From contig NZ_JACIBY010000006.1 in the NCBI RefSeq assembly GCF_014195535.1, positions 1-64,000 of the forward strand: 64,000 nucleotides of DNA, in the 5' to 3' direction. Origin of the DNA: Runella defluvii. GTDB lineage: Bacteria > Bacteroidota > Bacteroidia > Cytophagales > Spirosomataceae. Under the pieces are notes generated by a model. That model saw only the letters and a list, made by a program, of their open reading frames with translations. It did not search any database and had not been told where the DNA came from. The translations under genes and the position numbers were made by a program. Positions 1 to 64,000 of the stretch are shown here, piece after piece (position 1 is the first letter of the stretch; each line of letters begins with the position of its first letter).

Positions 1-92
<92 letters not shown>

Positions 93-160
93 AATATTAT
101 AAAAATTCAATTTGACTGAATCCGTAAAGACTCACTATTAACCTTAACTTACTCATTATT

Positions 161-170
161 TCAAAGAACC
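161..170 (-). promoter_or_regulatory. boxA-like antitermination site in the rRNA leader
   Basis: On the minus strand the leader between the promoters and the 16S gene carries GGTTCTTTGA, close to the boxA element (GTTCTTTGA-type) that recruits Nus factors in bacterial rRNA leaders. The position about 70-80 nt upstream of 16S fits this. No boxB or boxC was identified. Confidence 0.5.
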
Positions 171-221
171 AGACCCAAATTTTCGGGCTTAACTTTTTAA
201 GCTCTGTTTGATTTGGGATTG

Positions 222-253
222 CAAAGGTCTGACTTTTAAATCTTACTTCCAAA
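222..253 (-). promoter_or_regulatory. rRNA operon promoter, inner tandem copy
   Basis: The minus strand reads TTTG-N20-GACCTTTG, identical to the middle copy. It lies about 130 bp upstream of the 16S 5' end and keeps the exact -33 box and 20-nt spacing with one mismatch in the -7 box. Confidence 0.45.
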
Positions 254-332
254 TATTTTTTCAACTTTTTTTATTTGCTGAAATCTTACTTGAAATCTCT
301 TTGCTTTTACCCTCTCTCGTTGTTTGGGGTTG

Positions 333-364
333 CAAAGGTCTGACTTTTAAATCTTACTTCCAAA
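333..364 (-). promoter_or_regulatory. rRNA operon promoter, middle tandem copy
   Basis: The minus strand reads TTTG-N20-GACCTTTG. The -33 box and spacing are exact; the -7 box has one mismatch (G for the first T of TAnnTTTG). It sits in the second repeat unit at the position equivalent to the outer promoter. Confidence 0.45.
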
Positions 365-447
365 TATTTTTTCAACTTTTTTTTATTTGCTGAAATTTTA
401 CTTGAAATCTCTTTGCTTTTCCTTCCCTCTCTCGTTGTTTGGGGTTG

Positions 448-478
448 CAAAAGTAGTAGGAGTAAGATGACTATCCAA
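448..478 (-). promoter_or_regulatory. rRNA operon promoter, outermost copy
   Basis: The minus strand reads TTG-N20-TACTTTTG, an exact match to the Bacteroidota primary promoter (TTTG or TTG at -33, TAnnTTTG at -7, 19-21 nt apart). It lies about 360 bp upstream of 16S and is the best match of the three tandem promoters. Confidence 0.6.
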
Positions 479-567
479 GCTTTTTCTAAAAAAAAAGAGC
501 TCTTTTCTAAAAGTTCTTTAAATCGTAAAATACTACCCCCTTCATAATCCTATTTAAGGCGATTCAC

Positions 568-1287
568 TTAGGATAAAGTCCACAAATCTTTTATTCCAAG
601 AAACCGTTGAGAAGTAAAACCTTCGCCATATTTCACTCCAATTGCGTGTCCATACTCCTTGGCACGGGCTTCTATAAACTCTAAAAATTCTGGAGAAGAG
701 ATATAACTATTAGGTTCTGGGCTGGTTGGATCAAAGAATTGGCTTCTAAAAGCACGAATGGCTTCTTCCTTTTTAGGCCAATGCGGAGTTATATCAACCA
801 CAAAATCTGGTTTAATGTACCTATCCTGTATAAAGTGATATATATATTTAGGACGCCAAGCCGACTGGGGCTCCCCATTTTCATCAAACGTAGCGATTTG
901 GCGTAAGCCTGCTAAGAAACAAGCATCATAAATAAGCTTTGCCCCGCGCCCATGGTCTGGGTGGCGATCATCAATCGCATTAGCCAATACTATCTCTGGT
1001 TGGTATTTCCTTATAAAAGGAACAATCGCCATTTGATGCTCCCGCGTGTTTTGAAAAAAGCCATCAGGTATTCCTGCATTGTCCCGAACACTCACGCCTA
1101 ATATAGCAGCGGCCGCATCTGCTTCTTGTTTTCTTATCTCAGGCGTACCACGGGTTCCTAACTCCCCTTTGGTAAGGTCTAAAATGCCGACCGTTTTGCC
1201 ACTTTGTAAAGTAGCTAATATAGTACCAGCGCACCCTAATTCGACGTCGTCGGGGTGCGCTGAGATTGCCAATAAGTCTAATTTCAT
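568..1287 (-). CDS. bshB1: Bacillithiol biosynthesis deacetylase BshB1 (PIG-L family)
   Basis: A 239-residue cytoplasmic zinc hydrolase of the PIG-L/LmbE family. The zinc motif AHPDD is at residues 10-14 and the second signature HPDH at 109-112; the segment KGELGTRGTPE around residue 40 is typical of BshB1. BshB1 removes the acetyl group from GlcNAc-malate to give GlcN-malate, the second step of bacillithiol synthesis; this function is inferred from family resemblance. The length is normal. It starts 10 bp after the stop of the upstream M23 peptidase gene and may be co-transcribed with it. Other PIG-L deacetylases act on different GlcNAc conjugates, so the exact substrate is less certain than the fold. 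Confidence 0.85.
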   Translation of the reverse strand: MKLDLLAISAHPDDVELGCAGTILATLQSGKTVGILDLTKGELGTRGTPEIRKQEADAAAAILGVSVRDNAGIPDGFFQNTREHQMAIVPFIRKYQPEIVLANAIDDRHPDHGRGAKLIYDACFLAGLRQIATFDENGEPQSAWRPKYIYHFIQDRYIKPDFVVDITPHWPKKEEAIRAFRSQFFDPTSPEPNSYISSPEFLEFIEARAKEYGHAIGVKYGEGFTSQRFLGIKDLWTLS

Positions 1288-1297
1288 CCTTAATGTA

Positions 1298-2368
1298 TTA
1301 TTTTACTCGAAGTCGTTGGCCTATTTTTAAGCGTGCTGTCAACCGAAGATGGTTCTTTTGGGCTAACTCTGAAGTGGACATTCCATATTTGCTCGCAATT
1401 GTATCCAATGTTTCTCCACGGCGAACTTTATGAAGCACAGTACGTTTTACTTTTGCTTTGCTAATATCAAACTCGCTATCTATTGAGCGCCCCCCTCGGA
1501 GGTGATCCCATACCTTTGAAGTAAGTACAAAACGTTCGTTACGAATCGTCTGTCCTGGAAAATCCCAAATCCATGCCGGGCTGAAAGGGTTTCCTTCATA
1601 TCGGTTTTCGTAGTGGAGGTGGTCGCCAAAACTTCTTCCCGTGTTTCCACCTAGACCCAACATGTCTCCTGCCTTGATTAGTTGGCCAACCTCTACCGTA
1701 ATTTTAGACAAGTGACCATACAAGGTTTCAAGTCCATTATAATGCCTTACTAAAACAAATCGACCGTATCCGTTTCCATCATAAGCCGTCACCCGAACGA
1801 TGCCATCGTAAGTACTGTAAACTGGATCTCCCGTATTTAAGTCCAAATCCATCCCTTCGTGCCAACGCCCCCAGCGCGGGCCAAACTGAGAGGTCACCTT
1901 TACTTCACTCGTAGGCAGGTTCCAGAAACGACCTTTGCCTGGATCAAATAAACGCAGCGAAATGTTTTCTTCAAACTCTAATGGATTAAGGTTGTAGGGA
2001 TCGATGGTACGTGAATCCCAAATCGCGAAATAATCGGCGACTTGCACCCAATCGTCTCCTACTTGTACCGAATCAATAATTTCGGCCACGGAGGTTTCTC
2101 CCTCATCAATTGTCCCCGTTGTGTCATCTGCTACCGTTGGGTTCACTTGTTTGACAGGCTCAAACGTGTTTGAAAAACGCATTTGGGGTTTTTCTACCTC
2201 AAATTCTTCAAACTCGTCTTTCTGGGGCTTGATGACAGGCGTACTTGGCGCTTCTGTTTTGTTGGGTTTAATCTTTGGGTTTTTTTTGAACAACCCTCGT
2301 TCTTGGGCTTGAAGATTTACTCCTAAAAAAAGAGCAAACATTAGTACTAAAAGTAATTGGGCTTTCAT
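1298..2368 (-). CDS. Secreted M23 (LytM) peptidase with C-terminal LysM domain
   Basis: A peptidoglycan hydrolase-like protein of about 356 residues. I chose the ATG at 2368, which gives a classic signal peptide (MKAQLLLVLMFALFLGVNLQAQ); an in-frame ATG at 2419 would add 17 residues ahead of it. A low-complexity acidic linker rich in Pro, Glu and Asp follows. The M23 domain has the zinc motifs HxxxD (HEGMDLD) and HxH (HLHYE), both intact, so it may be an active endopeptidase. A single LysM repeat closes the protein (from about HKVRRGETLDTIASKYG), for peptidoglycan binding. It would act in the periplasm on cell-wall crosslinks. Roles in daughter-cell separation or wall remodelling are inferred. 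Confidence 0.88.
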   Translation of the reverse strand: MKAQLLLVLMFALFLGVNLQAQERGLFKKNPKIKPNKTEAPSTPVIKPQKDEFEEFEVEKPQMRFSNTFEPVKQVNPTVADDTTGTIDEGETSVAEIIDSVQVGDDWVQVADYFAIWDSRTIDPYNLNPLEFEENISLRLFDPGKGRFWNLPTSEVKVTSQFGPRWGRWHEGMDLDLNTGDPVYSTYDGIVRVTAYDGNGYGRFVLVRHYNGLETLYGHLSKITVEVGQLIKAGDMLGLGGNTGRSFGDHLHYENRYEGNPFSPAWIWDFPGQTIRNERFVLTSKVWDHLRGGRSIDSEFDISKAKVKRTVLHKVRRGETLDTIASKYGMSTSELAQKNHLRLTARLKIGQRLRVK

Positions 2369-2464
2369 CCGTCGTTGGTTTAGCCATTCTTTGAGAGGGG
2401 GGAACATATCCATGCCCACTCAAGGAATGGGAGTAAAACTTATAATTAAATTCGGTGAGCCATT

Positions 2465-2503
2465 AAAAAAAAGTAACAGTAAGCCCCATTTGCCTACTGT
2501 TAC
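2465..2503 (-). terminator. Intrinsic terminator of trxB
   Basis: The stem GTAACAGTA (2473-2481) pairs with TACTGTTAC (2495-2503) and is followed, in the minus direction, by a run of eight T. It lies just after the trxB stop codon. Confidence 0.8.
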
Positions 2504-2513
2504 CAATTCCAAA

Positions 2514-3455
2514 TTAATGAATGCCTTTCTCAGTTAAATAACGCTCTGCATCCAATGCTGCCATACAGCCTGAACCTGCTGCGGTGATTGCTTGGCGATA
2601 AATATTGTCTTGGGCATCACCACAAGCAAACACGCCTTCTACATTGGTTTTGGCACTTCCTTTTATTGTTTGGATGTACCCAGCATTATCCATATCTATA
2701 TACTCTTTGAAAATTTCGGTGTTTGGTTGGTGTCCGATGGCCACAAAAAAACCTGTTACATCAATCGTATATGATTCTTCCGTTTGAATATTCTTTAGTC
2801 TAACTCCCGTTACACCTTGGTCGCCGAGGACTTCCTCGGTTTCGGAGTTCCAAAGAATCTCAATGTTCGGCGTTGACTTGACGCGGTTCTGCATTACTTG
2901 AGACGCCCGAAGCTCATCACGGCGTACAATCATATATACCTTCTTACATAATTTGGCCAAATAACTTGCTTCTTCGCAAGCCGTGTCGCCTCCACCTACG
3001 ATGGCTACTTCTTGGTTACGGAAGAAAAACCCATCACAAACGGCGCAAGCAGATACTCCGTAGCCATTGAGACGCTGTTCTGATTCTAGCCCCAACCACT
3101 TGGCGGAAGCTCCTGTTGCGATAATAACCGCTGGGCTTTCAATAAGCGTTGTATCATCAATCCAAACTTTATGAAGGGTTGGATCAGAAAAATCAACTTT
3201 TGTAGCCAATCCATAACGAATATCAGCCCCAAAGCGGCGCGCTTGGTTTTCAAAATCAATCATCATTTGAGGACCTTGTACTCCCTCTGGATAACCTGGG
3301 TAGTTTTCAACCTCCGTCGTAATTGTAAGCTGACCTCCTGGCTGACCTCCTGTATATAAAACAGGTGAAAGGCCCGCACGAGAAGCATAAATGGCCGCAG
3401 TATAACCCGCTGGGCCCGAACCTATGATTAAACAAGATACTTTTTCAGAAGACAT
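2514..3455 (-). CDS. trxB: Thioredoxin-disulfide reductase
   Basis: A 313-residue flavoprotein that reduces thioredoxin with NADPH. The N-terminal FAD-binding GSGPAGYTAAIYASRA is at residues 12-27, the redox-active CAVC with following Asp lies near residue 136, the NADPH site GGGDTACEEA is next, and the C-terminal FAD motif GVFACGD is near residue 275. The length is normal for the low-molecular-weight class. It appears to be a single-gene unit, with an exact promoter match at 3585-3616 and a terminator at 2465-2503. Bacillithiol (bshB1) and thioredoxin systems lie close together here, but the terminator separates them. Confidence 0.95.
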   Translation of the reverse strand: MSSEKVSCLIIGSGPAGYTAAIYASRAGLSPVLYTGGQPGGQLTITTEVENYPGYPEGVQGPQMMIDFENQARRFGADIRYGLATKVDFSDPTLHKVWIDDTTLIESPAVIIATGASAKWLGLESEQRLNGYGVSACAVCDGFFFRNQEVAIVGGGDTACEEASYLAKLCKKVYMIVRRDELRASQVMQNRVKSTPNIEILWNSETEEVLGDQGVTGVRLKNIQTEESYTIDVTGFFVAIGHQPNTEIFKEYIDMDNAGYIQTIKGSAKTNVEGVFACGDAQDNIYRQAITAAGSGCMAALDAERYLTEKGIH

Positions 3456-3584
3456 TAGTAAAAGCGTTTGATAAAATTGACGATGGTAGATTTGTCTTTA
3501 AGAACGACGAATCTATTCATTAAATTTACAATCTAACTTCCAAAATCGTTCATCGTCTTTTTGCAAGTTTTTGCAAGGCGGTTG

Positions 3585-3616
3585 CAAAATTAAGCAAAAA
3601 AGGCTGAGAAGACAAA
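3585..3616 (-). promoter_or_regulatory. Promoter of trxB
   Basis: On the minus strand, TTTG (3613-3616), a 20-nt spacer and TAATTTTG (3585-3592) match the Bacteroidota consensus TTTG-N19-21-TAnnTTTG exactly. It lies 130 bp upstream of the trxB start, leaving an untranslated leader of about 120 nt. Confidence 0.6.
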
Positions 3617-3656
3617 GTAGCCCTAGTTACTCTGGTATATTTTAATACCGCACGGT

Positions 3657-5633
3657 TTACCATATTCTCCACTCTATGCGGCGGTTAAGCTGTCGGTTTT
3701 CGTCTGAGGTATTCGGAACGATAGGTTTGGCTTCTCCCATCCCAACGGCTTTTATTCTTTCTTTGGCTACCCCCGATTCCACCAAGTAGTCCACCACGCT
3801 TTGTGCCCTTTTTTGGGAAAGAAGTTGATTTTGCTTTGCATCACCCACATCATCGGTATGCCCCGTAATCTCAATCCGAAGGGTTGGCTGTGAACGAAGC
3901 TGCTCAATCAGTTTGTTTAGTTCTGTTCGGGATTTTTCTTGCAACTCGGCTTTTCCCGTTTCAAAATAAATATTACTCAACACGCCATACGACTCTCTCT
4001 GAAGAGGCTCCAAAGCGATGTCCAATTGATACCCTTCCGCATTGTTCTTTTGACTATAATCGAACGACAAACTTTTGTAAAAATATCCTTTGGCGCTTAC
4101 GTACAAGCCCCACTCACTGCCATTAGGCAAGGTGGTGAGGTAAGTGCCCGTAGTAGCATCAGACGACAGCAATTGTACGCGTTTGCCCGTTGTCAAATTC
4201 ATCAATTCGATGTTGGCTTGAATTGGTTTTTTGGTACGAACGTCGGTGACAACTCCTCGCAAGTAATTGGCCGTATTAAACCGTTTGGTCAATTCATCGG
4301 GCAAACGAAAACGGTACAGTCTCGATACCCGCTGATTTCCGACTCGCTTTGCATCCAATGAATAGTAACCATACTTACCGTCGGCGGTTATGACGAGCGC
4401 CACTTGATTGTCGGAGGTATTGATGGGGTAGCCAATATTTTGGGGATTCTGCCAGCCAGTAGCCGTACTATCCGCAAAAAACAGATCGTATCCGCCCAAC
4501 CCTTCGTGGCCTTCCGATGCAAAAAATAACGTCCGCCCATTGGCATATAAAAAAGGAGATGCTTCGTCAAAGGGGGTATTGATGGTTTTATCCAAATTTT
4601 TTGCCTTTTCCCATTCACCATTTGGTTGTAAGGTAGTGTACCAAATATCTCGCCCACCTACACCTCCTGGACGGTCAGAAATAAAGTAAAGTAGCTGCCC
4701 GTCGGGCGACAATGCTGGTTGCGACTCCCAATAAGGAGAGTTAACGACTATCCCCAGGTTTTTTGGTTTTTCCCACTCTTCCCCTACTTTATGGCTAATG
4801 TAAAGATCGCAACTCCCATAGCCCTCTCGGCGATTGCAGGCAGTAAAAACAAGCGTTCTTCCGTCGGCCGACAGCGTTCCTGTACCTTCGTTATCAGCCG
4901 TATTAATTTTATCCGAGACTGACACGGGCGAACTCCAGCGCCCATTTTTGTAGGTACAGATAAATAAGTCTTCGTCGTTTTCGGGTTTTCGCCCCGTAAA
5001 GAGCAAAGTTTCTCCATCTCCTGTCAAAGCAGGAAAATATTGCAAAATGAATTGATTGACCGTATCAGAAAGCTCTTCGGGATGAATCACGAGGGGATTG
5101 AGAATGGCCTTTGCTCCGTAAATACAAGTTTGAAGCTGCCGTTGCGCTCTTTTTTGCGCAATGCTATTAGGTTTAAGAAAGGTGATGTAATGTTCTAAAT
5201 CGCTTTTCGATTGCGCATAGTCACCTTCACGCAACTGGTGCTCAATGAGGCGCTGGTACGCCAGGGCAAATTGAGGCGCATCGGGCTTTAGTTGGACTGT
5301 TTTACGGTATGCCTGTAGGGCCAAGTCAGGCTGGGTAAAAACTTCATACAATTGCCCCTTACGAAAATACGCTTCTGCCAAAGTAGAATCATAGCGGAGC
5401 GCTTCATCAGCAAACTGCGACGCTTTTTCAAAGTTTTTTTCATTGTAAAACTTTGTACTTCTCTCCAAAGCCTCCGCCGCTTTTTTGTTGGTAGTTGGCA
5501 AGTAGGAGGCTGGTGCTTGCGCAAAAAGCGTACACGAAAATAATGTACCCAATACCCAACAGGCTGCCACTCTTGTACACAGCCCATTAAACTTCCAAAA
5601 ACAAATGGTTTCCCTCATCTTTAATAAAATCAC
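3657..5633 (-). CDS. PorE-like outer-membrane-associated protein (TPR, PD40 propeller, CarboxypepD_reg, OmpA)
   Basis: A 658-residue exported protein. A signal peptide ends at LFAQ (about residue 40; an alternative ATG lies five codons in). TPR helices follow at about 45-150, then a PD40/WD40-like propeller at about 190-430 with repeated blades (LSADGRTLVFTA, LSPDGQLLYFISDR, FLYANGRTLFFASE). A carboxypeptidase-regulatory-like domain is at about 450-530 and an OmpA peptidoglycan-binding domain ends the protein (ITGHTDDVGDAKQN, LNRRIEWRIW). This domain order matches PorE, a peptidoglycan-anchored component of the type IX secretion/gliding machinery. Many Bacteroidota encode several such paralogs, so T9SS membership is inferred. 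It follows its paralog by 22 bp. Confidence 0.85.
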   Translation of the reverse strand: MILLKMRETICFWKFNGLCTRVAACWVLGTLFSCTLFAQAPASYLPTTNKKAAEALERSTKFYNEKNFEKASQFADEALRYDSTLAEAYFRKGQLYEVFTQPDLALQAYRKTVQLKPDAPQFALAYQRLIEHQLREGDYAQSKSDLEHYITFLKPNSIAQKRAQRQLQTCIYGAKAILNPLVIHPEELSDTVNQFILQYFPALTGDGETLLFTGRKPENDEDLFICTYKNGRWSSPVSVSDKINTADNEGTGTLSADGRTLVFTACNRREGYGSCDLYISHKVGEEWEKPKNLGIVVNSPYWESQPALSPDGQLLYFISDRPGGVGGRDIWYTTLQPNGEWEKAKNLDKTINTPFDEASPFLYANGRTLFFASEGHEGLGGYDLFFADSTATGWQNPQNIGYPINTSDNQVALVITADGKYGYYSLDAKRVGNQRVSRLYRFRLPDELTKRFNTANYLRGVVTDVRTKKPIQANIELMNLTTGKRVQLLSSDATTGTYLTTLPNGSEWGLYVSAKGYFYKSLSFDYSQKNNAEGYQLDIALEPLQRESYGVLSNIYFETGKAELQEKSRTELNKLIEQLRSQPTLRIEITGHTDDVGDAKQNQLLSQKRAQSVVDYLVESGVAKERIKAVGMGEAKPIVPNTSDENRQLNRRIEWRIW

Positions 5634-5655
5634 AATAACCCTCCTCTCTTGCTAA

Positions 5656-7575
5656 CTATTGTACGATTTTACACTCAACTCTGCGGTTTTGCTGCCTTGC
5701 TTGCTCAGAACCATGCTGTACCAATGGTCTGCTTTTTCCGTAGCCCTTAACGCGTAGCCGTTGTTCTTCAATCCCTTTTTCAAGTAAATATCTTTTGACC
5801 GATTCTGCCCTTTGTACTGACAATGTATAATTTGCCTCCGCTGTTCCCACATCATCCGTGTGCCCTTCAATCACGAGTTGGGTTGCGACATTTTGTTTTA
5901 GATACTCCGCTAAATGTTCTAGTGCCGAATAGGGTGCAACAACTAGCACCGAGCTATTCTTTGTAAATAATGTGTGCTGCAAAACAACATTTGAATCCAC
6001 CTTAATCGGCGTCAATAGAATTTCCCAAGTTCCGTTTTGAAAAGACGAATCGGCGGCTAACCTAAGGTTGAAATGTTGAGAAAGGTAGTTTTTACGTTTC
6101 ACCTCCACTTGAGTTTTTGTCTGTGGGGATACCACAAATAGAAATACTCCCGTCGAGTCATCTGAATGAAAAGTGGCGATTTGCTCTTCTTTTTCTAACA
6201 CCCCTATCGTGGCTTTTAAGGGTCGTTTTGTTTCTGAATCTACCACTCTCCCTTTTACAAAGGTCATAGCAGGGCAAAGTTGCTTGAGCGAATCGGGTAA
6301 AGAATAATGACACAAACTACTAACAACTGCCCCATTTTCACTAGGTACACTTCTGTCATGATACGAATAAAACGCTTCTTGGCAATCGGGGGTAATATAA
6401 AACCCCATCTGGTCAGCAAAATCATTTAATGGAAAACCCAAATTTTGAGGGGTAGTCCATCCTGCATATTCTTTTTTTGAAATAAAAATATCAAATCCTC
6501 CCACACTTGGCCAACCATCGGAAGCGAAAAACAACGTCTGGTTATTTGAATGTATGAATGGGGAAATTTCATCAAATTCAGTATTTATTTGAGCTCCCAA
6601 ATTAACAGGCACACGCCACTCGCCAAATGTATTGAGTGATGTACACCAAATATCTTTTCCGCCTAATCCACCTTGACGGTCTGACGAAAAGTACAAAACT
6701 GTACCATCTGCCGAAAGAGCAGGTTGAGACTGCCAACCCTGCGAATTGACCATTGGCCCCAAATTAATTGGTTCGCTCCAAACGTTGCCCGTTTTATAGG
6801 ATATATATAAATCACATTTTCCAATGTTCGTTTTTCGATGACAAGCCGTAAAAACCAGCACATTACCATCTGATGAGATAGAACAAGTCCCTTCATTGGT
6901 CGCTTTATTAATTTGCCCCGATATACTTTTGGGGTTTGTCCAACCTTGAGCTGTTCGTTTACTGACGAATATATCCTCATCGCCATTGTTGTGCGTATAA
7001 ATAAGCGTCTGCAAATCAGCCGTTAGGACAGGATAAGACTGTGCCAAGGCTTTATTAATGGGAGAAGAAAGACGTTGGTGTTTGCCCTGTTTTGTGCTAG
7101 GAAGATGGTATTGGGCGTATTCGCACTGTTTTAAATAACGTAGTACGCTTCGATGAGCGCTCGATTTGGGTTGAGGGCTGAGTCTTAAATATCCTTTAAA
7201 ATACGTCTCTGCTTTGGAATAGTCTCCTTTTTGAAGGTACCGCTTTCCTAAAATTTCATAAATTATAAGAAAGGCTCTTTCGTTTGAATCGTGTTTTATC
7301 GCTTTTTCAAAGTACGGATACGCATCTTCTTTGGTCTCTTTTGAGTCAAAGAGTAGTTGACCTATCCGCATGTAAGGAGCGGCAAAAAAACTATCCGTTT
7401 CAATCGTTTTTTTGTAGAGTTTCAAGGCTTGCTCTCTGTCAAAAGGGAGCAGCCTCTCTGCCGAATCGTACAGTTTTCGGGCGCTGGCGCTTATACGCCC
7501 GTTTTGAGCCAAAACACTTGGCGATACTAATAAAGAATAGAAGAAGAAATAAAAAGTACTAACCTTTACCCCCAC
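5656..7575 (-). CDS. PorE-like outer-membrane-associated protein, paralog
   Basis: It has the same architecture as the gene immediately downstream: signal peptide, TPR region, PD40 propeller (SISSDGNVLVFTACH, LSADGTVLYFSSDRQGG), a carboxypeptidase-regulatory-like segment (VKGRVVDSETKRPLKATIG) and a C-terminal OmpA domain (IEGHTDDVGTAEANY). I chose a GTG start at 7575 because it places the hydrophobic signal peptide (MGVKVSTFYFFFYSLLVSPS) at the N-terminus. An ATG at 7644 would add 23 residues and overlap queE by 45 bp. The two paralogs are clearly similar but diverged. They probably form one transcription unit, perhaps with queE. Role in T9SS or envelope anchoring is inferred from domain order. 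Confidence 0.82.
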   Translation of the reverse strand: MGVKVSTFYFFFYSLLVSPSVLAQNGRISASARKLYDSAERLLPFDREQALKLYKKTIETDSFFAAPYMRIGQLLFDSKETKEDAYPYFEKAIKHDSNERAFLIIYEILGKRYLQKGDYSKAETYFKGYLRLSPQPKSSAHRSVLRYLKQCEYAQYHLPSTKQGKHQRLSSPINKALAQSYPVLTADLQTLIYTHNNGDEDIFVSKRTAQGWTNPKSISGQINKATNEGTCSISSDGNVLVFTACHRKTNIGKCDLYISYKTGNVWSEPINLGPMVNSQGWQSQPALSADGTVLYFSSDRQGGLGGKDIWCTSLNTFGEWRVPVNLGAQINTEFDEISPFIHSNNQTLFFASDGWPSVGGFDIFISKKEYAGWTTPQNLGFPLNDFADQMGFYITPDCQEAFYSYHDRSVPSENGAVVSSLCHYSLPDSLKQLCPAMTFVKGRVVDSETKRPLKATIGVLEKEEQIATFHSDDSTGVFLFVVSPQTKTQVEVKRKNYLSQHFNLRLAADSSFQNGTWEILLTPIKVDSNVVLQHTLFTKNSSVLVVAPYSALEHLAEYLKQNVATQLVIEGHTDDVGTAEANYTLSVQRAESVKRYLLEKGIEEQRLRVKGYGKSRPLVQHGSEQARQQNRRVECKIVQ

Positions 7576-7598
7576 GACCGACAAGTCGCCACCAATTC

Positions 7599-8210
7599 CT
7601 ACGGTATATCCATGTATTTGTGCGTTTGCAAGGAGACGCGCCATTGGGGATGCTGTTTTACATACTCAACGATTAAAGGCGTCATTTCTTGCATTCGACT
7701 CCACTCAGGTTGGAGCAGCAGCACACAGTCTTTGTTGACACGAGCAGCGTGGTATTCGGCAAACTCAAAATCGGATTTATGGTAAACAACGACTTTCAGT
7801 TCGTTGGCTTGCGCATAAATGCTCTCGTGAGGGTTTTTGAATTTTTTGGGAGAAAAGCAAACCCAATCCCACGTACCCGAAAATGGATGTGCTCCCGAAG
7901 TTTCGATATTGGTCTCAAATCCAGCGTTGTGCAGTTCGGTGGTCAACGCCCCCAAATCATACATCAACGGCTCGCCTCCCGTCACTACGGCCATGCGTGC
8001 AGGATACTGCAATGCTTCGTTTACTATTTGTGTTAGCGTATGCTTGGGGTGAATATCGGCGTCCCACGACTCTTTCACATCGCACCACACGCACCCTACG
8101 TCGCAGCCACCCAAACGAATAAAATAGGCCGCTTTTCCACTATGATACCCTTCGCCTTGTAGCGTATAAAAGGCTTCCATGACGGGCAGTTGAAGTGATT
8201 GCGAGTCCAT
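7599..8210 (-). CDS. queE: 7-carboxy-7-deazaguanine synthase
   Basis: A radical-SAM enzyme that makes 7-carboxy-7-deazaguanine from carboxytetrahydropterin in queuosine/preQ1 biosynthesis. The cluster-binding cysteines are spaced C-x3-C-x2-C in GGCDVGCVWCDVKESW, and the substrate-loop motif EAFYTLQGEGYHSG precedes them. The TGGEPLMY segment is typical of the SAM-binding glycine-rich loop. I chose the ATG at 8210 (about 203 residues); an upstream in-frame ATG at 8249 would run the gene into a 29-bp palindrome. It may be co-transcribed with the downstream PorE-like genes. No other queuosine genes are in the window. Confidence 0.92.
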   Translation of the reverse strand: MDSQSLQLPVMEAFYTLQGEGYHSGKAAYFIRLGGCDVGCVWCDVKESWDADIHPKHTLTQIVNEALQYPARMAVVTGGEPLMYDLGALTTELHNAGFETNIETSGAHPFSGTWDWVCFSPKKFKNPHESIYAQANELKVVVYHKSDFEFAEYHAARVNKDCVLLLQPEWSRMQEMTPLIVEYVKQHPQWRVSLQTHKYMDIP

Positions 8211-8235
8211 ATTTTTGGGATTTTCTGTGAATGGT

Positions 8236-8264
8236 AAACGGTTCGCCAAATTGGCGAACCGTTT
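8236..8264. repeat. Perfect 14-bp inverted repeat between the transaldolase and queE genes
   Basis: AAACGGTTCGCCAA is followed by one central base and its exact reverse complement. It sits 25 bp upstream of the chosen queE start and about 40 bp past the transaldolase stop. It could be a terminator hairpin for the transaldolase transcript, although no T-run follows, or a dyad operator for queE. Confidence 0.7.
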
Positions 8265-8303
8265 CGTAAAATAGTACTATGTTGGCCAAAATAGCCAAGG
8301 TAA

Positions 8304-9311
8304 TTATTTCAAATCTTGAATATCAAGCATTCCTACAGGCTTGCCACCTTCGGTTACTAAAATCGTATCCACGCTTGTTTTCTTGAAAAGTGCAGCGGCA
8401 GCATCCAACAGCGCCGTTGCTTCGATAGAAACAGGCATTTTGTATTCAAACTCACCGATGGCTTTGCTCAATACATCACGTCCTTCGCTCGACAATTTAC
8501 GACGCAAATCGCCGTCCGTAAATACGCCTTTCACGCTTCCGTCGGCATTTGTCACCGTTACAGAGCCAAAACCGAATTCGGTCATTTTTACAATCGCGTC
8601 GGCCAATGTAGTATCTGCTGATACCAATGGATTTACGCCATTGATTGCCTCTCCTACTGTCACTGTGATTAGACGCGTGTGTTCCACAAACTGCTGCGTA
8701 CCAATGGCCGTAAAGCTATTTTCGGTCAACACTTTCATGATTTTCCAAGGCACCGTAATGGTGTGGCAACCTAAGTCAAGTGCATTACGAACATGCTCGG
8801 CATTACGTACCGACGAGAACATTACCTTTGACGAAGAGCCATAAAAGTTAACCATTTCGACGCATTCGCCAATCAATTTAATGGCATCATAGCCTTGATC
8901 TTGCATACGGCCTGCCAATACGCAAATGTAGCTTGCTCCCGCAGTCATGGCCATGTAGGCTTGCTGAATTGTGTAAACCAAGTGAACATTTACCATCATG
9001 CCACGGTCACGGAGCATTTTACAAGCACGAACTCCTTCAAGAGAAACAGGCACTTTAAACACGGTTTTAGCTGGGTCAAGGCCCAATTCCAATTGCCGTT
9101 CGGCATCTTTTACAATGTCTTCGGCGGTATCACCCAACGCCTCAATCTGAAGAACAGGTACGATTTTCGACAATTTAACAATCATGCCATCGAGGTCAGT
9201 AACCCCCTCGCGGTGCATAAACGTTGGTGTCGTAGTAAGACCTGCTAAAAACCCAAGTTGGAAGGCAGTTTCTATTTCTTTAAAATCGGCAGAATCAAGA
9301 TATAATTCCAT
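8304..9311 (-). CDS. Transaldolase/fructose-6-phosphate aldolase fused to a CBS-domain pair
   Basis: A 335-residue two-part protein. Residues 1 to about 215 form a small TIM-barrel transaldolase of the FSA/TalC type: MELYLDSADF at the N-terminus, Schiff-base Lys in VFKVPVSLEG at residue 86 (E. coli FSA uses Lys85), then GASYICVLAGRMQDQG. Residues about 220-335 are a tandem CBS module (DAIVKMTEFGFGSVTVTNADG, GVFTDGDLRRKL, TILVTEGGKPVGMLDIQDL) resembling that of the sugar isomerases KdsD/KpsF. CBS pairs usually bind adenosyl or nucleotide-sugar ligands, so allosteric control of the aldolase is inferred. I chose the ATG at 9311 because the 32 codons upstream do not look like a real N-terminus. 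Confidence 0.85.
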   Translation of the reverse strand: MELYLDSADFKEIETAFQLGFLAGLTTTPTFMHREGVTDLDGMIVKLSKIVPVLQIEALGDTAEDIVKDAERQLELGLDPAKTVFKVPVSLEGVRACKMLRDRGMMVNVHLVYTIQQAYMAMTAGASYICVLAGRMQDQGYDAIKLIGECVEMVNFYGSSSKVMFSSVRNAEHVRNALDLGCHTITVPWKIMKVLTENSFTAIGTQQFVEHTRLITVTVGEAINGVNPLVSADTTLADAIVKMTEFGFGSVTVTNADGSVKGVFTDGDLRRKLSSEGRDVLSKAIGEFEYKMPVSIEATALLDAAAALFKKTSVDTILVTEGGKPVGMLDIQDLK

Positions 9312-9445
9312 TTTTGGTCGGTTTGTCCGTTGTTTAGTTATCCGTTTTCGGAACAAAATTTCGGCAAAGGTCGCAAAAAAAATGGAGGAAAAAGAGAGTT
9401 TTCGCAAAAGATGGTTGTGAAAATATGAAGCTATGGCACTAGAGG

Positions 9446-10150
9446 TTAGCGATTGTTCAACATCTTTTTGTACAAATGGGCAATGTATTGCGGATTTCGT
9501 CCCATTTTAAACTGAAGAACGGCGACCAAGTTTGCCAACTGTACGCTCAACCAGCTATTTGTTTCGTATTTCCGCGCCGATACCACCACCTCTTTCGGGA
9601 TTAGTTTAAATAGTTTACGATGCGATTTCCACATTTTACGCAAAAAATCATATTCTTCCATAATCACGTAACGTTCATCAAAGCCTCCCAAACTATTGAA
9701 CAAAACTCGGGTTACGAATAAAGTTTGGTCACCTCCACGGACAAAAAGCGCGTCGAACCGCGTACAATAGCTATTGATTCTCAATAACCAGCGATCAGAA
9801 TCAAACCGAAAACGATACCCACCCGCTTGGTAGCCTTCTTGAACAGCTTGGGCGATGTCGTCCGCAAAACTTTCGGCTACTTGCGTATCGGCATGCACAA
9901 AATAGAGCACCTCCCCCGCCGCTCTCGCTGCTCCTGCATTCATTTGTTGTGCTCTTCCCTTCGGCGATGCAACTACCGCAGCGCCTGCCGCTTCGGCTAC
10001 TTGCACGGTATTATCGGCGCTTCCACCATCGACAACAATGACGTCTAACACATAGCGCCGACCGTATTTATAAAGGAATTTCACCAAACGACCGACGTTG
10101 GTTTCCTCGTTTAGTGTGGGGATAATGACCGAAATAAATTTAGTATTCAT
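9446..10150 (-). CDS. Family 2 glycosyltransferase (TIGR04283-like)
   Basis: About 234 residues from the chosen ATG at 10150 (further upstream ATGs exist, but the GT-A fold begins here with FISVIIPTLNEE). It has VIVVDGGSADNT for nucleotide-sugar binding, the metal-binding VHADTQ (DxD-like), GGDQTLFVTR and EEYDFLRK. It is a cytoplasmic inverting GT2 that looks like the TIGR04283 group; donor and acceptor are unknown. It is followed by the transaldolase-CBS gene on the same strand after 134 bp, with no evident functional link. It is divergent from pabB. Confidence 0.8.
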   Translation of the reverse strand: MNTKFISVIIPTLNEETNVGRLVKFLYKYGRRYVLDVIVVDGGSADNTVQVAEAAGAAVVASPKGRAQQMNAGAARAAGEVLYFVHADTQVAESFADDIAQAVQEGYQAGGYRFRFDSDRWLLRINSYCTRFDALFVRGGDQTLFVTRVLFNSLGGFDERYVIMEEYDFLRKMWKSHRKLFKLIPKEVVVSARKYETNSWLSVQLANLVAVLQFKMGRNPQYIAHLYKKMLNNR

Positions 10151-10293
10151 CCTCTCCATAGAAGTAATAGTTGCCATTTTGAGGCTACAATTGGAACGGT
10201 AAGTAGTGGAGCGATTGTTTGTCTTGGGGAAACACCATTTCAAGGCTTAGTTGAGACTAGAAAATTGTTCTTACTGTAGGCGTTTAATTAACT

Positions 10294-11328
10294 ATGATAA
10301 ATACCCTTTCTACGCTTGAGGCTATTCAAAAAATGAATCAGTTAGGACGTGAGCGAACGCCCTTTTTGTTCATTATTGATTTTTTAGCCCAACGTCCCGT
10401 TGTCATACCTCTTTCTCAACTCGACCCAACGGCTATTTTATTTGATTTTAATGGGGTTCATAATCGTACAACACACCCGACGCCCCATCTTGCGCCTTTT
10501 ACTTTTTCAAAATCGCCGCTTTCTTTGGAAGACTACACGCCCAAATTTGAGCTGGTGGTGGGGCACCTCAAGCGAGGGGATTCTTTTTTGACAAATTTAT
10601 CAATTCCTACGCCAATACATACGGAGCTTGATTTAAAAACGATTTTTTATCACAGTAAAGCCAAATACCGGTTGTGGTGGCAGCATCAGTTTGTCTGTTT
10701 TTCGCCTGAAATTTTTGTACAAATTCGCGGCAATCGAATTGCTTCTTTTCCCATGAAAGGAACGATTGATGCTCAATTGCCCAATGCAGAAGAACGTATT
10801 TTAAGCGATAAAAAGGAAGCAGCCGAACACGCGACCATCGTAGATTTGATTCGAAACGATCTGAGTATGATTGCCCAAAAGGTATGGGTGGAGCGTTATC
10901 GCTATCTTGATACCCTGACCACCAACCAAAAGTCGTTGCTGCAAGTAAGTTCTGAGATTGCGGGACTTATGCCATCTAATTGGCGCAATTTCATCGGCAA
11001 CTGGCTTTTTCAGCTTTTGCCAGCAGGTTCCATCAGCGGCGCTCCCAAACCAAGTACCCTCGATATTATTCGACGTGCCGAAGGCTATGAGCGCGGTTAT
11101 TACACAGGAATTACGGGAATATTTGATGGTGAAAATTTTGACAGCGGCGTACTCATCCGTTTTATTGAACAATCAGGAGAGCAGCTCATCTTTAAAAGTG
11201 GTGGAGGCATCACAGCCCGCAGCCAAGTCCACATCGAATACCAAGAAATGATTGACAAAATCTATTTACCTATTTCTAATGCCACTATTCATCGAAACCC
11301 TTCGGCTTTTCAACGGGCAGTTGTCTAA
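10294..11328 (+). CDS. pabB: Aminodeoxychorismate synthase component I
   Basis: A 344-residue chorismate-utilising enzyme that converts chorismate plus ammonia to 4-amino-4-deoxychorismate in folate synthesis. The conserved C-terminal signatures are present: IASFPMKGTID, IVDLIRNDLSMIA, LLPAGSISGAPKPSTLDII and YYTGITGIFDGENFDSGVLIR. The protein is shorter than E. coli PabB because the N-terminal tryptophan-binding-like part is reduced, as in other Bacteroidota. Its end overlaps the following aminotransferase-IV gene by 50 bp, so the pair is translationally linked. The KGT(I)D motif favours PabB over anthranilate synthase TrpE, and the PabC-like partner supports this. Confidence 0.88.
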   Translation: MINTLSTLEAIQKMNQLGRERTPFLFIIDFLAQRPVVIPLSQLDPTAILFDFNGVHNRTTHPTPHLAPFTFSKSPLSLEDYTPKFELVVGHLKRGDSFLTNLSIPTPIHTELDLKTIFYHSKAKYRLWWQHQFVCFSPEIFVQIRGNRIASFPMKGTIDAQLPNAEERILSDKKEAAEHATIVDLIRNDLSMIAQKVWVERYRYLDTLTTNQKSLLQVSSEIAGLMPSNWRNFIGNWLFQLLPAGSISGAPKPSTLDIIRRAEGYERGYYTGITGIFDGENFDSGVLIRFIEQSGEQLIFKSGGGITARSQVHIEYQEMIDKIYLPISNATIHRNPSAFQRAVV

Positions 11329-11875
11329 CATCCGCTTTCACAATGAGCGCATGTACCGCACCCAGCTTCATCATTTTGAAGGCGTTCAGGTCAAAGAGTT
11401 GGCCCAAGAGATTCGTATCCCCCAAAACCTTCAGTTGGGTTTATTTAAGTGCCGTGTCACGTATGGGTTTTCGATTGAGAAAATTGAATTTGAACCTTAC
11501 CACCCACGCACTATCCAATCGCTTCGAGTTGTGGAAGCCAACGACATTTCGTATTCATTTAAGTACCAAGACCGCAGCAGTTTGAATGCACTTGCCGCTC
11601 AAAAAGGCACGGCCGACGATGTACTTATTGTCAAAAACGGCCACCTTACCGATACGTCGTACGCCAATATCGTTTTTTGGGATGAACGGCAGTGGGTTAC
11701 TCCTACTACTTTTTTACTCGCGGGTACGCAACGTGCGTTTTTGTTAGAACAGGGAAAAATTGTAGAAAAAAAAATTCGGACAGAAGACCTACCAAAGTAC
11801 GTTTCTGCCCGAATCATCAATTCGATGTTAGATTTTGAAACTACTCCCCACATCCCGCTGAGGAGTATTTTCTAG
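11279..11875 (+). CDS. pabC: Class IV aminotransferase, aminodeoxychorismate lyase-like
   Basis: About 198 residues from the ATG at 11279; an earlier TTG/ATG choice at 11252 would lengthen the overlap with pabB. Fold-IV PLP enzyme features include FIETLRLFNG near the N-terminus, the likely PLP lysine in YSFKYQDRSSL, and the cofactor-binding GHLTDTSYANIVFW and TPTTFLLAGTQR. It probably releases pyruvate from 4-amino-4-deoxychorismate to give 4-aminobenzoate. It is shorter than typical PabC (about 270 residues), as is common for this Bacteroidota group. The overlap with pabB is the main evidence for substrate. It ends 7 bp from the convergent surface-protein gene. Confidence 0.8.
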   Translation: MPLFIETLRLFNGQLSNIRFHNERMYRTQLHHFEGVQVKELAQEIRIPQNLQLGLFKCRVTYGFSIEKIEFEPYHPRTIQSLRVVEANDISYSFKYQDRSSLNALAAQKGTADDVLIVKNGHLTDTSYANIVFWDERQWVTPTTFLLAGTQRAFLLEQGKIVEKKIRTEDLPKYVSARIINSMLDFETTPHIPLRSIF

Positions 11876-11882
11876 TTGTTCA

Positions 11883-14800
11883 TTATTTGGGCGGTACGAG
11901 CGCCTTATTTTTAGCTTTCGTCTTCTTAATAATCACAGGGATGCAAATATCTTCTGGGCAAATACACTCTGCTTCCACAATCGCAGGGCAGCAGTTTTTG
12001 GTTGGACATTGCCCGTCGGATACCTCAACGGTATAAGAACCTACGTCGCCCACTTCTAAGGTCTGCGAAGTAGCACCGTCAATTTTAGTGCCATTTTTAA
12101 ACCATTGGTACGTCTGATAACCCGCTGGGGCAGAGATAATCACCGTATCCCGTCTTTCAGGGCATATTTTCAGTGGCACACTTACACAAGCAATGCCGTA
12201 ATCGTCTTCAGTAATTACTTTGTTTCCAGGCTGAGAGTCGCTGTCTAAACCTACCATTGATACAATTTCGGCTTCGTTACAAATCGACCCACCAATAAAG
12301 CCTCCCGCATTGTTGATTTTGACCGAAACCGTCAGGGTATCCGTTTGGCCTGGGTTGAGCTTCAACGGCCCCCACTTCAACGTTTGCTGATTAAATACTC
12401 CACTTGTTGACGTTGCACTGACAAACGTAAAATTGGCGGGCAAATAATCCTGTACATAAACACTGTCGGCGGCAGGGGTTCCACTTACACTTTTATTGGT
12501 GACGGCTATCTTAAACTGTACCGTATTTCCCACCTCTCGTCGGCAGTCACCTACCAGTGTTTTGGTAAGTTCAAGGTCTTTAAATGGAGCACAAATACCA
12601 CTATTGCTTATGGTGATATTCAGAATCATTGATTTTTGACACGCTCCTTTCTTGTCTGCTATGCCATTGGGTTCCCACTTCATGTACAAACTAATGACGG
12701 AGTTAGGACGGTACACTTTGGGGTCAAGTTCGGTAATTGATCCTCTAGCCACGGCATCCTCAATCAACGTAAATTCATTAAATCCATCCCTAAATACAAA
12801 GGCCGAATCTGCAATAAAGTAATAGGTCGCTTTTCCATTGGGAAAATTTCGTTGCAGTTGTATCTTATCTCCGTTGGCACACAGCGTATCCAGTCGCATA
12901 TCGTATTGTTCCTTGACCTCATAACAAATCGCCCCAATACTCAGCGTATCAACCCCATCCGTCGCAGCCAAAGCGTAGCCATCTTGAGATTTGTGCGCAA
13001 ACTTAAATTCATATTCTCCCAATGACCCTGGTACTTCGGTAAAGAAATAATTCTTTTTACTCAAATCAATAGAGTCGATGTAACCTTCACCGTCGTCTTC
13101 ATAAAGGCCATAGGTATATACATTTTTCTTGGCGTCAAACGGAATAATCGCCCACTTTCCTCCTGGTGTTGCCTTAATGGTCACTTTTTCTCGATATACA
13201 TACTTTGTATATATGTCGTCTCCTGGCAAATATAAAATCGTTGAATCACAAGCACATGGGTCAGAAATCTCAGGCGAAGTTGTTCGGAAGAATCCAATAT
13301 CCCAACGTGGATCATGCTGATTAGGGGCTAAAGTAAAAGTCGAAGATTTATACACTGCTCGTTCGATGTCGTTATCCAAAGAATCATTTGTCCCTTTGTT
13401 TAAATCTGTAACGACAAAATCTGTAGCAGGATACGACACAGGATTAAACTTCACATAGTAATCACCTGCGGGGACTTCACCGATGTGGTATTTACCATCC
13501 ACGCCCGTTGTATCTGATTTGATAAAAGTATCGTTGGCATCGTACAATTCCATGATTACCCCCTTAGCAGGAAGCTCTGGCCCTAATATGTTTCCAAAAG
13601 GGTCTTTTCTAAGATCTTGAATACCATTTCGGTTCAAATCATACCAAGCATAGTCTCCCATCGAAGCAGGCGGTAAATTGAGCATCCAACCAATATCGAA
13701 AGTATAATTATTCTCGCTGTTGTTACCTGTTTTAAACGCAATTATCGCTGCCGAAGAGTCGGCATTATAAACCGCATCTGAGTTACGTACGTTGCTTGTT
13801 GGTATTAGACTATCAATTGGCACAAGTCGCATCAAATTAGCCACTGTATTGTCATCCGTATTTGCGGTGGCAATGTTTGCAGCAACAAGGACCTTCGCAT
13901 TTACTGGTAGATTGGAAACTTTGATACCTGCTGCTTGCGCGGCTTGAATCACATTAGCTGCAGGTGCTCCCAAACTTTGAAGCGTACTTTGATGTATTTC
14001 GTACAGGTGATTTCTCTTCAAACCGCCCGTTACATTAAAATCAGAGAAATAAAACTGCCCGCCGTTGGCTGTGGTATCGCGGCCTACTTCCGTTCCACCG
14101 TTTTGCATATCATGGAGTGTCAATACAAGGCCATCCACCCCAGGTTCATTCGGATCTTGAATACCATCCCGATCGGCATCAAACCAAATACGATTCCCAA
14201 CAGAAAGTGGCGAAGGCTCACAAGCGGCGGTTAAGTCTCCCACCCCTCCTGATTTTCCAAGCGACCCCTCACGGATAGAATACACCGCATAGCCTCTTTT
14301 ACGCTTTCCTGTTTTGGTATCAAAAACCAAAAATCCTGTTGCTAAATATACCTGATGAAGTGGGTCAAAAGCAGAAGTAAAGATTTCGTTTTCTCCTGGG
14401 ATTTTAAAAATACCTCCGTTGGTAAGTTCGGCGTGGCCAATTTCACCTTGCCCATTAATCCAGTAATCTTCAAAGAAAAACTCGCCTCCACCTGGGCCTG
14501 CATCTTTATCATGAGCACTTGCAACCCCTGGGCCACTTGGGCCATCAGCTACATACGGTCCAGAAACACCATTGCTTTCCATGCTGTATGAGCCATCAGG
14601 GTTACGCTGTGCACGGAGCAAATCACCACTCATAAATCCGTAGTAGTTGAGTGTATCGTCAGCCGCAATACCTGGCTGGTTTTGCCCTGTTTGTAAACCT
14701 CCCCTATCTAGCATCCCAATAAACATCGAACCATCATCATCGAAGTCAATGTCCGAAATAATTGGTTGGGGGTTTACCAAAAACGCACTTAGTGGATCGG

Positions 14801-16115
14801 GAGCGCCTAGTGGATAGTTACATTGTTTAGGGAAAATTCCTGACCACGGCTTCCAACTATTGATGGTATCGCACCCTTGCGTTCCGTCAAGTGCGTCGCG
14901 CTTGTATCCGAGTGGAAATTCAAAAATATTTTTAAACTGAGCGATTTTAGGGTTAAACTCATAGATCGCTCCTTTTAAGTCTTCTTTTTTCTGTGAAGTT
15001 TCGGCGGTACATACCACGCCAAGGTACATTTTGTTACGATAGTATTTTAGCGCCCACGGAGCAAAATCTCCGTTAGAACAATTGGGATTAGGTATAACAA
15101 AGCTTTTTACATTGGCATTTGCCGCGGATTGGGGAGCTGCAAGTGGCTTTCCTACGCCGAAACTGTATAATTTCTTATCATATAAATTGACCATATACAA
15201 GGTATCTTGATAGCGCGTTAACTGCACCCCACCCATACCTACTTTTCCCGCCATGTGGAACGAAAGCGAATCGCGGCTTCGAGCGGTTTTGGATGCGGGC
15301 AAGATATTGAGTCCCGTAATAGGATCAAGGTGAGGGTCTGGCCCCGTATCAATACCAATCGTTTTTACGTCCATGAACTCTTTTACCTGATTACCATTTG
15401 CCAAATCAATATAATAGAACCCACCCGTTCCCAAAGGCCCCAAACCTACGTGGCGTCGTACAATGGCTCCTACCAACATTCGACGTGAGTCTCGTTGAAA
15501 GGAAGCAATCCAAGTAGAGCCAATCTGCGCCGCAGTGGCTAGTTTCACCATAGAAAAGTCATCTACCCCCGCCAATCCACTTGCTTTATGGTCAAACAAA
15601 ATAAGGGCTGGGTCATCGGCCGCCGAGCCTCCAGCGAGCGGATCCCCCATCACATAACAAGCCGTGGTAACCCGTAATTCTTTTGCTGCAAGGCAAAACT
15701 CATCGTCGTTGGCAATTCCGAGGTTTGTTTGCAAGGATGGGGCTTTTACAAACTGAACATCTGTCGCATTTTGTAAGCCTACCATACTTGGCGAGAACGT
15801 CTCAGGAAAATCGCTAAACTCGACCCTTGCCATGCTATCAACCGGCACTTGGCCTTGGGTGAAAGCATACTCTCCTAAGGCATTGGTAGTGGTTGTAAAG
15901 GGTGTGGGATTGTTTCCTACAAATAATTGTACCCGAACGCCCGCGACGCCAGGTTCTGTAGGACTAACGGCAGTTCGTTTTCCATTCAAATCGTAGTCGA
16001 TATACACTACCCCCCTCACCTGAGCATGGGCGAGATTGGCTATCATTAATAGTGTACTCACTAAAAAGTAAGAAAAGTGGTTTGCCTTCGTAATAAGGTG
16101 TAAAATCCTTTTCAT
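11883..16115 (-). CDS. Large secreted SdrD_B / DUF11 repeat protein
   Basis: A 1410-residue exported protein with a signal peptide (residues 1-31, ending AHAQ). At least three SdrD_B-like Ca-binding beta-sandwich repeats are seen: VRGVVYIDYDLNGKR near residue 33, VGNRIWFDADRDGIQDPNEPG near 660, and GDYAWYDLNRNGIQD near 840. A large central region of unknown fold (about 170-640) discusses no recognisable catalytic motif. A DUF11 domain (LELTKTLVGDCRREVGNTVQF) is near 1190, followed by an Ig-like segment and a Cys-rich tail (NCCPAIVEAECICPEDIC). No type IX sorting domain is obvious; the tail is basic. Likely a cell-surface or adhesion protein. Its stop lies 7 bp from the pabC stop. Confidence 0.8.
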   Translation of the reverse strand: MKRILHLITKANHFSYFLVSTLLMIANLAHAQVRGVVYIDYDLNGKRTAVSPTEPGVAGVRVQLFVGNNPTPFTTTTNALGEYAFTQGQVPVDSMARVEFSDFPETFSPSMVGLQNATDVQFVKAPSLQTNLGIANDDEFCLAAKELRVTTACYVMGDPLAGGSAADDPALILFDHKASGLAGVDDFSMVKLATAAQIGSTWIASFQRDSRRMLVGAIVRRHVGLGPLGTGGFYYIDLANGNQVKEFMDVKTIGIDTGPDPHLDPITGLNILPASKTARSRDSLSFHMAGKVGMGGVQLTRYQDTLYMVNLYDKKLYSFGVGKPLAAPQSAANANVKSFVIPNPNCSNGDFAPWALKYYRNKMYLGVVCTAETSQKKEDLKGAIYEFNPKIAQFKNIFEFPLGYKRDALDGTQGCDTINSWKPWSGIFPKQCNYPLGAPDPLSAFLVNPQPIISDIDFDDDGSMFIGMLDRGGLQTGQNQPGIAADDTLNYYGFMSGDLLRAQRNPDGSYSMESNGVSGPYVADGPSGPGVASAHDKDAGPGGGEFFFEDYWINGQGEIGHAELTNGGIFKIPGENEIFTSAFDPLHQVYLATGFLVFDTKTGKRKRGYAVYSIREGSLGKSGGVGDLTAACEPSPLSVGNRIWFDADRDGIQDPNEPGVDGLVLTLHDMQNGGTEVGRDTTANGGQFYFSDFNVTGGLKRNHLYEIHQSTLQSLGAPAANVIQAAQAAGIKVSNLPVNAKVLVAANIATANTDDNTVANLMRLVPIDSLIPTSNVRNSDAVYNADSSAAIIAFKTGNNSENNYTFDIGWMLNLPPASMGDYAWYDLNRNGIQDLRKDPFGNILGPELPAKGVIMELYDANDTFIKSDTTGVDGKYHIGEVPAGDYYVKFNPVSYPATDFVVTDLNKGTNDSLDNDIERAVYKSSTFTLAPNQHDPRWDIGFFRTTSPEISDPCACDSTILYLPGDDIYTKYVYREKVTIKATPGGKWAIIPFDAKKNVYTYGLYEDDGEGYIDSIDLSKKNYFFTEVPGSLGEYEFKFAHKSQDGYALAATDGVDTLSIGAICYEVKEQYDMRLDTLCANGDKIQLQRNFPNGKATYYFIADSAFVFRDGFNEFTLIEDAVARGSITELDPKVYRPNSVISLYMKWEPNGIADKKGACQKSMILNITISNSGICAPFKDLELTKTLVGDCRREVGNTVQFKIAVTNKSVSGTPAADSVYVQDYLPANFTFVSATSTSGVFNQQTLKWGPLKLNPGQTDTLTVSVKINNAGGFIGGSICNEAEIVSMVGLDSDSQPGNKVITEDDYGIACVSVPLKICPERRDTVIISAPAGYQTYQWFKNGTKIDGATSQTLEVGDVGSYTVEVSDGQCPTKNCCPAIVEAECICPEDICIPVIIKKTKAKNKALVPPK

Positions 16116-16627
16116 TTTTAAAAAAATTTGGGGTAATCAAAGCACTTTCACCAAGTACCCTGAACGGTTTTGGTCTAATTTGTCCATCTGGCTGGGTTAG
16201 AAAATTACTTTTCGAGATGTCCTAAAACGAGCCTCAACTAATTATATCCCATTCATATACATCCTATTTTATCTATTTTGTATATAAAGAAATTAGAGAA
16301 CCTGTTTATGTTTTTTAACATCTCTATTCGACATAACGATATTTCAATTACCTTGCCACTCTCTGGCATGTCACTAAAAAAATATCCATAAAAATTTCCC
16401 AGCTCTCCCCCACAAGCTAACGCTTTTATTTATAGACACTTATGACCATTTACTCAAAATCAACTATCTGTTATTTAGGTAAAATACACTCTACAAATGA
16501 GCTAACTTTAGAAATTAACCTCGCCACAAAAACAATGCCAATCAATTAGTTAGCTCAAAGAAAAACATAAACCCCGTTCTCATTTTGCTACCTATCGGTA
16601 CACTTTTTGAGACGGGGTATATTCATT
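16116..16627. other. AT-rich spacer upstream of the surface-protein gene
   Basis: No gene is seen in these 512 bp. The segment holds a 9-bp inverted repeat, GAGCTAACT (16499-16507) and AGTTAGCTC (16548-16556), and the terminator of the transposase-like gene at 16571-16618. The promoter of the large surface protein must lie here, but no exact TTTG-N20-TAnnTTTG match was found. Confidence 0.6.
16571..16618 (-). terminator. Hairpin terminator after the orphan transposase gene
   Basis: ACCCCGTTCTCA (16571-16582) pairs with TGAGACGGGGT (16608-16618) with one bulge and a 25-nt loop. In the minus direction a T-rich tract follows. It begins 10 bp after the stop of the transposase-like gene. Confidence 0.6.
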
Positions 16628-17041
16628 TCATTTGGAAAGCATATCCAAGAATTTATCCAACTTTCTCTTAGGCACTGCTCGGGGCGTTGCCTCAACCACT
16701 TGAAGTAAAATCCGCTGAATAAGGCTCAAGTATTTACTCGCTTTGGGTTGGTCAATTCCAAAGAAAGTCGCCAGTTGGTCTTGTCTCAAATTTCCGTTTA
16801 GATAAATAAGGCCAAAAAGAAGCGCGTCATGGGTATCTCCAAAAATGCTATTTTTCCGCACCGACGCCTGCCTAAGTCTCGCCACACCGTCGAGGGTGTA
16901 CTCCGCAAAATAGGCGTTCCAAGCATCTCGAAAATACCCGTGAAGAAGCTCAAATTCTGAGCGTTTAAGTCCTGTAAGACGCCGTAGCTTTGGGTCGTCG
17001 GCCTCCAGGTCATGGTACCGTTGAATCATTTCCAAGTTCAT
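16628..17041 (-). CDS. Orphan transposase-type HTH protein (IS5-like N-terminal half)
   Basis: A 137-residue protein resembling the HTH_Tnp_4 N-terminal domain of IS5-group transposases: RRLTGLKRSEFELL, then DALLFGLIYLNGNLRQDQLATFFGIDQPKASKYLSLIQRIL as the helix-turn-helix. There is no DDE catalytic domain in the same or an overlapping frame downstream; a terminator follows within 10 bp. No terminal inverted repeats or target duplication were found. It may be the surviving ORFA of a decayed insertion sequence or a domesticated DNA-binding protein. It is divergent from priA. IS family assignment is from motif resemblance only. Confidence 0.65.
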   Translation of the reverse strand: MNLEMIQRYHDLEADDPKLRRLTGLKRSEFELLHGYFRDAWNAYFAEYTLDGVARLRQASVRKNSIFGDTHDALLFGLIYLNGNLRQDQLATFFGIDQPKASKYLSLIQRILLQVVEATPRAVPKRKLDKFLDMLSK

Positions 17042-17160
17042 AATTTTCGTAGAGGGGTAAAAGTGATATTAGACATAACCCATTATGTCAAATATCTTGC
17101 CAGCTTGAAGTTTTTGCGGGGAAAGCGCTATCTTGCATCGTACATTCGGTTGAAAACAAC

Positions 17161-19677
17161 GTGCAGATTGCAGAAAACGACGATTTTGGCTCAGAAGAGA
17201 TAACTCTGTTTGCCGACCTAATTTTGCCCGTGCCTGTAGCCCAGTTATTCACCTATCGGGTTCCAAGGGTGATAAATCCATTCATCAAAAATGGTGCCAG
17301 AGTAGTAGTACCTTTTGGCAAAAATAGAGTAGTGACGGGCGTTGTGGCAAAAATCCACCAGACTCCTCCTACAAAATACCAAGCAAGGTACATCGCCGAA
17401 CTCCTTGACGATGAGCCATTAGTAACACCTTACCAAATCGAACTCTTTCATTGGATTGCCGACTACTACTTGTGTACGGTGGGGGAAGTACTAAACGTGG
17501 CCCTTCCCTCGGGTTTGAAAATTACCAGCCAATCCAAAATTCAGTACAACCCTGATTTTGAGTATTACGATTTATTGACAGAAGAAGAAGCCAATCTTCT
17601 GGAGGAAATCAAAAAGTACCAATCGCTCACCTACGAAGAGGTCGAGAAGCGCGTAGGTGCCACAAACATCAACCACATCATTAAATCGCTTATTGGTAAG
17701 CGGGCCATTATTCTTTTTGAAGAAGTTAAAGAAAAATACAAGCCCAAAGTACTCAAAAAAGTCAAGCTAAATGGGCGTTTTGAGACACGCGAAAACTTGA
17801 TGGAGCTCATTGCCCAGCTTGATAAATTTCCCAAACAACAGGAAATTATCATGAGCTATGTCAGCCAAGTTCCGATTCAAAATGTACCTTATTCTAATCG
17901 CGCGGGGCTTGAAAAGAGTTTTTTCACCCAAAACGAAGCTTTCTCCGATTCGGCATTAAGTACGCTGATAAAAAAAGGGACGCTCGAAGAGTTTGAAGTA
18001 ACCGTTTCACGCTTTGCTGATGTAGCTCCCGATTTTTCGGAAGGTACCAACATCCACCTCACCACCGCCCAACAGCGCGCTTTTGACGAAATCATTACCC
18101 AATTTCAATCCAAAGACACTGTTTTGCTACATGGTGTCACAGGAAGTGGAAAAACAGAAGTATATATTAATTTAGCCCAGCAAGTACTGGCAAGCGGCTC
18201 GCAGGTACTGTTTCTATTGCCCGAGATTGCCCTTACGACCCAAATTGTGGTTCGGCTCAAAAAAGTCTTTGGGGATAAACTCGGTATTTACCATTCTAAG
18301 TTCTCCGACAACGAGCGCGTAGAAGTCTGGAAAGGGGTAGTTTCTGGCCAGTTTCAGTTGGTAGTGGGCGTACGTTCGGCCATTTTCTTGCCTTTCGATA
18401 GCCTTGGATTGATTATCGTCGATGAAGAACACGAAAGTTCTTACAAACAATACGACCCCGCCCCGCGCTACCACGCCCGCGACGTCGCCATTGTCGCCGC
18501 CCAACGCCAACAAGCCAAGGTGCTGCTAGGTTCGGCCACGCCAGCGCTCGAATCCTATTACCAAGCCCTCAATGGACGCTATGGTTTTGTGCAATTGCTC
18601 GAACGCTACGGCAAAGCTAACTTGCCCGAGTTTGTGCTCATTGACACCAAAAAAGAGCGAAAGAGTAAAAAAATGAAGTTTGAGTTTTCTTCAGTTTTAA
18701 TCAACGAACTTCAAGAAGCGCTCAATCGTAACGAACAGAGTATTGTTTTTCAGAACCGACGCGGTTATTCTTCCTATTTACAGTGTGAAGAATGTGGGTG
18801 GATTGGCGAATGTGAAAACTGCGCGGTCAGCCTTACGTATCACCAAAAAGACGCCGAACTGCGTTGCCATTATTGTGGCCACAAAGAGAAAGTACCCAAG
18901 CTGTGCCCAGGCTGTAGTTCTACCAAAGTACGAACAGTGGGCTTTGGCACTGAAAAGTTGGAAGACCAACTCAAGATTTTCTTTCCAACGGCCCGCATTG
19001 CCCGCATGGATTTGGACACTACCCGCGCCAAAAATGCGTACAAAGAGATGATTGAAGACATCGAACAGGGCAACGTGGATATTTTGGTAGGCACCCAAAT
19101 GATCAGCAAAGGGCTGGACTTTGAAAACGTCAGTACAGTAGGCGTATTTGATGCCGACCGAATGATTCATTTTCCTGACCTTCGCTCGGCCGAACGCGCC
19201 TTTCAACTCATCACTCAGGTAAGTGGGCGCGCTGGACGCCGCGCCGACCGAAAAGGACGGGTTTTGATTCAAACAGGGAACCCTTCACAAAAGATTTTAC
19301 AAAAAATTATTACGAACGATTATATCGGGATGTACGAGGAAGAAATCAAGGAAAGAGAGAACTTCAAGTACCCCCCCTTTACCCGACTTATCAAACTGAC
19401 AGTCAAGCACTTTGACCAAACAACCGCCTTGCAATCAGCCCAAAAATTGACCCAACTTTTACTCGAGAAAATGGGCGAAGATAGGGTTTTAGGCCCCCAG
19501 CCACCACTGGTCGAACGCATACGAAATAGGTTTTTGTTTGACATTCTTATAAAACTCGAACGCGAAAAAGTTAATTTTAGGGCCGCAAAGGCTTTTATAC
19601 TCGAAAAAGTTACGGATATTCTGACGGACAAGACCTTAAAAGGTACCGACGTGACTATAGATGTAGATTGCCTGTGA
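17161..19677 (+). CDS. priA: Primosomal protein N' (replication restart helicase)
   Basis: An 838-residue superfamily 2 3'-5' helicase that reloads the replisome at stalled forks. The N-terminal 3'BD region is at about 15-115 (LFADLILPVPVAQLFTYRVP). Walker A GVTGSGKTE is at 325-333, the DEEH box lies near residue 420 (IIVDEEHESSYKQYDPAPRYHARD), and the zinc region has eight cysteines from about 540 (CEECGWIGECENC, CHYCGH, CPGCSS). Helicase motifs GTQMISKGLDF and QVSGRAGR follow. Length is in the usual range. The start is uncertain within the first 14 codons. A weak promoter-like TATCTTGC lies near 17130. It is followed 24 bp later by pyk. Confidence 0.93.
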   Translation: MQIAENDDFGSEEITLFADLILPVPVAQLFTYRVPRVINPFIKNGARVVVPFGKNRVVTGVVAKIHQTPPTKYQARYIAELLDDEPLVTPYQIELFHWIADYYLCTVGEVLNVALPSGLKITSQSKIQYNPDFEYYDLLTEEEANLLEEIKKYQSLTYEEVEKRVGATNINHIIKSLIGKRAIILFEEVKEKYKPKVLKKVKLNGRFETRENLMELIAQLDKFPKQQEIIMSYVSQVPIQNVPYSNRAGLEKSFFTQNEAFSDSALSTLIKKGTLEEFEVTVSRFADVAPDFSEGTNIHLTTAQQRAFDEIITQFQSKDTVLLHGVTGSGKTEVYINLAQQVLASGSQVLFLLPEIALTTQIVVRLKKVFGDKLGIYHSKFSDNERVEVWKGVVSGQFQLVVGVRSAIFLPFDSLGLIIVDEEHESSYKQYDPAPRYHARDVAIVAAQRQQAKVLLGSATPALESYYQALNGRYGFVQLLERYGKANLPEFVLIDTKKERKSKKMKFEFSSVLINELQEALNRNEQSIVFQNRRGYSSYLQCEECGWIGECENCAVSLTYHQKDAELRCHYCGHKEKVPKLCPGCSSTKVRTVGFGTEKLEDQLKIFFPTARIARMDLDTTRAKNAYKEMIEDIEQGNVDILVGTQMISKGLDFENVSTVGVFDADRMIHFPDLRSAERAFQLITQVSGRAGRRADRKGRVLIQTGNPSQKILQKIITNDYIGMYEEEIKERENFKYPPFTRLIKLTVKHFDQTTALQSAQKLTQLLLEKMGEDRVLGPQPPLVERIRNRFLFDILIKLEREKVNFRAAKAFILEKVTDILTDKTLKGTDVTIDVDCL

Positions 19678-19701
19678 TTGTACCCATCAAAACCTAACAC
19701 G

Positions 19702-21159
19702 ATGATTGACAAAAAAGCTAAAATTGTTGCTACCGTAGGTCCTGCTTCCGAAACGTCTGAAATGCTCCAAGCATTAGTACAAGCAGGAGTAAACGTATTT
19801 CGTCTCAATTTCTCTCACGGCACTCATGCCGACCACCAAGAACGTATCAACCGCATTCGTGAGAACAATGCAAAATACGGTTTTAGCGTCGGAATTTTAC
19901 AAGATTTGCAAGGCCCTAAAATTCGCATCGGTAACGTAGAACACAAAGACGGTGTGAAAATTACGGCAGGACAAAAATTAGTTTTTACCAACGAAGAAAT
20001 CATCGGTACCTCTGAGCGCGTGAGTACACCTTATAAAGGTATGTACCGCGACGTGCGCATGGGTGAGCGAATTTTGATGGACGACGGAAAACTCGAAGTA
20101 AAAGTAGTTGGTATTGACGGAACAGACGTGGTGACCGAAGTTATTTACGACGGGATTTTGAAATCGAAAAAAGGTGTAAACCTTCCTAATACCAAGGTTT
20201 CGATGCCATCGGTGACGGAAAAAGACTACGAGGACTTAGAATTTGGTCTTCAAAACGACGTAGAATGGATTGCACTTTCATTTGTGCGCTACGCTTCTGA
20301 TATTCAAGAAGTAAAAGACTATATCAAGTCGAAAGGTAAAAATTGCCGCGTAGTGGCTAAAATCGAAAAGCCAGAAGCGATTGATAATATCGACGAAATC
20401 ATCGCCATTACGGATGCTATCATGGTAGCTCGCGGCGACTTGGGGGTTGAGCTTCCTGCCGAAGAAGTACCTATGATTCAGAAGATGATTGTAGAGAAAT
20501 GTAACCGTGCCGCCAAGCCTGTCATCGTGGCTACGCAGATGTTGGAAAGTATGATTGATGCTCCACGCCCGACGCGTGCCGAAATCAACGACATTGCCAA
20601 CTCCGTACTCGATGGCGCCGATGCCGTGATGCTAAGTGCAGAAACTGCCTCTGGAAAATACCCAGTAGAGTCTGTTACAAGCATGGCCCAGACCATCAAG
20701 CGAGTGGAAGAAACTGAAGCAGCGAAAGATGCTAAAGAAACCAAAATTTATTTCAAGCACCACGCGGCAGTTAATGACCATAGCAGCCCTAATGTCCTCA
20801 ATGACAACGTCGTAATGAGTGCTTGCCGTTTGGCACGTGATACCCAAGCAAAAGCAATCATTGGCGTAACTCGTTCGGGTTATACTGCGTTCCGCTTGTC
20901 GCACCACCGCCCAGAGGCCAATTTGTACGTCTTTACTTCAAACCAACGATTGATTGACACACTTTCATTGTATTGGGGAGTAAAAGCTATTTATTATGAC
21001 CGTGAGGGTCTTTCAAGCGACGACCTCATCGAAGACATCAAAAAAGTATTGGTTGAAAAAGGTGAGCTTAAATCAGGTGATATTTTTGTCAATACCTTGA
21101 GTATGCCAGTAACGAAGCACCGCAAAACAAATGCAGTGAAGCTAAGTATTGTTGAATAA
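19702..21159 (+). CDS. pyk: Pyruvate kinase
   Basis: A 485-residue glycolytic enzyme that makes pyruvate and ATP from phosphoenolpyruvate and ADP. I chose the ATG at 19702 (MIDKKAKIVATVGPASET); an in-frame TTG at 19678 directly after the priA stop is less likely. The signature around the catalytic lysine, CRVVAKIEKPEAIDNIDEI, is present, as are MVARGDLGVELP, ATQMLESMI and DGADAVMLSAETASGKYP. The C-terminal allosteric domain is present. It lies close behind priA and ends at the hairpin terminator at 21191-21222. Confidence 0.95.
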   Translation: MIDKKAKIVATVGPASETSEMLQALVQAGVNVFRLNFSHGTHADHQERINRIRENNAKYGFSVGILQDLQGPKIRIGNVEHKDGVKITAGQKLVFTNEEIIGTSERVSTPYKGMYRDVRMGERILMDDGKLEVKVVGIDGTDVVTEVIYDGILKSKKGVNLPNTKVSMPSVTEKDYEDLEFGLQNDVEWIALSFVRYASDIQEVKDYIKSKGKNCRVVAKIEKPEAIDNIDEIIAITDAIMVARGDLGVELPAEEVPMIQKMIVEKCNRAAKPVIVATQMLESMIDAPRPTRAEINDIANSVLDGADAVMLSAETASGKYPVESVTSMAQTIKRVEETEAAKDAKETKIYFKHHAAVNDHSSPNVLNDNVVMSACRLARDTQAKAIIGVTRSGYTAFRLSHHRPEANLYVFTSNQRLIDTLSLYWGVKAIYYDREGLSSDDLIEDIKKVLVEKGELKSGDIFVNTLSMPVTKHRKTNAVKLSIVE

Positions 21160-21190
21160 TCAGAAAGACCTGATTAAGATAAAAAGTAAA

Positions 21191-21230
21191 AAGGGCAATG
21201 ACGCAGCAGCGTTGTTGCCCTTCTTTCTTT
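21191..21230. terminator. Bidirectional terminator between pyk and the SemiSWEET gene
   Basis: The stem AAGGGCAA (21191-21198) pairs with TTGCCCTT (21215-21222), with an inner ACGC/GCGT pairing. A T-rich tract follows on the plus strand and an A-rich tract precedes it, so it can serve both convergent genes. Confidence 0.8.
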
Positions 21231-21231
21231 T

Positions 21232-21495
21232 CTAGGTGTTTGAGGTTTTGCTGTATTTCCATTTAAAATACAGAATCACGAAGGAAAGCATCAAAGTAAC
21301 GGTATTGGCTGCGATGACGGGAAATGAATGCGTCATCAGTCCGTAGGCTAACCAAAGCGCTACCCCCACGGTAAAAAGTAAAAACATGGCCAAAGAAACG
21401 TCCTTTGCCGATTTTGTTCGATATATTTGCATCACTTGTGGAACGAAGGCAACCGTCGTCAAAATTCCTGCGATGTACCCTAATGTCTCTAACAT
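21232..21495 (-). CDS. SemiSWEET family sugar transporter
   Basis: An 87-residue integral membrane protein with three predicted helices and one MtN3/saliva (SWEET) triple-helix bundle. The PQ motif is in GILTTVAFVPQVMQIYRTKSAKDVS at about 10-34, followed by the hydrophobic segments LFTVGVALWLAYGLM and AANTVTLMLSFVILYF. SemiSWEETs work as homodimers that let sugars (glucose or sucrose in studied cases) across the inner membrane; the substrate here is unknown. The length is typical for the family. It is convergent with pyk. Confidence 0.88.
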   Translation of the reverse strand: MLETLGYIAGILTTVAFVPQVMQIYRTKSAKDVSLAMFLLFTVGVALWLAYGLMTHSFPVIAANTVTLMLSFVILYFKWKYSKTSNT

Positions 21496-21587
21496 GGCGT
21501 TGTGTATTTGAGTCCTTTTTACTATTTATCGGAAAAGTTATAGAAAAAGTTTCTTATCAACGCAAAGTTCTTTAAATAATACAACAA

Positions 21588-21650
21588 ATGATTATCAGAA
21601 CAAAAAATAGTGTCATTCTCGTCTCAATTATTACACCCTCCACAGTGTGA
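21588..21650 (+). CDS. ilv leader peptide 1 (attenuator ORF)
   Basis: A 20-codon ORF too short for standard gene calling: MIIRTKNSVILVSIITPSTV. Seven of its codons in the run GTC ATT CTC GTC TCA ATT ATT are Val, Ile or Leu apart from one Ser. It ends in GTG TGA, with the stop inside the segment GTGTGAG (21645-21651) that can pair with CTCACAC in the loop and stem of the downstream terminator. This is the arrangement of a branched-chain amino acid attenuator: stalling on Val/Ile/Leu codons leaves GTGTGAG free. It lies about 310 bp upstream of the ilvD start. It is inferred from sequence only. Confidence 0.7.
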   Translation: MIIRTKNSVILVSIITPSTV

Positions 21651-21675
21651 GCAAGGCGCGTATGTCCACCAAACA

Positions 21676-21711
21676 AAAAAGCCCCTTCTCACACCGATAA
21701 GGGGCTTTTTT
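21676..21711 (+). terminator. ilv attenuator terminator 1
   Basis: The stem AAAAAGCCCCTT (21676-21687) pairs with AAGGGGCTTTTT (21699-21710) around an 11-nt loop that begins CTCACACC. A T-run follows within the stem end. The loop segment CTCACAC (21688-21694) can instead pair with GTGTGAG at 21645-21651, with additional bases CCTT to AAGG, so terminator and antiterminator are mutually exclusive. Confidence 0.75.
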
Positions 21712-21769
21712 GTTGCCCATAAGCAAAAAAACCGTTTTTTGTTTGGAAAATAAAAACTGACCCTATTTA

Positions 21770-21803
21770 TTTGTAACGCAATTACGCAATTAGCGTAATT
21801 TCG
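21770..21803 (+). promoter_or_regulatory. Possible internal promoter with overlapping dyad operator
   Basis: TTTG (21770-21773) and TAATTTCG (21796-21803), 22 nt apart, form an imperfect Bacteroidota promoter (one mismatch in the -7 box and a spacer 1-2 nt too long). A perfect inverted repeat, AATTACGC (21780-21787), AATTA, GCGTAATT (21793-21800), fills the spacer and overlaps the -7 box. ACGCAATT also occurs twice in a row at 21776-21791. This looks like a repressor operator or a second ilv promoter between the two attenuators. Confidence 0.35.
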
Positions 21804-21827
21804 CTCATAGAAAAAATTTGCTTTAAA

Positions 21828-21884
21828 ATGTTCACTATAACAGGCGTGGTCGTGGTCCTCATTATTAGCACCCAAATGGTGTGA
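21828..21884 (+). CDS. ilv leader peptide 2 (attenuator ORF)
   Basis: An 18-codon ORF: MFTITGVVVVLIISTQMV. Its seven-codon run GTG GTC GTG GTC CTC ATT ATT is entirely Val, Leu and Ile. It ends in GTG TGA, with the stop inside GGTGTGAGTG (21878-21887), which pairs perfectly with CACTCACACC (21912-21921) in the terminator. The regulatory codons sit 12 codons before the stop, exactly as in leader peptide 1. Stalling at these codons would expose the antiterminator segment; completion would let the ribosome cover it. It lies 78 bp upstream of ilvD. Confidence 0.85.
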   Translation: MFTITGVVVVLIISTQMV

Positions 21885-21905
21885 GTGAAACCCGATTGCC
21901 CTCAG

Positions 21906-21943
21906 AAGCCTCACTCACACCAACAACGAGTGAGGCTTTTTTG
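21906..21943 (+). terminator. ilv attenuator terminator 2
   Basis: The stem AAGCCTCACTC (21906-21916) pairs with GAGTGAGGCTT (21928-21938), followed by TTTT. The upstream stem arm overlaps CACTCACACC, which forms a perfect 10-bp alternative pairing with GGTGTGAGTG at 21878-21887. A short CACC/GGTG pairing (about 21869-21881) can act as the pause hairpin. It lies 18 bp upstream of the ilvD start codon. Confidence 0.88.
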
Positions 21944-21961
21944 TAAAAAAACCTTTCTATC

Positions 21962-23647
21962 ATGTCAGAGCAACTAAACAAATTCAGCCGCACACTTACC
22001 CAAGAAGTGACCAACCCCGCCGCTAAAGCCATGCTTTACGGAGTAGGTCTAACCCAAGAAGATATGCAAAAAGCCCAAATCGGGATTGCAAGTACGGGTT
22101 ATGAAGGAAATACTTGTAACATGCACCTTAACGGACTGTCGGTGCACGTTAAAAAAGGAATTCAAGAAAACGGCATGGTGGGACTTATCTTCCATACCAT
22201 AGGGGTATCTGACGGAATGACCAACGGAAACGCTGGAATGAGCTACTCACTCCCCTCGCGTGACTTGATTGCTGACTCTATCGAAAACGTAGTAGGTGCA
22301 CAATGGTACGACGGCGTGATCGCGGTCGTAGGTTGTGACAAAAATATGCCAGGCGCCATGATGGCCTTGGCTCGCCTCAACCGCCCAGGAATGCTCGTGT
22401 ACGGAGGAACCATCCGTACGGGTGAATACAAAGGCCAAAAGCTTGACATCATCTCGGCGTTTGAAGCCCTTGGAAAGAAATTTGCGGGAACTATCTCGGA
22501 CGAAGATTACGAAGGTGTGATTCAAAACGCCATCCCAGGCGCGGGAGCTTGCGGCGGGATGTACACAGCCAATACCATGGCAAGCTCGATGGAAGCCATG
22601 GGACTTACCCTTCCCAACTCTTCTACTTACCCTGCTACGCACGAAGGTAAAAAAGCAGAGTGTATTGCCATCGGCGCAGCCATGAAGCAATTGCTCGAAA
22701 AAAATATCTGTCCACGCGACATCATGACGCGTAAAGCGTTTGAAAATGCCCTTACGGTAGTAATGGCGCTTGGTGGCTCCACCAACGCCGTATTGCACTA
22801 TTTGGCCATTGCCCGCGCGGCCGAAGTGGAATTTACGTTGAAAGACATTCAAGATATTTCGGATCGTACGCCATTGATTGCTGACCTCAAGCCATCAGGT
22901 AAGTATTATATGGAAGATGTATTGGCGATTGGTGGTGTACCTGCCATCATGAAATACCTCCTTCAAAAAGGGCTTCTTCACGGCGATTGCTTGACCGTAA
23001 CGGGCAAAACCATTGCCGAAAACCTAGCAGATGTCCCTGAGTTAAGCTTTGATAGCCAGAAGATTATCTTCCCTATCGAAACACCGCTCAAACCAACGGG
23101 GCACTTGCAAATTTTGTACGGCAACCTGGCAACGGGCGGTGCAGTAGCAAAAATTACGGGCAAAGAAGGTGAGCGTTTTGAGGGAATTGCCAAAGTATGT
23201 GAGCGCGAAGAAGAAGTGATTGAATTCATTTCTAAAGGCGAAGTGAAGGCAGGCCACGTGCTTGTGATTCGCAACGAAGGCCCGAAAGGCGGCCCAGGAA
23301 TGCCCGAAATGCTTAAACCTACTTCGGCAGTAATGGGCGCTGGACTTGGTGATAAAATCGCGATGATTACCGACGGCCGCTTCTCAGGAGGAACGCACGG
23401 TTTCGTGGTAGGTCACGTCACCCCTGAAGCATACCTTGGCGGAAACATCGCTTTGGTACAAGACGGTGATAAAATTACGATTGATGCCGTCAACAACGTA
23501 CTCCAATTGCACGTATCAGACGAAGAATTGGCTGAGCGCCGTAAGCTTTGGAAACAACCAGAGCCTCCGTTTACGAGAGGCACATTAGGCAAGTACATCC
23601 GCAACGTAAAATCAGCCAGCGAGGGTTGCGTAACGGATGAAGCGTAA
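21962..23647 (+). CDS. ilvD: Dihydroxy-acid dehydratase
   Basis: A 561-residue Fe-S enzyme that dehydrates 2,3-dihydroxyisovalerate and 2,3-dihydroxy-3-methylvalerate in valine, leucine and isoleucine synthesis. The three likely cluster ligands are C52 (YEGNTCNMH), C125 ([12 protein letters not shown]) and C197 ([14 protein letters not shown]). The C-terminal [22 protein letters not shown] signature is complete. The family's usual length is about 560-610. It is the first structural gene behind two attenuators. A hairpin of 9 bp (23657-23693) lies between it and the following vapBC pair. Confidence 0.95.
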
Positions 23648-23656
23648 AAAACTCGC

Positions 23657-23693
23657 CAGTTATAATTTTTGTCCCCAAAAAAACTTATAACTG
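23657..23693 (+). terminator. Hairpin downstream of ilvD (possible weak terminator)
   Basis: CAGTTATAA (23657-23665) pairs with TTATAACTG (23685-23693), with an inner TTTTTG/CAAAAA pairing. No clear T-run follows the right arm. It could end part of the ilvD transcripts or stabilise the upstream mRNA before the inserted toxin-antitoxin genes. Confidence 0.4.
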
Positions 23694-23774
23694 CACCAAA
23701 TAACTCTAAAAGTAGTACTACTAATGAAACCATTAGCGAACCGAAACTTTGGAGAAATAAACGCTTGATAAGTT

Positions 23775-24020
23775 ATGAACGCACACAGAGAAATAGTAAA
23801 GCCTATAGGGCGAACCATAAGTTTAGAGTTACCAGAAGAGTTTGTTCTTGGTGACCAAGTTGAGGTAATTATTCTCCCTCTCAACGAGCCGTTCGTTAAA
23901 AAAACGAAAAATGACTTGAGGCGTTTTCGTGGGGCACTTGCTCATTTGCCAGAAAAAGAGAAAAAAGAAATGGACGAATTTTTTAAAAATATTCGTAACG
24001 AATGGGAGCGAGATATCTAA
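23775..24020 (+). CDS. VapB-type antitoxin
   Basis: An 81-residue protein upstream of and overlapping a PIN-domain toxin gene by 19 bp. The N-terminal part, EIVKPIGRTISLELPEEFVLGDQVEVIILP, has the beta-strand pattern of an AbrB/SpoVT-like DNA-binding domain as in many VapB antitoxins. The C-terminal half is helical and highly charged (EKEKKEMDEFFKNIRNEWERD), as expected for the toxin-neutralising tail. Antitoxin identity is inferred mostly from its position. The pair is inserted between ilvD and ilvB on the same strand. Confidence 0.75.
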   Translation: MNAHREIVKPIGRTISLELPEEFVLGDQVEVIILPLNEPFVKKTKNDLRRFRGALAHLPEKEKKEMDEFFKNIRNEWERDI

Positions 24021-24385
24021 TTGATACATCTGGTTACAGCCGTTATTTAGATGATCGGTTATCCGTAGAAAGCAGCGAATTCATGGATAGTGTATTGGAA
24101 GATGCGCCTGCTATGTGTTTTGTAGTCAAAATAGAATTGCGTTCTTTTCAAGGTGATGTAGATAGGGAGCATACAATTGCTGATTTGGTTAATAGTTCTA
24201 GGATAATTGAACTCACCGATGATGTCATTGAAAAAACCATTGAGCTACGCAAAAAAGCCAAAATTAAACTCCCAGACGCTATCATTGCCGCCACAGCGAT
24301 TATCCATAACTTAACTTTACTATCTACCAATGATAGTGATTTTTTGAAAGTGCCTAAATTGAAATACAAGTCATTGAACACATAA
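24002..24385 (+). CDS. vapC: PIN-domain toxin, VapC family
   Basis: A 127-residue PIN-domain ribonuclease. The acidic catalytic residues are present: D8 (YLIDTSGYS), E45 (VVKIELRSF), D92 (IKLPDAIIAATAI) and D111 (LSTNDSDF). The family usually cleaves tRNA or rRNA when its antitoxin is degraded. It overlaps its partner gene and lies 13 bp upstream of ilvB, so the toxin would be co-transcribed with the ilv genes unless an internal promoter or the hairpin after ilvD isolates it. Nothing suggests inactivation. Confidence 0.85.
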   Translation: MGARYLIDTSGYSRYLDDRLSVESSEFMDSVLEDAPAMCFVVKIELRSFQGDVDREHTIADLVNSSRIIELTDDVIEKTIELRKKAKIKLPDAIIAATAIIHNLTLLSTNDSDFLKVPKLKYKSLNT

Positions 24386-24398
24386 AATCCCCAAAACC

Positions 24399-26171
24399 AT
24401 GGGAAATTACATGACTATGGTAGCTGCGCAAGATGCCGCTGCCCTCGAAGAAGTACAAACACCAGCACAGACTGAAACTCCACGTATTTTGTCGGGAGCG
24501 CAAGCCCTCATGGAGTCGCTTATTGCCGAAGGGACAGAGGTGATTTTTGGCTACCCAGGGGGAGCTATCATGCCTACCTACGACGCCCTTTTTGACTACA
24601 CCGACCGCCTTGACCACATCTTGGTGCGTCACGAGCAGGGAGCTGGTCATGCGGCACAAGGGTACGCCCGTACCAGTGGCAAGCCAGGGGTCTGCTTGGT
24701 AACGTCTGGCCCAGGGGGTACCAACTTAGTGACCCCTATTGCCGATGCTATCATCGACTGCACGCCGTTGGTCTGCATTATCGGACAAGTAAAGTCAACG
24801 CTGTTAGGTACCGATGCATTTCAAGAAACGGACATTATTGGCGTAACTACCCCCGTCTGCAAGTGGAACTATCAAATCACCAACGCCGACGAAGTGCCTG
24901 CCATCATCGCCAAAGCTTTTTACATTGCTAAATCTGGCAAACCTGGCCCAGTAGTCATCGACTTCACACGTGATGCGCAAGTGAGCCCGATGACCAAACC
25001 CTACGAATACAAAAAAGTAGAGACGCTGGCCAGCTATAAACCCCGCGTCATCCCGAAAGATGAGCACCTCGAAAGGGCAGCACAGCTCATCAATAACGCC
25101 CAACGACCCTATGTTTTGTTTGGTCAAGGGGTGCTAATTTCGGGAGCCGAAGAAGAACTGAAAGCCTTTGCTGAAAAAACCGACATCCCGTGTGCGAGTA
25201 CCCTTCTCGGGCTTTCGGCCCTGCCAATTGACCACCCTAATTACGTGGGTTGGCTCGGAATGCACGGCAACTACGGCCCGAACGTATTGACAACCCAAGC
25301 CGACGTGGTGATTGCCATCGGAATGCGTTTTGACGACCGCGTGACGGGAGACGCAACTAAGTACATTCGTCAAGCCAAGGTGATTCATATCGAAATCGAC
25401 CCCGCTGAAATCGACAAGATTATTAAAGCCGATGCACCTGTAGTAGGAGATGCCAAGGAAACTTTGCAGCGCCTTTTGCCATTAGTCAAGCAAAATAACC
25501 ATGCTGCTTGGCGTAATGAGTTCAAGAAATACGACCTTATCGAAGACCAAAAAATTACGCAACGTGAGCTTACCCCTGAAGGCCAAATCAAAATGGCGGA
25601 GGTGGTAAACATGCTCTCTGAAAAAACAAAAGGAGAAGCCTGCGTAATTGCTGACGTGGGTCAACACCAAATGATTGCGGCGCGCTATTACAAGTTTAAA
25701 AACCCACGTTCTTACATAGCGTCGGGCGGGCTCGGTACCATGGGCTTTGCCATTCCTGCCGCTTTTGGTGCTAAGAAAGGCGCCCCCGAGCGTGAAGTGG
25801 TAGCATTCATCGGTGACGGTTGTTTCCAAATGACCATCCAAGAACTTGGCACCATTGCCCAAAGTGGACTTCCTGTGAAGTTGATTATCCTCAACAATAA
25901 TTACTTAGGAATGGTACGCCAATGGCAACAACTATTTTTTGAAAAACGCTACTCGTTTGTAGAGCTTCAAAACCCTGATTTTGTCACCATTGCGAAAGGT
26001 TTTGGAATTGCTGGACATACCTGTTCCGACCGCGAGAATTTGGGCGAATCACTCGACCGCCTTCTCCAGTCAGATAAACCTTATTTGTTGGAAGTGATAG
26101 TTGAAAAAGAAGAAAACGTTTTCCCAATGGTGCCTGCGGGTGCGGCCGTTGCCGATATCCGCTTAGACTAA
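24399..26171 (+). CDS. ilvB: Acetolactate synthase large (catalytic) subunit
   Basis: A 590-residue ThDP- and FAD-dependent enzyme that condenses pyruvate with pyruvate or 2-oxobutyrate, the first committed step for valine/leucine and isoleucine. The cofactor motifs are intact: GAQALMESLIAEGTEVIFGYPGG with HEQGAGHAAQGYA (catalytic Glu), CLVTSGPGGTN, the FAD region near FDDRVTG, and the ThDP/Mg motif GDGCFQMTIQELGTI with NNNYLGMVRQWQ. The N-terminus has several ATG choices (24399, 24411, 24417). It is followed after 9 bp by the regulatory subunit gene. Confidence 0.95.
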   Translation: MGNYMTMVAAQDAAALEEVQTPAQTETPRILSGAQALMESLIAEGTEVIFGYPGGAIMPTYDALFDYTDRLDHILVRHEQGAGHAAQGYARTSGKPGVCLVTSGPGGTNLVTPIADAIIDCTPLVCIIGQVKSTLLGTDAFQETDIIGVTTPVCKWNYQITNADEVPAIIAKAFYIAKSGKPGPVVIDFTRDAQVSPMTKPYEYKKVETLASYKPRVIPKDEHLERAAQLINNAQRPYVLFGQGVLISGAEEELKAFAEKTDIPCASTLLGLSALPIDHPNYVGWLGMHGNYGPNVLTTQADVVIAIGMRFDDRVTGDATKYIRQAKVIHIEIDPAEIDKIIKADAPVVGDAKETLQRLLPLVKQNNHAAWRNEFKKYDLIEDQKITQRELTPEGQIKMAEVVNMLSEKTKGEACVIADVGQHQMIAARYYKFKNPRSYIASGGLGTMGFAIPAAFGAKKGAPEREVVAFIGDGCFQMTIQELGTIAQSGLPVKLIILNNNYLGMVRQWQQLFFEKRYSFVELQNPDFVTIAKGFGIAGHTCSDRENLGESLDRLLQSDKPYLLEVIVEKEENVFPMVPAGAAVADIRLD

Positions 26172-26180
26172 ACGAGGGCT

Positions 26181-26717
26181 ATGACCACTTACACAATTTG
26201 TATATTCACAGAAAACACCTTTGGGTTATTGAATAAGATTACGGTCATCTTTACCCGTCGTCGTATCAATATTGAAAGCCTAACGGTCTCCGAAACCGAG
26301 CGCCAAGGCGTGTCGCGTTATACAATCACCATCAAACACGACAAACGCGAGGAAGTCGAAAAACTTGTTCGTCAGATTCGGAAAGTCGTCGAAGTGCTTG
26401 CCGTGTTTGGTTATTTGGATGACGAAATCGTCTATAACGAAATTGCCCTCTTTAAAGTCGCTACGCCCGTCGGTGGCAAACCGATTGACATCGAAACCAT
26501 CAACAAAATTTACAAGGCGTGGGTGGTCTATTGGGGACTTGACTACGTAGTGATTGAGAAAGCGGGCAATGAAAACGAAATCTTGGATTTCTTCCGCTAT
26601 ATCAAATCGTACGGTATTTTGGAATTCGTAAAATCGGGTAGAGTAGCCGTCGGGAAAACCCCCGCTGGCTTGGTCGAATACCTACCCGAAGAAGTACATT
26701 GGGAGTATTATGTATAA
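26181..26717 (+). CDS. ilvN: Acetolactate synthase small (regulatory) subunit
   Basis: A 178-residue protein with an N-terminal ACT domain (YTICIFTENTFGLLNKITVIFTRRRINIESLTVS at about 3-36) followed by the ALS_ss C-terminal domain. It binds valine, mediates feedback inhibition and stimulates the catalytic subunit encoded just upstream. Length is typical of long IlvN/IlvH types. Some annotators would name it ilvH; IlvN is used by operon position. Confidence 0.92.
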   Translation: MTTYTICIFTENTFGLLNKITVIFTRRRINIESLTVSETERQGVSRYTITIKHDKREEVEKLVRQIRKVVEVLAVFGYLDDEIVYNEIALFKVATPVGGKPIDIETINKIYKAWVVYWGLDYVVIEKAGNENEILDFFRYIKSYGILEFVKSGRVAVGKTPAGLVEYLPEEVHWEYYV

Positions 26718-26752
26718 AAGTGCGTTATTTGCAGTTCATTTCACCTCAATAC

Positions 26753-27892
26753 ATGGAACAACTGCAATCTCTCACTACTCCTTTTAAGGGATTAGAAGCC
26801 CGACTTAAAACGTTCTTTGACAGTAGATTCTGGCAATTCAAGGTATTATTTTTATCCTTGGCTATTTCAGTGAGTACTTTGTTGGTATTCAATTTTATCT
26901 TTGTTGACCGTGGCTTTCGCGATTTATACCAAGAAATGCGTCACCCTGGGTCGATAGGTGGTTTTTTTTGGGACGACATCGTCAAGCAAGGTGCTGACCC
27001 ATTTACACCCAAAGATTACGAAGCAGGTTCACACGAAGCCAATCAAACATTTCGACTTACCGTACCACTCATTGCGTATGCCTTGCACCTCAATGTCGCA
27101 GGTTTATACTTGCTTCATGTCATTGTAGGATTGGGGTTTTTGTGGTTAGTTATTCAAATCACCTACCAAATTCTCCAAAATCGGTTATTGGTGTTTTATT
27201 TCCTGACAGGCTTTACGGCCATTTATGCAGGTGCTAATTTTTACATCAATTACCTTGGTCATGCCGATGTGTTTCCGTTTTGCTTCTTAGCGCTTGCGTT
27301 TTATTTACGGAATCCATTATGGGTACTGTTGTTTACCCAATTGGCCTTTTGGTGCGACGAACGAGCCATCATCAACTCCTCCTACCTGGGGTTGTGGTTT
27401 GTGCTACCCATGCTAAAAGAAGTGATTGAAACCAAACAGTTTCGCCTAAAACAAATTCCTCTTGAGGCAGTAGCGTTGGTGGTAAGTGCAGGTTTGTATT
27501 TGGTTGTTAGGCAGTGGCTATCGAGCACCTATGGCTTAAAAGTAGGCCACGACAATGCGCTTTCTCACCGTACTACTTGGTGGAGTTTGAGTATTTTAGG
27601 AGATAAGTTTACGCGAGGCTTTGAAGGATTTTGGCTAATTATTTTTGCAGGCATGGCCGTTTTGGTTATGCTCAAAGATTGGCTCACGTTTGGGTTGTTG
27701 CTAGGGTGCTTTATGGCTACCGCAGCCATTAGTATCATGGTTGCCGATGGCACACGGTCGCTTTCGTTTGGTTACATGATTTTCTTTTTCATGCTTTCCA
27801 CCTTACGAAAGCACATTCCTGTCTCCCAGCTCACCTATTTGTTGATAGTAAGTAGCCTCATTTCACTTATGCTTCCTATCTCTTTTCCTTAA
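26753..27892 (+). CDS. Polytopic membrane protein of unknown function
   Basis: About 379 residues from the ATG at 26753; an earlier in-frame start at 26699 would overlap ilvN. Roughly nine or ten hydrophobic helices are visible (for example FLSLAISVSTLLVFNFIF, VAGLYLLHVIVGLGFLWLVI, LLVFYFLTGFTAIYAG, YMIFFFMLSTL). A short soluble segment (FRDLYQEMRHPGSIGG) follows the first helix. The layout recalls GT-C-type or EpsG-like membrane proteins, but no diagnostic motif was identified. It sits between ilvN and ilvC with a methyltransferase, without a known link to amino acid synthesis. Confidence 0.7.
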   Translation: MEQLQSLTTPFKGLEARLKTFFDSRFWQFKVLFLSLAISVSTLLVFNFIFVDRGFRDLYQEMRHPGSIGGFFWDDIVKQGADPFTPKDYEAGSHEANQTFRLTVPLIAYALHLNVAGLYLLHVIVGLGFLWLVIQITYQILQNRLLVFYFLTGFTAIYAGANFYINYLGHADVFPFCFLALAFYLRNPLWVLLFTQLAFWCDERAIINSSYLGLWFVLPMLKEVIETKQFRLKQIPLEAVALVVSAGLYLVVRQWLSSTYGLKVGHDNALSHRTTWWSLSILGDKFTRGFEGFWLIIFAGMAVLVMLKDWLTFGLLLGCFMATAAISIMVADGTRSLSFGYMIFFFMLSTLRKHIPVSQLTYLLIVSSLISLMLPISFP

Positions 27893-27899
27893 ATGTCGT

Positions 27900-28652
27900 A
27901 TGAATCAGGCATACTACAAAGAATATTATCACATTGAACGCAAGCACTGGTGGTTTTTGGTTCGCAACCAAATCATTATGAACCACCTGCGTGGTCAACT
28001 TAGCAATAACCGACCTCTCAAAGTGCTTAACATTGGAGTTGCCACAGGACGTACCTCAGAACTACTTACCGAGTTTGGCTCGGTCAAGTCAGTAGAATAC
28101 GACCACGCGTGTTTTGAGTTTACCAAAGCCACAGTACCATCGCTCGATATCATCCAAGGTTCGATTCTTGAACTTCCTTTTGAAGATCAATCGTACGACC
28201 TAGTATGTGCGCTCGATGTCATTGAACACGTCGAAGAGCATCAGTTAGCAGTACAAGAAATGCAGCGAGTTTGTAAACCAAACGGTTTTGTCTGTGTCAC
28301 TGTTCCTGCGTTTAATTTTTTATGGAACCAGCACGACGACGTAAATCACCACGTTCGGCGATATACTCGGCCGCTGTTAGAGCGTCTGTTTCAATCCACA
28401 GGCAAAATCACTTTCAGTAGCTATTTTAATTTTTGGTTGTTTTTTCCCATTGCGGGATTTAGGTTGTTGTCGCGGTTATTGCCGCTTCACCATCGCAAAA
28501 TCGAAGAAGCAGGTTCTGACTTTACGGTCATGAACGGTTCGCTTTTTCAAAAAGTATTTTACGGTATTTTCAACAGTGAAAATATCTTTATTAAGAATGG
28601 CATTCAACTACCTGCAGGGGTGTCGTTGTTGCTTAGTTGGCAAAAGAAATAA
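27900..28652 (+). CDS. Class I SAM-dependent methyltransferase
   Basis: A 250-residue protein with the Rossmann-type glycine motif VLNIGVATGRTSELL, the acidic ribose-binding residue in VEYDHA, and post-I motifs DLVCALDVIEHVEEH and CKPNGFVCVTVPAFNFLWN. The N-terminal YYHIERKHWWFLVRNQII and the VNHHVRRYT segment resemble methyltransferases near polyprenol-linked glycan genes in other bacteria, but the substrate is not clear. It follows the membrane protein by 7 bp, and the two may act together. Confidence 0.8.
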   Translation: MNQAYYKEYYHIERKHWWFLVRNQIIMNHLRGQLSNNRPLKVLNIGVATGRTSELLTEFGSVKSVEYDHACFEFTKATVPSLDIIQGSILELPFEDQSYDLVCALDVIEHVEEHQLAVQEMQRVCKPNGFVCVTVPAFNFLWNQHDDVNHHVRRYTRPLLERLFQSTGKITFSSYFNFWLFFPIAGFRLLSRLLPLHHRKIEEAGSDFTVMNGSLFQKVFYGIFNSENIFIKNGIQLPAGVSLLLSWQKK

Positions 28653-28693
28653 AACCACAGTTATTGTATTACCCAAATAAACAAATCAATTCA

Positions 28694-29737
28694 ATGGCAC
28701 AAATCAATTTCGGCGGGACCGTAGAAGAAGTAGTAACCCGCGAAGAATTTCCTTTAGAGAAAGCTCGTGAAGTATTGGCAAACGAAACTATCGCGGTAAT
28801 CGGTTACGGTGTTCAGGGTCCAGGCCAAGGCCTTAACATGCGCGACAACGGCTTCAACGTTATCGTTGGTCAGCGTAAAGGCAAAACATACGACAAGGCA
28901 ATCGCTGATGGTTGGGTACCAGGCGAAACACTTTTCGAAATCGAAGAAGCCTTGGAAAAAGGTACAATCATTTGTTTCTTGTTATCGGATGCAGCCCAAA
29001 TCGAATTGTGGCCAACCGTTAAAAAATATTTGACTGCTGGTAAGTCGTTGTATTTCTCGCACGGATTCGGGGTAACTTACAATGACCAAACAGGTATCGT
29101 TCCTCCAGCGGATGTGGACGTATTCTTGGTAGCTCCTAAAGGCTCAGGTACTTCACTTCGCCGTTTGTTCGTAGAAGGAAAAGGTCTTAACTCATCGTTT
29201 GCGGTGTTCCAAAATGCTACTGGCGAAGCCCGTACGAAGTGTATCGCAATGGGTATCGGTGTAGGTTCAGGTTATTTGTTTGAAACCGATTTCTACCGCG
29301 AAGTAACGTCTGACCTAACAGGGGAGCGTGGAACATTGATGGGTGCTATCCAGGGTATTTTTGCGGCTCAGTACGAAGTATTGCGCGAAAACGGCCACTC
29401 TCCATCAGAAGCGTTCAACGAAACAGTAGAAGAATTGACGCAGTCGTTGATGCCATTGGTGGCTGAAAACGGAATGGACTGGATGTACGCTAACTGCTCA
29501 ACTACGGCTCAACGTGGTGCGCTTGACTGGTGGAAGCCTTTCAAAGAAGCTACTAAGCCTGTGTTCCAACAGTTATACAACTCAGTAAAATCAGGCGAGC
29601 AAGCCAACATCTCTATCACTCGTAACTCACAACCAGACTACCGCGAGAAACTCGAAGTAGAATTGGCGGAGCTTCGCGATTCTGAAATGTGGCAAGCAGG
29701 CGCTGCCGTTCGCAGCTTGCGTCCTGAGCGCAACTAA
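28694..29737 (+). CDS. ilvC: Ketol-acid reductoisomerase
   Basis: A 347-residue NAD(P)H-dependent enzyme that isomerises and reduces acetolactate and acetohydroxybutyrate. The ATG at 28694 is chosen. The dinucleotide site reads IAVIGYGVQGPGQGLNMRDNG and is followed by VGQRKGK, which differs from the GYGSQGHAHALNL form common elsewhere; it is the variant known from Bacteroidota. FSHGFGVTYND, GTSLRRLFVEGKG and FETDFYREVTSDLTGERG carry the acetohydroxyacid and Mg2+ sites. Its transcript ends at the strong hairpin at 29755-29799. The R and K after the first strand may favour NADPH, which was not tested. Confidence 0.94.
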   Translation: MAQINFGGTVEEVVTREEFPLEKAREVLANETIAVIGYGVQGPGQGLNMRDNGFNVIVGQRKGKTYDKAIADGWVPGETLFEIEEALEKGTIICFLLSDAAQIELWPTVKKYLTAGKSLYFSHGFGVTYNDQTGIVPPADVDVFLVAPKGSGTSLRRLFVEGKGLNSSFAVFQNATGEARTKCIAMGIGVGSGYLFETDFYREVTSDLTGERGTLMGAIQGIFAAQYEVLRENGHSPSEAFNETVEELTQSLMPLVAENGMDWMYANCSTTAQRGALDWWKPFKEATKPVFQQLYNSVKSGEQANISITRNSQPDYREKLEVELAELRDSEMWQAGAAVRSLRPERN

Positions 29738-29754
29738 GTCTTAGCAACTTCTAC

Positions 29755-29799
29755 AGAAAGTGTCTTGTTCGTTTTTTACAAGGCACTTTCTGTTTTTTT
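29755..29799 (+). terminator. Intrinsic terminator after ilvC
   Basis: AGAAAGTGTCTTGT (29755-29768) pairs with ACAAGGCACTTTCT (29778-29791), one mismatch, followed by a run of eight T. It separates ilvC from the DUF6883 gene. Confidence 0.85.
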
Positions 29800-29813
29800 A
29801 CACCTAAATACCT

Positions 29814-30155
29814 ATGCAACACTTACTATTCGACAATGTAATTATTGCACAAGAAAAACTAACAAACTATTTATTAATTCATAAAGACCGCGACGACAAG
29901 TCAAAATTTTTAAATCAAGCAGGTTATACGATAGAAAATTGGGAAATATTAGCCGCAGATTTACGTTTGCTTTTTATGAAGGGAGAGCCTATATTTGAAG
30001 ATGATGATGAATATGGCATAAAGTATAATATAAGCGGATTGCTATTTGGCCCTAATGGTCAAACTTTAAAAGTAAAGACAGTTTGGCTGTACGATACAAG
30101 AAAAGTGCAAACGAAATTTATAACGCTTTTTCCCGATAAAAGTTTAGAAATATGA
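29814..30155 (+). CDS. DUF6883-like protein, possible toxin-antitoxin partner
   Basis: A 113-residue cytoplasmic protein without signal peptide. The sequence QEKLTNYLLIHKDRDDKSKFLNQAGYTIENWEILAADLR and KVKTVWLYDTRKVQTKFITLFPD looks like the DUF6883 family, which often lies next to DUF4926 genes and at C-termini of large toxins. It overlaps the next ORF by 4 bp. Its codon use is AT-richer than ilvC or ilvA, which suggests recent acquisition. The toxin role is inferred from the paired arrangement. Confidence 0.6.
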   Translation: MQHLLFDNVIIAQEKLTNYLLIHKDRDDKSKFLNQAGYTIENWEILAADLRLLFMKGEPIFEDDDEYGIKYNISGLLFGPNGQTLKVKTVWLYDTRKVQTKFITLFPDKSLEI

Positions 30156-30397
30156 AATTTGAACTATACACCCAAGCGGCACTTTCCACTTCCATCCCAA
30201 AATATGGGCTTAGAGAAGGTGATGTTGTGACGCTGGTCGAGTTTTTGGAAGGAGATGAGAATCTCCCCAATGCTTATATATGCGAAGTTTTTAACGCAGT
30301 TGGCGATACCATTGCAGTATGTACTGTAAAAGAGAACCAGCTGTATGCTTTATCTAAAAACGAAATTCTCCATGTCAGAACCTTGGAGGCTGCCTAA
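30152..30397 (+). CDS. DUF4926-like protein, possible partner of the upstream gene
   Basis: An 81-residue protein with the pattern YGLREGDVVTLVEFL, AYICEVFNAVGDTIAVCTVKENQLYAL that resembles DUF4926, a small beta-barrel family found beside DUF6883. Its start overlaps the stop of the preceding gene (4 bp), as in toxin-antitoxin pairs. A strong terminator follows at 30419-30456, so the two genes form a closed unit between ilvC and ilvA. Confidence 0.6.
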   Translation: MKFELYTQAALSTSIPKYGLREGDVVTLVEFLEGDENLPNAYICEVFNAVGDTIAVCTVKENQLYALSKNEILHVRTLEAA

Positions 30398-30418
30398 AAT
30401 CACGACTTTTTAAACCTC

Positions 30419-30456
30419 AAAAAATCCCCCGAGTTGTGTAACTTCGGGGGATTTTG
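30419..30456 (+). terminator. Intrinsic terminator before ilvA
   Basis: AAAATCCCCCGAGTT (30421-30435) pairs with AACTTCGGGGGATTTT (30440-30455), with one bulge. The T-run is inside the right arm. It closes the DUF6883/DUF4926 unit. Confidence 0.8.
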
Positions 30457-30482
30457 CAATTATCCCAACTTCATCTGTTTCT

Positions 30483-31766
30483 ATGAGCCTTGCATCTGAC
30501 AAACATAAGTCCAAAAACGCAGATTTTCCTACGTTTGACAACATACTCCAAGCCGCCGAGCGCATCCGTAAAGTGGTAAAACACACCGACTTGGAGCTAA
30601 ATCTCAACTTTTCGGAGCGCTATGAAGCCAATATTTACTTCAAACGCGAAGATTTGCAAGTGGTACGTTCGTACAAAATCAGGGGAGCGTACAACAAAAT
30701 GGCCAGTTTGTCGGCCGAAGCCCTCGAAAAAGGAGTCGTGTGCGCCAGCGCAGGAAACCACGCGCAAGGAGTCGCCTACGCTTGCAACAAAATGCAAGTC
30801 CGTGGTACTATTTTTATGCCCAGCACAACACCCGCTCAAAAGGTAAAACAGGTAAAACTATTTGGTAAAAATCAGATTGAAGTAGTCCTGCACGGCGATA
30901 CGTACGATGACGCTTACCACGCTGCCAAGCATTTTTGTGAAGCCCATGCCGCCACGTTCATTCACCCGTTTGACGATGTACAGGTCATGGAAGGCCAAGG
31001 GACGGTGGGACTGGAAATTTTCCGCGATGCCGATTTTAAAATTGATTACCTGCTTTTTGCCATCGGCGGCGGCGGTTTGGCTTCAGGCGTTACCACCGTT
31101 TTTAAACAACTCAGCCCAGCCACTAAGCTCATTGGCGTCGAACCCGTAGGCTCTCCCACGATGCACACGGCTATCAAAGAAGGGCATGTCGTCACGCTCG
31201 ACAACATTGATAAATTTGTGGATGGTGCCGCCGTGAAGCGCGCAGGAGAACATACCTTTGAAGTGTGTCGGAAAAATTTGGACGATATTTTGCTCATTCC
31301 CGAGGGAAAAGTTTGCTCCACGATTTTACAGCTGTACAACGAAGAAGCCATCGTCGTTGAACCCGCAGGAGCACTTACCGTGGCAGCACTTGACCAAATC
31401 AAAGACGAAATCAAAGGCAAAGACGTGGTGTTATTGATTGGGGGTGGCAACAACGACATCACCCGTACTGAAGAAATCAAGGAACGTTCGCTCCTCTACG
31501 AAGGACTAAAACACTACTTTATTATTCGCTTCCCGCAGCGCTCGGGGGCTTTTAAGGAGTTTTTGAACCACGTTCTTGGCCCCAACGACGACATCGCCCA
31601 CTTTGAATATTCCAAAAAAACCGCCCGCGAACGAGGTCCTGCTTTGGTAGGTATCGAACTCCGTCACAAAGAAGATTTTGAGCCACTTTTGACACGCATG
31701 AACGAACACAATATTCAGTTTGAATACATCAACAATAAACCTGATTTGTTTGAGTTTTTGATATAA
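30483..31766 (+). CDS. ilvA: Threonine dehydratase (ammonia-lyase), biosynthetic
   Basis: A 427-residue PLP enzyme that deaminates threonine to 2-oxobutyrate, the entry to isoleucine. The PLP lysine is K65 in VVRSYKIRGAYNK, the phosphate loop reads AIGGGGLASG and the C-terminal serine-rich cofactor contact is LLIGGGNND. The last about 85 residues form one ACT-like regulatory domain (YFIIRFPQRSGAFKEFLNHVLGP), shorter than the two-domain E. coli type. Feedback by isoleucine is inferred from this domain. It begins 27 bp after a terminator, so it probably has its own promoter. Confidence 0.93.
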   Translation: MSLASDKHKSKNADFPTFDNILQAAERIRKVVKHTDLELNLNFSERYEANIYFKREDLQVVRSYKIRGAYNKMASLSAEALEKGVVCASAGNHAQGVAYACNKMQVRGTIFMPSTTPAQKVKQVKLFGKNQIEVVLHGDTYDDAYHAAKHFCEAHAATFIHPFDDVQVMEGQGTVGLEIFRDADFKIDYLLFAIGGGGLASGVTTVFKQLSPATKLIGVEPVGSPTMHTAIKEGHVVTLDNIDKFVDGAAVKRAGEHTFEVCRKNLDDILLIPEGKVCSTILQLYNEEAIVVEPAGALTVAALDQIKDEIKGKDVVLLIGGGNNDITRTEEIKERSLLYEGLKHYFIIRFPQRSGAFKEFLNHVLGPNDDIAHFEYSKKTARERGPALVGIELRHKEDFEPLLTRMNEHNIQFEYINNKPDLFEFLI

Positions 31767-31861
31767 AAACACATCATTTTCCGATACTCATCGAACAGGA
31801 TGAAGACAATATTTATATCGTGACTTGTCCTACTTTTAAAGGTTGCCATTCTTATGGGTAA
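31760..31861 (+). pseudogene. Remnant of a HicB-family antitoxin
   Basis: In the frame one base off the ilvA stop, the DNA encodes FPILIEQDEDNIYIVTCPTFKGCHSYG and then a TAA stop. This matches the N-terminal core of HicB-like antitoxins (a strand rich in hydrophobic residues, DEDG-like turn, CP...GCHS.G). There is no start codon upstream within the frame and the C-terminal DNA-binding half and the HicA toxin are absent. It is not translated as annotated; it looks like a remnant of a decayed TA locus between ilvA and the next gene. Confidence 0.55.
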
Positions 31862-31886
31862 GTAATGATTCATTTAAATTTTTGAT

Positions 31887-32114
31887 ATGAACTTTGATTT
31901 CAGAAAATACCACGTGCGTGCCATCAATGCGCGCGACGAAGCCGAAAAAGCGGCCATCAACCAAGAATTGAAAGACTTATACGACTCCCTTCCCGAAGCC
32001 GACAAAAAAGTGTTCAATGAAGAATTACAGAAGTTTTTGGTATCCCAATACAAAGCCATCGGCGACGAATACCAAGCTCTAAAAAGCGGAGGAGCGTTTC
32101 CGTCGGATAACTGA
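31887..32114 (+). CDS. Small conserved-looking helical protein, unknown function
   Basis: A 75-residue acidic protein (ARDEAEKAAINQELKDLYDSLPEADKKVFNEELQKFLVSQYKAIGDEYQALK) without signal peptide or membrane segment. It is probably mainly alpha-helical. No family was recognised. It sits between ilvA and the AraC regulator on the same strand, with good coding character and a start 25 bp after the hicB remnant. Confidence 0.6.
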   Translation: MNFDFRKYHVRAINARDEAEKAAINQELKDLYDSLPEADKKVFNEELQKFLVSQYKAIGDEYQALKSGGAFPSDN

Positions 32115-32141
32115 TAACCATTAATCGATAACCGCCCCCCC

Positions 32142-32984
32142 ATGCTTCGCGTCCCTTCTTCCATCAGCGCCCAACAGTTTCAGTCTCTGAAAATTCAGGA
32201 CACGACTTTTGTGGCCTATCGAAGCGACGTTTACCCCGAGCGTAACGAAATTTTTTTTGAGGAACATGCCGTCGTTGTCGTGCTTGAAGGAGAAAAGAAG
32301 TTTATCTCTCCCAACCAAGACCTGCACGTTCGCAAGGGGCAAATTTTATTTTTCCAACGGGGCTGCTATTCCATGAACGAATCCATCGGAAGCGACTACC
32401 GCAGCCTTGTTTTTTTCTTTCACGAAAAGCTACTGAAAGAATTTGTAAGCCAAAACCAAACGTTGTTCGACAAAGCAGACGTCGAAAACCCTCAACCGAT
32501 TTTAGTGCTGCACTCCTCTTCGGCTTTTGAGAAGTTCATTGATTCCCTTTTTCCCTACTTCAACTCACAAACGCCCTACTTGAATCAATTTTTACGACTC
32601 AAGTTTCAGGAATTACTGCTTCATTTGTTGGAAATCGACGGCTCCAATCAGCTCAAAACCATTTTGTTTAATATTTACAAAGGGCAAAAAACGGACTTGG
32701 AATACCTGCTCAACAACTACTACCTAAAACCTCTGACAATAAGCGAATTAGCCCATCTTTCGGGACGAAGTTTGTCAGCGTTTAAACGCGAGTTTGAAGC
32801 CCAATTTCACGCCTCTCCTGCCCATTGGATTAAACAAAAGCGCCTGGAACAAGCCGCTTTTTTACTCAAAAACGCCAATAAAAACGTGTCTGAAGTCAGT
32901 ATGGAAATTGGCTATGAGAGTGTTTCTCATTTTATCAAAGCCTACAAGGAGAAATACGGTTTTACGCCAAAAAAATACAATTGA
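32142..32984 (+). CDS. AraC-family transcriptional regulator
   Basis: A 280-residue regulator. Residues about 1-170 form a cupin-like sensor ([43 protein letters not shown]). Residues about 185-280 hold two helix-turn-helix motifs: [41 protein letters not shown] and [32 protein letters not shown], the second being the well conserved one. The ligand is unknown. It is on the same strand as, and about 105 bp before, leuC, and could regulate the leu genes, but no operator was found. Confidence 0.88.
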
Positions 32985-33088
32985 GCCAAAATCGCTATTG
33001 TTTGAGCGAAGGGCGTCATGTCACTTTGGGAAGATTCCTGCAATTTTGTAGCGTATTATTCTCCCATTGCATTAATCTCAAAATAGAT

Positions 33089-34492
33089 ATGTCAAACCAA
33101 CCAACAACTCTCTTCGACAAAGTGTGGGATGCGCACGTTGTCCGCAAGATTGCAGACGGCCCCGATGTATTGTTCATCGACCGCCACTTTATTCACGAAG
33201 TAACCAGCCCCGTAGCATTTTTGGGCTTGGAAAGCAGAGGCATTGGCGTGTTGTTCCCTAACCGTACATTTGCTACGGCCGACCACAACACCCCTACCAT
33301 CAACCAACACTTGCCAGTTGCTGACCCACTTTCGGCCAATCAGCTCAAGGCGTTGGAAACCAACACTGCCAAATACGGTATTTCTCACTGGGGCTTGGGC
33401 CACCAAAAAAATGGTATCGTACACGTGGTTGGACCAGAAAACGGCATCACTCTCCCTGGCATGACGATTGTTTGCGGTGATTCGCACACTTCTACCCACG
33501 GAGCGTTTGGAGCGATTGCGTTCGGTATTGGTACGTCGGAAGTAGAAATGGTATTGGCGTCTCAGTGTATCATGCAGCCAAAACCAAAGAAAATGCGCAT
33601 TACCATCAATGGGCAATTGGGCAAAGGTGTCCTTCCAAAAGATGCGGTATTGTACATCATTTCTCAAATTTCGGCCAGTGGTGCTACGGGCTATTTCGTA
33701 GAGTACGCAGGTGACGTGTTTGAAAACATGAGCATGGAAGGCCGTATGACGGTGTGTAACATGTCGATTGAAATGGGTGCGCGCGGTGGTATGATTGCCC
33801 CCGACGAAAAAACGTTTGCTTACCTCAACGGCCGTGAGCAGTCGCCAAAAGGCGAAGCATGGGAAAACGCCGTTGCGTACTGGCAAACCCTCAAAACTGA
33901 CGAAGGTGCTGGGTTCGACTTGGAATATACCTACGATGCTGCTGACATTGAGCCACAAATCACCTACGGAACAAACCCTGGCTTAGGTACGGGTATTACC
34001 AAACACATCCCGAAAGCTGCCGATGTACTTGACGGAGCTGCCTCTTACGCTAAGTCATTGAACTACATGGGATTTGCCGAAGACGAAAGTATTTTGGGCA
34101 AAGCCATTGATTTCGTTTTCTTGGGAAGCTGTACCAACGGCCGTATTGAAGACTTCCGCGCGTTTGCCTCAGTGGTAAAAGGTCGTAAAAAAGCTGACAA
34201 TGTAACGGCTTGGTTGGTACCAGGTTCGCACATTGTAGAAGCCCAAATCCAAGAAGAAGGTATTTTGGATATTTTGACCGACGCGGGCTTCCAATTGCGC
34301 CAACCAGGGTGCTCGGCTTGCTTGGCCATGAACGACGACAAGATTCCTGCGGGCAAGTATGCCGTAAGTACCTCTAACCGTAACTTCGAAGGTCGCCAAG
34401 GCCCAGGAGCACGTACCTTGTTGGCCAGCCCATTGGTAGCCGCTGCCGCCGCTATTACGGGTAAAGTCACTGACCCACGGGAGTTTTTGTAG
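33089..34492 (+). CDS. leuC: 3-isopropylmalate dehydratase large subunit
   Basis: A 467-residue aconitase-family enzyme that isomerises 2- to 3-isopropylmalate with LeuD. The ATG at 33089 is chosen ([16 protein letters not shown]). The cluster cysteines are in FLGSCTNGR and [11 protein letters not shown], with the active-site regions [15 protein letters not shown] and [12 protein letters not shown]. The start 36 codons earlier in frame would give an unlikely N-terminus. It is followed by leuD after 65 bp. The protein is complete. Confidence 0.95.
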
Positions 34493-34557
34493 TTCTATTG
34501 CGCATACATTATCACCCTGTATTTGTCACCCTGCAAAGGGTCTAATAATCATTCATC

Positions 34558-35154
34558 ATGGCATACGATAAATTCACCATACTAACCAGTTCGGCAGTGC
34601 CGCTTCCGTTGGAAAACGTGGACACTGACCAAATCATCCCTGCTCGTTTCTTGAAAGCCACTGAGCGCAAGGGATTCGGCGATAACCTTTTCCGCGATTG
34701 GCGCTACAACGGCGACGATACGCCTAAGGCCGATTTCGTTTTAAACAATCCTCTTTACAGCGGTAAAATCTTGGTAGGAGGCCGCAACTTCGGAAGCGGT
34801 TCGAGCCGTGAGCACGCGGCATGGGCTATCTACGATTACGGATTCCGTTGTGTGGTATCCAGCTTTTTTGCTGATATCTTCAAAAACAACGCCATCAACG
34901 TAGGGATTTTACCAGTAACGGTAAGTCCTGAATTTTTGGATAAAATTTTCCAAGCCATCGAAAAAGATGCTAACGCGGAGCTAACGGTCAACCTTCCTGA
35001 GCAAACCATCACGATTGTTTCGACGGGTGATTCGGAGTCATTTGACATCAACGGATATAAAAAACACAACCTCATCAATGGCTACGACGATATCGACTAT
35101 CTACAAGCCATGAAAGAGGAAATCGGTGTATTTGAAGCCGCTCGGCCGTACTAA
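34558..35154 (+). CDS. leuD: 3-isopropylmalate dehydratase small subunit
   Basis: A 198-residue swivel domain that completes the LeuCD active site. The signature NVDTDQIIPARFLKA near residue 19 and the GRNFGSGSSREHAAWAIYDYGFRCVVSSFFADIFKNNAINVGILPV loop are intact. The following gene starts 5 bp after its stop codon, so leuD and the isopropylmalate synthase-type gene are tightly coupled. Confidence 0.95.
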   Translation: MAYDKFTILTSSAVPLPLENVDTDQIIPARFLKATERKGFGDNLFRDWRYNGDDTPKADFVLNNPLYSGKILVGGRNFGSGSSREHAAWAIYDYGFRCVVSSFFADIFKNNAINVGILPVTVSPEFLDKIFQAIEKDANAELTVNLPEQTITIVSTGDSESFDINGYKKHNLINGYDDIDYLQAMKEEIGVFEAARPY

Positions 35155-35159
35155 TTTTT

Positions 35160-36677
35160 ATGAGATACATTGAAATAATGGATACGACACTCCGCGACGG
35201 TGAACAGACCAGCGGGGTGTCTTTTTCGGCTTCGGAGAAATTGGCTTTGGCGCAGTTGCTCCTTACGGAAGTCAAAGTAGATCGTATTGAAATTGCTTCG
35301 GCTAGAGTATCTGCAGGGGAGCTAAAAGCAGTACAAAAAATTACGAAGTGGGCACAAGAAAATGGCTTCATCGACAAAGTAGAGGTACTTACGTTTGTCG
35401 ATGGCGAAGCTTCTATTGATTGGATGCTGGAGTCGGGCGCTAAAGTGATGAACCTTCTTACCAAAGGGTCGCTTAATCACTTGACGCACCAACTCAAAAA
35501 AACACCCGAAGCGCATTTTGCCGACATCCAAAAAGTAATCGAATTGGCACAATCGAAAGGGATTTCGGCCAATGTTTACCTCGAAGATTGGAGCAATGGA
35601 ATGCGTAATTCACCCGAATATGTATTTCAATTTCTTGATTTTCTAACTACTCAGCCGATTCTACGGGTGTTACTCCCCGATACGTTAGGCGTACTTACTC
35701 CTGCCGAATCGTATTCGTACATCAAGTCGATTGTGGAACGTTATCCCGATCATCACTTCGATTTCCACGCGCACAATGACTATGACCTCGGCATCGCCAA
35801 CGTCATGGAGGCTGTGCGGGCAGGGGCACATGGGTTGCACTTGACCGTCAACGGCATGGGTGAGCGCGCGGGCAATGCTCCGTTGGCCAGTGCCATTGCG
35901 GTATTGAAAGACTTTATGCCAGAAGTGGAAACGGGCGTCGTGGAAGAGTCGTTGTTTTCGGTGAGTAAAATCGTTGAAACCTTCTCAGGATTGCGGATTC
36001 CTGCCAATAAACCCATTGTTGGTGACAACGTGTTTACCCAAACGGCGGGTATTCATGCCGACGGCGACAAGAAAAACAACCTCTATTTCAACGAGTTGAT
36101 GCCTGAGCGTTTCGGGCGGAAGCGTTCGTATGCGTTGGGCAAAACCTCGGGCAAGGCCAATATCGAGAATAACCTTCGCGAATTGGGCATCAAACTTTCT
36201 GACGAAGACCTCAAAAAGGTAACGCAGCGTATCATCGAACTCGGCGACCGTAAAGAAGTAGTGACGCAAGAAGACCTTCCGTACATTATTTCGGACGTGT
36301 TGGACACCAATGCGATTGAGTTTAAGATTGAGATTCTCAATTACGTCCTGACGCACTCCAAAGACCTCCGTCCTTCGGCGACGCTCAAACTCAAAATTGA
36401 GGACGAGACGTTTGAAGAAAGTGCCCAAGGCGATGGTCAGTACGATGCGTTTATGAATGCGTTGAAGAAAATTTATGCCAAGAAAAGCCTTGAACTTCCT
36501 TTGCTGACCGACTACGCCGTCCGTATCCCAACGGGTGGAAAGACGGATGCGCTTTGCGAAACGGTCATTACGTGGAACTGGAACGCTAAAGAATTCAAGA
36601 CCCGAGGCTTAGACTCTGACCAAACGGTTTCGGCCATCAAAGCCACTCAAAAAATGCTAAACTTGATTTCGCTTTAA
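35160..36677 (+). CDS. leuA: 2-isopropylmalate synthase-family acyltransferase
   Basis: A 505-residue member of the HMGL/IPMS family. The DTTLRDGEQTSG motif near residue 8 holds the metal-binding Asp and catalytic Arg, HAHND near residue 203 gives the HxH metal site, and NGMGERAGNAPL completes the TIM barrel. A LeuA-type allosteric (dimer) domain occupies about 390-505. Between leuD and leuB the likely reaction is acetyl-CoA plus 2-oxoisovalerate. However, this Bacteroidota subgroup resembles citramalate synthase in places, so the substrate is less certain than the fold. It is preceded by leuD after 5 bp. Confidence 0.85.
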   Translation: MRYIEIMDTTLRDGEQTSGVSFSASEKLALAQLLLTEVKVDRIEIASARVSAGELKAVQKITKWAQENGFIDKVEVLTFVDGEASIDWMLESGAKVMNLLTKGSLNHLTHQLKKTPEAHFADIQKVIELAQSKGISANVYLEDWSNGMRNSPEYVFQFLDFLTTQPILRVLLPDTLGVLTPAESYSYIKSIVERYPDHHFDFHAHNDYDLGIANVMEAVRAGAHGLHLTVNGMGERAGNAPLASAIAVLKDFMPEVETGVVEESLFSVSKIVETFSGLRIPANKPIVGDNVFTQTAGIHADGDKKNNLYFNELMPERFGRKRSYALGKTSGKANIENNLRELGIKLSDEDLKKVTQRIIELGDRKEVVTQEDLPYIISDVLDTNAIEFKIEILNYVLTHSKDLRPSATLKLKIEDETFEESAQGDGQYDAFMNALKKIYAKKSLELPLLTDYAVRIPTGGKTDALCETVITWNWNAKEFKTRGLDSDQTVSAIKATQKMLNLISL

Positions 36678-36686
36678 TTTTTTATA

Positions 36687-37139
36687 GGACACAAAGTTTC
36701 TCAGAGTTTATGGCACAGAGTATCACAGAGTTAAATACGCTTTCTCAGGTTATTCTGAAGCAAGCCTTCGATGTGCATTCTGCGCTTGGCCCTGGCCTTT
36801 TAGAGAGTGCTTATAAAGAATGTTTGGCGTACCGTTTGACAAAAAATGGATTATGGGTAGAAAAAGAGAAGCCCATCCCCCTCGTTTTTGAAGAAATTAG
36901 ATTAGATCAAGGCTATCGGCTGGATTTGCTGGTAGAGAATAAAATTGTAGTTGAGTTAAAATCAGTTGAATCACTTAATGACTTACACACGGCACAGGTA
37001 TTAACTTACCTAAAATTGGGCGGTTACAAGCTTGGCCTTCTTTTAAACTTTAACGTAAAAAGTTTAAAAGAAGGAATCAAAAGATTGATTTTATAACCCT
37101 GAGAAACTCTGTGTCGAACTCCGTGTAACTCCGTGACCT
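36687..37139. mobile_element. Inverted-repeat-flanked GxxExxY element between leuA and leuB
   Basis: CACAAAGTTTCTCAG (36690-36704) at the left and CTGAGAAACTCTGTG (37099-37113) at the right are inverted copies with one mismatch. Short degenerate CACAGAG/ACTCCGTG motifs repeat inside and outside these arms. The enclosed gene's first codons (MAQSITEL) are encoded by the left repeat. This suggests a small mobile or repeat-associated module that inserted in the intergenic space between two leu genes. No transposase and no target duplication were found. Confidence 0.5.
36710..37096 (+). CDS. GxxExxY family protein (PDDEXK-like fold)
   Basis: A 128-residue protein of the GxxExxY family: LKQAFDVHSALGPGLLESAYKECLAYRL contains the name-giving GxxExxY (GLLESAY). 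The nuclease-like core follows: RLDLLVENKIVVELKSV, where D and E-x-K fit a PDDEXK active site, then HTAQVLTYLKLGGYKLGLLLNFN. Function is not established, although a relation to restriction-like nucleases and mobile DNA is suspected. It lies between leuA and leuB, both on the plus strand, and its repeats are described with the element. Confidence 0.88.
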   Translation: MAQSITELNTLSQVILKQAFDVHSALGPGLLESAYKECLAYRLTKNGLWVEKEKPIPLVFEEIRLDQGYRLDLLVENKIVVELKSVESLNDLHTAQVLTYLKLGGYKLGLLLNFNVKSLKEGIKRLIL

Positions 37140-37149
37140 AAAGAATAAA

Positions 37150-38223
37150 ATGGCAAAAAAACACATCCTTATCGTACCCGGTGATGGAATCGGGCAAGAA
37201 GTTACCACGGTTGGTAAACAAGTACTAGACCGTATCGCCGAAAAATTCGGCCACGAATTCACCTACGACGAAGCCCTCATCGGCCACGTAGCCATCGAAG
37301 CTACGGGCGACCCGCTTCCCGAAGAAACCCTTGTAAAAATGCGGGCTTCGGATGCCATCTTGTTTGGCGCCGTAGGTCACCCAAAATACGACAACGACCC
37401 TTCGGCCAAAGTACGCCCTGAACAGGGCTTGTTGAAAATGCGGAAAGAACTTGGCTTGTACGCCAACCTTCGCCCTATCAAGTTGTTCGACGAATTGTTG
37501 GAAGCCTCAAGTATCAAACCTGAAATCCTTAAAGGCAGCGATATCCTTTTCTTCCGCGAATTGACGGGCGACGTGTATTTTGGAAAACGTGAGCGTCTCG
37601 ACGACGGCAACACGGCTTACGACACCATGATTTATAGCAAGTACGAAGTAGAGCGCATTGCCCGCAAGGCATTTGAAGCCGCTCGTACGCGTAGCAAAAA
37701 ATTGATGTCGGTTGATAAAGCCAACGTACTGGAATCAAGCCGTTTGTGGCGCGAGGTAATTCAAAAAATCGCTCCCGAATATCCTGACGTTGAAGTAGAG
37801 CACCAATTCATTGACGCCGCTGCGATGTTGCTCATCAAAGACCCACGTCGTTTTGACGTAGTGGTAACGGGTAACCTTTTCGGGGATATTTTGACCGACG
37901 AAGCCAGCCAAATCGCAGGTTCGATGGGTATGTTGGCCTCGGCCTCAGTAGGCGACAGCACGGGTGTTTATGAGCCTATTCACGGTTCGGCACACGACAT
38001 TACGGGCAAAGGCGTAGCCAATCCTTTGGCTTCTGTACTTTCAGCAGCGTTGTTGTTGGATATTTCGTTTGGCCTAAAAGCCGAAGCAGATGCCATCATC
38101 GCCGCGGTTGACAAAGTATTGAAAGACGGTTTCCGCACGCGCGACATCGCTAACAGCGAAACCCCTGCCGACAAAATCCTCGGCACCGACGCCATGGGCG
38201 CAGAGTTGTTGAAGCATTTGTAG
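37150..38223 (+). CDS. leuB: 3-isopropylmalate dehydrogenase
   Basis: A 357-residue NAD-dependent beta-decarboxylating dehydrogenase that converts 3-isopropylmalate to 2-oxoisocaproate, the last specific step of leucine synthesis. The GDGIGQEV N-terminus, the substrate Arg region in LGLYANLRPIKLF, ELTGDVYFG, and the metal-binding VTGNLFGDILTDEASQIAGSMGMLASAS are intact. The C-terminal GSAHDITGKGVANPLA NAD site is present. It starts 11 bp past the GxxExxY element. Confidence 0.95.
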   Translation: MAKKHILIVPGDGIGQEVTTVGKQVLDRIAEKFGHEFTYDEALIGHVAIEATGDPLPEETLVKMRASDAILFGAVGHPKYDNDPSAKVRPEQGLLKMRKELGLYANLRPIKLFDELLEASSIKPEILKGSDILFFRELTGDVYFGKRERLDDGNTAYDTMIYSKYEVERIARKAFEAARTRSKKLMSVDKANVLESSRLWREVIQKIAPEYPDVEVEHQFIDAAAMLLIKDPRRFDVVVTGNLFGDILTDEASQIAGSMGMLASASVGDSTGVYEPIHGSAHDITGKGVANPLASVLSAALLLDISFGLKAEADAIIAAVDKVLKDGFRTRDIANSETPADKILGTDAMGAELLKHL

Positions 38224-38228
38224 AATCA

Positions 38229-38591
38229 ATGATTCAAGCGATTCGAAACATACTATCAAAGCCCCACATAGCCATCGTTTGGACGGTGGTTATTTTGGGG
38301 CTTTGCTCTATTCCACGCCAAGAAATGCCCGATGGAATGGGTTCTGACAAACTTCACCATTTTGGAGCGTTTGGAATATTAGGTGCGCTTTGGTATTGGG
38401 CCAAACCTAACCCTTGGTGGGTCATTATTGGTGGAAGTCTGTATGGCTTATTTATTGAAGTTTGGCAGTACATTATGCCCATTGGCCGCACCTTCGATTT
38501 GTACGATGCCTTGGCCGATGCCGTTGGCGTCATCGTTGCGGTACCTATTGCCCATTGGGTTTGGAAATACTTCAAAACCTATGAGGTTTGA
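38229..38591 (+). CDS. VanZ-like membrane protein
   Basis: A 120-residue inner-membrane protein of the VanZ family with about four hydrophobic segments. Characteristic residues are GSDKLHHFGAFGILGALWYW and LFIEVWQYIMPIGRTFDLYDALADAVGVIVA (EVWQ-x-P-GRxxDxxDxxANxxG-like). VanZ homologues are linked to low-level teicoplanin resistance in some Firmicutes; here only general membrane association can be said. It starts 5 bp after the leuB stop. Its last codons (YEV, stop) fall inside the first unit of a palindromic repeat. Confidence 0.85.
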   Translation: MIQAIRNILSKPHIAIVWTVVILGLCSIPRQEMPDGMGSDKLHHFGAFGILGALWYWAKPNPWWVIIGGSLYGLFIEVWQYIMPIGRTFDLYDALADAVGVIVAVPIAHWVWKYFKTYEV

Positions 38592-38684
38592 AAACACCCG
38601 AACTAAAACCTCACAGGTTTCAGAAATCTTAAACAAAAAAACCTATGAGGTTTGAACGCAACCGAATTCAAACCTCATAGGTTT
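38575..38684. repeat. Tandem 64-bp hairpin repeat between VanZ and DUF779 genes
   Basis: AAACCTATGAGGTTT (38575-38589 and 38639-38653) alternates with its reverse complement, AAACCTCATAGGTTT (38670-38684), and a one-base variant AAACCTCACAGGTTT (38606-38620). The unit of two opposed copies repeats with a 64-bp period. Each pair can fold into a stem-loop. The first copy forms the last codons of the VanZ gene. It probably works as a bidirectional terminator for the convergent genes. Confidence 0.85.
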
Positions 38685-39028
38685 CAAGAACCTACCTCGT
38701 TGGGTTGTAATAACCTCGATTTAATAATAAAACGCACCCCCATCGGTATTTCCAACGAAAAACTAGCCCCTCGTCCTAGTACTACGTCGAGGGTTAAGTG
38801 CGTGTGTTTCCAGTACTCAAACTGGTCGCGCGACATGTAAAAATCGCAGCCGTGAATTTCGCCTAGTTTTATATCGGTTTCGTTCAACATCAACTCTCCC
38901 ACCTCAAAACACATCGGAGCTGAGCCATCGCAGCAACCGCCACTTTGGTGAAACATCAAAGCACCGTACTTGGCGCGGAGCGTGTCAATGACCCGCTCCG
39001 CCGCCTCCGTTATTGCGATTCTAGACAT
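38684..39028 (-). CDS. DUF779 domain protein
   Basis: A 114-residue cytoplasmic protein of the DUF779 family. Conserved features are FHQSGGCCDGSAPMC (paired cysteines that may bind metal), DIKLGEIHGCDFYMSRDQFEYWKHT and the beta-strand-rich C-terminus (FSLEIPMGVRFIIKSRLL). DUF779 genes typically stand beside NAD-dependent aldehyde dehydrogenase genes, as here (2 bp gap), but its biochemical role is unknown. It appears co-transcribed with the ALDH. Confidence 0.85.
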   Translation of the reverse strand: MSRIAITEAAERVIDTLRAKYGALMFHQSGGCCDGSAPMCFEVGELMLNETDIKLGEIHGCDFYMSRDQFEYWKHTHLTLDVVLGRGASFSLEIPMGVRFIIKSRLLQPNEVGS

Positions 39029-39030
39029 AC

Positions 39031-40554
39031 TTAAAAGAACCCTAACTTGTTCTTATCGTACGAAATCAACATATTTTTAGCCTGACGATAATGGTTCAAC
39101 ATCATCTTGTGCGTCTCGCGGCCAATACCTGATTTCTTGTAGCCACCAAATGGCGCATGTGCTGGATATGCGTGATAGCAGTTGACCCACACACGACCCG
39201 CTTGTACGGCACGAGCAACTTTGTACGCTTGATGCGTGTCGCGCGTCCATACCCCTGCACCGAGGCCATAAAGTGTATCATTGGCAATTTCAATAGCTTC
39301 CTCTTCCGTTTTGAAGGTGGCTACACACACCACTGGCCCAAAGATTTCTTCTTGGAAAATGCGCATTTTGTTGTTGCCTTTAAACAACGTTGGCTTGATA
39401 TAATACCCACCTTCAAGTCCTTCGTTGTAAGCAGCGCCACCACCCGCCAACAACTCTGCACCTTCTTCTTTACCGAGGTCGATGTAGTGCAAAATCTTTT
39501 GGTATTGGTCGTTCGATGCCTGTGCCCCCATCATCGTACTTGGGTCGAGTGGGTGACCCAGTTTAATGGCGTTAATGCGCTCAACTACGCGCTCAATAAA
39601 GGCATCATAGATAGATTCATCCACCAAAATGCGCGACGGACACGTACATACTTCGCCTTGATTGAGGGCAAACATCGTTGCTCCTTCCAAGCACTTATCG
39701 AAGAACTCGTCGTCGGCATCCATGATGCTTTTGAAGAAAATATTGGGCGATTTTCCACCCAATTCGAGCGTAACAGGAATGATATTTTTGGAAGCATACT
39801 GCATAATCAGCTGCCCCGTTGTGGTCTCGCCCGTAAACGCAATTTTATTGATACGAGGGCTGGATGCCAATGGCTTACCTGCTTCAATGCCAAAGCCGTT
39901 GACAATGTTCAGTACACCCGCTGGCAACAAATCTTGAATCAATTCGGCCAACACCATGATTCCCACGGGCGTTTGTTCGGCAGGCTTCAACACCACGCAG
40001 TTTCCTGCGGCCAAAGCAGGCGCAATTTTCCAAGCGGCCATCAACAACGGAAAATTCCAAGGAATGATTTGCCCAACCACGCCAAGCGGTTCGTGCACAA
40101 TCAGTGATAACGTATTAGAATCCAATTCTGAAGCCGAGCCTTCTTCGGCCCGAATTACGCCCGCAAAATAACGGAAGTGGTCAATCGCCAAGGGTAAATC
40201 AGCGGCTTTCGTTTCGCGAATTGGCTTGCCGTTGTCCCACGTTTCTACACTTGCCAACAGTTCCAAGTTTGCCTCCATCGCATCCGCAATTTTTAACAAA
40301 ACGTTGCTTCTCGTCGTCACCGAGCTGTTATTCCACTGCGGAGCGGCAGCCCAAGCGGCATCCAAAGCAAGGTTAATGTCCTCTTCGGTCGAACGGGCTA
40401 CTTTGGTAAATACCTGTCCGTCAACGGGCGAGGTGGTTTCAAAATATTCGCCTTTAACAGGACTTACCCACTGGCCGCCAATGAAGTTATCGTAGTGCGT
40501 TTTAAAGATGGGCTTTGCCACCAAGTTGTTTTGTTGTGTGATTACAGTTGACAT
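39031..40554 (-). CDS. NAD(P)-dependent aldehyde dehydrogenase (ExaC/AcoD-like)
   Basis: A 507-residue aldehyde dehydrogenase. The cofactor-binding [34 protein letters not shown], the catalytic base in [11 protein letters not shown], and the catalytic cysteine in [14 protein letters not shown] (second C of the pair by family pattern) are intact. It is close to bacterial acetaldehyde dehydrogenases AcoD/ExaC that act in ethanol or acetoin use, and the DUF779 neighbour matches that association. A divergent AraC regulator lies 216 bp upstream. Aldehyde substrate is inferred. Confidence 0.9.
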
Positions 40555-40649
40555 CGTTTAAGGGCTTTGTGTTTCAAAAAGATTTTGCACAAAACAACCT
40601 TCAAAAAATCACATTTAATTGACTTATCCTGCTTACCATTTTCCCTATC

Positions 40650-40686
40650 CTATCAACTGATTGTACTATTCTATCAACTGTTGTAC
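40650..40686. promoter_or_regulatory. Direct-repeat operator between ALDH and AraC genes
   Basis: CTATCAACTG is present at 40650-40659 and 40671-40680, each followed by TTGTAC (40661-40666, 40681-40686). The spacing of about 21 bp equals two helical turns, as in direct-repeat sites for AraC-family dimers. The sequence lies in the 216-bp divergent intergenic region, 84-96 bp from either gene, so it may be the operator of the adjacent AraC-type regulator. Confidence 0.5.
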
Positions 40687-40770
40687 GATACTACCATTGT
40701 ATGCGTTTTTGACGTACTTTTAGTATGATTTTAAGAATTAATACAATAAATTCTTTAGCAATAGATACCC

Positions 40771-41700
40771 ATGGTTGAGTTAAATCCTTTGCATTACCAA
40801 AACCGCCGCCTCGAAACGTTGGTAGAAAATCGTACCCTGCATACGCTTAACAATGCCGAACTCAACATTTTTGAGACGCACCAAAAGGCCGCGCAAGTGA
40901 TGTTGCAGTTTCATGAGCCTGTGTTGGCAAGTATGATACGGGGCAAAAAAATTATGCACCTTCAGAATACGCCTTCGTTCGGGTTTTTACCTGGCGAATC
41001 GGTGATTTTACCCTCTAACGAATTGATGTGTATTGATTTTCCCGAAGCCTCCGAACAAAATCCTACGCAATGCCTAGCGTTGGCCTTCAACGAAGCCAAA
41101 CTCCAACAGGCCGTGAATTTGCTCAATGAACGTGGGCTGAAACAAAATGGGAAGGAATGGAGCATGACCGATTATAATTATCATTTTACAAACGACATTG
41201 CCATCAATCAAATCCTGCAACGACTTATTTTTATTTTCACCGAAAACCACCCCTCTAAAGATATTTTTGCCGATATGCTGCTGCAAGAGCTTATCATCCG
41301 CATTTTACAAACTGAATCGAAGAGTATTTACCTTAAAAAGTCTTACACCCAACCCAACAACGACCGTATTTCGTTTGTGCTCAATTTTATTCGGGAAAAT
41401 ATCACCGAAGACCTCACCATTGAGTTGCTGAGTGAAAAAGCCTACATGAGTGAGTCAAATTTTTACCGTACGTTTAAGCACGAGACGGGTTCTACTCCCA
41501 TTGATTTTATCATCGAAGAGCGTCTAAAATTGGCAGAAAGTCTGCTTCGTGACCCTAAAATGAGCGTCAAAGAAGCTTTTATGGCCAGTGGTTTCAATAG
41601 CTTTTCGTACTTCTGCCGTATTTTTAAGAAAAAGAAAAACCTCTCGCCTACTGAGTTTAAAGAGAAATCGAATCAACTCAAAAATCGGCCCATGGCGTAG
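40771..41700 (+). CDS. AraC-family regulator, divergent from the aldehyde dehydrogenase
   Basis: A 309-residue protein. The N-terminal about 190 residues resemble an AraC_N domain (LNNAELNIFETHQKAAQVMLQFHEPVLASMIRGKKIMHL). The C-terminal two helix-turn-helix motifs are ITEDLTIELLSEKAYMSESNFYRTFKHETGSTPIDFIIEERLKLA and SVKEAFMASGFNSFSYFCRIFKKKKNLSPTEFK. It likely activates the divergent ALDH/DUF779 operon in response to an aldehyde or alcohol, based on position. A candidate operator is at 40650-40686. It is convergent with the downstream glycosyltransferase-like gene. Confidence 0.88.
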   Translation: MVELNPLHYQNRRLETLVENRTLHTLNNAELNIFETHQKAAQVMLQFHEPVLASMIRGKKIMHLQNTPSFGFLPGESVILPSNELMCIDFPEASEQNPTQCLALAFNEAKLQQAVNLLNERGLKQNGKEWSMTDYNYHFTNDIAINQILQRLIFIFTENHPSKDIFADMLLQELIIRILQTESKSIYLKKSYTQPNNDRISFVLNFIRENITEDLTIELLSEKAYMSESNFYRTFKHETGSTPIDFIIEERLKLAESLLRDPKMSVKEAFMASGFNSFSYFCRIFKKKKNLSPTEFKEKSNQLKNRPMA

Positions 41701-41719
41701 GTTGGTACACGTCGATGGG

Positions 41720-42787
41720 CTAGTTTTTCTTCGTAAACTTCTTTATAAATACATATACAGCAATCGCCAACCGCCAAGCAGCCCGCTTTACGGTATCTAG
41801 ACCAAATGCCCAAGTGATGTAGAGACTTTTTTGAAGTGGCCCATAATTTTCTTCGAGGTATTTTTTTGCATTTTGCTCCGCATCTTGGTAAACCTCCAAA
41901 TGCGTTTTGGATTTAGTCCCGCTTCCTGAGCTATCAAAGGGCGAATGTTTTGCATAATCGTCAATGGGGAAAGCGATGAATTTGTACCCTCTTTTGTAAA
42001 TTTCGTGGCTCCAAACAGTCCCTAAATCAACGCCTCCCCATGACCCTCCATAACAACCTAAATCCCCGTGAGGAAGTGTTTCTTTGCGGTATTTTTGAAC
42101 GTCAATCAACGCACAATACTCATTAAGTCGGCATTCTGGGAGCAAGTGAACCCTTCCTTCTTTCAAAACTTTCAACTGTATGTCACGGCGTGGTGTTTCG
42201 TACTTTTCGGTGAGCTCAATGGCTTCCTCTAGCGAAGGCACATAGTCTTCATAGCGATTGCTGTTGCATTTATTTCCCCAATTAGGCCCTGCTGGACAGC
42301 TCCAACATTGGCCAACCGAACCTACTCCGATAGTATGTTGTGGCGATTCTTTTATTAGCTTAATCATCTCCCCCACAATATTTTTATGAAATAACATATC
42401 GTTGTGCATCACAACTAAATACTCTTTATCTGTTATTTCAAGTGGGTACTGAAACATGATACTGTGCCGAAACCGCGAATCAGATTTTGTTCGCTCATAA
42501 TCGCTCAAGCCAACGGGAATAAAATAACGCGGATAGTACACGGATAAGTTTACCCCTGTGTTTCGGAAGTAATCAATCACTTTATAAATACCAATGTAGT
42601 CATTATGAGGCTGAACTCGCTCCCGGGCAAGATATATTGTATCAATATGCTTACCACAGTGCTCTATCAGGCTTTTTATGGCAATGATTGTGTGGTGCGG
42701 CTTTCCATAAAAAGCAATAGCAACATCTACTTTTGAAGAACCTACTTCCTCTTTTGTGATTTCATTTACAACTGATGGCTTGTTCAT
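41720..42787 (-). CDS. Glycosyltransferase-like protein (GT-A fold, family 2-like)
   Basis: A 355-residue protein with the start of a GT-A fold (VDVAIAFYGKPHHTIIAIKSLIEHCGKHIDTIYLARE), a metal-binding candidate in VVMHNDMLFHKN, and HGDLGCYGGSWGGVDLGTVWSHEIYKRGYKF later. Cysteines are frequent around QCWSCPAGPNWGNKC, possibly structural. The C-terminus is hydrophobic and basic (AIAVYVFIKKFTKKN). Its substrate is unknown. It is convergent with the AraC gene at 41700. Confidence 0.65.
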   Translation of the reverse strand: MNKPSVVNEITKEEVGSSKVDVAIAFYGKPHHTIIAIKSLIEHCGKHIDTIYLARERVQPHNDYIGIYKVIDYFRNTGVNLSVYYPRYFIPVGLSDYERTKSDSRFRHSIMFQYPLEITDKEYLVVMHNDMLFHKNIVGEMIKLIKESPQHTIGVGSVGQCWSCPAGPNWGNKCNSNRYEDYVPSLEEAIELTEKYETPRRDIQLKVLKEGRVHLLPECRLNEYCALIDVQKYRKETLPHGDLGCYGGSWGGVDLGTVWSHEIYKRGYKFIAFPIDDYAKHSPFDSSGSGTKSKTHLEVYQDAEQNAKKYLEENYGPLQKSLYITWAFGLDTVKRAAWRLAIAVYVFIKKFTKKN

Positions 42788-43150
42788 GCGTGTGGAGTCT
42801 TAGTGCGCAAATAGTCGATTGATTTTTAGTTGGTTTGCTTTTAATAGGTTGTTTATTAAGTTTCTTTATAATTTACCCGCAGATTTACGCTGATTCTAAC
42901 ACCACAGATAACCGCAGATTTTGGGTGATTAATTCGGCTAATGAGCTTATCTGCGCCAATCCGCGTTGAATTTTAATCTGCGTTTATCTGCGGGATAAAA
43001 AATATCATACTACTTTTCAAACAAGGTATTTAATTTCAACCAAGTCAGTCTTTATTTACTAGCAAAATAGTATGTTTAAAAGAAAACAAATGAGCTATTT
43101 ACTGTGAAATTACCGTCATAAGCATAATTTTGCTCCAAAATACGCTCATT
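42788..43150. other. Intergenic region with repeat element
   Basis: No ORF is supported. The central part is an inverted-repeat element at 42874-42997 (listed separately). The segment after it up to the GNAT gene start at 43151 is AT-rich and must contain that gene's promoter, but no exact consensus was identified. Confidence 0.6.
42874..42997. repeat. Inverted-repeat element with CCGCAGAT motifs
   Basis: The left arm TACCCGCAGATTTACGCTGATT begins at 42874. The right arm AATCTGCGTTTATCTGCGGG (42975-42994) is its imperfect inverse with three mismatches over 19 bases. Inside, AGATAACCGCAGATT (42906-42920) also pairs with the right arm at 14 of 15 positions. The 124-bp size, with no ORF inside, resembles a miniature element or the empty form of repeat modules that elsewhere carry GxxExxY genes. 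Confidence 0.65.
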
Positions 43151-43651
43151 ATGCTTTACCTCGAAACTCCACGCCTGTATTTCCGTATTTTCCGACCCGA
43201 AGACGCCGCTGACTTATTCCGAATCGAAGGGGATGCCGATGTTATGCGATTCATCCGTACCCCTGCGGCTGACATTTCGCATAGCCACCAACGCATCGCC
43301 AATGAACTCGTTTATGCCTCGGAAAACGAAGGACTAGGATTATGTGCTTGTTACGAAAAAGAAAGTGGAACGTTTGTAGGACTTGTCAAAATCAAACACG
43401 TAGAAAATACCGATGCCATCGAAGTAGGATACGGGTTTGTGCCCGAAGCTTGGGGTAAAGGCTACGCCACCGAAGTGACTCGCACATCTATCGAACACCT
43501 CCAAACGAATTTTGCTGGACGCCCCATCATCGCCTTCATCCATCCTAATCATCATAGTTCACGGCACGTATTAGAAAAAGCGGGCATGAAGCAAGTACCA
43601 ACCATCTTTGAAGGGCATGAAGAGGCGGTTGTGTTTGAGTTTATTAGCTAA
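43151..43651 (+). CDS. GNAT family N-acetyltransferase (RimJ-like)
   Basis: About 166 residues from the ATG at 43151; an ATG 21 bp upstream is less likely. The N-terminal LETPRLYFRIFRPEDAADLFRI and the acetyl-CoA site IEVGYGFVPEAWGKGYATEVTR (pyrophosphate loop GKGYAT) are clear, followed by AFIHPNHHSSRHVLEKAGM. It resembles RimJ/RimL-type ribosomal protein or aminoacyl acetyltransferases; the substrate is unknown. It is convergent with the small gene at 43657. Confidence 0.85.
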   Translation: MLYLETPRLYFRIFRPEDAADLFRIEGDADVMRFIRTPAADISHSHQRIANELVYASENEGLGLCACYEKESGTFVGLVKIKHVENTDAIEVGYGFVPEAWGKGYATEVTRTSIEHLQTNFAGRPIIAFIHPNHHSSRHVLEKAGMKQVPTIFEGHEEAVVFEFIS

Positions 43652-43656
43652 CACTA

Positions 43657-43863
43657 TCAAGCAGCTATGGCTACATTAACATCCATTTCTGCCAGCAATT
43701 CCAACAATTGCTTCGTCAAATTTATTTTTAATTCTTTATACTGTTCAATAGCTAACAAATCAGGAATTGCTTGCGCTTCATGTCGTACCAAAGAAGCATT
43801 CACGCGCCCAATAGATTCAAGAGTATATTGAATTTCATCTTGGAGTGATTCGTAAGGTTTCAT
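43657..43863 (-). CDS. Small helical protein of unknown function
   Basis: A 68-residue protein (SLQDEIQYTLESIGRVNASLVRHEAQAIPDLLAIEQYKELKINLTKQLLELLAEMDV), mainly amphipathic helix with possible coiled-coil character. No known family. It starts 5 bp after the stop of a still smaller ORF (43869-44006), and the two could be a pair like an antitoxin and a truncated toxin. This is speculative. Confidence 0.5.
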   Translation of the reverse strand: MKPYESLQDEIQYTLESIGRVNASLVRHEAQAIPDLLAIEQYKELKINLTKQLLELLAEMDVNVAIAA

Positions 43864-43868
43864 AAATA

Positions 43869-44006
43869 CTACAGGGTAATATAATCTACAACTTGAATTT
43901 TGACAATGCCTTTTGCCCGTCTTTTGCGGTCTCTAATTAAGAAATGGTACCAATCTAAAACATCCAATTGTGAAAAATGATATTGGGGATGATTAATTGC
44001 GTACAT
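43869..44006 (-). CDS. Very short ORF, possible fragment (45 residues)
   Basis: Missing from standard size cut-offs. The frame reads MYAINHPQYHFSQLDVLDW through KRRAKGIVKIQVVDYITL, and stays open back to the TGA stop of the upstream TIGR02757 gene in the same frame. It is 5 bp from the next small gene and basic in its middle. It could be the C-terminal remnant of a lost gene, or a small gene of its own with the partner at 43657. No family was recognised. Confidence 0.35.
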   Translation of the reverse strand: MYAINHPQYHFSQLDVLDWYHFLIRDRKRRAKGIVKIQVVDYITL

Positions 44007-44033
44007 TTTATTAATGTCTCCCAAAGCAACTTC

Positions 44034-44804
44034 TCACATTTCCCCCTCTACGCCGAGTCCAAACAGGGCAAAATCGTACTTAACGGGGTCGTTGGAATCG
44101 AGTTGTTTGAGGTTTTCGGTGAGTTCTAGGGCTGTTTGCCAGTCGGTGGTGGGACGCTGAATAAGCCCCAACTTACGCGCTACCCGATCTACGTGTACAT
44201 CGCACGGGCATATCAATTGCGAAGGTTTCAGGGCATTCCAAAGGCCAAAATCAACTCCTTTGTCGTCTTTGCGCACCATCCAGCGCAAAAACATATTGAG
44301 CCGCTTACACGATGATTTTCGTACGGGTGTAGCAATGTGTTTACGGGTACGTTCTGGAAAATCTTCGAGGCTAAAAAACAACTCATGGAAGCCTGCAAGG
44401 CCCTTTTCTACGTGCGGCGCCTCTACGGGAAGGGCCTGAACAAACGCTTCTTCTAGCGAGTGATGATGTTGGTAAAAGTGCTTAAAAAAATGAAGAAAAT
44501 AGAGCGTATCGGTGGCGTTGAACGTCCGATGTTTGAAGTTGAGAAACCGTTTTAGGTCTGATTCGGTATGATTACGAACAAAATCGTAAGGAGCACCGTC
44601 CATGAGTTGAATCAACTCTTGGCATTTGTTGATAATCGTTTTACGCTGTCCCCACGCCAAAACTGCCGCCCAAAAACCCATGATTTCGATGTCTTGTAAC
44701 TTCGAAAACTGATGCGGAATACTAATGGGGTCGTTGGGGATAAAATTGGGCTGGTTGTACTGAGCTACTTTTGCTTCCAGCAGCTCCACCACATAGTTGG
44801 TCAT
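44034..44804 (-). CDS. TIGR02757 family protein (DUF2400)
   Basis: A 256-residue protein of a conserved family without assigned function. Diagnostic segments are NDPISIPHQFSKLQDIEIMGFWAAVLAWGQRKTIINKC near the N-terminus, MFLRWMVRKDDKGVDFGLW, and CDVHVDRVARKLGL followed by DPVKYDFALFGLGV. The pattern of the last part resembles HhH-type DNA glycosylases, with an Asp near the end (DFALFGLG), which hints at nucleic-acid binding. Full length for the family. Its start overlaps the stop of the upstream 62-residue gene (TAATG). Confidence 0.88.
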   Translation of the reverse strand: MTNYVVELLEAKVAQYNQPNFIPNDPISIPHQFSKLQDIEIMGFWAAVLAWGQRKTIINKCQELIQLMDGAPYDFVRNHTESDLKRFLNFKHRTFNATDTLYFLHFFKHFYQHHHSLEEAFVQALPVEAPHVEKGLAGFHELFFSLEDFPERTRKHIATPVRKSSCKRLNMFLRWMVRKDDKGVDFGLWNALKPSQLICPCDVHVDRVARKLGLIQRPTTDWQTALELTENLKQLDSNDPVKYDFALFGLGVEGEM

Positions 44805-44992
44805 TAGATGCTACGACCTCCCTTCAACACCCACACTAACCCGCGAGAAAGCCCCGAAAATAGCAGAACAATCCCCGTAAATATCCACGTAAAAAGCGAA
44901 ATAAATGGGTAAAAAATGGTAAAAGCAACGCTCCAAATACGAAAGCCGAGGGATTTTTTGATTTGTTCGCGTTCTTGGCGGCGAGAAAGCAT
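44804..44992 (-). CDS. Small membrane protein, unknown function
   Basis: A 62-residue protein with a basic N-terminus (RRQEREQIKKS) and one long or two short hydrophobic segments (VAFTIFYPFISLFTWIFTGIVLLFSGLSRGLVWVL). Its stop codon overlaps the start of the TIGR02757 gene, so the two are translationally coupled. Family not recognised. Confidence 0.6.
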   Translation of the reverse strand: MLSRRQEREQIKKSLGFRIWSVAFTIFYPFISLFTWIFTGIVLLFSGLSRGLVWVLKGGRSI

Positions 44993-45072
44993 TTTTATTT
45001 ATGTTAATGGTAATTAGTACAAATTTCGGTTTTTGAATCGAAAACAAAAAATCAATTTGTGAGCACTTTATT

Positions 45073-45765
45073 TTATCGCGACCCAAGGAGATAGAACAAT
45101 TGGACTGTTGCCCCGCCCGTGCCCGTTACTAAACCATTAGACAACCGCAATCCTTGGCCTGGCAGGTAGGGATAATTTCGATTCCCAAACGCTGAAATAG
45201 CCATCGCATTGCGTGCCAATAATCGTGTTTGTAGGCGTTTAAATAGTAAGAATTGCGCTCCTAAAGTAAAATCTACCCCTGCTTCCCCCCCAGCTTTTGA
45301 GGGAACAGCCGTGGTATAACTTGGAAAATACTCGCCGTCAAGTACGATGTTTCCTTCTGCTTTGGTGCGAGACAGGGTAAGGTAATATCCCCAAAAGAAA
45401 CTTACGGCCCCATGTCTAGTAGCACTATGATGTTCTCTGCCAAGTTTAAGATAAATCCCCGTTATCCGTTGTTGAAGGCGTTGGGCTTGTAGATGTTCTA
45501 ACGAAGCGTATCCTAGCCCCAGCGTTATCAATTTAGAAGTATTTGCGCGCCCCAACTGCACATACACTTCTCCAATTCTAGGATTATAAAGGCGCGCCTT
45601 TTCGTTCGTCACCAAACCACTTATTACTGTTTCGCTTTGAGAAAAAGCCATAAAAGGGAGATTTTTGAAGCCATCTATCCCAATAGCCTGAATTCGTAAC
45701 GGCTGCTTTTGGGCTCCTGCCAACAATGAAAAGCTTAGCAAGAAATAAGTCATTAGCTGTTTCAT
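45073..45765 (-). CDS. Probable outer-membrane beta-barrel protein
   Basis: A 230-residue exported protein. The signal peptide is residues 1-19 (MKQLMTYFLLSFSLLAGAQ). The rest alternates hydrophobic and polar residues and has aromatic-rich strand ends (ISFFWGYYLTLSRTKAEG-like), as in small outer-membrane barrels. No named family was recognised. It overlaps the DUF6452 lipoprotein gene by 4 bp, so both are expressed together and may act as an envelope pair. Confidence 0.65.
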   Translation of the reverse strand: MKQLMTYFLLSFSLLAGAQKQPLRIQAIGIDGFKNLPFMAFSQSETVISGLVTNEKARLYNPRIGEVYVQLGRANTSKLITLGLGYASLEHLQAQRLQQRITGIYLKLGREHHSATRHGAVSFFWGYYLTLSRTKAEGNIVLDGEYFPSYTTAVPSKAGGEAGVDFTLGAQFLLFKRLQTRLLARNAMAISAFGNRNYPYLPGQGLRLSNGLVTGTGGATVQLFYLLGSR

Positions 45766-46235
45766 AGTTCTGCAATTTGAACGTTTATTCCCCCTCCTGT
45801 ACCGCTTTGGTAGCTTGCATAATACCCATTATACTGTACTTCTGCGCGTTTGAAACTCGATAAAATGGTGCGCCCAGTCGTTGGTTTGGCTATTTCCAAT
45901 ACGTAACCGCATCGTCTAAAATTCTGTATATTGGTTGTATAAAACACCGTGAGCGTGTCAGTACGCCCTTGTTGTTCAAAAATATAGGTTGTTTGCGATT
46001 CGTTTAGGTTTAGTGGCAAATGCAAATCGCCATAAGCTGATTCTGTGGAGGGCTTTATGCCTTGGGGAGAAATTTCTTTTGTAGCGCCAACTACCCTAAT
46101 TTTAGTAAAGATCGGCTTGGGACTCCGCCAATTAAATTGAATAGACAGCGTAGGTTCCGACGTCACACCGCATTCTTCGGTACAGCTCAAACAGGATAAG
46201 ACCCCAAAAAGAATAATGAATACTTGTATTTTCAT
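45762..46235 (-). CDS. DUF6452-like lipoprotein
   Basis: A 157-residue protein with a lipoprotein signal (IILFGVLSCLSC, lipobox at LSC, Cys about residue 18). The later segment GVTSEPTLSIQFNWRSPKPIFTKIRVVGATKE and RRCGYVLEIAKPTTGRTILSSFKR fit the DUF6452 family of Bacteroidota. It is probably anchored in the outer or inner membrane. It precedes the beta-barrel gene with a 4-bp overlap. Confidence 0.75.
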   Translation of the reverse strand: MKIQVFIILFGVLSCLSCTEECGVTSEPTLSIQFNWRSPKPIFTKIRVVGATKEISPQGIKPSTESAYGDLHLPLNLNESQTTYIFEQQGRTDTLTVFYTTNIQNFRRCGYVLEIAKPTTGRTILSSFKRAEVQYNGYYASYQSGTGGGINVQIAEL

Positions 46236-46275
46236 GTCGTGTTATGAAGTATTATTACCCCAAAAATATGAAACT

Positions 46276-46629
46276 ATGTTTGAACACCACAGTCAAAAAG
46301 TCATCTCTCAACCTCGTTTTCAACGTCGAGTTATCAAATATGCTGCCGTAGCAGTCGGAATGATTGGAATTTCGTGGTTGATTGGCGCACTGGGCTACCG
46401 CTACCTCACCGACCCGCACATGGGCTGGGTAGATTCGTTTTATAATGCGGCGATGATTTTAGGAGGCATGGGCCCCGTTGATACGCTTCATTCGGACGTA
46501 GCCAAAGTTTTTGCTTCTTTTTACGCACTTTTTAGCGGAATTACTTTTTTATCAGCAACTTCAGTTTTATTCGCCCCTTTTGTGCACCGTTTTTTACACG
46601 TTTTGCACGTCGATTCGAAAGACAAATAG
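46276..46629 (+). CDS. Two-helix membrane protein with ion-channel-like pore region
   Basis: About 117 residues from the ATG at 46276. Helix 1 is KYAAVAVGMIGISWLIGALGYRYL and helix 2 is FASFYALFSGITFLSATSVLFAPF. Between them SFYNAAMILGGMGPVDTL stands where two-TM potassium channels have a pore helix and the TVGYG filter, but the filter is replaced by GGMGPVD. This makes K+ selectivity unlikely. The family is recurrent in Bacteroidota and of unknown role. It is divergent from the DUF6452 gene. Confidence 0.7.
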   Translation: MFEHHSQKVISQPRFQRRVIKYAAVAVGMIGISWLIGALGYRYLTDPHMGWVDSFYNAAMILGGMGPVDTLHSDVAKVFASFYALFSGITFLSATSVLFAPFVHRFLHVLHVDSKDK

Positions 46630-46641
46630 CCAACCGACTCT

Positions 46642-47415
46642 CTATTTCTTATACACCCTCACGTAATCCACCAAAAATACGTCGGGGTAAACAGTGTATT
46701 GTAAATCTTTCTTTTCCGAGGGAAGTTCCATACTTAAAATCAGGTATTCTTCCATCCGTGAAATCCCGATGGTGACTTCATAAAACTTGTATCCATCAAT
46801 AAAAAAGGCGTATTTGTCGGGCGTCCATTCCAACGCAAAAGTGTGGAATCCTTCGCTTACTCCTTTGAGGTAACTTTGCATTCCGCGCGTACTTTTTTGG
46901 TTGGGGCCATACGCCCAATGCACGTTGTGGGAGACAATATCTACCCCCAGTTTTTTGAAAAACTCAAAAATATCTATTTCAGCTCCATAAACAGCGGGGT
47001 CTTCGCCTTTGGAAATATCGGGCGACTGAATCCAGAACGCCGCCCACACGCCTGGTGATTTTTGCAACTGCGCCCGACATTCAAAATAACCGTATTTGGT
47101 CATCAGTTTGCCTTGCGTACCCACCGCCCCAATCAGAATGCTGTCTCCTTTTTGGATAGCGTGCAATTTCAGAAAACCGTCCTTCACTTCCACCGCTTCG
47201 GGCGACACGTAGCCTAAGGCACGCGGCCCCACTCCCCTTACCGCCCATTTTTTCGGGTCGAGTTGATTCCCATTAAAATTATCTTCCCAAAACAGGGAGT
47301 AGCCTAGTTTTTCGGGTGTAAACTGCTCCTGAGACATCGGCGGCTGGGCAGGACGCTGAGCAAAACAAACCTCAACGCATAAAAAACTAAGGAAAACACA
47401 GACAAACGTTTTCAT
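46642..47415 (-). CDS. Glycoside hydrolase family 16
   Basis: A 257-residue secreted beta-glucan/galactan hydrolase. The signal peptide ends at FAQ (residue 20). The catalytic motif is EIDIFE at 146-151: nucleophile E146, assisting D148 and acid/base E151, the ExDxxE form with bulge typical of laminarinase/agarase/porphyranase-like GH16. Neighbouring WAAFWIQ and SPGVWAAFWIQSP loops fit. The substrate in this locus may be a beta-glucan or galactan segment of the polysaccharide degraded by the neighbouring enzymes. It is the last gene of the PUL, 12 bp after GH78. Confidence 0.9.
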   Translation of the reverse strand: MKTFVCVFLSFLCVEVCFAQRPAQPPMSQEQFTPEKLGYSLFWEDNFNGNQLDPKKWAVRGVGPRALGYVSPEAVEVKDGFLKLHAIQKGDSILIGAVGTQGKLMTKYGYFECRAQLQKSPGVWAAFWIQSPDISKGEDPAVYGAEIDIFEFFKKLGVDIVSHNVHWAYGPNQKSTRGMQSYLKGVSEGFHTFALEWTPDKYAFFIDGYKFYEVTIGISRMEEYLILSMELPSEKKDLQYTVYPDVFLVDYVRVYKK

Positions 47416-47427
47416 GTGAGGAGGCGT

Positions 47428-50271
47428 TTAAAACCCTGACAAAGCCGATTTTTTGTAACTCAACACGTATTTCCCCGAGCCTACCGTCACCGTATTTCGC
47501 TCACGGCGATTAATCCACTTGGGCTTAACAGTAGAGGCCACCAGTGCTTTCCCGTTGAAAGTAATGTTGTTAGTTGGCGTTGGCGGCAAACAAATCGTCG
47601 CCGTGGTGTTAACAGGCACTTCAATGGTCATCGTAATTAGGTCGCCCTTTTTCTGCCAAGCCGAGGTAATGCTACCATACACCGAACGGTGCGTAGCTTT
47701 CAGCGAATTGATAGTGGCGTTCATCGGTTCGGGTTGGATGAGGAACGTCTTAAACCCAGGCGACGTCTCTTTAATCCCCGCCATGTTTTCAAACATCCAT
47801 TCGCAAATAGAACCGAACGCGTAGTGATTAAATGAGTTCATTCCTGCGGGGAAACCACCTTCTTTGGTGAAACTGTTCCAACGTTCCCAAATCGTATTGG
47901 CACCGTTTTGAATCTCAAAACCCCACGAAGGATACTCTTTTTGGAACAACAACTTGTAGGCTGTTTCGCTGTAGCCTGTGTTTGAAAGCACTGGCAACAT
48001 AGGCCGCACGCCCAAAAAACCCGTGGTGAGTTTATTGCCGTTTTTAACCACCAATTCATTCAGCCATTTGGCCGCTTTGAGGGTGTGGGTACTGTCCAAA
48101 AGATTCATAAAAATCGCGTTGGCATAGGCCGTTTGGGTATGTCCCTCAAACCCTTGCTCGCCGTCAACGTAGCCCCGACCGTCGCCGTACGCTGCGGCGT
48201 TACAAATAAATCGCCCTTCGGCATTGGTGTAATGTTTGAGAAAAGCCGCCTTCACTTTCGCATTTATCTCTTTAAAATGGCTCGCTTCGTTTTCGTCGCC
48301 AATGGCCAAGGCCATTTCCTGCATCAATTGGGCGGAGTACGCGTAATACATCGTAGCCAGCATATCTGGCGGCGTTTTTTTGCCCACACTCAACCAATCG
48401 CCAAAACCACCTTTGGGATCGACTTCGGCAAAAGCCGTTTCCTTAAACACGTACTCGCCTTTGCTTTTTGTTTCCAAAAACTGCATGAATTTCTTCATTT
48501 CTGACCAGTGCGTTTTGATGATTCGGGTGTCGCCGTAGGAGCGGAAAATTTGGTACGGATACACAATCCCCGCCTCCATCCAGCCAGGCGAATAGGTATC
48601 GGTTTTGCGAACCGACGGCGCAGGGGCGTACAGCGGATAGGCGCCGTTGGGGAGTTGGGCATCGTTGAGATCCGCCACCCATTTTGTCCCAAAAGCCGCA
48701 ATGTCGTTGTTGAGCGTAGCACTTTTTACGTACGCTTGGGCATCGCCCGTCCAGCCGAGGCGTTCATCACGCTGCGGGCAATCGGTCGGAACTTCCAGAT
48801 AATTAGACTGCTGCGTCCAAATAATATTATGGTACAATTGATTCACAAAAGCATTATCCGTTTCAAATGTTCCTGCTTTTGGGGTAGCCGACGACAGCAC
48901 AAGGCCCAAAATATCCTGCATTCCGAGGCCATTTTGTAGCCCTTCGACTTGCACGTACTGAAACCCATGGTACGTAAAACGGGGCTCGTAGATTTCACCG
49001 TTGGGGTCGCCTTTGGCAATGTACAAATCCGTCCCGCGCGCCTTGCGGAGGTTTTCGGTCATGAGTTTGCCATCGGGATACAGCATTTCACCAAACCGAA
49101 AAAGAATAGAATCACCTTTGGCAGCTTTGAAACGCACCTTGATGATGCCCGCAAAGTTTTGCCCCATGTCAATCAAATACGCCTTTGCCCCAATCTGTTT
49201 GATATTTTTGGGGGTAAGTCGGGCTACTTCCCGCACAGGGTCGCCTGGGAAAGATTGAAATAGACGCTCGGCTTTCTCCGAAACGGTAATGACTTTTTTC
49301 CAAGCGGTCTCATTGTATCCCGTTTGATTCCAGCCCGTTAGCTCTTTGTTGGCATCATACACTTCACCGTTCAGAATATCCGACTCCACGATGGGGCCAT
49401 AGTTGGCTTTCCACGTATTGTCAGTCGCAATCGTTTCTTTTTGGCCGTTGGTGTATTCAATTTCCAACTGTGCTTTCAGCGCGGGTACATCGCCATAAAA
49501 GTTTTTGACAACGGGGTTTCTCACCAGCAACGCATACCCCAAGTAGCCCGCATACCAACCGTAAGAAAGGATAGAGCCCAAGGCATTTTTGCCAAGTTTC
49601 AGGTCTTTACTTACGTCAAATGTTTGGTAATAAAGGCGTTTGTTGTAGTCGGTCCAGCCTGGGGTGAGGTAATCATTCCCGATTTTACGCCCGTTGATTT
49701 GAAATTCGTACAAACCAAGCGCCGTCACGTACAGTCGTGCTTTTTTGATGGGGCCTTTTACATCAATCTCTTTACGAAGAAACGGAGCGGGCGGTAGGTG
49801 GTATTCTTTTCCCTTTCCTAAATGGTTCAGGTTAAGCCCGATAAAACTGGCTTTCCAGTCGTTTTTTTGCAGCAAACCCATTTCCCACCTAGCGGGTTCG
49901 CTCCACGACCCGGGTACATTTTTTTTATCCCAACTCCTTACTTTCCAATAGCAGATTTGGCGCGATTCCAGCGGTTTACCCGCGTATTCAATTTGGGAAG
50001 TGGTCTCTCCTGTCACTTTTTTACTATCCCACAAGTCTGCTTTCCCTTCTTCCAACAGCGCCACCGAAGTCGCCACCAAAATTTGATACCCCGTTTGGTA
50101 TTGACTAGTGACGGCCGAGGTCAGTTCCCAGCTCAAACGAGGCTGAGTGACGTCCGTCACGGGGTTGATTTTGTATTCACACCGTAAATAAACGGCCTTG
50201 AGGTCGCTTTGTGCATACACACTAACGCCCAACAGCAGGGCAACTGCCAAGGAAAGAAATCGTTGAAACAT
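47428..50271 (-). CDS. Alpha-L-rhamnosidase, GH78
   Basis: A 947-residue secreted enzyme with signal peptide (ending SVYAQ, about 21). The N-terminal Bac_rhamnosid_N and jelly-roll domains occupy about 30-450. The catalytic (alpha/alpha)6 barrel from about 470 carries the family signature PTDCPQRDERLGWTGDAQAY at 496-514, where acidic residues act as general acid. A GH78 C-terminal beta-sandwich follows (SITSAWQKKGDLITMTIEVPVNTTA). It removes terminal alpha-L-rhamnose. The neighbouring sulfatase suggests sulfated rhamnose units. Length is typical. Confidence 0.93.
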   Translation of the reverse strand: MFQRFLSLAVALLLGVSVYAQSDLKAVYLRCEYKINPVTDVTQPRLSWELTSAVTSQYQTGYQILVATSVALLEEGKADLWDSKKVTGETTSQIEYAGKPLESRQICYWKVRSWDKKNVPGSWSEPARWEMGLLQKNDWKASFIGLNLNHLGKGKEYHLPPAPFLRKEIDVKGPIKKARLYVTALGLYEFQINGRKIGNDYLTPGWTDYNKRLYYQTFDVSKDLKLGKNALGSILSYGWYAGYLGYALLVRNPVVKNFYGDVPALKAQLEIEYTNGQKETIATDNTWKANYGPIVESDILNGEVYDANKELTGWNQTGYNETAWKKVITVSEKAERLFQSFPGDPVREVARLTPKNIKQIGAKAYLIDMGQNFAGIIKVRFKAAKGDSILFRFGEMLYPDGKLMTENLRKARGTDLYIAKGDPNGEIYEPRFTYHGFQYVQVEGLQNGLGMQDILGLVLSSATPKAGTFETDNAFVNQLYHNIIWTQQSNYLEVPTDCPQRDERLGWTGDAQAYVKSATLNNDIAAFGTKWVADLNDAQLPNGAYPLYAPAPSVRKTDTYSPGWMEAGIVYPYQIFRSYGDTRIIKTHWSEMKKFMQFLETKSKGEYVFKETAFAEVDPKGGFGDWLSVGKKTPPDMLATMYYAYSAQLMQEMALAIGDENEASHFKEINAKVKAAFLKHYTNAEGRFICNAAAYGDGRGYVDGEQGFEGHTQTAYANAIFMNLLDSTHTLKAAKWLNELVVKNGNKLTTGFLGVRPMLPVLSNTGYSETAYKLLFQKEYPSWGFEIQNGANTIWERWNSFTKEGGFPAGMNSFNHYAFGSICEWMFENMAGIKETSPGFKTFLIQPEPMNATINSLKATHRSVYGSITSAWQKKGDLITMTIEVPVNTTATICLPPTPTNNITFNGKALVASTVKPKWINRRERNTVTVGSGKYVLSYKKSALSGF

Positions 50272-50358
50272 ATCAGTTAAGGGTTTTCACTACTACTACG
50301 GGCAAAGTTGAAAGAAATACTACCCACAACTATCCTTCACTACCCTACCCATCGATTA

Positions 50359-51744
50359 TCAACGCACTTTTTGTTTCCACGTTTGGTACTGAGTGCGCAT
50401 GGTTTCGAGTTGAGAAAGGTAGTTGGCATCCTTGGCCCGATTGATTTTCTCGTCGGGGTCGTTGCGGAGGTCGTAGAGTTCTTCGTAATTGTGCTCAATG
50501 TACTTCATGTATTTCAGGTCGTTGCGTACCACGCCTTCCACCTTGGGCAAACGAGGCGAACCCAGAAACGTGTGCTCGTAGAAAAATGCGTTTCTGGCGA
50601 GTTGTTTTGGCTTTTTCACAAGTTCCGCCAAGTTCACACCTTGCATTTCCGCAGGCACCTTCACTCCCGCCAATTGTAAAATCGTTGGGGCAATGTCGAT
50701 ATTAAGCGCCAATTGGTTGGAGGTCTTTTTACGAAGCTGAGGAGTACGCGGGTCGTACATAATGAGCGGCACCCGAATCGACTCTTCGTGGCCAAACCAT
50801 TTTCCCGACATCCCGTATTCACCCAAATAATAGCCATTATCACCCATAAAAATAATGACGGTATTAGAAGCCAAACCTTTGTCTTGCAAGGTTTTCATCA
50901 TATCTCCAACGACTTCGTCCACGCCGCTAATCAAACGATAATACTGCCGCACGCTTTCTTGGTACATTCGGTTGCCGTCAAACTGAAAATACCAGCGCTC
51001 GCGGGCGATGTTCTTATCGGTTCGGAAAAAATCGGGGAACGATTGCCAGTACTTCGGGTCGGCTTTTTCGGGTTCAGGAATCGAATCGTTGGCGTACATC
51101 GGCTTATAACGTTCTTGAACGATAAACGGGCGCGGGTCGCCGTCTTGAATGTGCGGCGCTTTAAAACTCACCGACAAACAAAACGGCGCATCTGATTGGG
51201 TTTGTGCCAAAAACTGCTGGATGTCGTTGTTGACTTTATCGGTATGGTGAATAAAATTGCCTTGCGCGTCCTTCATTTCGTAATCGGGTTGTGGTTTTTC
51301 CGAACCCGCCCAAAAATCGAAGACATTGCTCGGCTGCGCTTTGGGTTCTCCAACGCCGTATTTGCCAATAAAACCGATTTGATACCCTGCTTTTTTCAAC
51401 AACATTGGGTAAGTATTGGCAAAGGCTGCGGGCTTAAAACTGGTATTAAAATCCTCAATTTTGTGCCTCGACATGTATTGCCCACTCAAAATACTCGCCC
51501 GACTCACGCAGCAAATGGACGTCGTCACATACGCCTTTTTGAAAAGAACGCCGCGCGCGGCAAGTTGATCTAAGTGAGGTGTTTTAATCATTCGATTTCC
51601 CATCGCCCCCAAGGCGTTCCATCGGTGGTCGTCGGTGAGGAGAAAGATGATGTTGGGTCGCGATGTAGAAGAACCCTGCTTAAACGAAAAGAAAGCAAAT
51701 ACGCTCACTACCAAAGGAATAAACCAACGATTGAATAATTTCAT
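50359..51744 (-). CDS. Sulfatase (type I, formylglycine-dependent)
   Basis: About 461 residues from the ATG at 51744 with signal peptide (RWFIPLVVSVFAFFSF). An upstream ATG at 51816 adds an unlikely basic extension. The metal site DD is at 38-39 (FLLTDDHRWNALG). The modification motif is C78-C79-V80-S81-R82 with ASILSG following: C-x-V-S-R instead of the canonical C-x-P-S-R. Later motifs GDNGYYLGEYGMSGKW and HGKW-like residues complete the metal site. It probably removes sulfate from the rhamnose-containing glycan. An anSME or FGE maturase is not in the window. Confidence 0.9.
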   Translation of the reverse strand: MKLFNRWFIPLVVSVFAFFSFKQGSSTSRPNIIFLLTDDHRWNALGAMGNRMIKTPHLDQLAARGVLFKKAYVTTSICCVSRASILSGQYMSRHKIEDFNTSFKPAAFANTYPMLLKKAGYQIGFIGKYGVGEPKAQPSNVFDFWAGSEKPQPDYEMKDAQGNFIHHTDKVNNDIQQFLAQTQSDAPFCLSVSFKAPHIQDGDPRPFIVQERYKPMYANDSIPEPEKADPKYWQSFPDFFRTDKNIARERWYFQFDGNRMYQESVRQYYRLISGVDEVVGDMMKTLQDKGLASNTVIIFMGDNGYYLGEYGMSGKWFGHEESIRVPLIMYDPRTPQLRKKTSNQLALNIDIAPTILQLAGVKVPAEMQGVNLAELVKKPKQLARNAFFYEHTFLGSPRLPKVEGVVRNDLKYMKYIEHNYEELYDLRNDPDEKINRAKDANYLSQLETMRTQYQTWKQKVR

Positions 51745-51879
51745 AGCAGCGCGAGGTAACTTTCCATTAGAAGTAGGCAGATGCCGAATTTTACTTTCGC
51801 TTGGTTTCAAAGACAACTAACTGTTGTTCAACATACGCGTCATTGATTAAAAGACCATTTACTTTTTTTAGCCCTTTAC

Positions 51880-53334
51880 TTAACTACGCATTCCAAGTTG
51901 ATGCAGCAACTGAGCCGCATCACTCCAGTCAATTTCGTGGGGGAGCTTATTGCTTTTAGCAGCTAAGGCAGCTACTGCCCCAGCTGCCTCACCCATTGCA
52001 ACGGCATTGCCCGTAACACGGTAACTGGCATGGGCGGTAAAATCGCCGCTGATACAGCGCCCCGCCATCATAAGCCCATCGACATCTTTGGCAATGAGCG
52101 CTCGTAATGGAATATCATAAGGAATCATCTTGATACCTCCGCGCGAAATGGTTTCTACTTCATTGGTTTTTCGATCAGTAGCATGAATATCCACCCCAAA
52201 AGTAGGGCGTGTGACAGCGTCGGTATGACGAGCCCCCACTACCAAATCTTCTTTCGTAACAGTATAACGCCCCTGAATCCGACGCCCGTCACGGATACCT
52301 ATTTGCTCGGGCGTAGCCACAATTTGCATTCCTTCCCAAGGGCCACCTAGTTTGTTGAGTCCTCTTACGATATTATATACCTCAGCGCGGGCGCGTACAG
52401 TAGCGTCGGTGATTTCGGTAGCGTCAAATGCTTTGATATTATACTCATGATTGACCATAATCATTACCAAATTTTCACGAATCAGAAACAACGTAGGCAT
52501 TCCATAAGAAGGTGTGATACCAGCCCGTTTGATTTCTTTCGCGAAAGCATTGACAGCAGGCACGTGCCAATTAGCCCGTTCTCCTTCGTTGGTATAAAAT
52601 GAAATGTATTGTTTGAGTGCAGCGGGGTCTTTTACTACTGCCAAGACATTGAGAGTCAGAGGCTGACAGGGACAAGTATCACCGCCTTTTCCAATTTCCC
52701 AAGCGTTACCCGCTTGCGCACCAAGATCACCGTCTCCAGTCGCATCAATAAACACTTTGGCCTTCCATGCCTCTCGTCCCGACTTTGATTCTGTAATGGC
52801 GGTGGTGAGGCGTTTTTTATCTCGATAAGCGGCCGCTACTCGCGTATGCAATAAAAACTTCACCCCCGCTTCTTGACACATTTCTTCCAAAAGCAGCTTC
52901 ATTTCGTCGGGATGATACACAAACTGATCGGCGATTTTGTTACGGCGAGCATCTCTTTCGTCGAGTTTAGCCTTGATTTCTTTGGTCAAGCCAGGTTTAT
53001 TAAAATCAAAGATATAAGTAAGAAGCCCTGCCGTCCATACACCGCCTAAACAACCGTGAATTTCGATAAGCTGGGTTTTGGCACCCGCCCTTGCAGCAGT
53101 GATAGCCGCTGATACGCCCGCAGGCCCCGCCCCACAAACCATCACATCTACTTCATCTTTGATAGGTAAGTTTTGTGCGGGTTCTTTAAATGTATTAGCT
53201 TCTGGGGATGCTGCCTCTGTTTCCTGCGAAAGTAAAGTAGCGGCACTTGTACTGACAATAGCCGATCGTAAAAACTTACGGCGATTGAGATTAAACATGG
53301 AGGATAATGATTCAAAATTATCGTTGGAATTCAT
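51880..53334 (-). CDS. FAD-dependent oxidoreductase with Tat signal
   Basis: A 484-residue FAD_oxidored-family protein. The Tat motif RRKFLR is at residues 18-23 and is followed by a hydrophobic stretch (SAIVSTSAATLL). The FAD site VDVMVCGAGPAGVSAAITAARAG is near residue 61, with IEIHGCLGGVW following, and DATGDGDLGAQAG later. It resembles the oxidoreductases that accompany SusCD pairs in Bacteroidota and Planctomycetes; the substrate (perhaps a sugar) is unknown. It follows SusD by 39 bp. The start is at 53334 or the ATG 12 codons further in. Confidence 0.8.
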   Translation of the reverse strand: MNSNDNFESLSSMFNLNRRKFLRSAIVSTSAATLLSQETEAASPEANTFKEPAQNLPIKDEVDVMVCGAGPAGVSAAITAARAGAKTQLIEIHGCLGGVWTAGLLTYIFDFNKPGLTKEIKAKLDERDARRNKIADQFVYHPDEMKLLLEEMCQEAGVKFLLHTRVAAAYRDKKRLTTAITESKSGREAWKAKVFIDATGDGDLGAQAGNAWEIGKGGDTCPCQPLTLNVLAVVKDPAALKQYISFYTNEGERANWHVPAVNAFAKEIKRAGITPSYGMPTLFLIRENLVMIMVNHEYNIKAFDATEITDATVRARAEVYNIVRGLNKLGGPWEGMQIVATPEQIGIRDGRRIQGRYTVTKEDLVVGARHTDAVTRPTFGVDIHATDRKTNEVETISRGGIKMIPYDIPLRALIAKDVDGLMMAGRCISGDFTAHASYRVTGNAVAMGEAAGAVAALAAKSNKLPHEIDWSDAAQLLHQLGMRS

Positions 53335-53373
53335 GATTTCAATGCTTTGAGTGTGAGGGATTAAATTTATGAC

Positions 53374-54840
53374 CTAATAACCTGGATTTTGGTCTTTTAC
53401 GGGATCGATGGCCGTGTTATAACCCAGTTCGGATACCGCAATAGGCCATAAATAAGTTTTATCAGCAATGGTTTTGCTTTTAGTGGCCATGATGATTTGT
53501 TGTGCTTTGCCCGTACGCTTGAGTTCTAGCCAACGTTTGCCTTCGTATTGAAACTCATAGCCGCGTTCTTTGATCACTAAGTCCAAAAAGGAGTTGGCAT
53601 TGTAGTCAGCCAGCTTGAAGTCAATCGCTGAAGTAGTGGTAGGAACCAAGCCGTAAGCGCGACGATGCACTTGGTTGAGCGCTTCCAAGGCAGCCGCAGT
53701 AGGCCCGTTGGCGGCTTGACTGGCAGCTTCTGCATAAATGAGCAATACATCGGCATAGCGGTACCAAGGCGCGTCGTTGCCCGCACCTGAGCCACCAATT
53801 GCGTCAGGGTCGATGAATTTTTTTGACAAAATCGACGTAGCCCCCAGACCAATGTTCCAAACATACCAAAGTCCTTTTCGGAGGTCTTTGTCGTCCCAGT
53901 TTTTATAAACAGGATTGGTAATGTCGCTGTGATGTCCATAGACACCCCCTCCGCCATGAAGCCGCGTACCAGGATGATTAGTGAGCCAAGGCCAAAGATT
54001 TCCCTGACCTGATTGACGCGAATACTTGAGGTAAAATACTTCTTCGGCAGTCGTAACGACAGTCGGGCCAAAAATCTTTTGGAAGTCTTCAGGTACTTGG
54101 ACAGGCACCAGCGAAAATTTCTTAGAAAGCATTACTTCTTCTGCTTTATCGCGGGCTTCATTGTAGCGTTTGAGTTCCAAATATACGTCGGCGAGTAGCG
54201 TTTTGGCCGCCCATTTAGAGGGGCGGCCTGACTGAGATAGTTGTTCGGGGAGACCTGCTTCTGCTACTTTCAAGTCCGCCAAAATAAGATCATACACTTC
54301 GGCTACGGAATTACGTTTAGCGTTGATATCTGTCATGTTAGCCTCAGTTCTGATAGGTACGCCTCCCCAGTTTCTGACTAAGTGAAAATAGTTAAAAGCC
54401 CGCAAGAACTTTGCTTCGGCTAGGTATTTGTCACTATTAGCTTTGGAAATAGACTTGCCGTTAGGAGCGTTTTTGATGACTAAATTAGCATTGCGAATAC
54501 TCAAATAAAAGCCCTCCCATGCCCCTGCTGTACGGCTAATGTTCACGTTATCGAGCCCTTGAAAATTGTTCAAAACTGCATAACTACCACGTCCGTAAGC
54601 ATAGTCATTGTGGGCTTCTAAAACAGCGATATAAACTCCCATACCACTGGTATTACTACTACGAAGCGGAGTATAAATAGCATTGACAGCGGCTTCTACT
54701 TCGGCTGCTGTGTTGTAGAAAGTTTCGACAGCGAGGGATTTCGGTTCTTCTTTTAGAATACTTTCACAAGAAGATAGCACGCACACCAGTACAAGCAAAA
54801 AGGTGGCTATTTTCGAAAAAACAAAGTATCTTTTTTTCAT
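53374..54840 (-). CDS. SusD/RagB-type nutrient-binding lipoprotein
   Basis: About 488 residues from the ATG at 54840. The lipoprotein signal ends at VLSSC (Cys about residue 24), so it is anchored outside. The SusD fold is indicated by the N-terminal FYNTAAEVEAAVNAIYTPLRSS, the internal AEAKFLRAFNYFHLVRNWGGVPIRTE and the C-terminal NSFLDLVIKERGYEFQYEGKRWLELKRTG. It forms the lid over the SusC transporter encoded directly upstream (44 bp apart) and binds oligosaccharides of the target glycan. Confidence 0.93.
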   Translation of the reverse strand: MKKRYFVFSKIATFLLVLVCVLSSCESILKEEPKSLAVETFYNTAAEVEAAVNAIYTPLRSSNTSGMGVYIAVLEAHNDYAYGRGSYAVLNNFQGLDNVNISRTAGAWEGFYLSIRNANLVIKNAPNGKSISKANSDKYLAEAKFLRAFNYFHLVRNWGGVPIRTEANMTDINAKRNSVAEVYDLILADLKVAEAGLPEQLSQSGRPSKWAAKTLLADVYLELKRYNEARDKAEEVMLSKKFSLVPVQVPEDFQKIFGPTVVTTAEEVFYLKYSRQSGQGNLWPWLTNHPGTRLHGGGGVYGHHSDITNPVYKNWDDKDLRKGLWYVWNIGLGATSILSKKFIDPDAIGGSGAGNDAPWYRYADVLLIYAEAASQAANGPTAAALEALNQVHRRAYGLVPTTTSAIDFKLADYNANSFLDLVIKERGYEFQYEGKRWLELKRTGKAQQIIMATKSKTIADKTYLWPIAVSELGYNTAIDPVKDQNPGY

Positions 54841-54884
54841 TTTGAATATCTTTTTAGGATGCAACATCAACTAGACGACTTCAC

Positions 54885-57800
54885 TCAAAAACCAACCCTC
54901 ACCCCTACCGTCGTGGCTTTGGAGGTGGGATAACTATTGTGATCAAAACCTTGGGCGGTGGAATTAGCCCCCCCATTTGAGTTTACTTCAGGATCCCACC
55001 ATGAGTAGTTGGTAAGGGTAAGGAAGTTTTGAGCGCTGGCATAAATCTGCGCCGACCGCATCCATTTTATTCCCCAATTTTTGAGAGGAAGGTTATAGGA
55101 AATTTGGATATTTTTCAGGCGTAGGTAAGAGCCATCTTCTACAAACCGATTGGAGACATTAGTACGGGTGGTATTGCTCACAATAGGATACTTAGCATTG
55201 GGAGTAGCAGTTGTCCAATGATTGAGATATACTTCACGTGGCATGTTGAGGCCATATCCAAAATCAACCGTGTTGTTGATAGAACTGGTATTAAAAATAT
55301 CATTCCCTTGGATACCTTGTAAAAAGATACTCAATTCAATATTCTTAAACGACCAATTGGAATTGAAACCATAAATAAAATTAGGGTTAGGATTACCAAT
55401 GTAGGTTTTATCTAACACAGTGACCGTGCCATCACCGTTGATATCCTTGTATTTGATTTTGCCTTTATCGTCATAACCATCTTCAATATACCCCCAAAAA
55501 CGCCCTAAAGGTTGGCCTTCACGAAGGATGTTGCGATTGTCAGTGATAGCCGAAATATCTACAAATCCCCCTAAAATATCCTGACCGCCGTAGAGTTTGA
55601 TGATTTTGTTGCGATTAAACGCAATGTTGGTATTAATATTCCACTTCAATGCGCCTGTCAAAACATTAGCGTTCAGTCCTAGCTCAAGCCCCTTATTTTG
55701 TATTTCTCCAATATTTTGAATCGTACTTGTAAAACCCAAAGAAGAAGGTAACTGAACAGTATTGAGTAAATCGCGGGTATTTTTGATGTAATAATCTGCC
55801 GTAATTAGGAAGCGATTGTTGAAGAGACCAATGTCTAAACCAAGATCTTTTTGTTCGGTAGTTTCCCATTTCAAATTGCCTGGAAGGACTGTGCCAGGGG
55901 CATAGGTAGTGAATAGGGCATCATCAAAAACGGTTTTTCCCGAGAAAAGTTGATTGAGTGTGGCATAAGGGCCAATGGCTTGGCTACCCGTTAGGCCCCA
56001 ACTTGCACGAAGTTTTAGATCAGAGATAAAGTTATTATTTTTCAAGAATTCTTCGTTCGAAATACGCCACGCCAAAGCTGCTGACGGAAAATATCCCCAT
56101 TTGTTACCTTCGCTGTATTTGGAAGAGCCATCTACCCGAAAGCTCAAGGTGGCTAAGTACTTGCTATCGTACGAATAATTGAATCGCCCCAAATAAGACA
56201 AAAGCGTGGATTTAGAATAACTAGAAGTAGGAATACCAGGGGTATTGGCGGCGGCCAAGTCGTACGTTTGACTTGTATTACTTAAAAACCCTACTCCATT
56301 TCCTCCCAATGATGTACTCAAAAAATCCTGATACGTAACACCCGCTACGGCCGAGATACTGTGTTTTTGGCCGATAGTTTTGAGATAACTGACGGTATTT
56401 TCGCTCAAAAGACTGGTAAACTGACTCGTGCTAATTCCTGCACTCCCCTGCGAATTAATGTAGTTATTGGTCGTGTAAGAATCGGTACGATCGTCCATAT
56501 TTTCAATTCCACCCGAAACCTTAATGGTCAATTCGGGAATAGGATTATAAATAAAAGCTGCGTTGGTCAATATCCTGTTTCCTTTGGTTTGATTACTTTG
56601 CTCATTAAGAGGGTTCATAGGATTTATGAGCAGAGCACTAATAAAGGAATAAGCAGTACCAAAAACGCGATACGTACCATCATCATTGTAAGGCGAAAGA
56701 ATAGGTGGAGAAGACACCGCTGCCGAAATCAACGATCCCCCACGATTACCACCCTGACTATTTTGGGCTTGGGTCATAATCCGAGTTAGGGTACTGGCTA
56801 GATTAAAAGTAAATTTTTTACTGATGATATGATTGATATTAGTCCGCAGCGAATAACGGTTATAATCACTGCCTCGAATAATACCCTCCTGTCCAAAAGC
56901 ACTTCCTGACACCGCAAATTGTGTTTTTTCATTTCCCCCATTGATGTTGAGTGACATAGTTTTCATAGGAGCCTTCTGAAACACAAAGTCTTGCCAATCA
57001 AAACCTTCACCAAAAGCATCAATTTGTGCCTGTGTGAAATAGGGTCGAATCCCGTCGTTGGTAGCTTGCTCGTTATAAAACGTTGCATACTCGCGAGCAT
57101 TCATCAAGTCTAGTTTTTTTCGGAGTGTTTGTGCACTAAAACTTGTTTCAAAATCCACGTTGGTTTGTCCAGATTTGCCACGTTTGGTGGTAATAATGAC
57201 GACGCCATTGGCACCTCTCGAACCATAAATAGCCGTTGCAGAAGCATCTTTTAGGATTTCGATGTTTTCGATATCAGCGTTGTTGAGTACCGTAGGATTG
57301 CTTCCCGCAATCGGAAAGCCGTCCACCACATAAAGTGGTTCATTGCTTCCTTGAATAGAATTTGTCCCCCGAATCCGTACACTGACGCCCCCTCCTGGCG
57401 CTCCTGTGTTTTGGGTTACTTGCACACCCGCTGCCCGCCCCGACAACGCTTGCAATACGTTGGCCGTCGGAAATGAATTTAATTCTTTGGATTTGACCTG
57501 GGCTACCGACCCCGTCAAATCGCTTTTTTTCACCACACCATACCCCACTACCACCACTTCCTCAAGTGCTTTGGTATCTACTTTGAGTTTGATGTTGATT
57601 TGGGTACGGTTGCCCACTACCTGCTCTTGTGGCTCGTATCCAACAAAACTAAATACCAATACGGCATCGCCATTAGGTACACTGAGGGAAAACTCTCCGT
57701 TGGGGTTGGTGGTAGCACCTCGTTGGGTACCTTTCAGTAAAACACTAACGCCTGGCAGCGGCTCCCCTTTTTCATTGTCCACCACTGTTCCTTTTACGAC

Positions 57801-58229
57801 TTGGTCGGAAGGAACGGTCGCGTTTGGGACTGGTGTGGATATTTCATCGAAAAGAGCGGCTTTTTCTGGCATTTTTTTGCGCAATAAAATCCGTGACCCC
57901 ACCACCTCGTACGAAATTTGAAGAGGCTGCAACAGTTCTTTGAGCACCTCGGAGAGTTTGTTGGTCGTAGCCAATGAGACTTTTTGGTCGGCTCGAATGG
58001 CGTTGGGGCTATACACAAACTTCACCCCAGCTTGTTTTTCGATGGTACTAAATACGCGCTTGATTTCGACCGCCTCAATTTTGAGTGAGATGGTCGTGTT
58101 CAGTACTTCCTGCGCTTTGGTGTCGCGGGCACTGGCCAACCCACAAAACAGGATTAGCATGGCAAGTTGAGTAACCGTCATTCTCATTGCTTTGAGCAAG
58201 AACGCTTTGGTTCGTCCATTTTTTTGCAT
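54885..58229 (-). CDS. SusC/RagA TonB-linked outer-membrane transporter with STN domain
   Basis: About 1114 residues from the ATG at 58229. After the signal peptide (LFCGLASARDTKAQ) an STN domain is present (ISLKIEAVEIKRVFSTIEKQAGVKFVYSPNAIRADQKVS), which couples to the FecR anti-sigma encoded upstream. A CarboxypepD_reg segment (VKGTVVDNEKGEPLPGVSVLLKGTQRG), a TonB box-like region, and the plug (VVVVGYGVVKKSDLTGSV, IRGTNSIQGSNEPLYVVDGFPI) precede the beta-barrel. It imports oligosaccharides with SusD. The STN-FecR-sigma route would induce the locus when substrate binds. Two hairpins lie just before it at 58337-58402. Confidence 0.94.
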   Translation of the reverse strand: MQKNGRTKAFLLKAMRMTVTQLAMLILFCGLASARDTKAQEVLNTTISLKIEAVEIKRVFSTIEKQAGVKFVYSPNAIRADQKVSLATTNKLSEVLKELLQPLQISYEVVGSRILLRKKMPEKAALFDEISTPVPNATVPSDQVVKGTVVDNEKGEPLPGVSVLLKGTQRGATTNPNGEFSLSVPNGDAVLVFSFVGYEPQEQVVGNRTQINIKLKVDTKALEEVVVVGYGVVKKSDLTGSVAQVKSKELNSFPTANVLQALSGRAAGVQVTQNTGAPGGGVSVRIRGTNSIQGSNEPLYVVDGFPIAGSNPTVLNNADIENIEILKDASATAIYGSRGANGVVIITTKRGKSGQTNVDFETSFSAQTLRKKLDLMNAREYATFYNEQATNDGIRPYFTQAQIDAFGEGFDWQDFVFQKAPMKTMSLNINGGNEKTQFAVSGSAFGQEGIIRGSDYNRYSLRTNINHIISKKFTFNLASTLTRIMTQAQNSQGGNRGGSLISAAVSSPPILSPYNDDGTYRVFGTAYSFISALLINPMNPLNEQSNQTKGNRILTNAAFIYNPIPELTIKVSGGIENMDDRTDSYTTNNYINSQGSAGISTSQFTSLLSENTVSYLKTIGQKHSISAVAGVTYQDFLSTSLGGNGVGFLSNTSQTYDLAAANTPGIPTSSYSKSTLLSYLGRFNYSYDSKYLATLSFRVDGSSKYSEGNKWGYFPSAALAWRISNEEFLKNNNFISDLKLRASWGLTGSQAIGPYATLNQLFSGKTVFDDALFTTYAPGTVLPGNLKWETTEQKDLGLDIGLFNNRFLITADYYIKNTRDLLNTVQLPSSLGFTSTIQNIGEIQNKGLELGLNANVLTGALKWNINTNIAFNRNKIIKLYGGQDILGGFVDISAITDNRNILREGQPLGRFWGYIEDGYDDKGKIKYKDINGDGTVTVLDKTYIGNPNPNFIYGFNSNWSFKNIELSIFLQGIQGNDIFNTSSINNTVDFGYGLNMPREVYLNHWTTATPNAKYPIVSNTTRTNVSNRFVEDGSYLRLKNIQISYNLPLKNWGIKWMRSAQIYASAQNFLTLTNYSWWDPEVNSNGGANSTAQGFDHNSYPTSKATTVGVRVGF

Positions 58230-58336
58230 AGTTTTAACATGTTTTTGGTTTAGAAAGACAAAAACTACCCGCGGTGGTGCTTCACGCCAATGAATTTGCA
58301 CCGACCGAACGCCAATTCGGTTGCGGGTCACTCTAG

Positions 58337-58402
58337 GCCGACAGTGTTGCGAGCATTGTCGGCTTTTTTAGACCTTGTAGGTTTTGAAAACCTATAAGGT
58401 CT
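58337..58402. repeat. Two hairpins between fecR and susC
   Basis: GCCGACA (58337-58343) pairs with TGTCGGC (58357-58363), followed on the plus strand by TTTTTT. AGACCTTGTAGGTTTT (58370-58385) pairs with AAAACCTATAAGGTCT (58387-58402) with one mismatch. The second is related to the AAACCTATGAGGTTT repeat at 38575. They lie between the FecR stop and SusC start. They may separate regulatory and structural transcription or stabilise mRNA. Confidence 0.6.
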
Positions 58403-58413
58403 GTTTAAAACGC

Positions 58414-59424
58414 TTACTTACAACCTTCGCCATTGATGAACAAACTGGTACCGCGCTGTTCGTAGGTGGCATTGATTGATTTACAAATTAAGTCGAGTTG
58501 GGTATGGAGTGGGAGTTCGTTCAAATCGGCCGTGAACACACACTGATTAAGGGTTTGGTTTTCAACGATTATTTGTACCCCATACGCATTTTCCAGTTTT
58601 TTGAGGACTTTGGGCAAGGGCGTTTCTTCAAAGACAAACAAAGACGGGGTGGAGGGCACATGAATCACCACGGGCCGTTCGATTAGGCTGGGGGTGAGCT
58701 TCCGAGAGGTTTTATCAAACGTAATTTTTTGGTTCGGGGTCAAAATCACCCCGTTTCGCTGGAGTGGTTTTTTGGTTGAATTTTCATAGACCGATACGCG
58801 CCCCGTCGCTACTACGACCTCAATGGCCTGGGATTCTTCGTACGATTTTACCGTAAAACTTGTCCCAAGTACTTCGGTCACTAACTCGCCAGCGTGTACG
58901 ACAAAGGGCTTGGTTGGGTCGTGTTTTACCTTAAAAAATGCCTCCCCTTTCAGAAAAACACTGCGATTTTTTTGCCCAAAATGCTCAGGATAAGTAACGC
59001 TGCTGTTGGTTTTCAACAGCACAATGCTGCCATCTTCCAGTTTTATTTCTCGCGGATTGGCCGCCGTGTTTTTTACTTCAATGCCGTTGGGGGTTTCTAT
59101 TAGTGGGCTAATCGCCACATCGTTTACGTCTATGCGACGGGTATTCCACCAAAAAACGCCTGCCAAGACAACCACCGATGCCGCCGCTGCCCAGCTCACC
59201 CAACGCCACCGTGGACGAACAATCTCTGCTTCGGGCATCCAAACTGTTTGTTGAATATTTTGCCAAAGCCGTTTTTTAACACCGTTTTTTTCTGGTTCTT
59301 CCAACGTGAGCGATGTATTCTGGAGTAAATGAGCCTGCCAATCATGAATCAGTTTTTCCTCGTCGGGCGTGCAATCCCCCGCGAGGTACTTTTCAAGCAA
59401 CTGATTAAATTCGTGTTGGTTCAT
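58414..59424 (-). CDS. FecR-type anti-sigma factor
   Basis: A 336-residue inner-membrane protein. A cytoplasmic N-terminal region (1-70) is followed by a single membrane helix at about 74-93 (RWVSWAAAASVVVLAGVFWW). The periplasmic FecR domain follows (IKLEDGSIVLLKTNSSVTYPEHFGQKNRSVFLKGEAFFKVKHDPTKPFVVHAGELVTEVLGTSFTVKSY), with DUF4974-like C-terminus (PLPKVLKKLENAYGVQIIVENQTLNQCVFTADL). It senses the STN domain of the adjacent SusC and releases the ECF sigma factor. It starts 31 bp after the sigma gene. Confidence 0.92.
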   Translation of the reverse strand: MNQHEFNQLLEKYLAGDCTPDEEKLIHDWQAHLLQNTSLTLEEPEKNGVKKRLWQNIQQTVWMPEAEIVRPRWRWVSWAAAASVVVLAGVFWWNTRRIDVNDVAISPLIETPNGIEVKNTAANPREIKLEDGSIVLLKTNSSVTYPEHFGQKNRSVFLKGEAFFKVKHDPTKPFVVHAGELVTEVLGTSFTVKSYEESQAIEVVVATGRVSVYENSTKKPLQRNGVILTPNQKITFDKTSRKLTPSLIERPVVIHVPSTPSLFVFEETPLPKVLKKLENAYGVQIIVENQTLNQCVFTADLNELPLHTQLDLICKSINATYEQRGTSLFINGEGCK

Positions 59425-59455
59425 GTGTTTGGTTTGTTATGAAGAAATGGGTGGA

Positions 59456-60013
59456 TTAATTGTCAGAATGAAAAGCTTTCAAATGTTCTTTGAGCACTTT
59501 GAGCGATTTGGTAATGTGATACTCAACCGCCTTTTCGGATAGATTTAATTGCCGAGCGATTTCCTTGACCGATTGGTTTTCGAAGCGACTTAACTTGAAG
59601 ACTTCCACACTTTTTTCGGGCAATTTTTTCATTGCTTCTTCTACAGCTTTCGACAAATCGGCAAATTGGACGCTTTCGTCGGTCGCGTACGACTGGCGGA
59701 TTTCGTTAAAAATCAGGTATTCTTGAAATTTTCGCTGGGTGATTTGCGACTTGATGTAATTGGTGCTCAGGTGCTTGATAGAAACCACCAAATACGCACT
59801 CAAATGACGTATCACACTCACGTGGCGTTTTTGCCAAAGACTTTCAAACAGGTCTTGTACCAATTCTTCTGCTTCTTCGCGGGTGCCTGTTTCGTGGTAG
59901 GCTACTCCCAATAATTTATACCAATAGCGGTTGTATATCTCCTCAAAAGCGCCTTGGCTGTCGCTCCTCAGAAAATCGACTAATTGGTCATCGGAAAAGG
60001 TTTGGTACTTCAT
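59456..60013 (-). CDS. ECF RNA polymerase sigma factor (FecI/RpoE-like)
   Basis: A 185-residue sigma-70 of the ECF family typical of Bacteroidota. Region 2 is about 18-90 (FEEIYNRYWYKLLGVAYHETGTREEAEELVQDLFESLWQKR). Region 4 is about 125-175 (AVEEAMKKLPEKSVEVFKLSRFENQSVKEIARQLNLSEKAVEYHITKSLKVLKEHL). With FecR and the STN-SusC downstream it forms the regulatory part of the PUL. It appears to be the first gene of the unit, and the terminator at 60116-60150 isolates it from the SusD gene on its upstream side. Confidence 0.93.
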   Translation of the reverse strand: MKYQTFSDDQLVDFLRSDSQGAFEEIYNRYWYKLLGVAYHETGTREEAEELVQDLFESLWQKRHVSVIRHLSAYLVVSIKHLSTNYIKSQITQRKFQEYLIFNEIRQSYATDESVQFADLSKAVEEAMKKLPEKSVEVFKLSRFENQSVKEIARQLNLSEKAVEYHITKSLKVLKEHLKAFHSDN

Positions 60014-60115
60014 CGCATGGTGTTCGGTTAGTGTATAGTCAATTAAGTCGTCAAAATCCCTAGAATGATTTTAAAAAATCTTCAAAAATTAATATATACC
60101 CGCCCAACACCACAC

Positions 60116-60150
60116 AAAAAATCCCTGCCACTTCGAGTAGCAGGGATTTT
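60116..60150 (-). terminator. Terminator of the second SusCD pair
   Basis: AAAAATCCCTGC (60116-60127) pairs with GCAGGGATTTT (60140-60150). In the minus direction a T-run follows. It lies about 25 bp beyond the stop of the SusD gene at 60173 and separates it from the sigma factor gene. Confidence 0.8.
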
Positions 60151-60172
60151 CGTAAGCAAAGTATTACAAAGA

Positions 60173-61546
60173 CTAGCGCGTTTTCACGTATTCATCCCAG
60201 TTGATTTCGGCTTGTGGACGCGCCAATTGTTTGAAGATAGTTCCACGGTCGAGGCTCACGTCAACGTTGGTGGCGTTGAGGCGGTCGTAACGGCGCAAAT
60301 CCACCCAACGGTGTCCCCAAGGCTCTGCCCAAAGTGAGTAGCGGCGTTGGAACAAAATTTCGTCGATAAGGGCTTCTTTGGTCGTAGCACCCGTGTAGTT
60401 TCCAATTCCCGCTGCCGTACGTATGCGGTTGATGGCCGCCACTGCTTCGGTCGTTTTGTTGAGTTGGGCGTTGGCTTCGGCAGCGATAAGTATCAATTCT
60501 TCGTTACGGAAAAACTTGATTTCGCTGGTATTCGCTGCATATCGGTTGTCTTGGTACTGCCCCGCAAGCGGCGTTCCGTCGGAAGTAACCGAGACAGCAG
60601 CCGTACGACGGAAGAACTTCGTGCGTACGCGCGCATCTCCTGCGATTGTATCACGCAATACCGACGGGTGTACAACCACTAGCGTACTTACAGCGGCATT
60701 TCTTACAAAAAACAACGGATTGAACGCATCTGGGGGAGCACCGTAGGTGTGAGCAGGCCCCGCTTCTAAACTACCCGTGGCACTATAAAACGACGCGTTG
60801 ACGGCGTCCAATGCTCCTTGCCAATCTTGACGATAAACGGCCAAACGGGCTGCAATCGCGCGGTTCATCTGACGAAGCGCCGCAATAGTTCCGAAACCGT
60901 TGCCCGTAAAACCTGTTGTCAAACGCAACGGAAAGTTACCCGTTCCACCCGCACCAAGTTCGGTATTTCCTTCGTCCAAAATACGCTTGATTTGCGTAAA
61001 CGACTCCGCCAATGGCAAAAATGGCCCTGGGTTTTGTACATCTTTGACATCAATCCGAATGCCATTTTCGTATTGACCCATAGCCACAATCAGGTATTGA
61101 TACGCCATAAGAGTTTTGGAAAAGCCCGAAATCGCATTCTTTTCTTCGGTCGTAAACGTATTGGTGTTATTCACCGCATCAATAACTGTCAGTGCTTGGC
61201 GAATCGCGAAATAAGGTTGCTGGTAGGTGTTCAAATACCCAAACATATTGACAGTTGCCTGGCGGCCGTTCATTCCGAGCCAGTCGGTTTGCCAACGCGG
61301 GTCAGAAGCGTTTAGATACCAAAGTTCCCTCCCTAATGTTCCAAACAACGCTGTCACGGTAAAAAGGTAATCACGGTGACGCGACTCAAGGCCCGTTACT
61401 AAGTTTTGCACTTGCGTCCGCGACGCATTTTGGCTCACACTTCCCAATGAAGGGTTGTTGGGGTCGTTGGGCGTATCTAGGGTGAAAAAGTTACACGAAC
61501 TCATCGCCAACAACAGCCCTACAAAAACCGAGTTTATATTTTTCAT
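60173..61546 (-). CDS. SusD/RagB-type lipoprotein (second pair)
   Basis: About 457 residues from the ATG at 61546. The lipoprotein signal reads VFVGLLLAMSSC (Cys about residue 18). SusD features include the RHRDYLFTVTALFGTLGRELWYLNASDPRWQTDW segment, the FGTIAALRQMNRAIAARLAVYRQDW pattern, and the C-terminal LIDEILFQRRYSLWAEPWGHRWVDLRRYDRL. It pairs with the SusC gene 15 bp upstream. The low similarity of its N-terminus to the SusD at 53374 suggests a different ligand. No carbohydrate enzymes are adjacent within the window. Confidence 0.92.
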   Translation of the reverse strand: MKNINSVFVGLLLAMSSCNFFTLDTPNDPNNPSLGSVSQNASRTQVQNLVTGLESRHRDYLFTVTALFGTLGRELWYLNASDPRWQTDWLGMNGRQATVNMFGYLNTYQQPYFAIRQALTVIDAVNNTNTFTTEEKNAISGFSKTLMAYQYLIVAMGQYENGIRIDVKDVQNPGPFLPLAESFTQIKRILDEGNTELGAGGTGNFPLRLTTGFTGNGFGTIAALRQMNRAIAARLAVYRQDWQGALDAVNASFYSATGSLEAGPAHTYGAPPDAFNPLFFVRNAAVSTLVVVHPSVLRDTIAGDARVRTKFFRRTAAVSVTSDGTPLAGQYQDNRYAANTSEIKFFRNEELILIAAEANAQLNKTTEAVAAINRIRTAAGIGNYTGATTKEALIDEILFQRRYSLWAEPWGHRWVDLRRYDRLNATNVDVSLDRGTIFKQLARPQAEINWDEYVKTR

Positions 61547-61561
61547 TGTCTTTATCATGTT

Positions 61562-64000
61562 TTAAAATTCAACAACTAAATGACCAAAAAAGCGACGCTG
61601 CGTAGGATACGGAGCAATGTCAACGCCTGACGCTACTGCCTGCAACCCGAACGTAGAAGTCTCGGGGTCGTAGCCGCGGTACTTGGTAAATGTCAATGGG
61701 TTTTGGCACGAGAAGCCTACTTTCACCCGTGATATTTTGTTATTGAACCACTTGCTCAACGAATTGGTAGGCACGGTGTAGTACAATGCTGCCTCGCGCA
61801 GACGAAGATAAGTCGCATCTTGTACCCAGCGGTCGGCTCCATTGTGCGGCGCCAAACCGCGCTGACGGCCATTAGGAATACCGTCGCCATTGTCGTCGCG
61901 ATACCAGTCAGGAGAGGTTCCTCCACCATCCCACAAAAACTCAGTTAGATTAATATTATCACCCCCTTTTTTCCAATGCCAAAGCATGTTAAAATCAAAG
62001 TTTTTCAAAAAGTTGATTTCATTGCTCCACGACATCTGAAAATCAGGCTGGTTGTTTCCTAAAATATAAGCCCCCGTACGCACACCCTCAGCGGTAGGAG
62101 TATCGTTGGCATCACGTGCGGGGCGCGTTCCTACGATGGTCGTAGGCGAGAACCCTTCTTGGTATAAAAACGTACCGAGTGACACCCCAAACGCTCCTGA
62201 ATTATAGGCAGGAATACCCAATTTAGTAAGAAGGATGTCATTTTTCCACCACAATACGCGTGAGCTCCAGCGAATTTTTTCTTTTTGAACAATGGTTGCC
62301 CCCAACGAAAGTTCTACCCCACGGTTTTGAAGCTGGGCCAAGTTCGTAGGAATGGTGCTAATCCCCACCGCAGGAGATAGCTGTAGGTTTTGGATATTAC
62401 TGCGCGTTTGTTTGTCGTAGTAAGTAGCTTCGAGTTGGATACGGTTATTCAACAATCCTAAGTCCAATCCAAACTCTAACTCACCTGCACGCTCAGGTTC
62501 GATGGCCGCGTTTCCTGCCGCAGTCGTTACGACCGAGCCGAGTAAGCCGCCAATGTTTGCCGAGTTAAGCGGCGTAAAAGTTGTCCCAAAACCTGGTACC
62601 CCCGCCGTTTCACCGTACGCTACACGGGGTTTAATTTGCGAGAAAACAGAAGACAAACTAGAAGAACGAATAAAGTCGAAGTTGGCTAGGTTGATGGCCA
62701 ACGACGCTTTTGGGAAAGCCCAAAACTTGTTGGCATCACCGATGAGGGTTGATTTATCCCAACGTACCCCCGCCGTCGCGATGATTTTATCGTCCCAGTT
62801 GGCTTCTTGCTGTACAAATGCTCCTACGTCGGTAATGCTCTGGAAGCGTTGGTCAAAAATCTCTTGTACCGTTCCTTGGCGCAAGTTGGTTTGCCCCCCT
62901 GCCAATCCACGCGAACGGTTCAACAAACGGTCTTCACGGAAATTGAGACGAACCGCGCCTACCTGCGACGTGAGGTTTAGCTTGCCTATGTTCCAATTAT
63001 ACACTAAGGCTGCCTGCAAGTTAGTATTGACGTTTTCGGTTTTACCCCAAATCACATCCCCAGGGTTTCCTTGGGCGCGTTGGTATTGTAAATCTTCTGG
63101 AAGATAGACGAACGTCGTACCTTGTGTGTAGTCAAAACCTCCTTGCCCCACGAGTTTGAGCAATGCTTTTTCTGATTTGTAGAGATTTGCCGTCAGGTTG
63201 AATGACTGAATAAAACGGTTGACGTTGGTGTTATTAATTCCGCGGTCTGTCACTGCTACGGGGTTTTCGGCAAAATAAGGGTTATCGGGATAGCGACCAC
63301 TTGCATCTGGGAACAGATTGAAATAGTTTGGCACGTACGCAATGTTATACCCGATACTCGCTCCAGAGTTGTTTTGGTTTCCCGTAAAACCACGGTCAGA
63401 AATGGTATTGATGTAATTTGAACCTACTGAAAGCGTAATGTCGTTGGTGAGTTTGTGGTCGATATTGGCGCGTAGCGAATAGCGTTTAAAGCCCGTGCGA
63501 CGAATAATCCCTTTTTCATCCGTCAACGCACCTGAGATAAAGAACTTCGTTTTATCGTTTCCTCCCGAAATACCTAGACGGGTATTAGAAAGTGGGGCGG
63601 TGTTTCCGTAAAAATACTTTTCGTAGTCCCACGTTTGGCCATTGGCTGCGCGAAAACGCTCCAATTCGATGGGGCGACGAGCAGCCGCAAAAAACGTATT
63701 GATTTTATCTTCACTCCAGTTGTCCACCCCAAACAAACGTTGCGGCGTCGCCATTCCGTAGTCTTGAGCAAAAGACACTTTGGTTTTTCCCGCGCTTCCG
63801 CGTTTGGTTGTGATAATAATAACCCCCGCATTGGCACGCGTACCGTAGATAGCCGCCGCCGACGGACCTTTGAGTACCTCTACGTTTTCGATGTCGTTGG
63901 GGTTTAAGTCCGAAATACGGTTAGAGGCGTCATCTTGGGTTTCTGCCCCTGCGCCCGTCACCGAAGCGCGCCCAGAGCGGTTTACGGCATTGTTGGCATA
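61562..64000 (-). CDS. SusC/RagA TonB-linked outer-membrane protein (partial, N-terminus missing)
   Basis: The reading frame is open to the window edge. The first visible residues are YANNAVNRSGRASV, followed by NRISDLNPNDIENVEVLKGPSAAAIYGTRANAGVIIITTKRG, the SusC plug/RagA signature. The rest is the beta-barrel, with the C-terminus in VEF. The N-terminal signal, possible STN domain and most of the plug are outside. A GTG at 63961 is an internal codon, not the start. It forms a pair with the SusD gene downstream. Confidence 0.93.
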   Translation of the reverse strand, partial: YANNAVNRSGRASVTGAGAETQDDASNRISDLNPNDIENVEVLKGPSAAAIYGTRANAGVIIITTKRGSAGKTKVSFAQDYGMATPQRLFGVDNWSEDKINTFFAAARRPIELERFRAANGQTWDYEKYFYGNTAPLSNTRLGISGGNDKTKFFISGALTDEKGIIRRTGFKRYSLRANIDHKLTNDITLSVGSNYINTISDRGFTGNQNNSGASIGYNIAYVPNYFNLFPDASGRYPDNPYFAENPVAVTDRGINNTNVNRFIQSFNLTANLYKSEKALLKLVGQGGFDYTQGTTFVYLPEDLQYQRAQGNPGDVIWGKTENVNTNLQAALVYNWNIGKLNLTSQVGAVRLNFREDRLLNRSRGLAGGQTNLRQGTVQEIFDQRFQSITDVGAFVQQEANWDDKIIATAGVRWDKSTLIGDANKFWAFPKASLAINLANFDFIRSSSLSSVFSQIKPRVAYGETAGVPGFGTTFTPLNSANIGGLLGSVVTTAAGNAAIEPERAGELEFGLDLGLLNNRIQLEATYYDKQTRSNIQNLQLSPAVGISTIPTNLAQLQNRGVELSLGATIVQKEKIRWSSRVLWWKNDILLTKLGIPAYNSGAFGVSLGTFLYQEGFSPTTIVGTRPARDANDTPTAEGVRTGAYILGNNQPDFQMSWSNEINFLKNFDFNMLWHWKKGGDNINLTEFLWDGGGTSPDWYRDDNGDGIPNGRQRGLAPHNGADRWVQDATYLRLREAALYYTVPTNSLSKWFNNKISRVKVGFSCQNPLTFTKYRGYDPETSTFGLQAVASGVDIAPYPTQRRFFGHLVVEF

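Follow-up and report, generated by a model that had tools for sequence, protein, structure and literature searches.

Two candidate branched-chain amino-acid attenuators upstream of ilvD in Runella defluvii, and paired leader cassettes elsewhere in Bacteroidota

Two short leader cassettes lie upstream of ilvD in Runella defluvii, and both look like leader-peptide attenuators for the branched-chain amino acids (BCAA: valine, isoleucine and leucine), well built as judged from their sequence. They were analysed in a 64-kb window, by which we mean the whole stretch of 64,000 nucleotides. The explanation that we favour, and consider probable, is that both are ribosome-mediated BCAA attenuators: leader 2 with its terminator T2 would be the main switch behind a promoter motif, P2, and leader 1 with T1 an extra, clade-specific gate. 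The anatomy and geometry of the cassettes, their conservation and the position of the P2 motif were computed.

Anatomy and modelled switching of the two cassettes

The elements of the two cassettes and the gene that they would control are as follows.

21588–21650, + strand: leader 1 ORF, 20 codons, MIIRTKNSVILVSIITPSTV followed by the stop; BCAA run at codons 9–15, with one Ser
21645–21656, + strand: segment 2 of attenuator 1, GTGTGAG plus extension, with the stop codon within it
21672–21714, + strand: terminator T1, by folding, -23.9 kcal/mol
21828–21884, + strand: leader 2 ORF, 18 codons, MFTITGVVVVLIISTQMV followed by the stop; BCAA run at codons 7–13
21876–21887, + strand: segment 2 of attenuator 2, TGGTGTGAGTGA, with the stop codon within it
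21904–21940, + strand: terminator T2, by folding, -19.3 kcal/mol
21962–23647, + strand: ilvD (dihydroxy-acid dehydratase), the controlled gene

BCAA codons fill six of seven positions in the run of leader 1 and seven of seven in that of leader 2, and folding places an intrinsic terminator between each leader and the structural gene. The initial annotation had described two leader ORFs of 20 and 18 codons, each with a BCAA run that begins 12 codons ahead of its stop, a GTGTGAG/CTCACAC pair in each cassette and a terminator after each leader. All of these features are found, with the coordinates right to within a few bases and the terminator folds at T1 and T2 as listed. The 10-bp match that it had reported for copy 2 is present as well; its real length is 12 bp (TGGTGTGAGTGA). 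In copy 1, if bulges are allowed, upstream pairing takes in 16 bases of the terminator arm. When the folds of six stretches were compared with 200 shuffles, four of the six beat all shuffles and the other two beat all but one. Rfam, at its gathering score, gave no match around the ilvD leaders in the window, nor anywhere in loci L001, L026, L052, L056, L068 and L073.

A strict scan was run over both strands of the window. It required an ATG-initiated ORF with at least six BCAA codons in seven, a terminator folding at -10 kcal/mol or lower, and seven or more Watson-Crick pairs between the stop region and the terminator. With detector thresholds that were picked while viewing this same window, exactly two sites pass, and these are the two cassettes ahead of the BCAA operon.

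We then modelled the stalled ribosome by setting it at each codon in turn, hiding 12 nt past the A site (an assumed footprint) and folding the RNA that has emerged before segment 4 exists; the fold is not kinetic. In both leaders, the modelled antiterminator breaks down once the ribosome is just beyond the final BCAA codon. For leader 1, the antiterminator stays complete (-17 kcal/mol, 16 arm bases) through A-site codon 15, the last BCAA codon, and the energies past the run are -9.7 at codon 16, -4.6 at codon 17, -4.0 at codon 18 and 0 at codon 19. For leader 2, it stays complete (-18.7) through codon 12; at the last BCAA codon, 13, the energy is -13.8, followed by -6.5 at codon 14, -2.1 at codon 15 and 0 at codon 16. 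A stall anywhere before the run also leads to antitermination in the model, which picks out no single amino acid. As modelled, the competing antiterminator is blocked by a ribosome at the stop codon and freed by a stalled one. Codon position, antiterminator and terminator geometry all fit the textbook attenuation logic that the initial annotation had read in this region, as far as sequence and the stall model go.

The same spacing recurs in other cassettes. A survey of 100 cassettes with at least six BCAA codons in seven left 91 usable ones, and in 68 of these 91 the collapse comes one to three codons after the final BCAA codon, against 20.4 expected under a null of simple random placement of the run. 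The pairing is also specific to the cassette: segment 2 reaches at least seven Watson-Crick pairs with its own terminator arm in 46.7% of 182 distinct cassettes, and in only 9.9% when the arms are swapped among cassettes.

Could the two cassettes be a coincidence of unrelated short ORFs lying near hairpins? A simple consensus terminator scan of positions 20500–23000 missed both T1 and T2; it returned two sites, both near 21200, against 3.3 expected from shuffles. In addition, a looser detector, applied to 270 upstream regions with the reverse complement and one shuffle of each region as controls, finds one or more cassettes in 125 regions, compared with 16 of the 270 reverse complements and 10 of the 270 shuffles. 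These results would speak for chance. Against it stand the two strict matches, both ahead of the BCAA operon, and the excess of own-arm over swapped-arm pairing, and for leader 2 chance is ruled out by its conservation in every Runella locus compared (12 of 12). We give coincidence almost no weight.

Under the favoured explanation, the cassettes would work as follows. When valine, isoleucine and leucine are plentiful, the ribosome would reach the leader stop codon and cover segment 2, the terminator hairpin would form and transcription would end. When BCAA-tRNA is scarce, the ribosome would stall in the BCAA run and leave segment 2 free; segment 2 and the rising terminator arm could then pair, and RNA polymerase would read through. 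For this scheme we infer promoter activity, leader translation, termination and a response to the amino acids.

Several neighbouring genes of the window were also noted. A SemiSWEET/PQ-loop-like transporter gene (PF04193, PF03083) lies at 21232–21495 on the minus strand, divergent from ilvD, and the order of a pyruvate-kinase-like gene (identified by eye), the SemiSWEET gene and ilvD is kept in L001, L086 and L091. Between ilvD and the acetolactate synthase genes, at 23775–24385, a small ORF overlaps a PIN-domain gene (Pfam PF01850), and by sequence the two resemble a toxin-antitoxin pair within the ilv cluster. A protein with no Pfam match and a methyltransferase are encoded at 26744–28649, between the acetolactate synthase small subunit gene and ilvC. 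The window starts within a bacterial 16S rRNA gene (1–91, minus strand).

Promoter motif, conservation and origin in Runella

Two further elements lie between the cassettes.

21742–21773, + strand: promoter motif P2, TTTG-N20-TTTATTTG, by motif and conservation; putative start near 21778
21780–21805, no strand assigned: palindromic operator-like site, AATTACGC-AATTA-GCGTAATT, overlapping TTAGCGTAATTTCGCT

The promoter consensus of Bacteroidota is TTTG-N17-23-TAnnTTTG, and P2 is one mismatch away from it. P2 sits between T1 and leader 2, with the palindrome next downstream. The 68-base block of P2 and palindrome shows 2–7 differences from the window in seven aligned Runella without leader 1. 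P2-like motifs also stand ahead of the single leader in sister-genus loci L103, L138, L148, L098 and L094, and L169 has none by the same pattern. At up to two mismatches, 96 P2-like motifs occur on the + strand of the window; since such motifs are common, the case for P2 rests on conservation and position. A search for E. coli-type promoters ahead of ilvD gave nothing useful.

The palindrome was considered as a part of the attenuator RNA and rejected in this role, as L005 and L010 keep a similar palindrome and have no attenuator called. Its segment TTAGCGNAATTTCGCT (21790–21805) occurs exactly twice in the genome. The other copy (L281, at G000:C6:174921-174936) precedes a gene that looks by eye like malate synthase, hinting at a regulator that BCAA and glyoxylate metabolism might share. 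Long palindromes reaching up to 50 nt, with T tracts behind them, are found about 450–600 nt upstream of ilvD in sister-genus loci L098, L106, L107 and L108; TTAGCGAAATTTCGCTAA or a close variant forms their core.

Because P2 is placed after T1 and ahead of leader 2, and is also present where leader 1 is absent, P2 transcripts would meet leader 2 only, and "two in series" would hold only for transcription from further upstream. The initial annotation had placed the two attenuators in series: the tandem arrangement stands, but with a conserved P2 in between, P2 transcripts would bypass leader 1. The Runella pair is less tidy than first described, and cleaner serial examples are found elsewhere in the phylum. 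In the favoured explanation, leader 2 and T2, downstream of P2, would be the main switch. Leader 1 and T1, upstream of P2 and present in this Runella clade only, would form an additional switch, gating only transcription begun further upstream, whether from a weak or unknown P1 or by readthrough. This minor fraction of transcripts would pass two gates in series.

Alternatively, one promoter upstream of leader 1 could make all ilvD mRNA, and the effects of both gates would multiply. Both cassettes are complete and have the same orientation, and elsewhere leader 2 begins 7–27 nt past T1 with no room for a promoter, as this reading would have it. Its best candidate promoters are a perfect -7 motif, TATATTTG, at 21422 and a one-mismatch motif, TGTATTTG, at 21503; both have poor -33 boxes, and the former lies within the opposite-strand gene. 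From 21100 on, however, no TTG-N17-23-TAnnTTTG with up to two mismatches occurs before leader 1, and the promoter motif between T1 and leader 2 is conserved even in Runella without leader 1. We consider such fully serial control unlikely in Runella.

A search of the genus gave matches in 12 of 13 genomes. Comparison with relatives, which the initial annotation had proposed as a check, gave a divided answer: leader 2 and T2 are called in all 12 loci, but leader 1 and T1 in only four of the 12 (L001, L083, L084 and L085), and these four form one clade in the ilvD tree with support 1.000. IlvD of the genus-mate G007 is 97% identical. A DNA search for cassette 1 in 222 family genomes, with up to three candidates scored per genome, returned the same four Runella only at an E value of 1e-6 or better. 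There is no second genomic copy of cassette 1, the best other hits being its own reverse-strand hairpin and short matches. In L085, leader 1 stops two codons later and the antiterminator has one mismatch. In Runella without leader 1 (L090, L091 and L092), a palindrome-like TTGTTGGTATAATACAACAA occupies the position at which leader 1 starts in the window clade.

Between L001 and L085, leader 1 and T1 differ at 12 of 106 sites, compared with 21 of 64 in three spacers (p 0.0011; Fisher test on hand-chosen spacers and a single species pair), and leader 2 and T2 differ at 11 of 96 (p 0.0012). For leader 1 and T1, the contrast weakens to p 0.0185 with five spacers (25/104) and to p 0.055 when the spacers also take in the sequence upstream of leader 1 (40/197). 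Leader 1 and T1 change no slower than ilvD (12/106 versus 203/1683). Leader 1 looks maintained, on modest sequence evidence from one species pair. Because this test depends on the choice of spacers, our confidence in the favoured explanation is slightly lowered.

Another possible role for T1 is that of an insulator: as a terminator it would separate the ilv promoter from the divergent SemiSWEET gene, and the leader-like ORF would be little transcribed. Consistent with this, no good promoter precedes leader 1, the reverse strand of T1 likewise ends in a T tract, and leader 1 is confined to a third of the Runella loci. However, an insulator has no need of a BCAA run, a stop position and an antiterminator that obey the attenuator rule, nor of a cassette akin to the lone attenuator before ilvD in sister genera. 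We find this role improbable.

The likeness of the two cassettes had led the initial annotation to suggest duplication of one cassette. Cassettes 1 and 2 are indeed related (alignment score 40, z 7.3, with 0 of 500 shuffles scoring as high) and have a common register and core, as a recent tandem duplication of a single cassette would predict. However, each is nearer to a different cassette type in another genus than to its neighbour: cassette 1 scores 63 with L094 of a sister genus (z 15.9) and 59 with L098 (z 13.1), and cassette 2 scores 62 with L166 (z 15.0). These scores speak against the duplication claim, and we judge such an origin very unlikely. A decayed leader 1 was sought in the seven other aligned Runella and rejected, with whole-cassette z values of -1.0 to 0.6; T1 alone reaches z values up to 2.4 in these seven, which is unconvincing. 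By alignment, the simplest history would be that the common ancestor of these four Runella acquired a cassette of foreign type; an old pair followed by several losses could be an alternative.

Paired cassettes across Bacteroidota and Ignavibacteria

The 270 upstream regions comprise a named set (the best 80 of 586), a family set (90 of 146 places), a phylum set (60 of 73 non-own places), and a Lutibacter set (30 of 33 places) taken together with 10 matching places of the Ignavibacteria order. Two Lutibacter-set loci, L188 and L204, have little upstream sequence. The regions amount to 262 distinct ones, with eight locus pairs identical across sets (L003/L085, L005/L135, L006/L156, L021/L155, L056/L180, L061/L181, L068/L210 and L076/L207). 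At least one cassette is found in 35/80 named loci (the best 80 of 586), 41/90 family loci, 26/40 Lutibacter and Ignavibacteria-order loci and 23/60 phylum loci. Most of the Bacteroidota regions examined have one cassette or none.

Pairs within 350 nt occur in six of the 80 named loci (again the best 80 of 586), which are L003 from Runella, L047 and L052 from Chryseobacterium, L056 from Lutibacter, L066 from a Cyclobacteriaceae MAG and L073 from Tenacibaculum. They are also found in four of the 90 family loci, all of the Runella clade, in eight of the 40 Lutibacter and Ignavibacteria-order loci (seven Lutibacter and L211), and in one locus (L251) of the 60 in the phylum sample. With the named set limited to its best 80 of 586, this gives 19 tandem loci, 17 of them distinct; no pair is seen in the reverse complements or shuffles of the 270 regions. 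By a looser call, two leader-terminator units are present in 10 of the 30 Lutibacter loci and also in L210 and L211; L068/L210, L183, L189 and L193 are paired under the looser detection and lost under the stricter one. The distribution in the Ignavibacteria order is patchy, with a pair only in L210 and L211 of its 10 matching places.

T1 and leader 2 are 7–27 nt apart outside Runella (an upstream call in L047, at 205 nt, was judged spurious and excluded), versus 113–117 nt in Runella. With so short a gap outside Runella, no promoter fits in between. In L073, L052, L047, L066 and L211, the pair precedes an ilvE-like branched-chain aminotransferase gene (identified by eye), which is followed by ilvD.

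We lean, by a little, towards the view that in Bacteroidota and Ignavibacteriota same-amino-acid serial BCAA gates form a recurrent design under selection, whose response would be multiplicative and steeper than that of one gate, and that Runella carries a variant of it. If so, the design stands before ilvD or before ilvE-ilvD. In the Runella variant, a promoter would lie between the gates; the main transcript would pass the second gate only and the minor upstream one both.

Relation to known attenuation systems

The ilvGMEDA operon has a classical leader-peptide attenuator of an amino-acid operon. Leader-peptide attenuation is classical; its serial, same-amino-acid, recurrent form appears to be new. 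As of 2010, leader-peptide attenuation was known only from Proteobacteria and Actinobacteria, to which Firmicutes were added (PMC2965389). The mechanism is a textbook one, and for Bacteroidota the literature searched contains brief mentions only. Strong clues of leader-peptide attenuation upstream of amino-acid operons are described for Flavobacterium psychrophilum in the available passages of PMC9723704, which share with our case the phylum and the setting of an amino-acid biosynthesis operon; these passages identify neither the operons nor their anatomy, and mention no tandem arrangement. For B. thetaiotaomicron, PMC7366714 mentions short ORFs that recall leader peptides. No serial BCAA attenuators in Bacteroidota were found in the open-access papers searched, which leave aside the comparative surveys cited in PMC4833913, and the evidence for novelty is weak.

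If BCAA attenuators obeying one simple spacing rule extend across the phylum, and serial pairs sensing the same amino acids recur there, transcription-translation coupling in Bacteroidota could be put to a direct test, because each gate can be disabled singly. This also raises the question of why two like gates in series should be favoured.

Three known systems, as described in PMC3641672, offer the closest comparisons. The E. coli trp leader likewise has a short ORF with codons for the pathway product, a competing antiterminator and an intrinsic terminator; the Runella operon differs from it in having two complete cassettes, a stop codon inside segment 2 and a Bacteroidota-type promoter motif (PMC3641672). 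Tandem riboswitches of B. clausii metE also place two serial sensors before one gene, with presumed intrinsic terminators, but there the RNA binds the signals directly and no translating ribosome takes part, unlike in the mechanism proposed for the Runella leaders (PMC3641672). The Salmonella mgtCBR leader also contains two short ORFs, each controlling elongation. Its attenuators sense ATP and proline and are unlike intrinsic terminators, whereas both Runella cassettes carry codons for the same three amino acids together with intrinsic terminators (PMC3641672).
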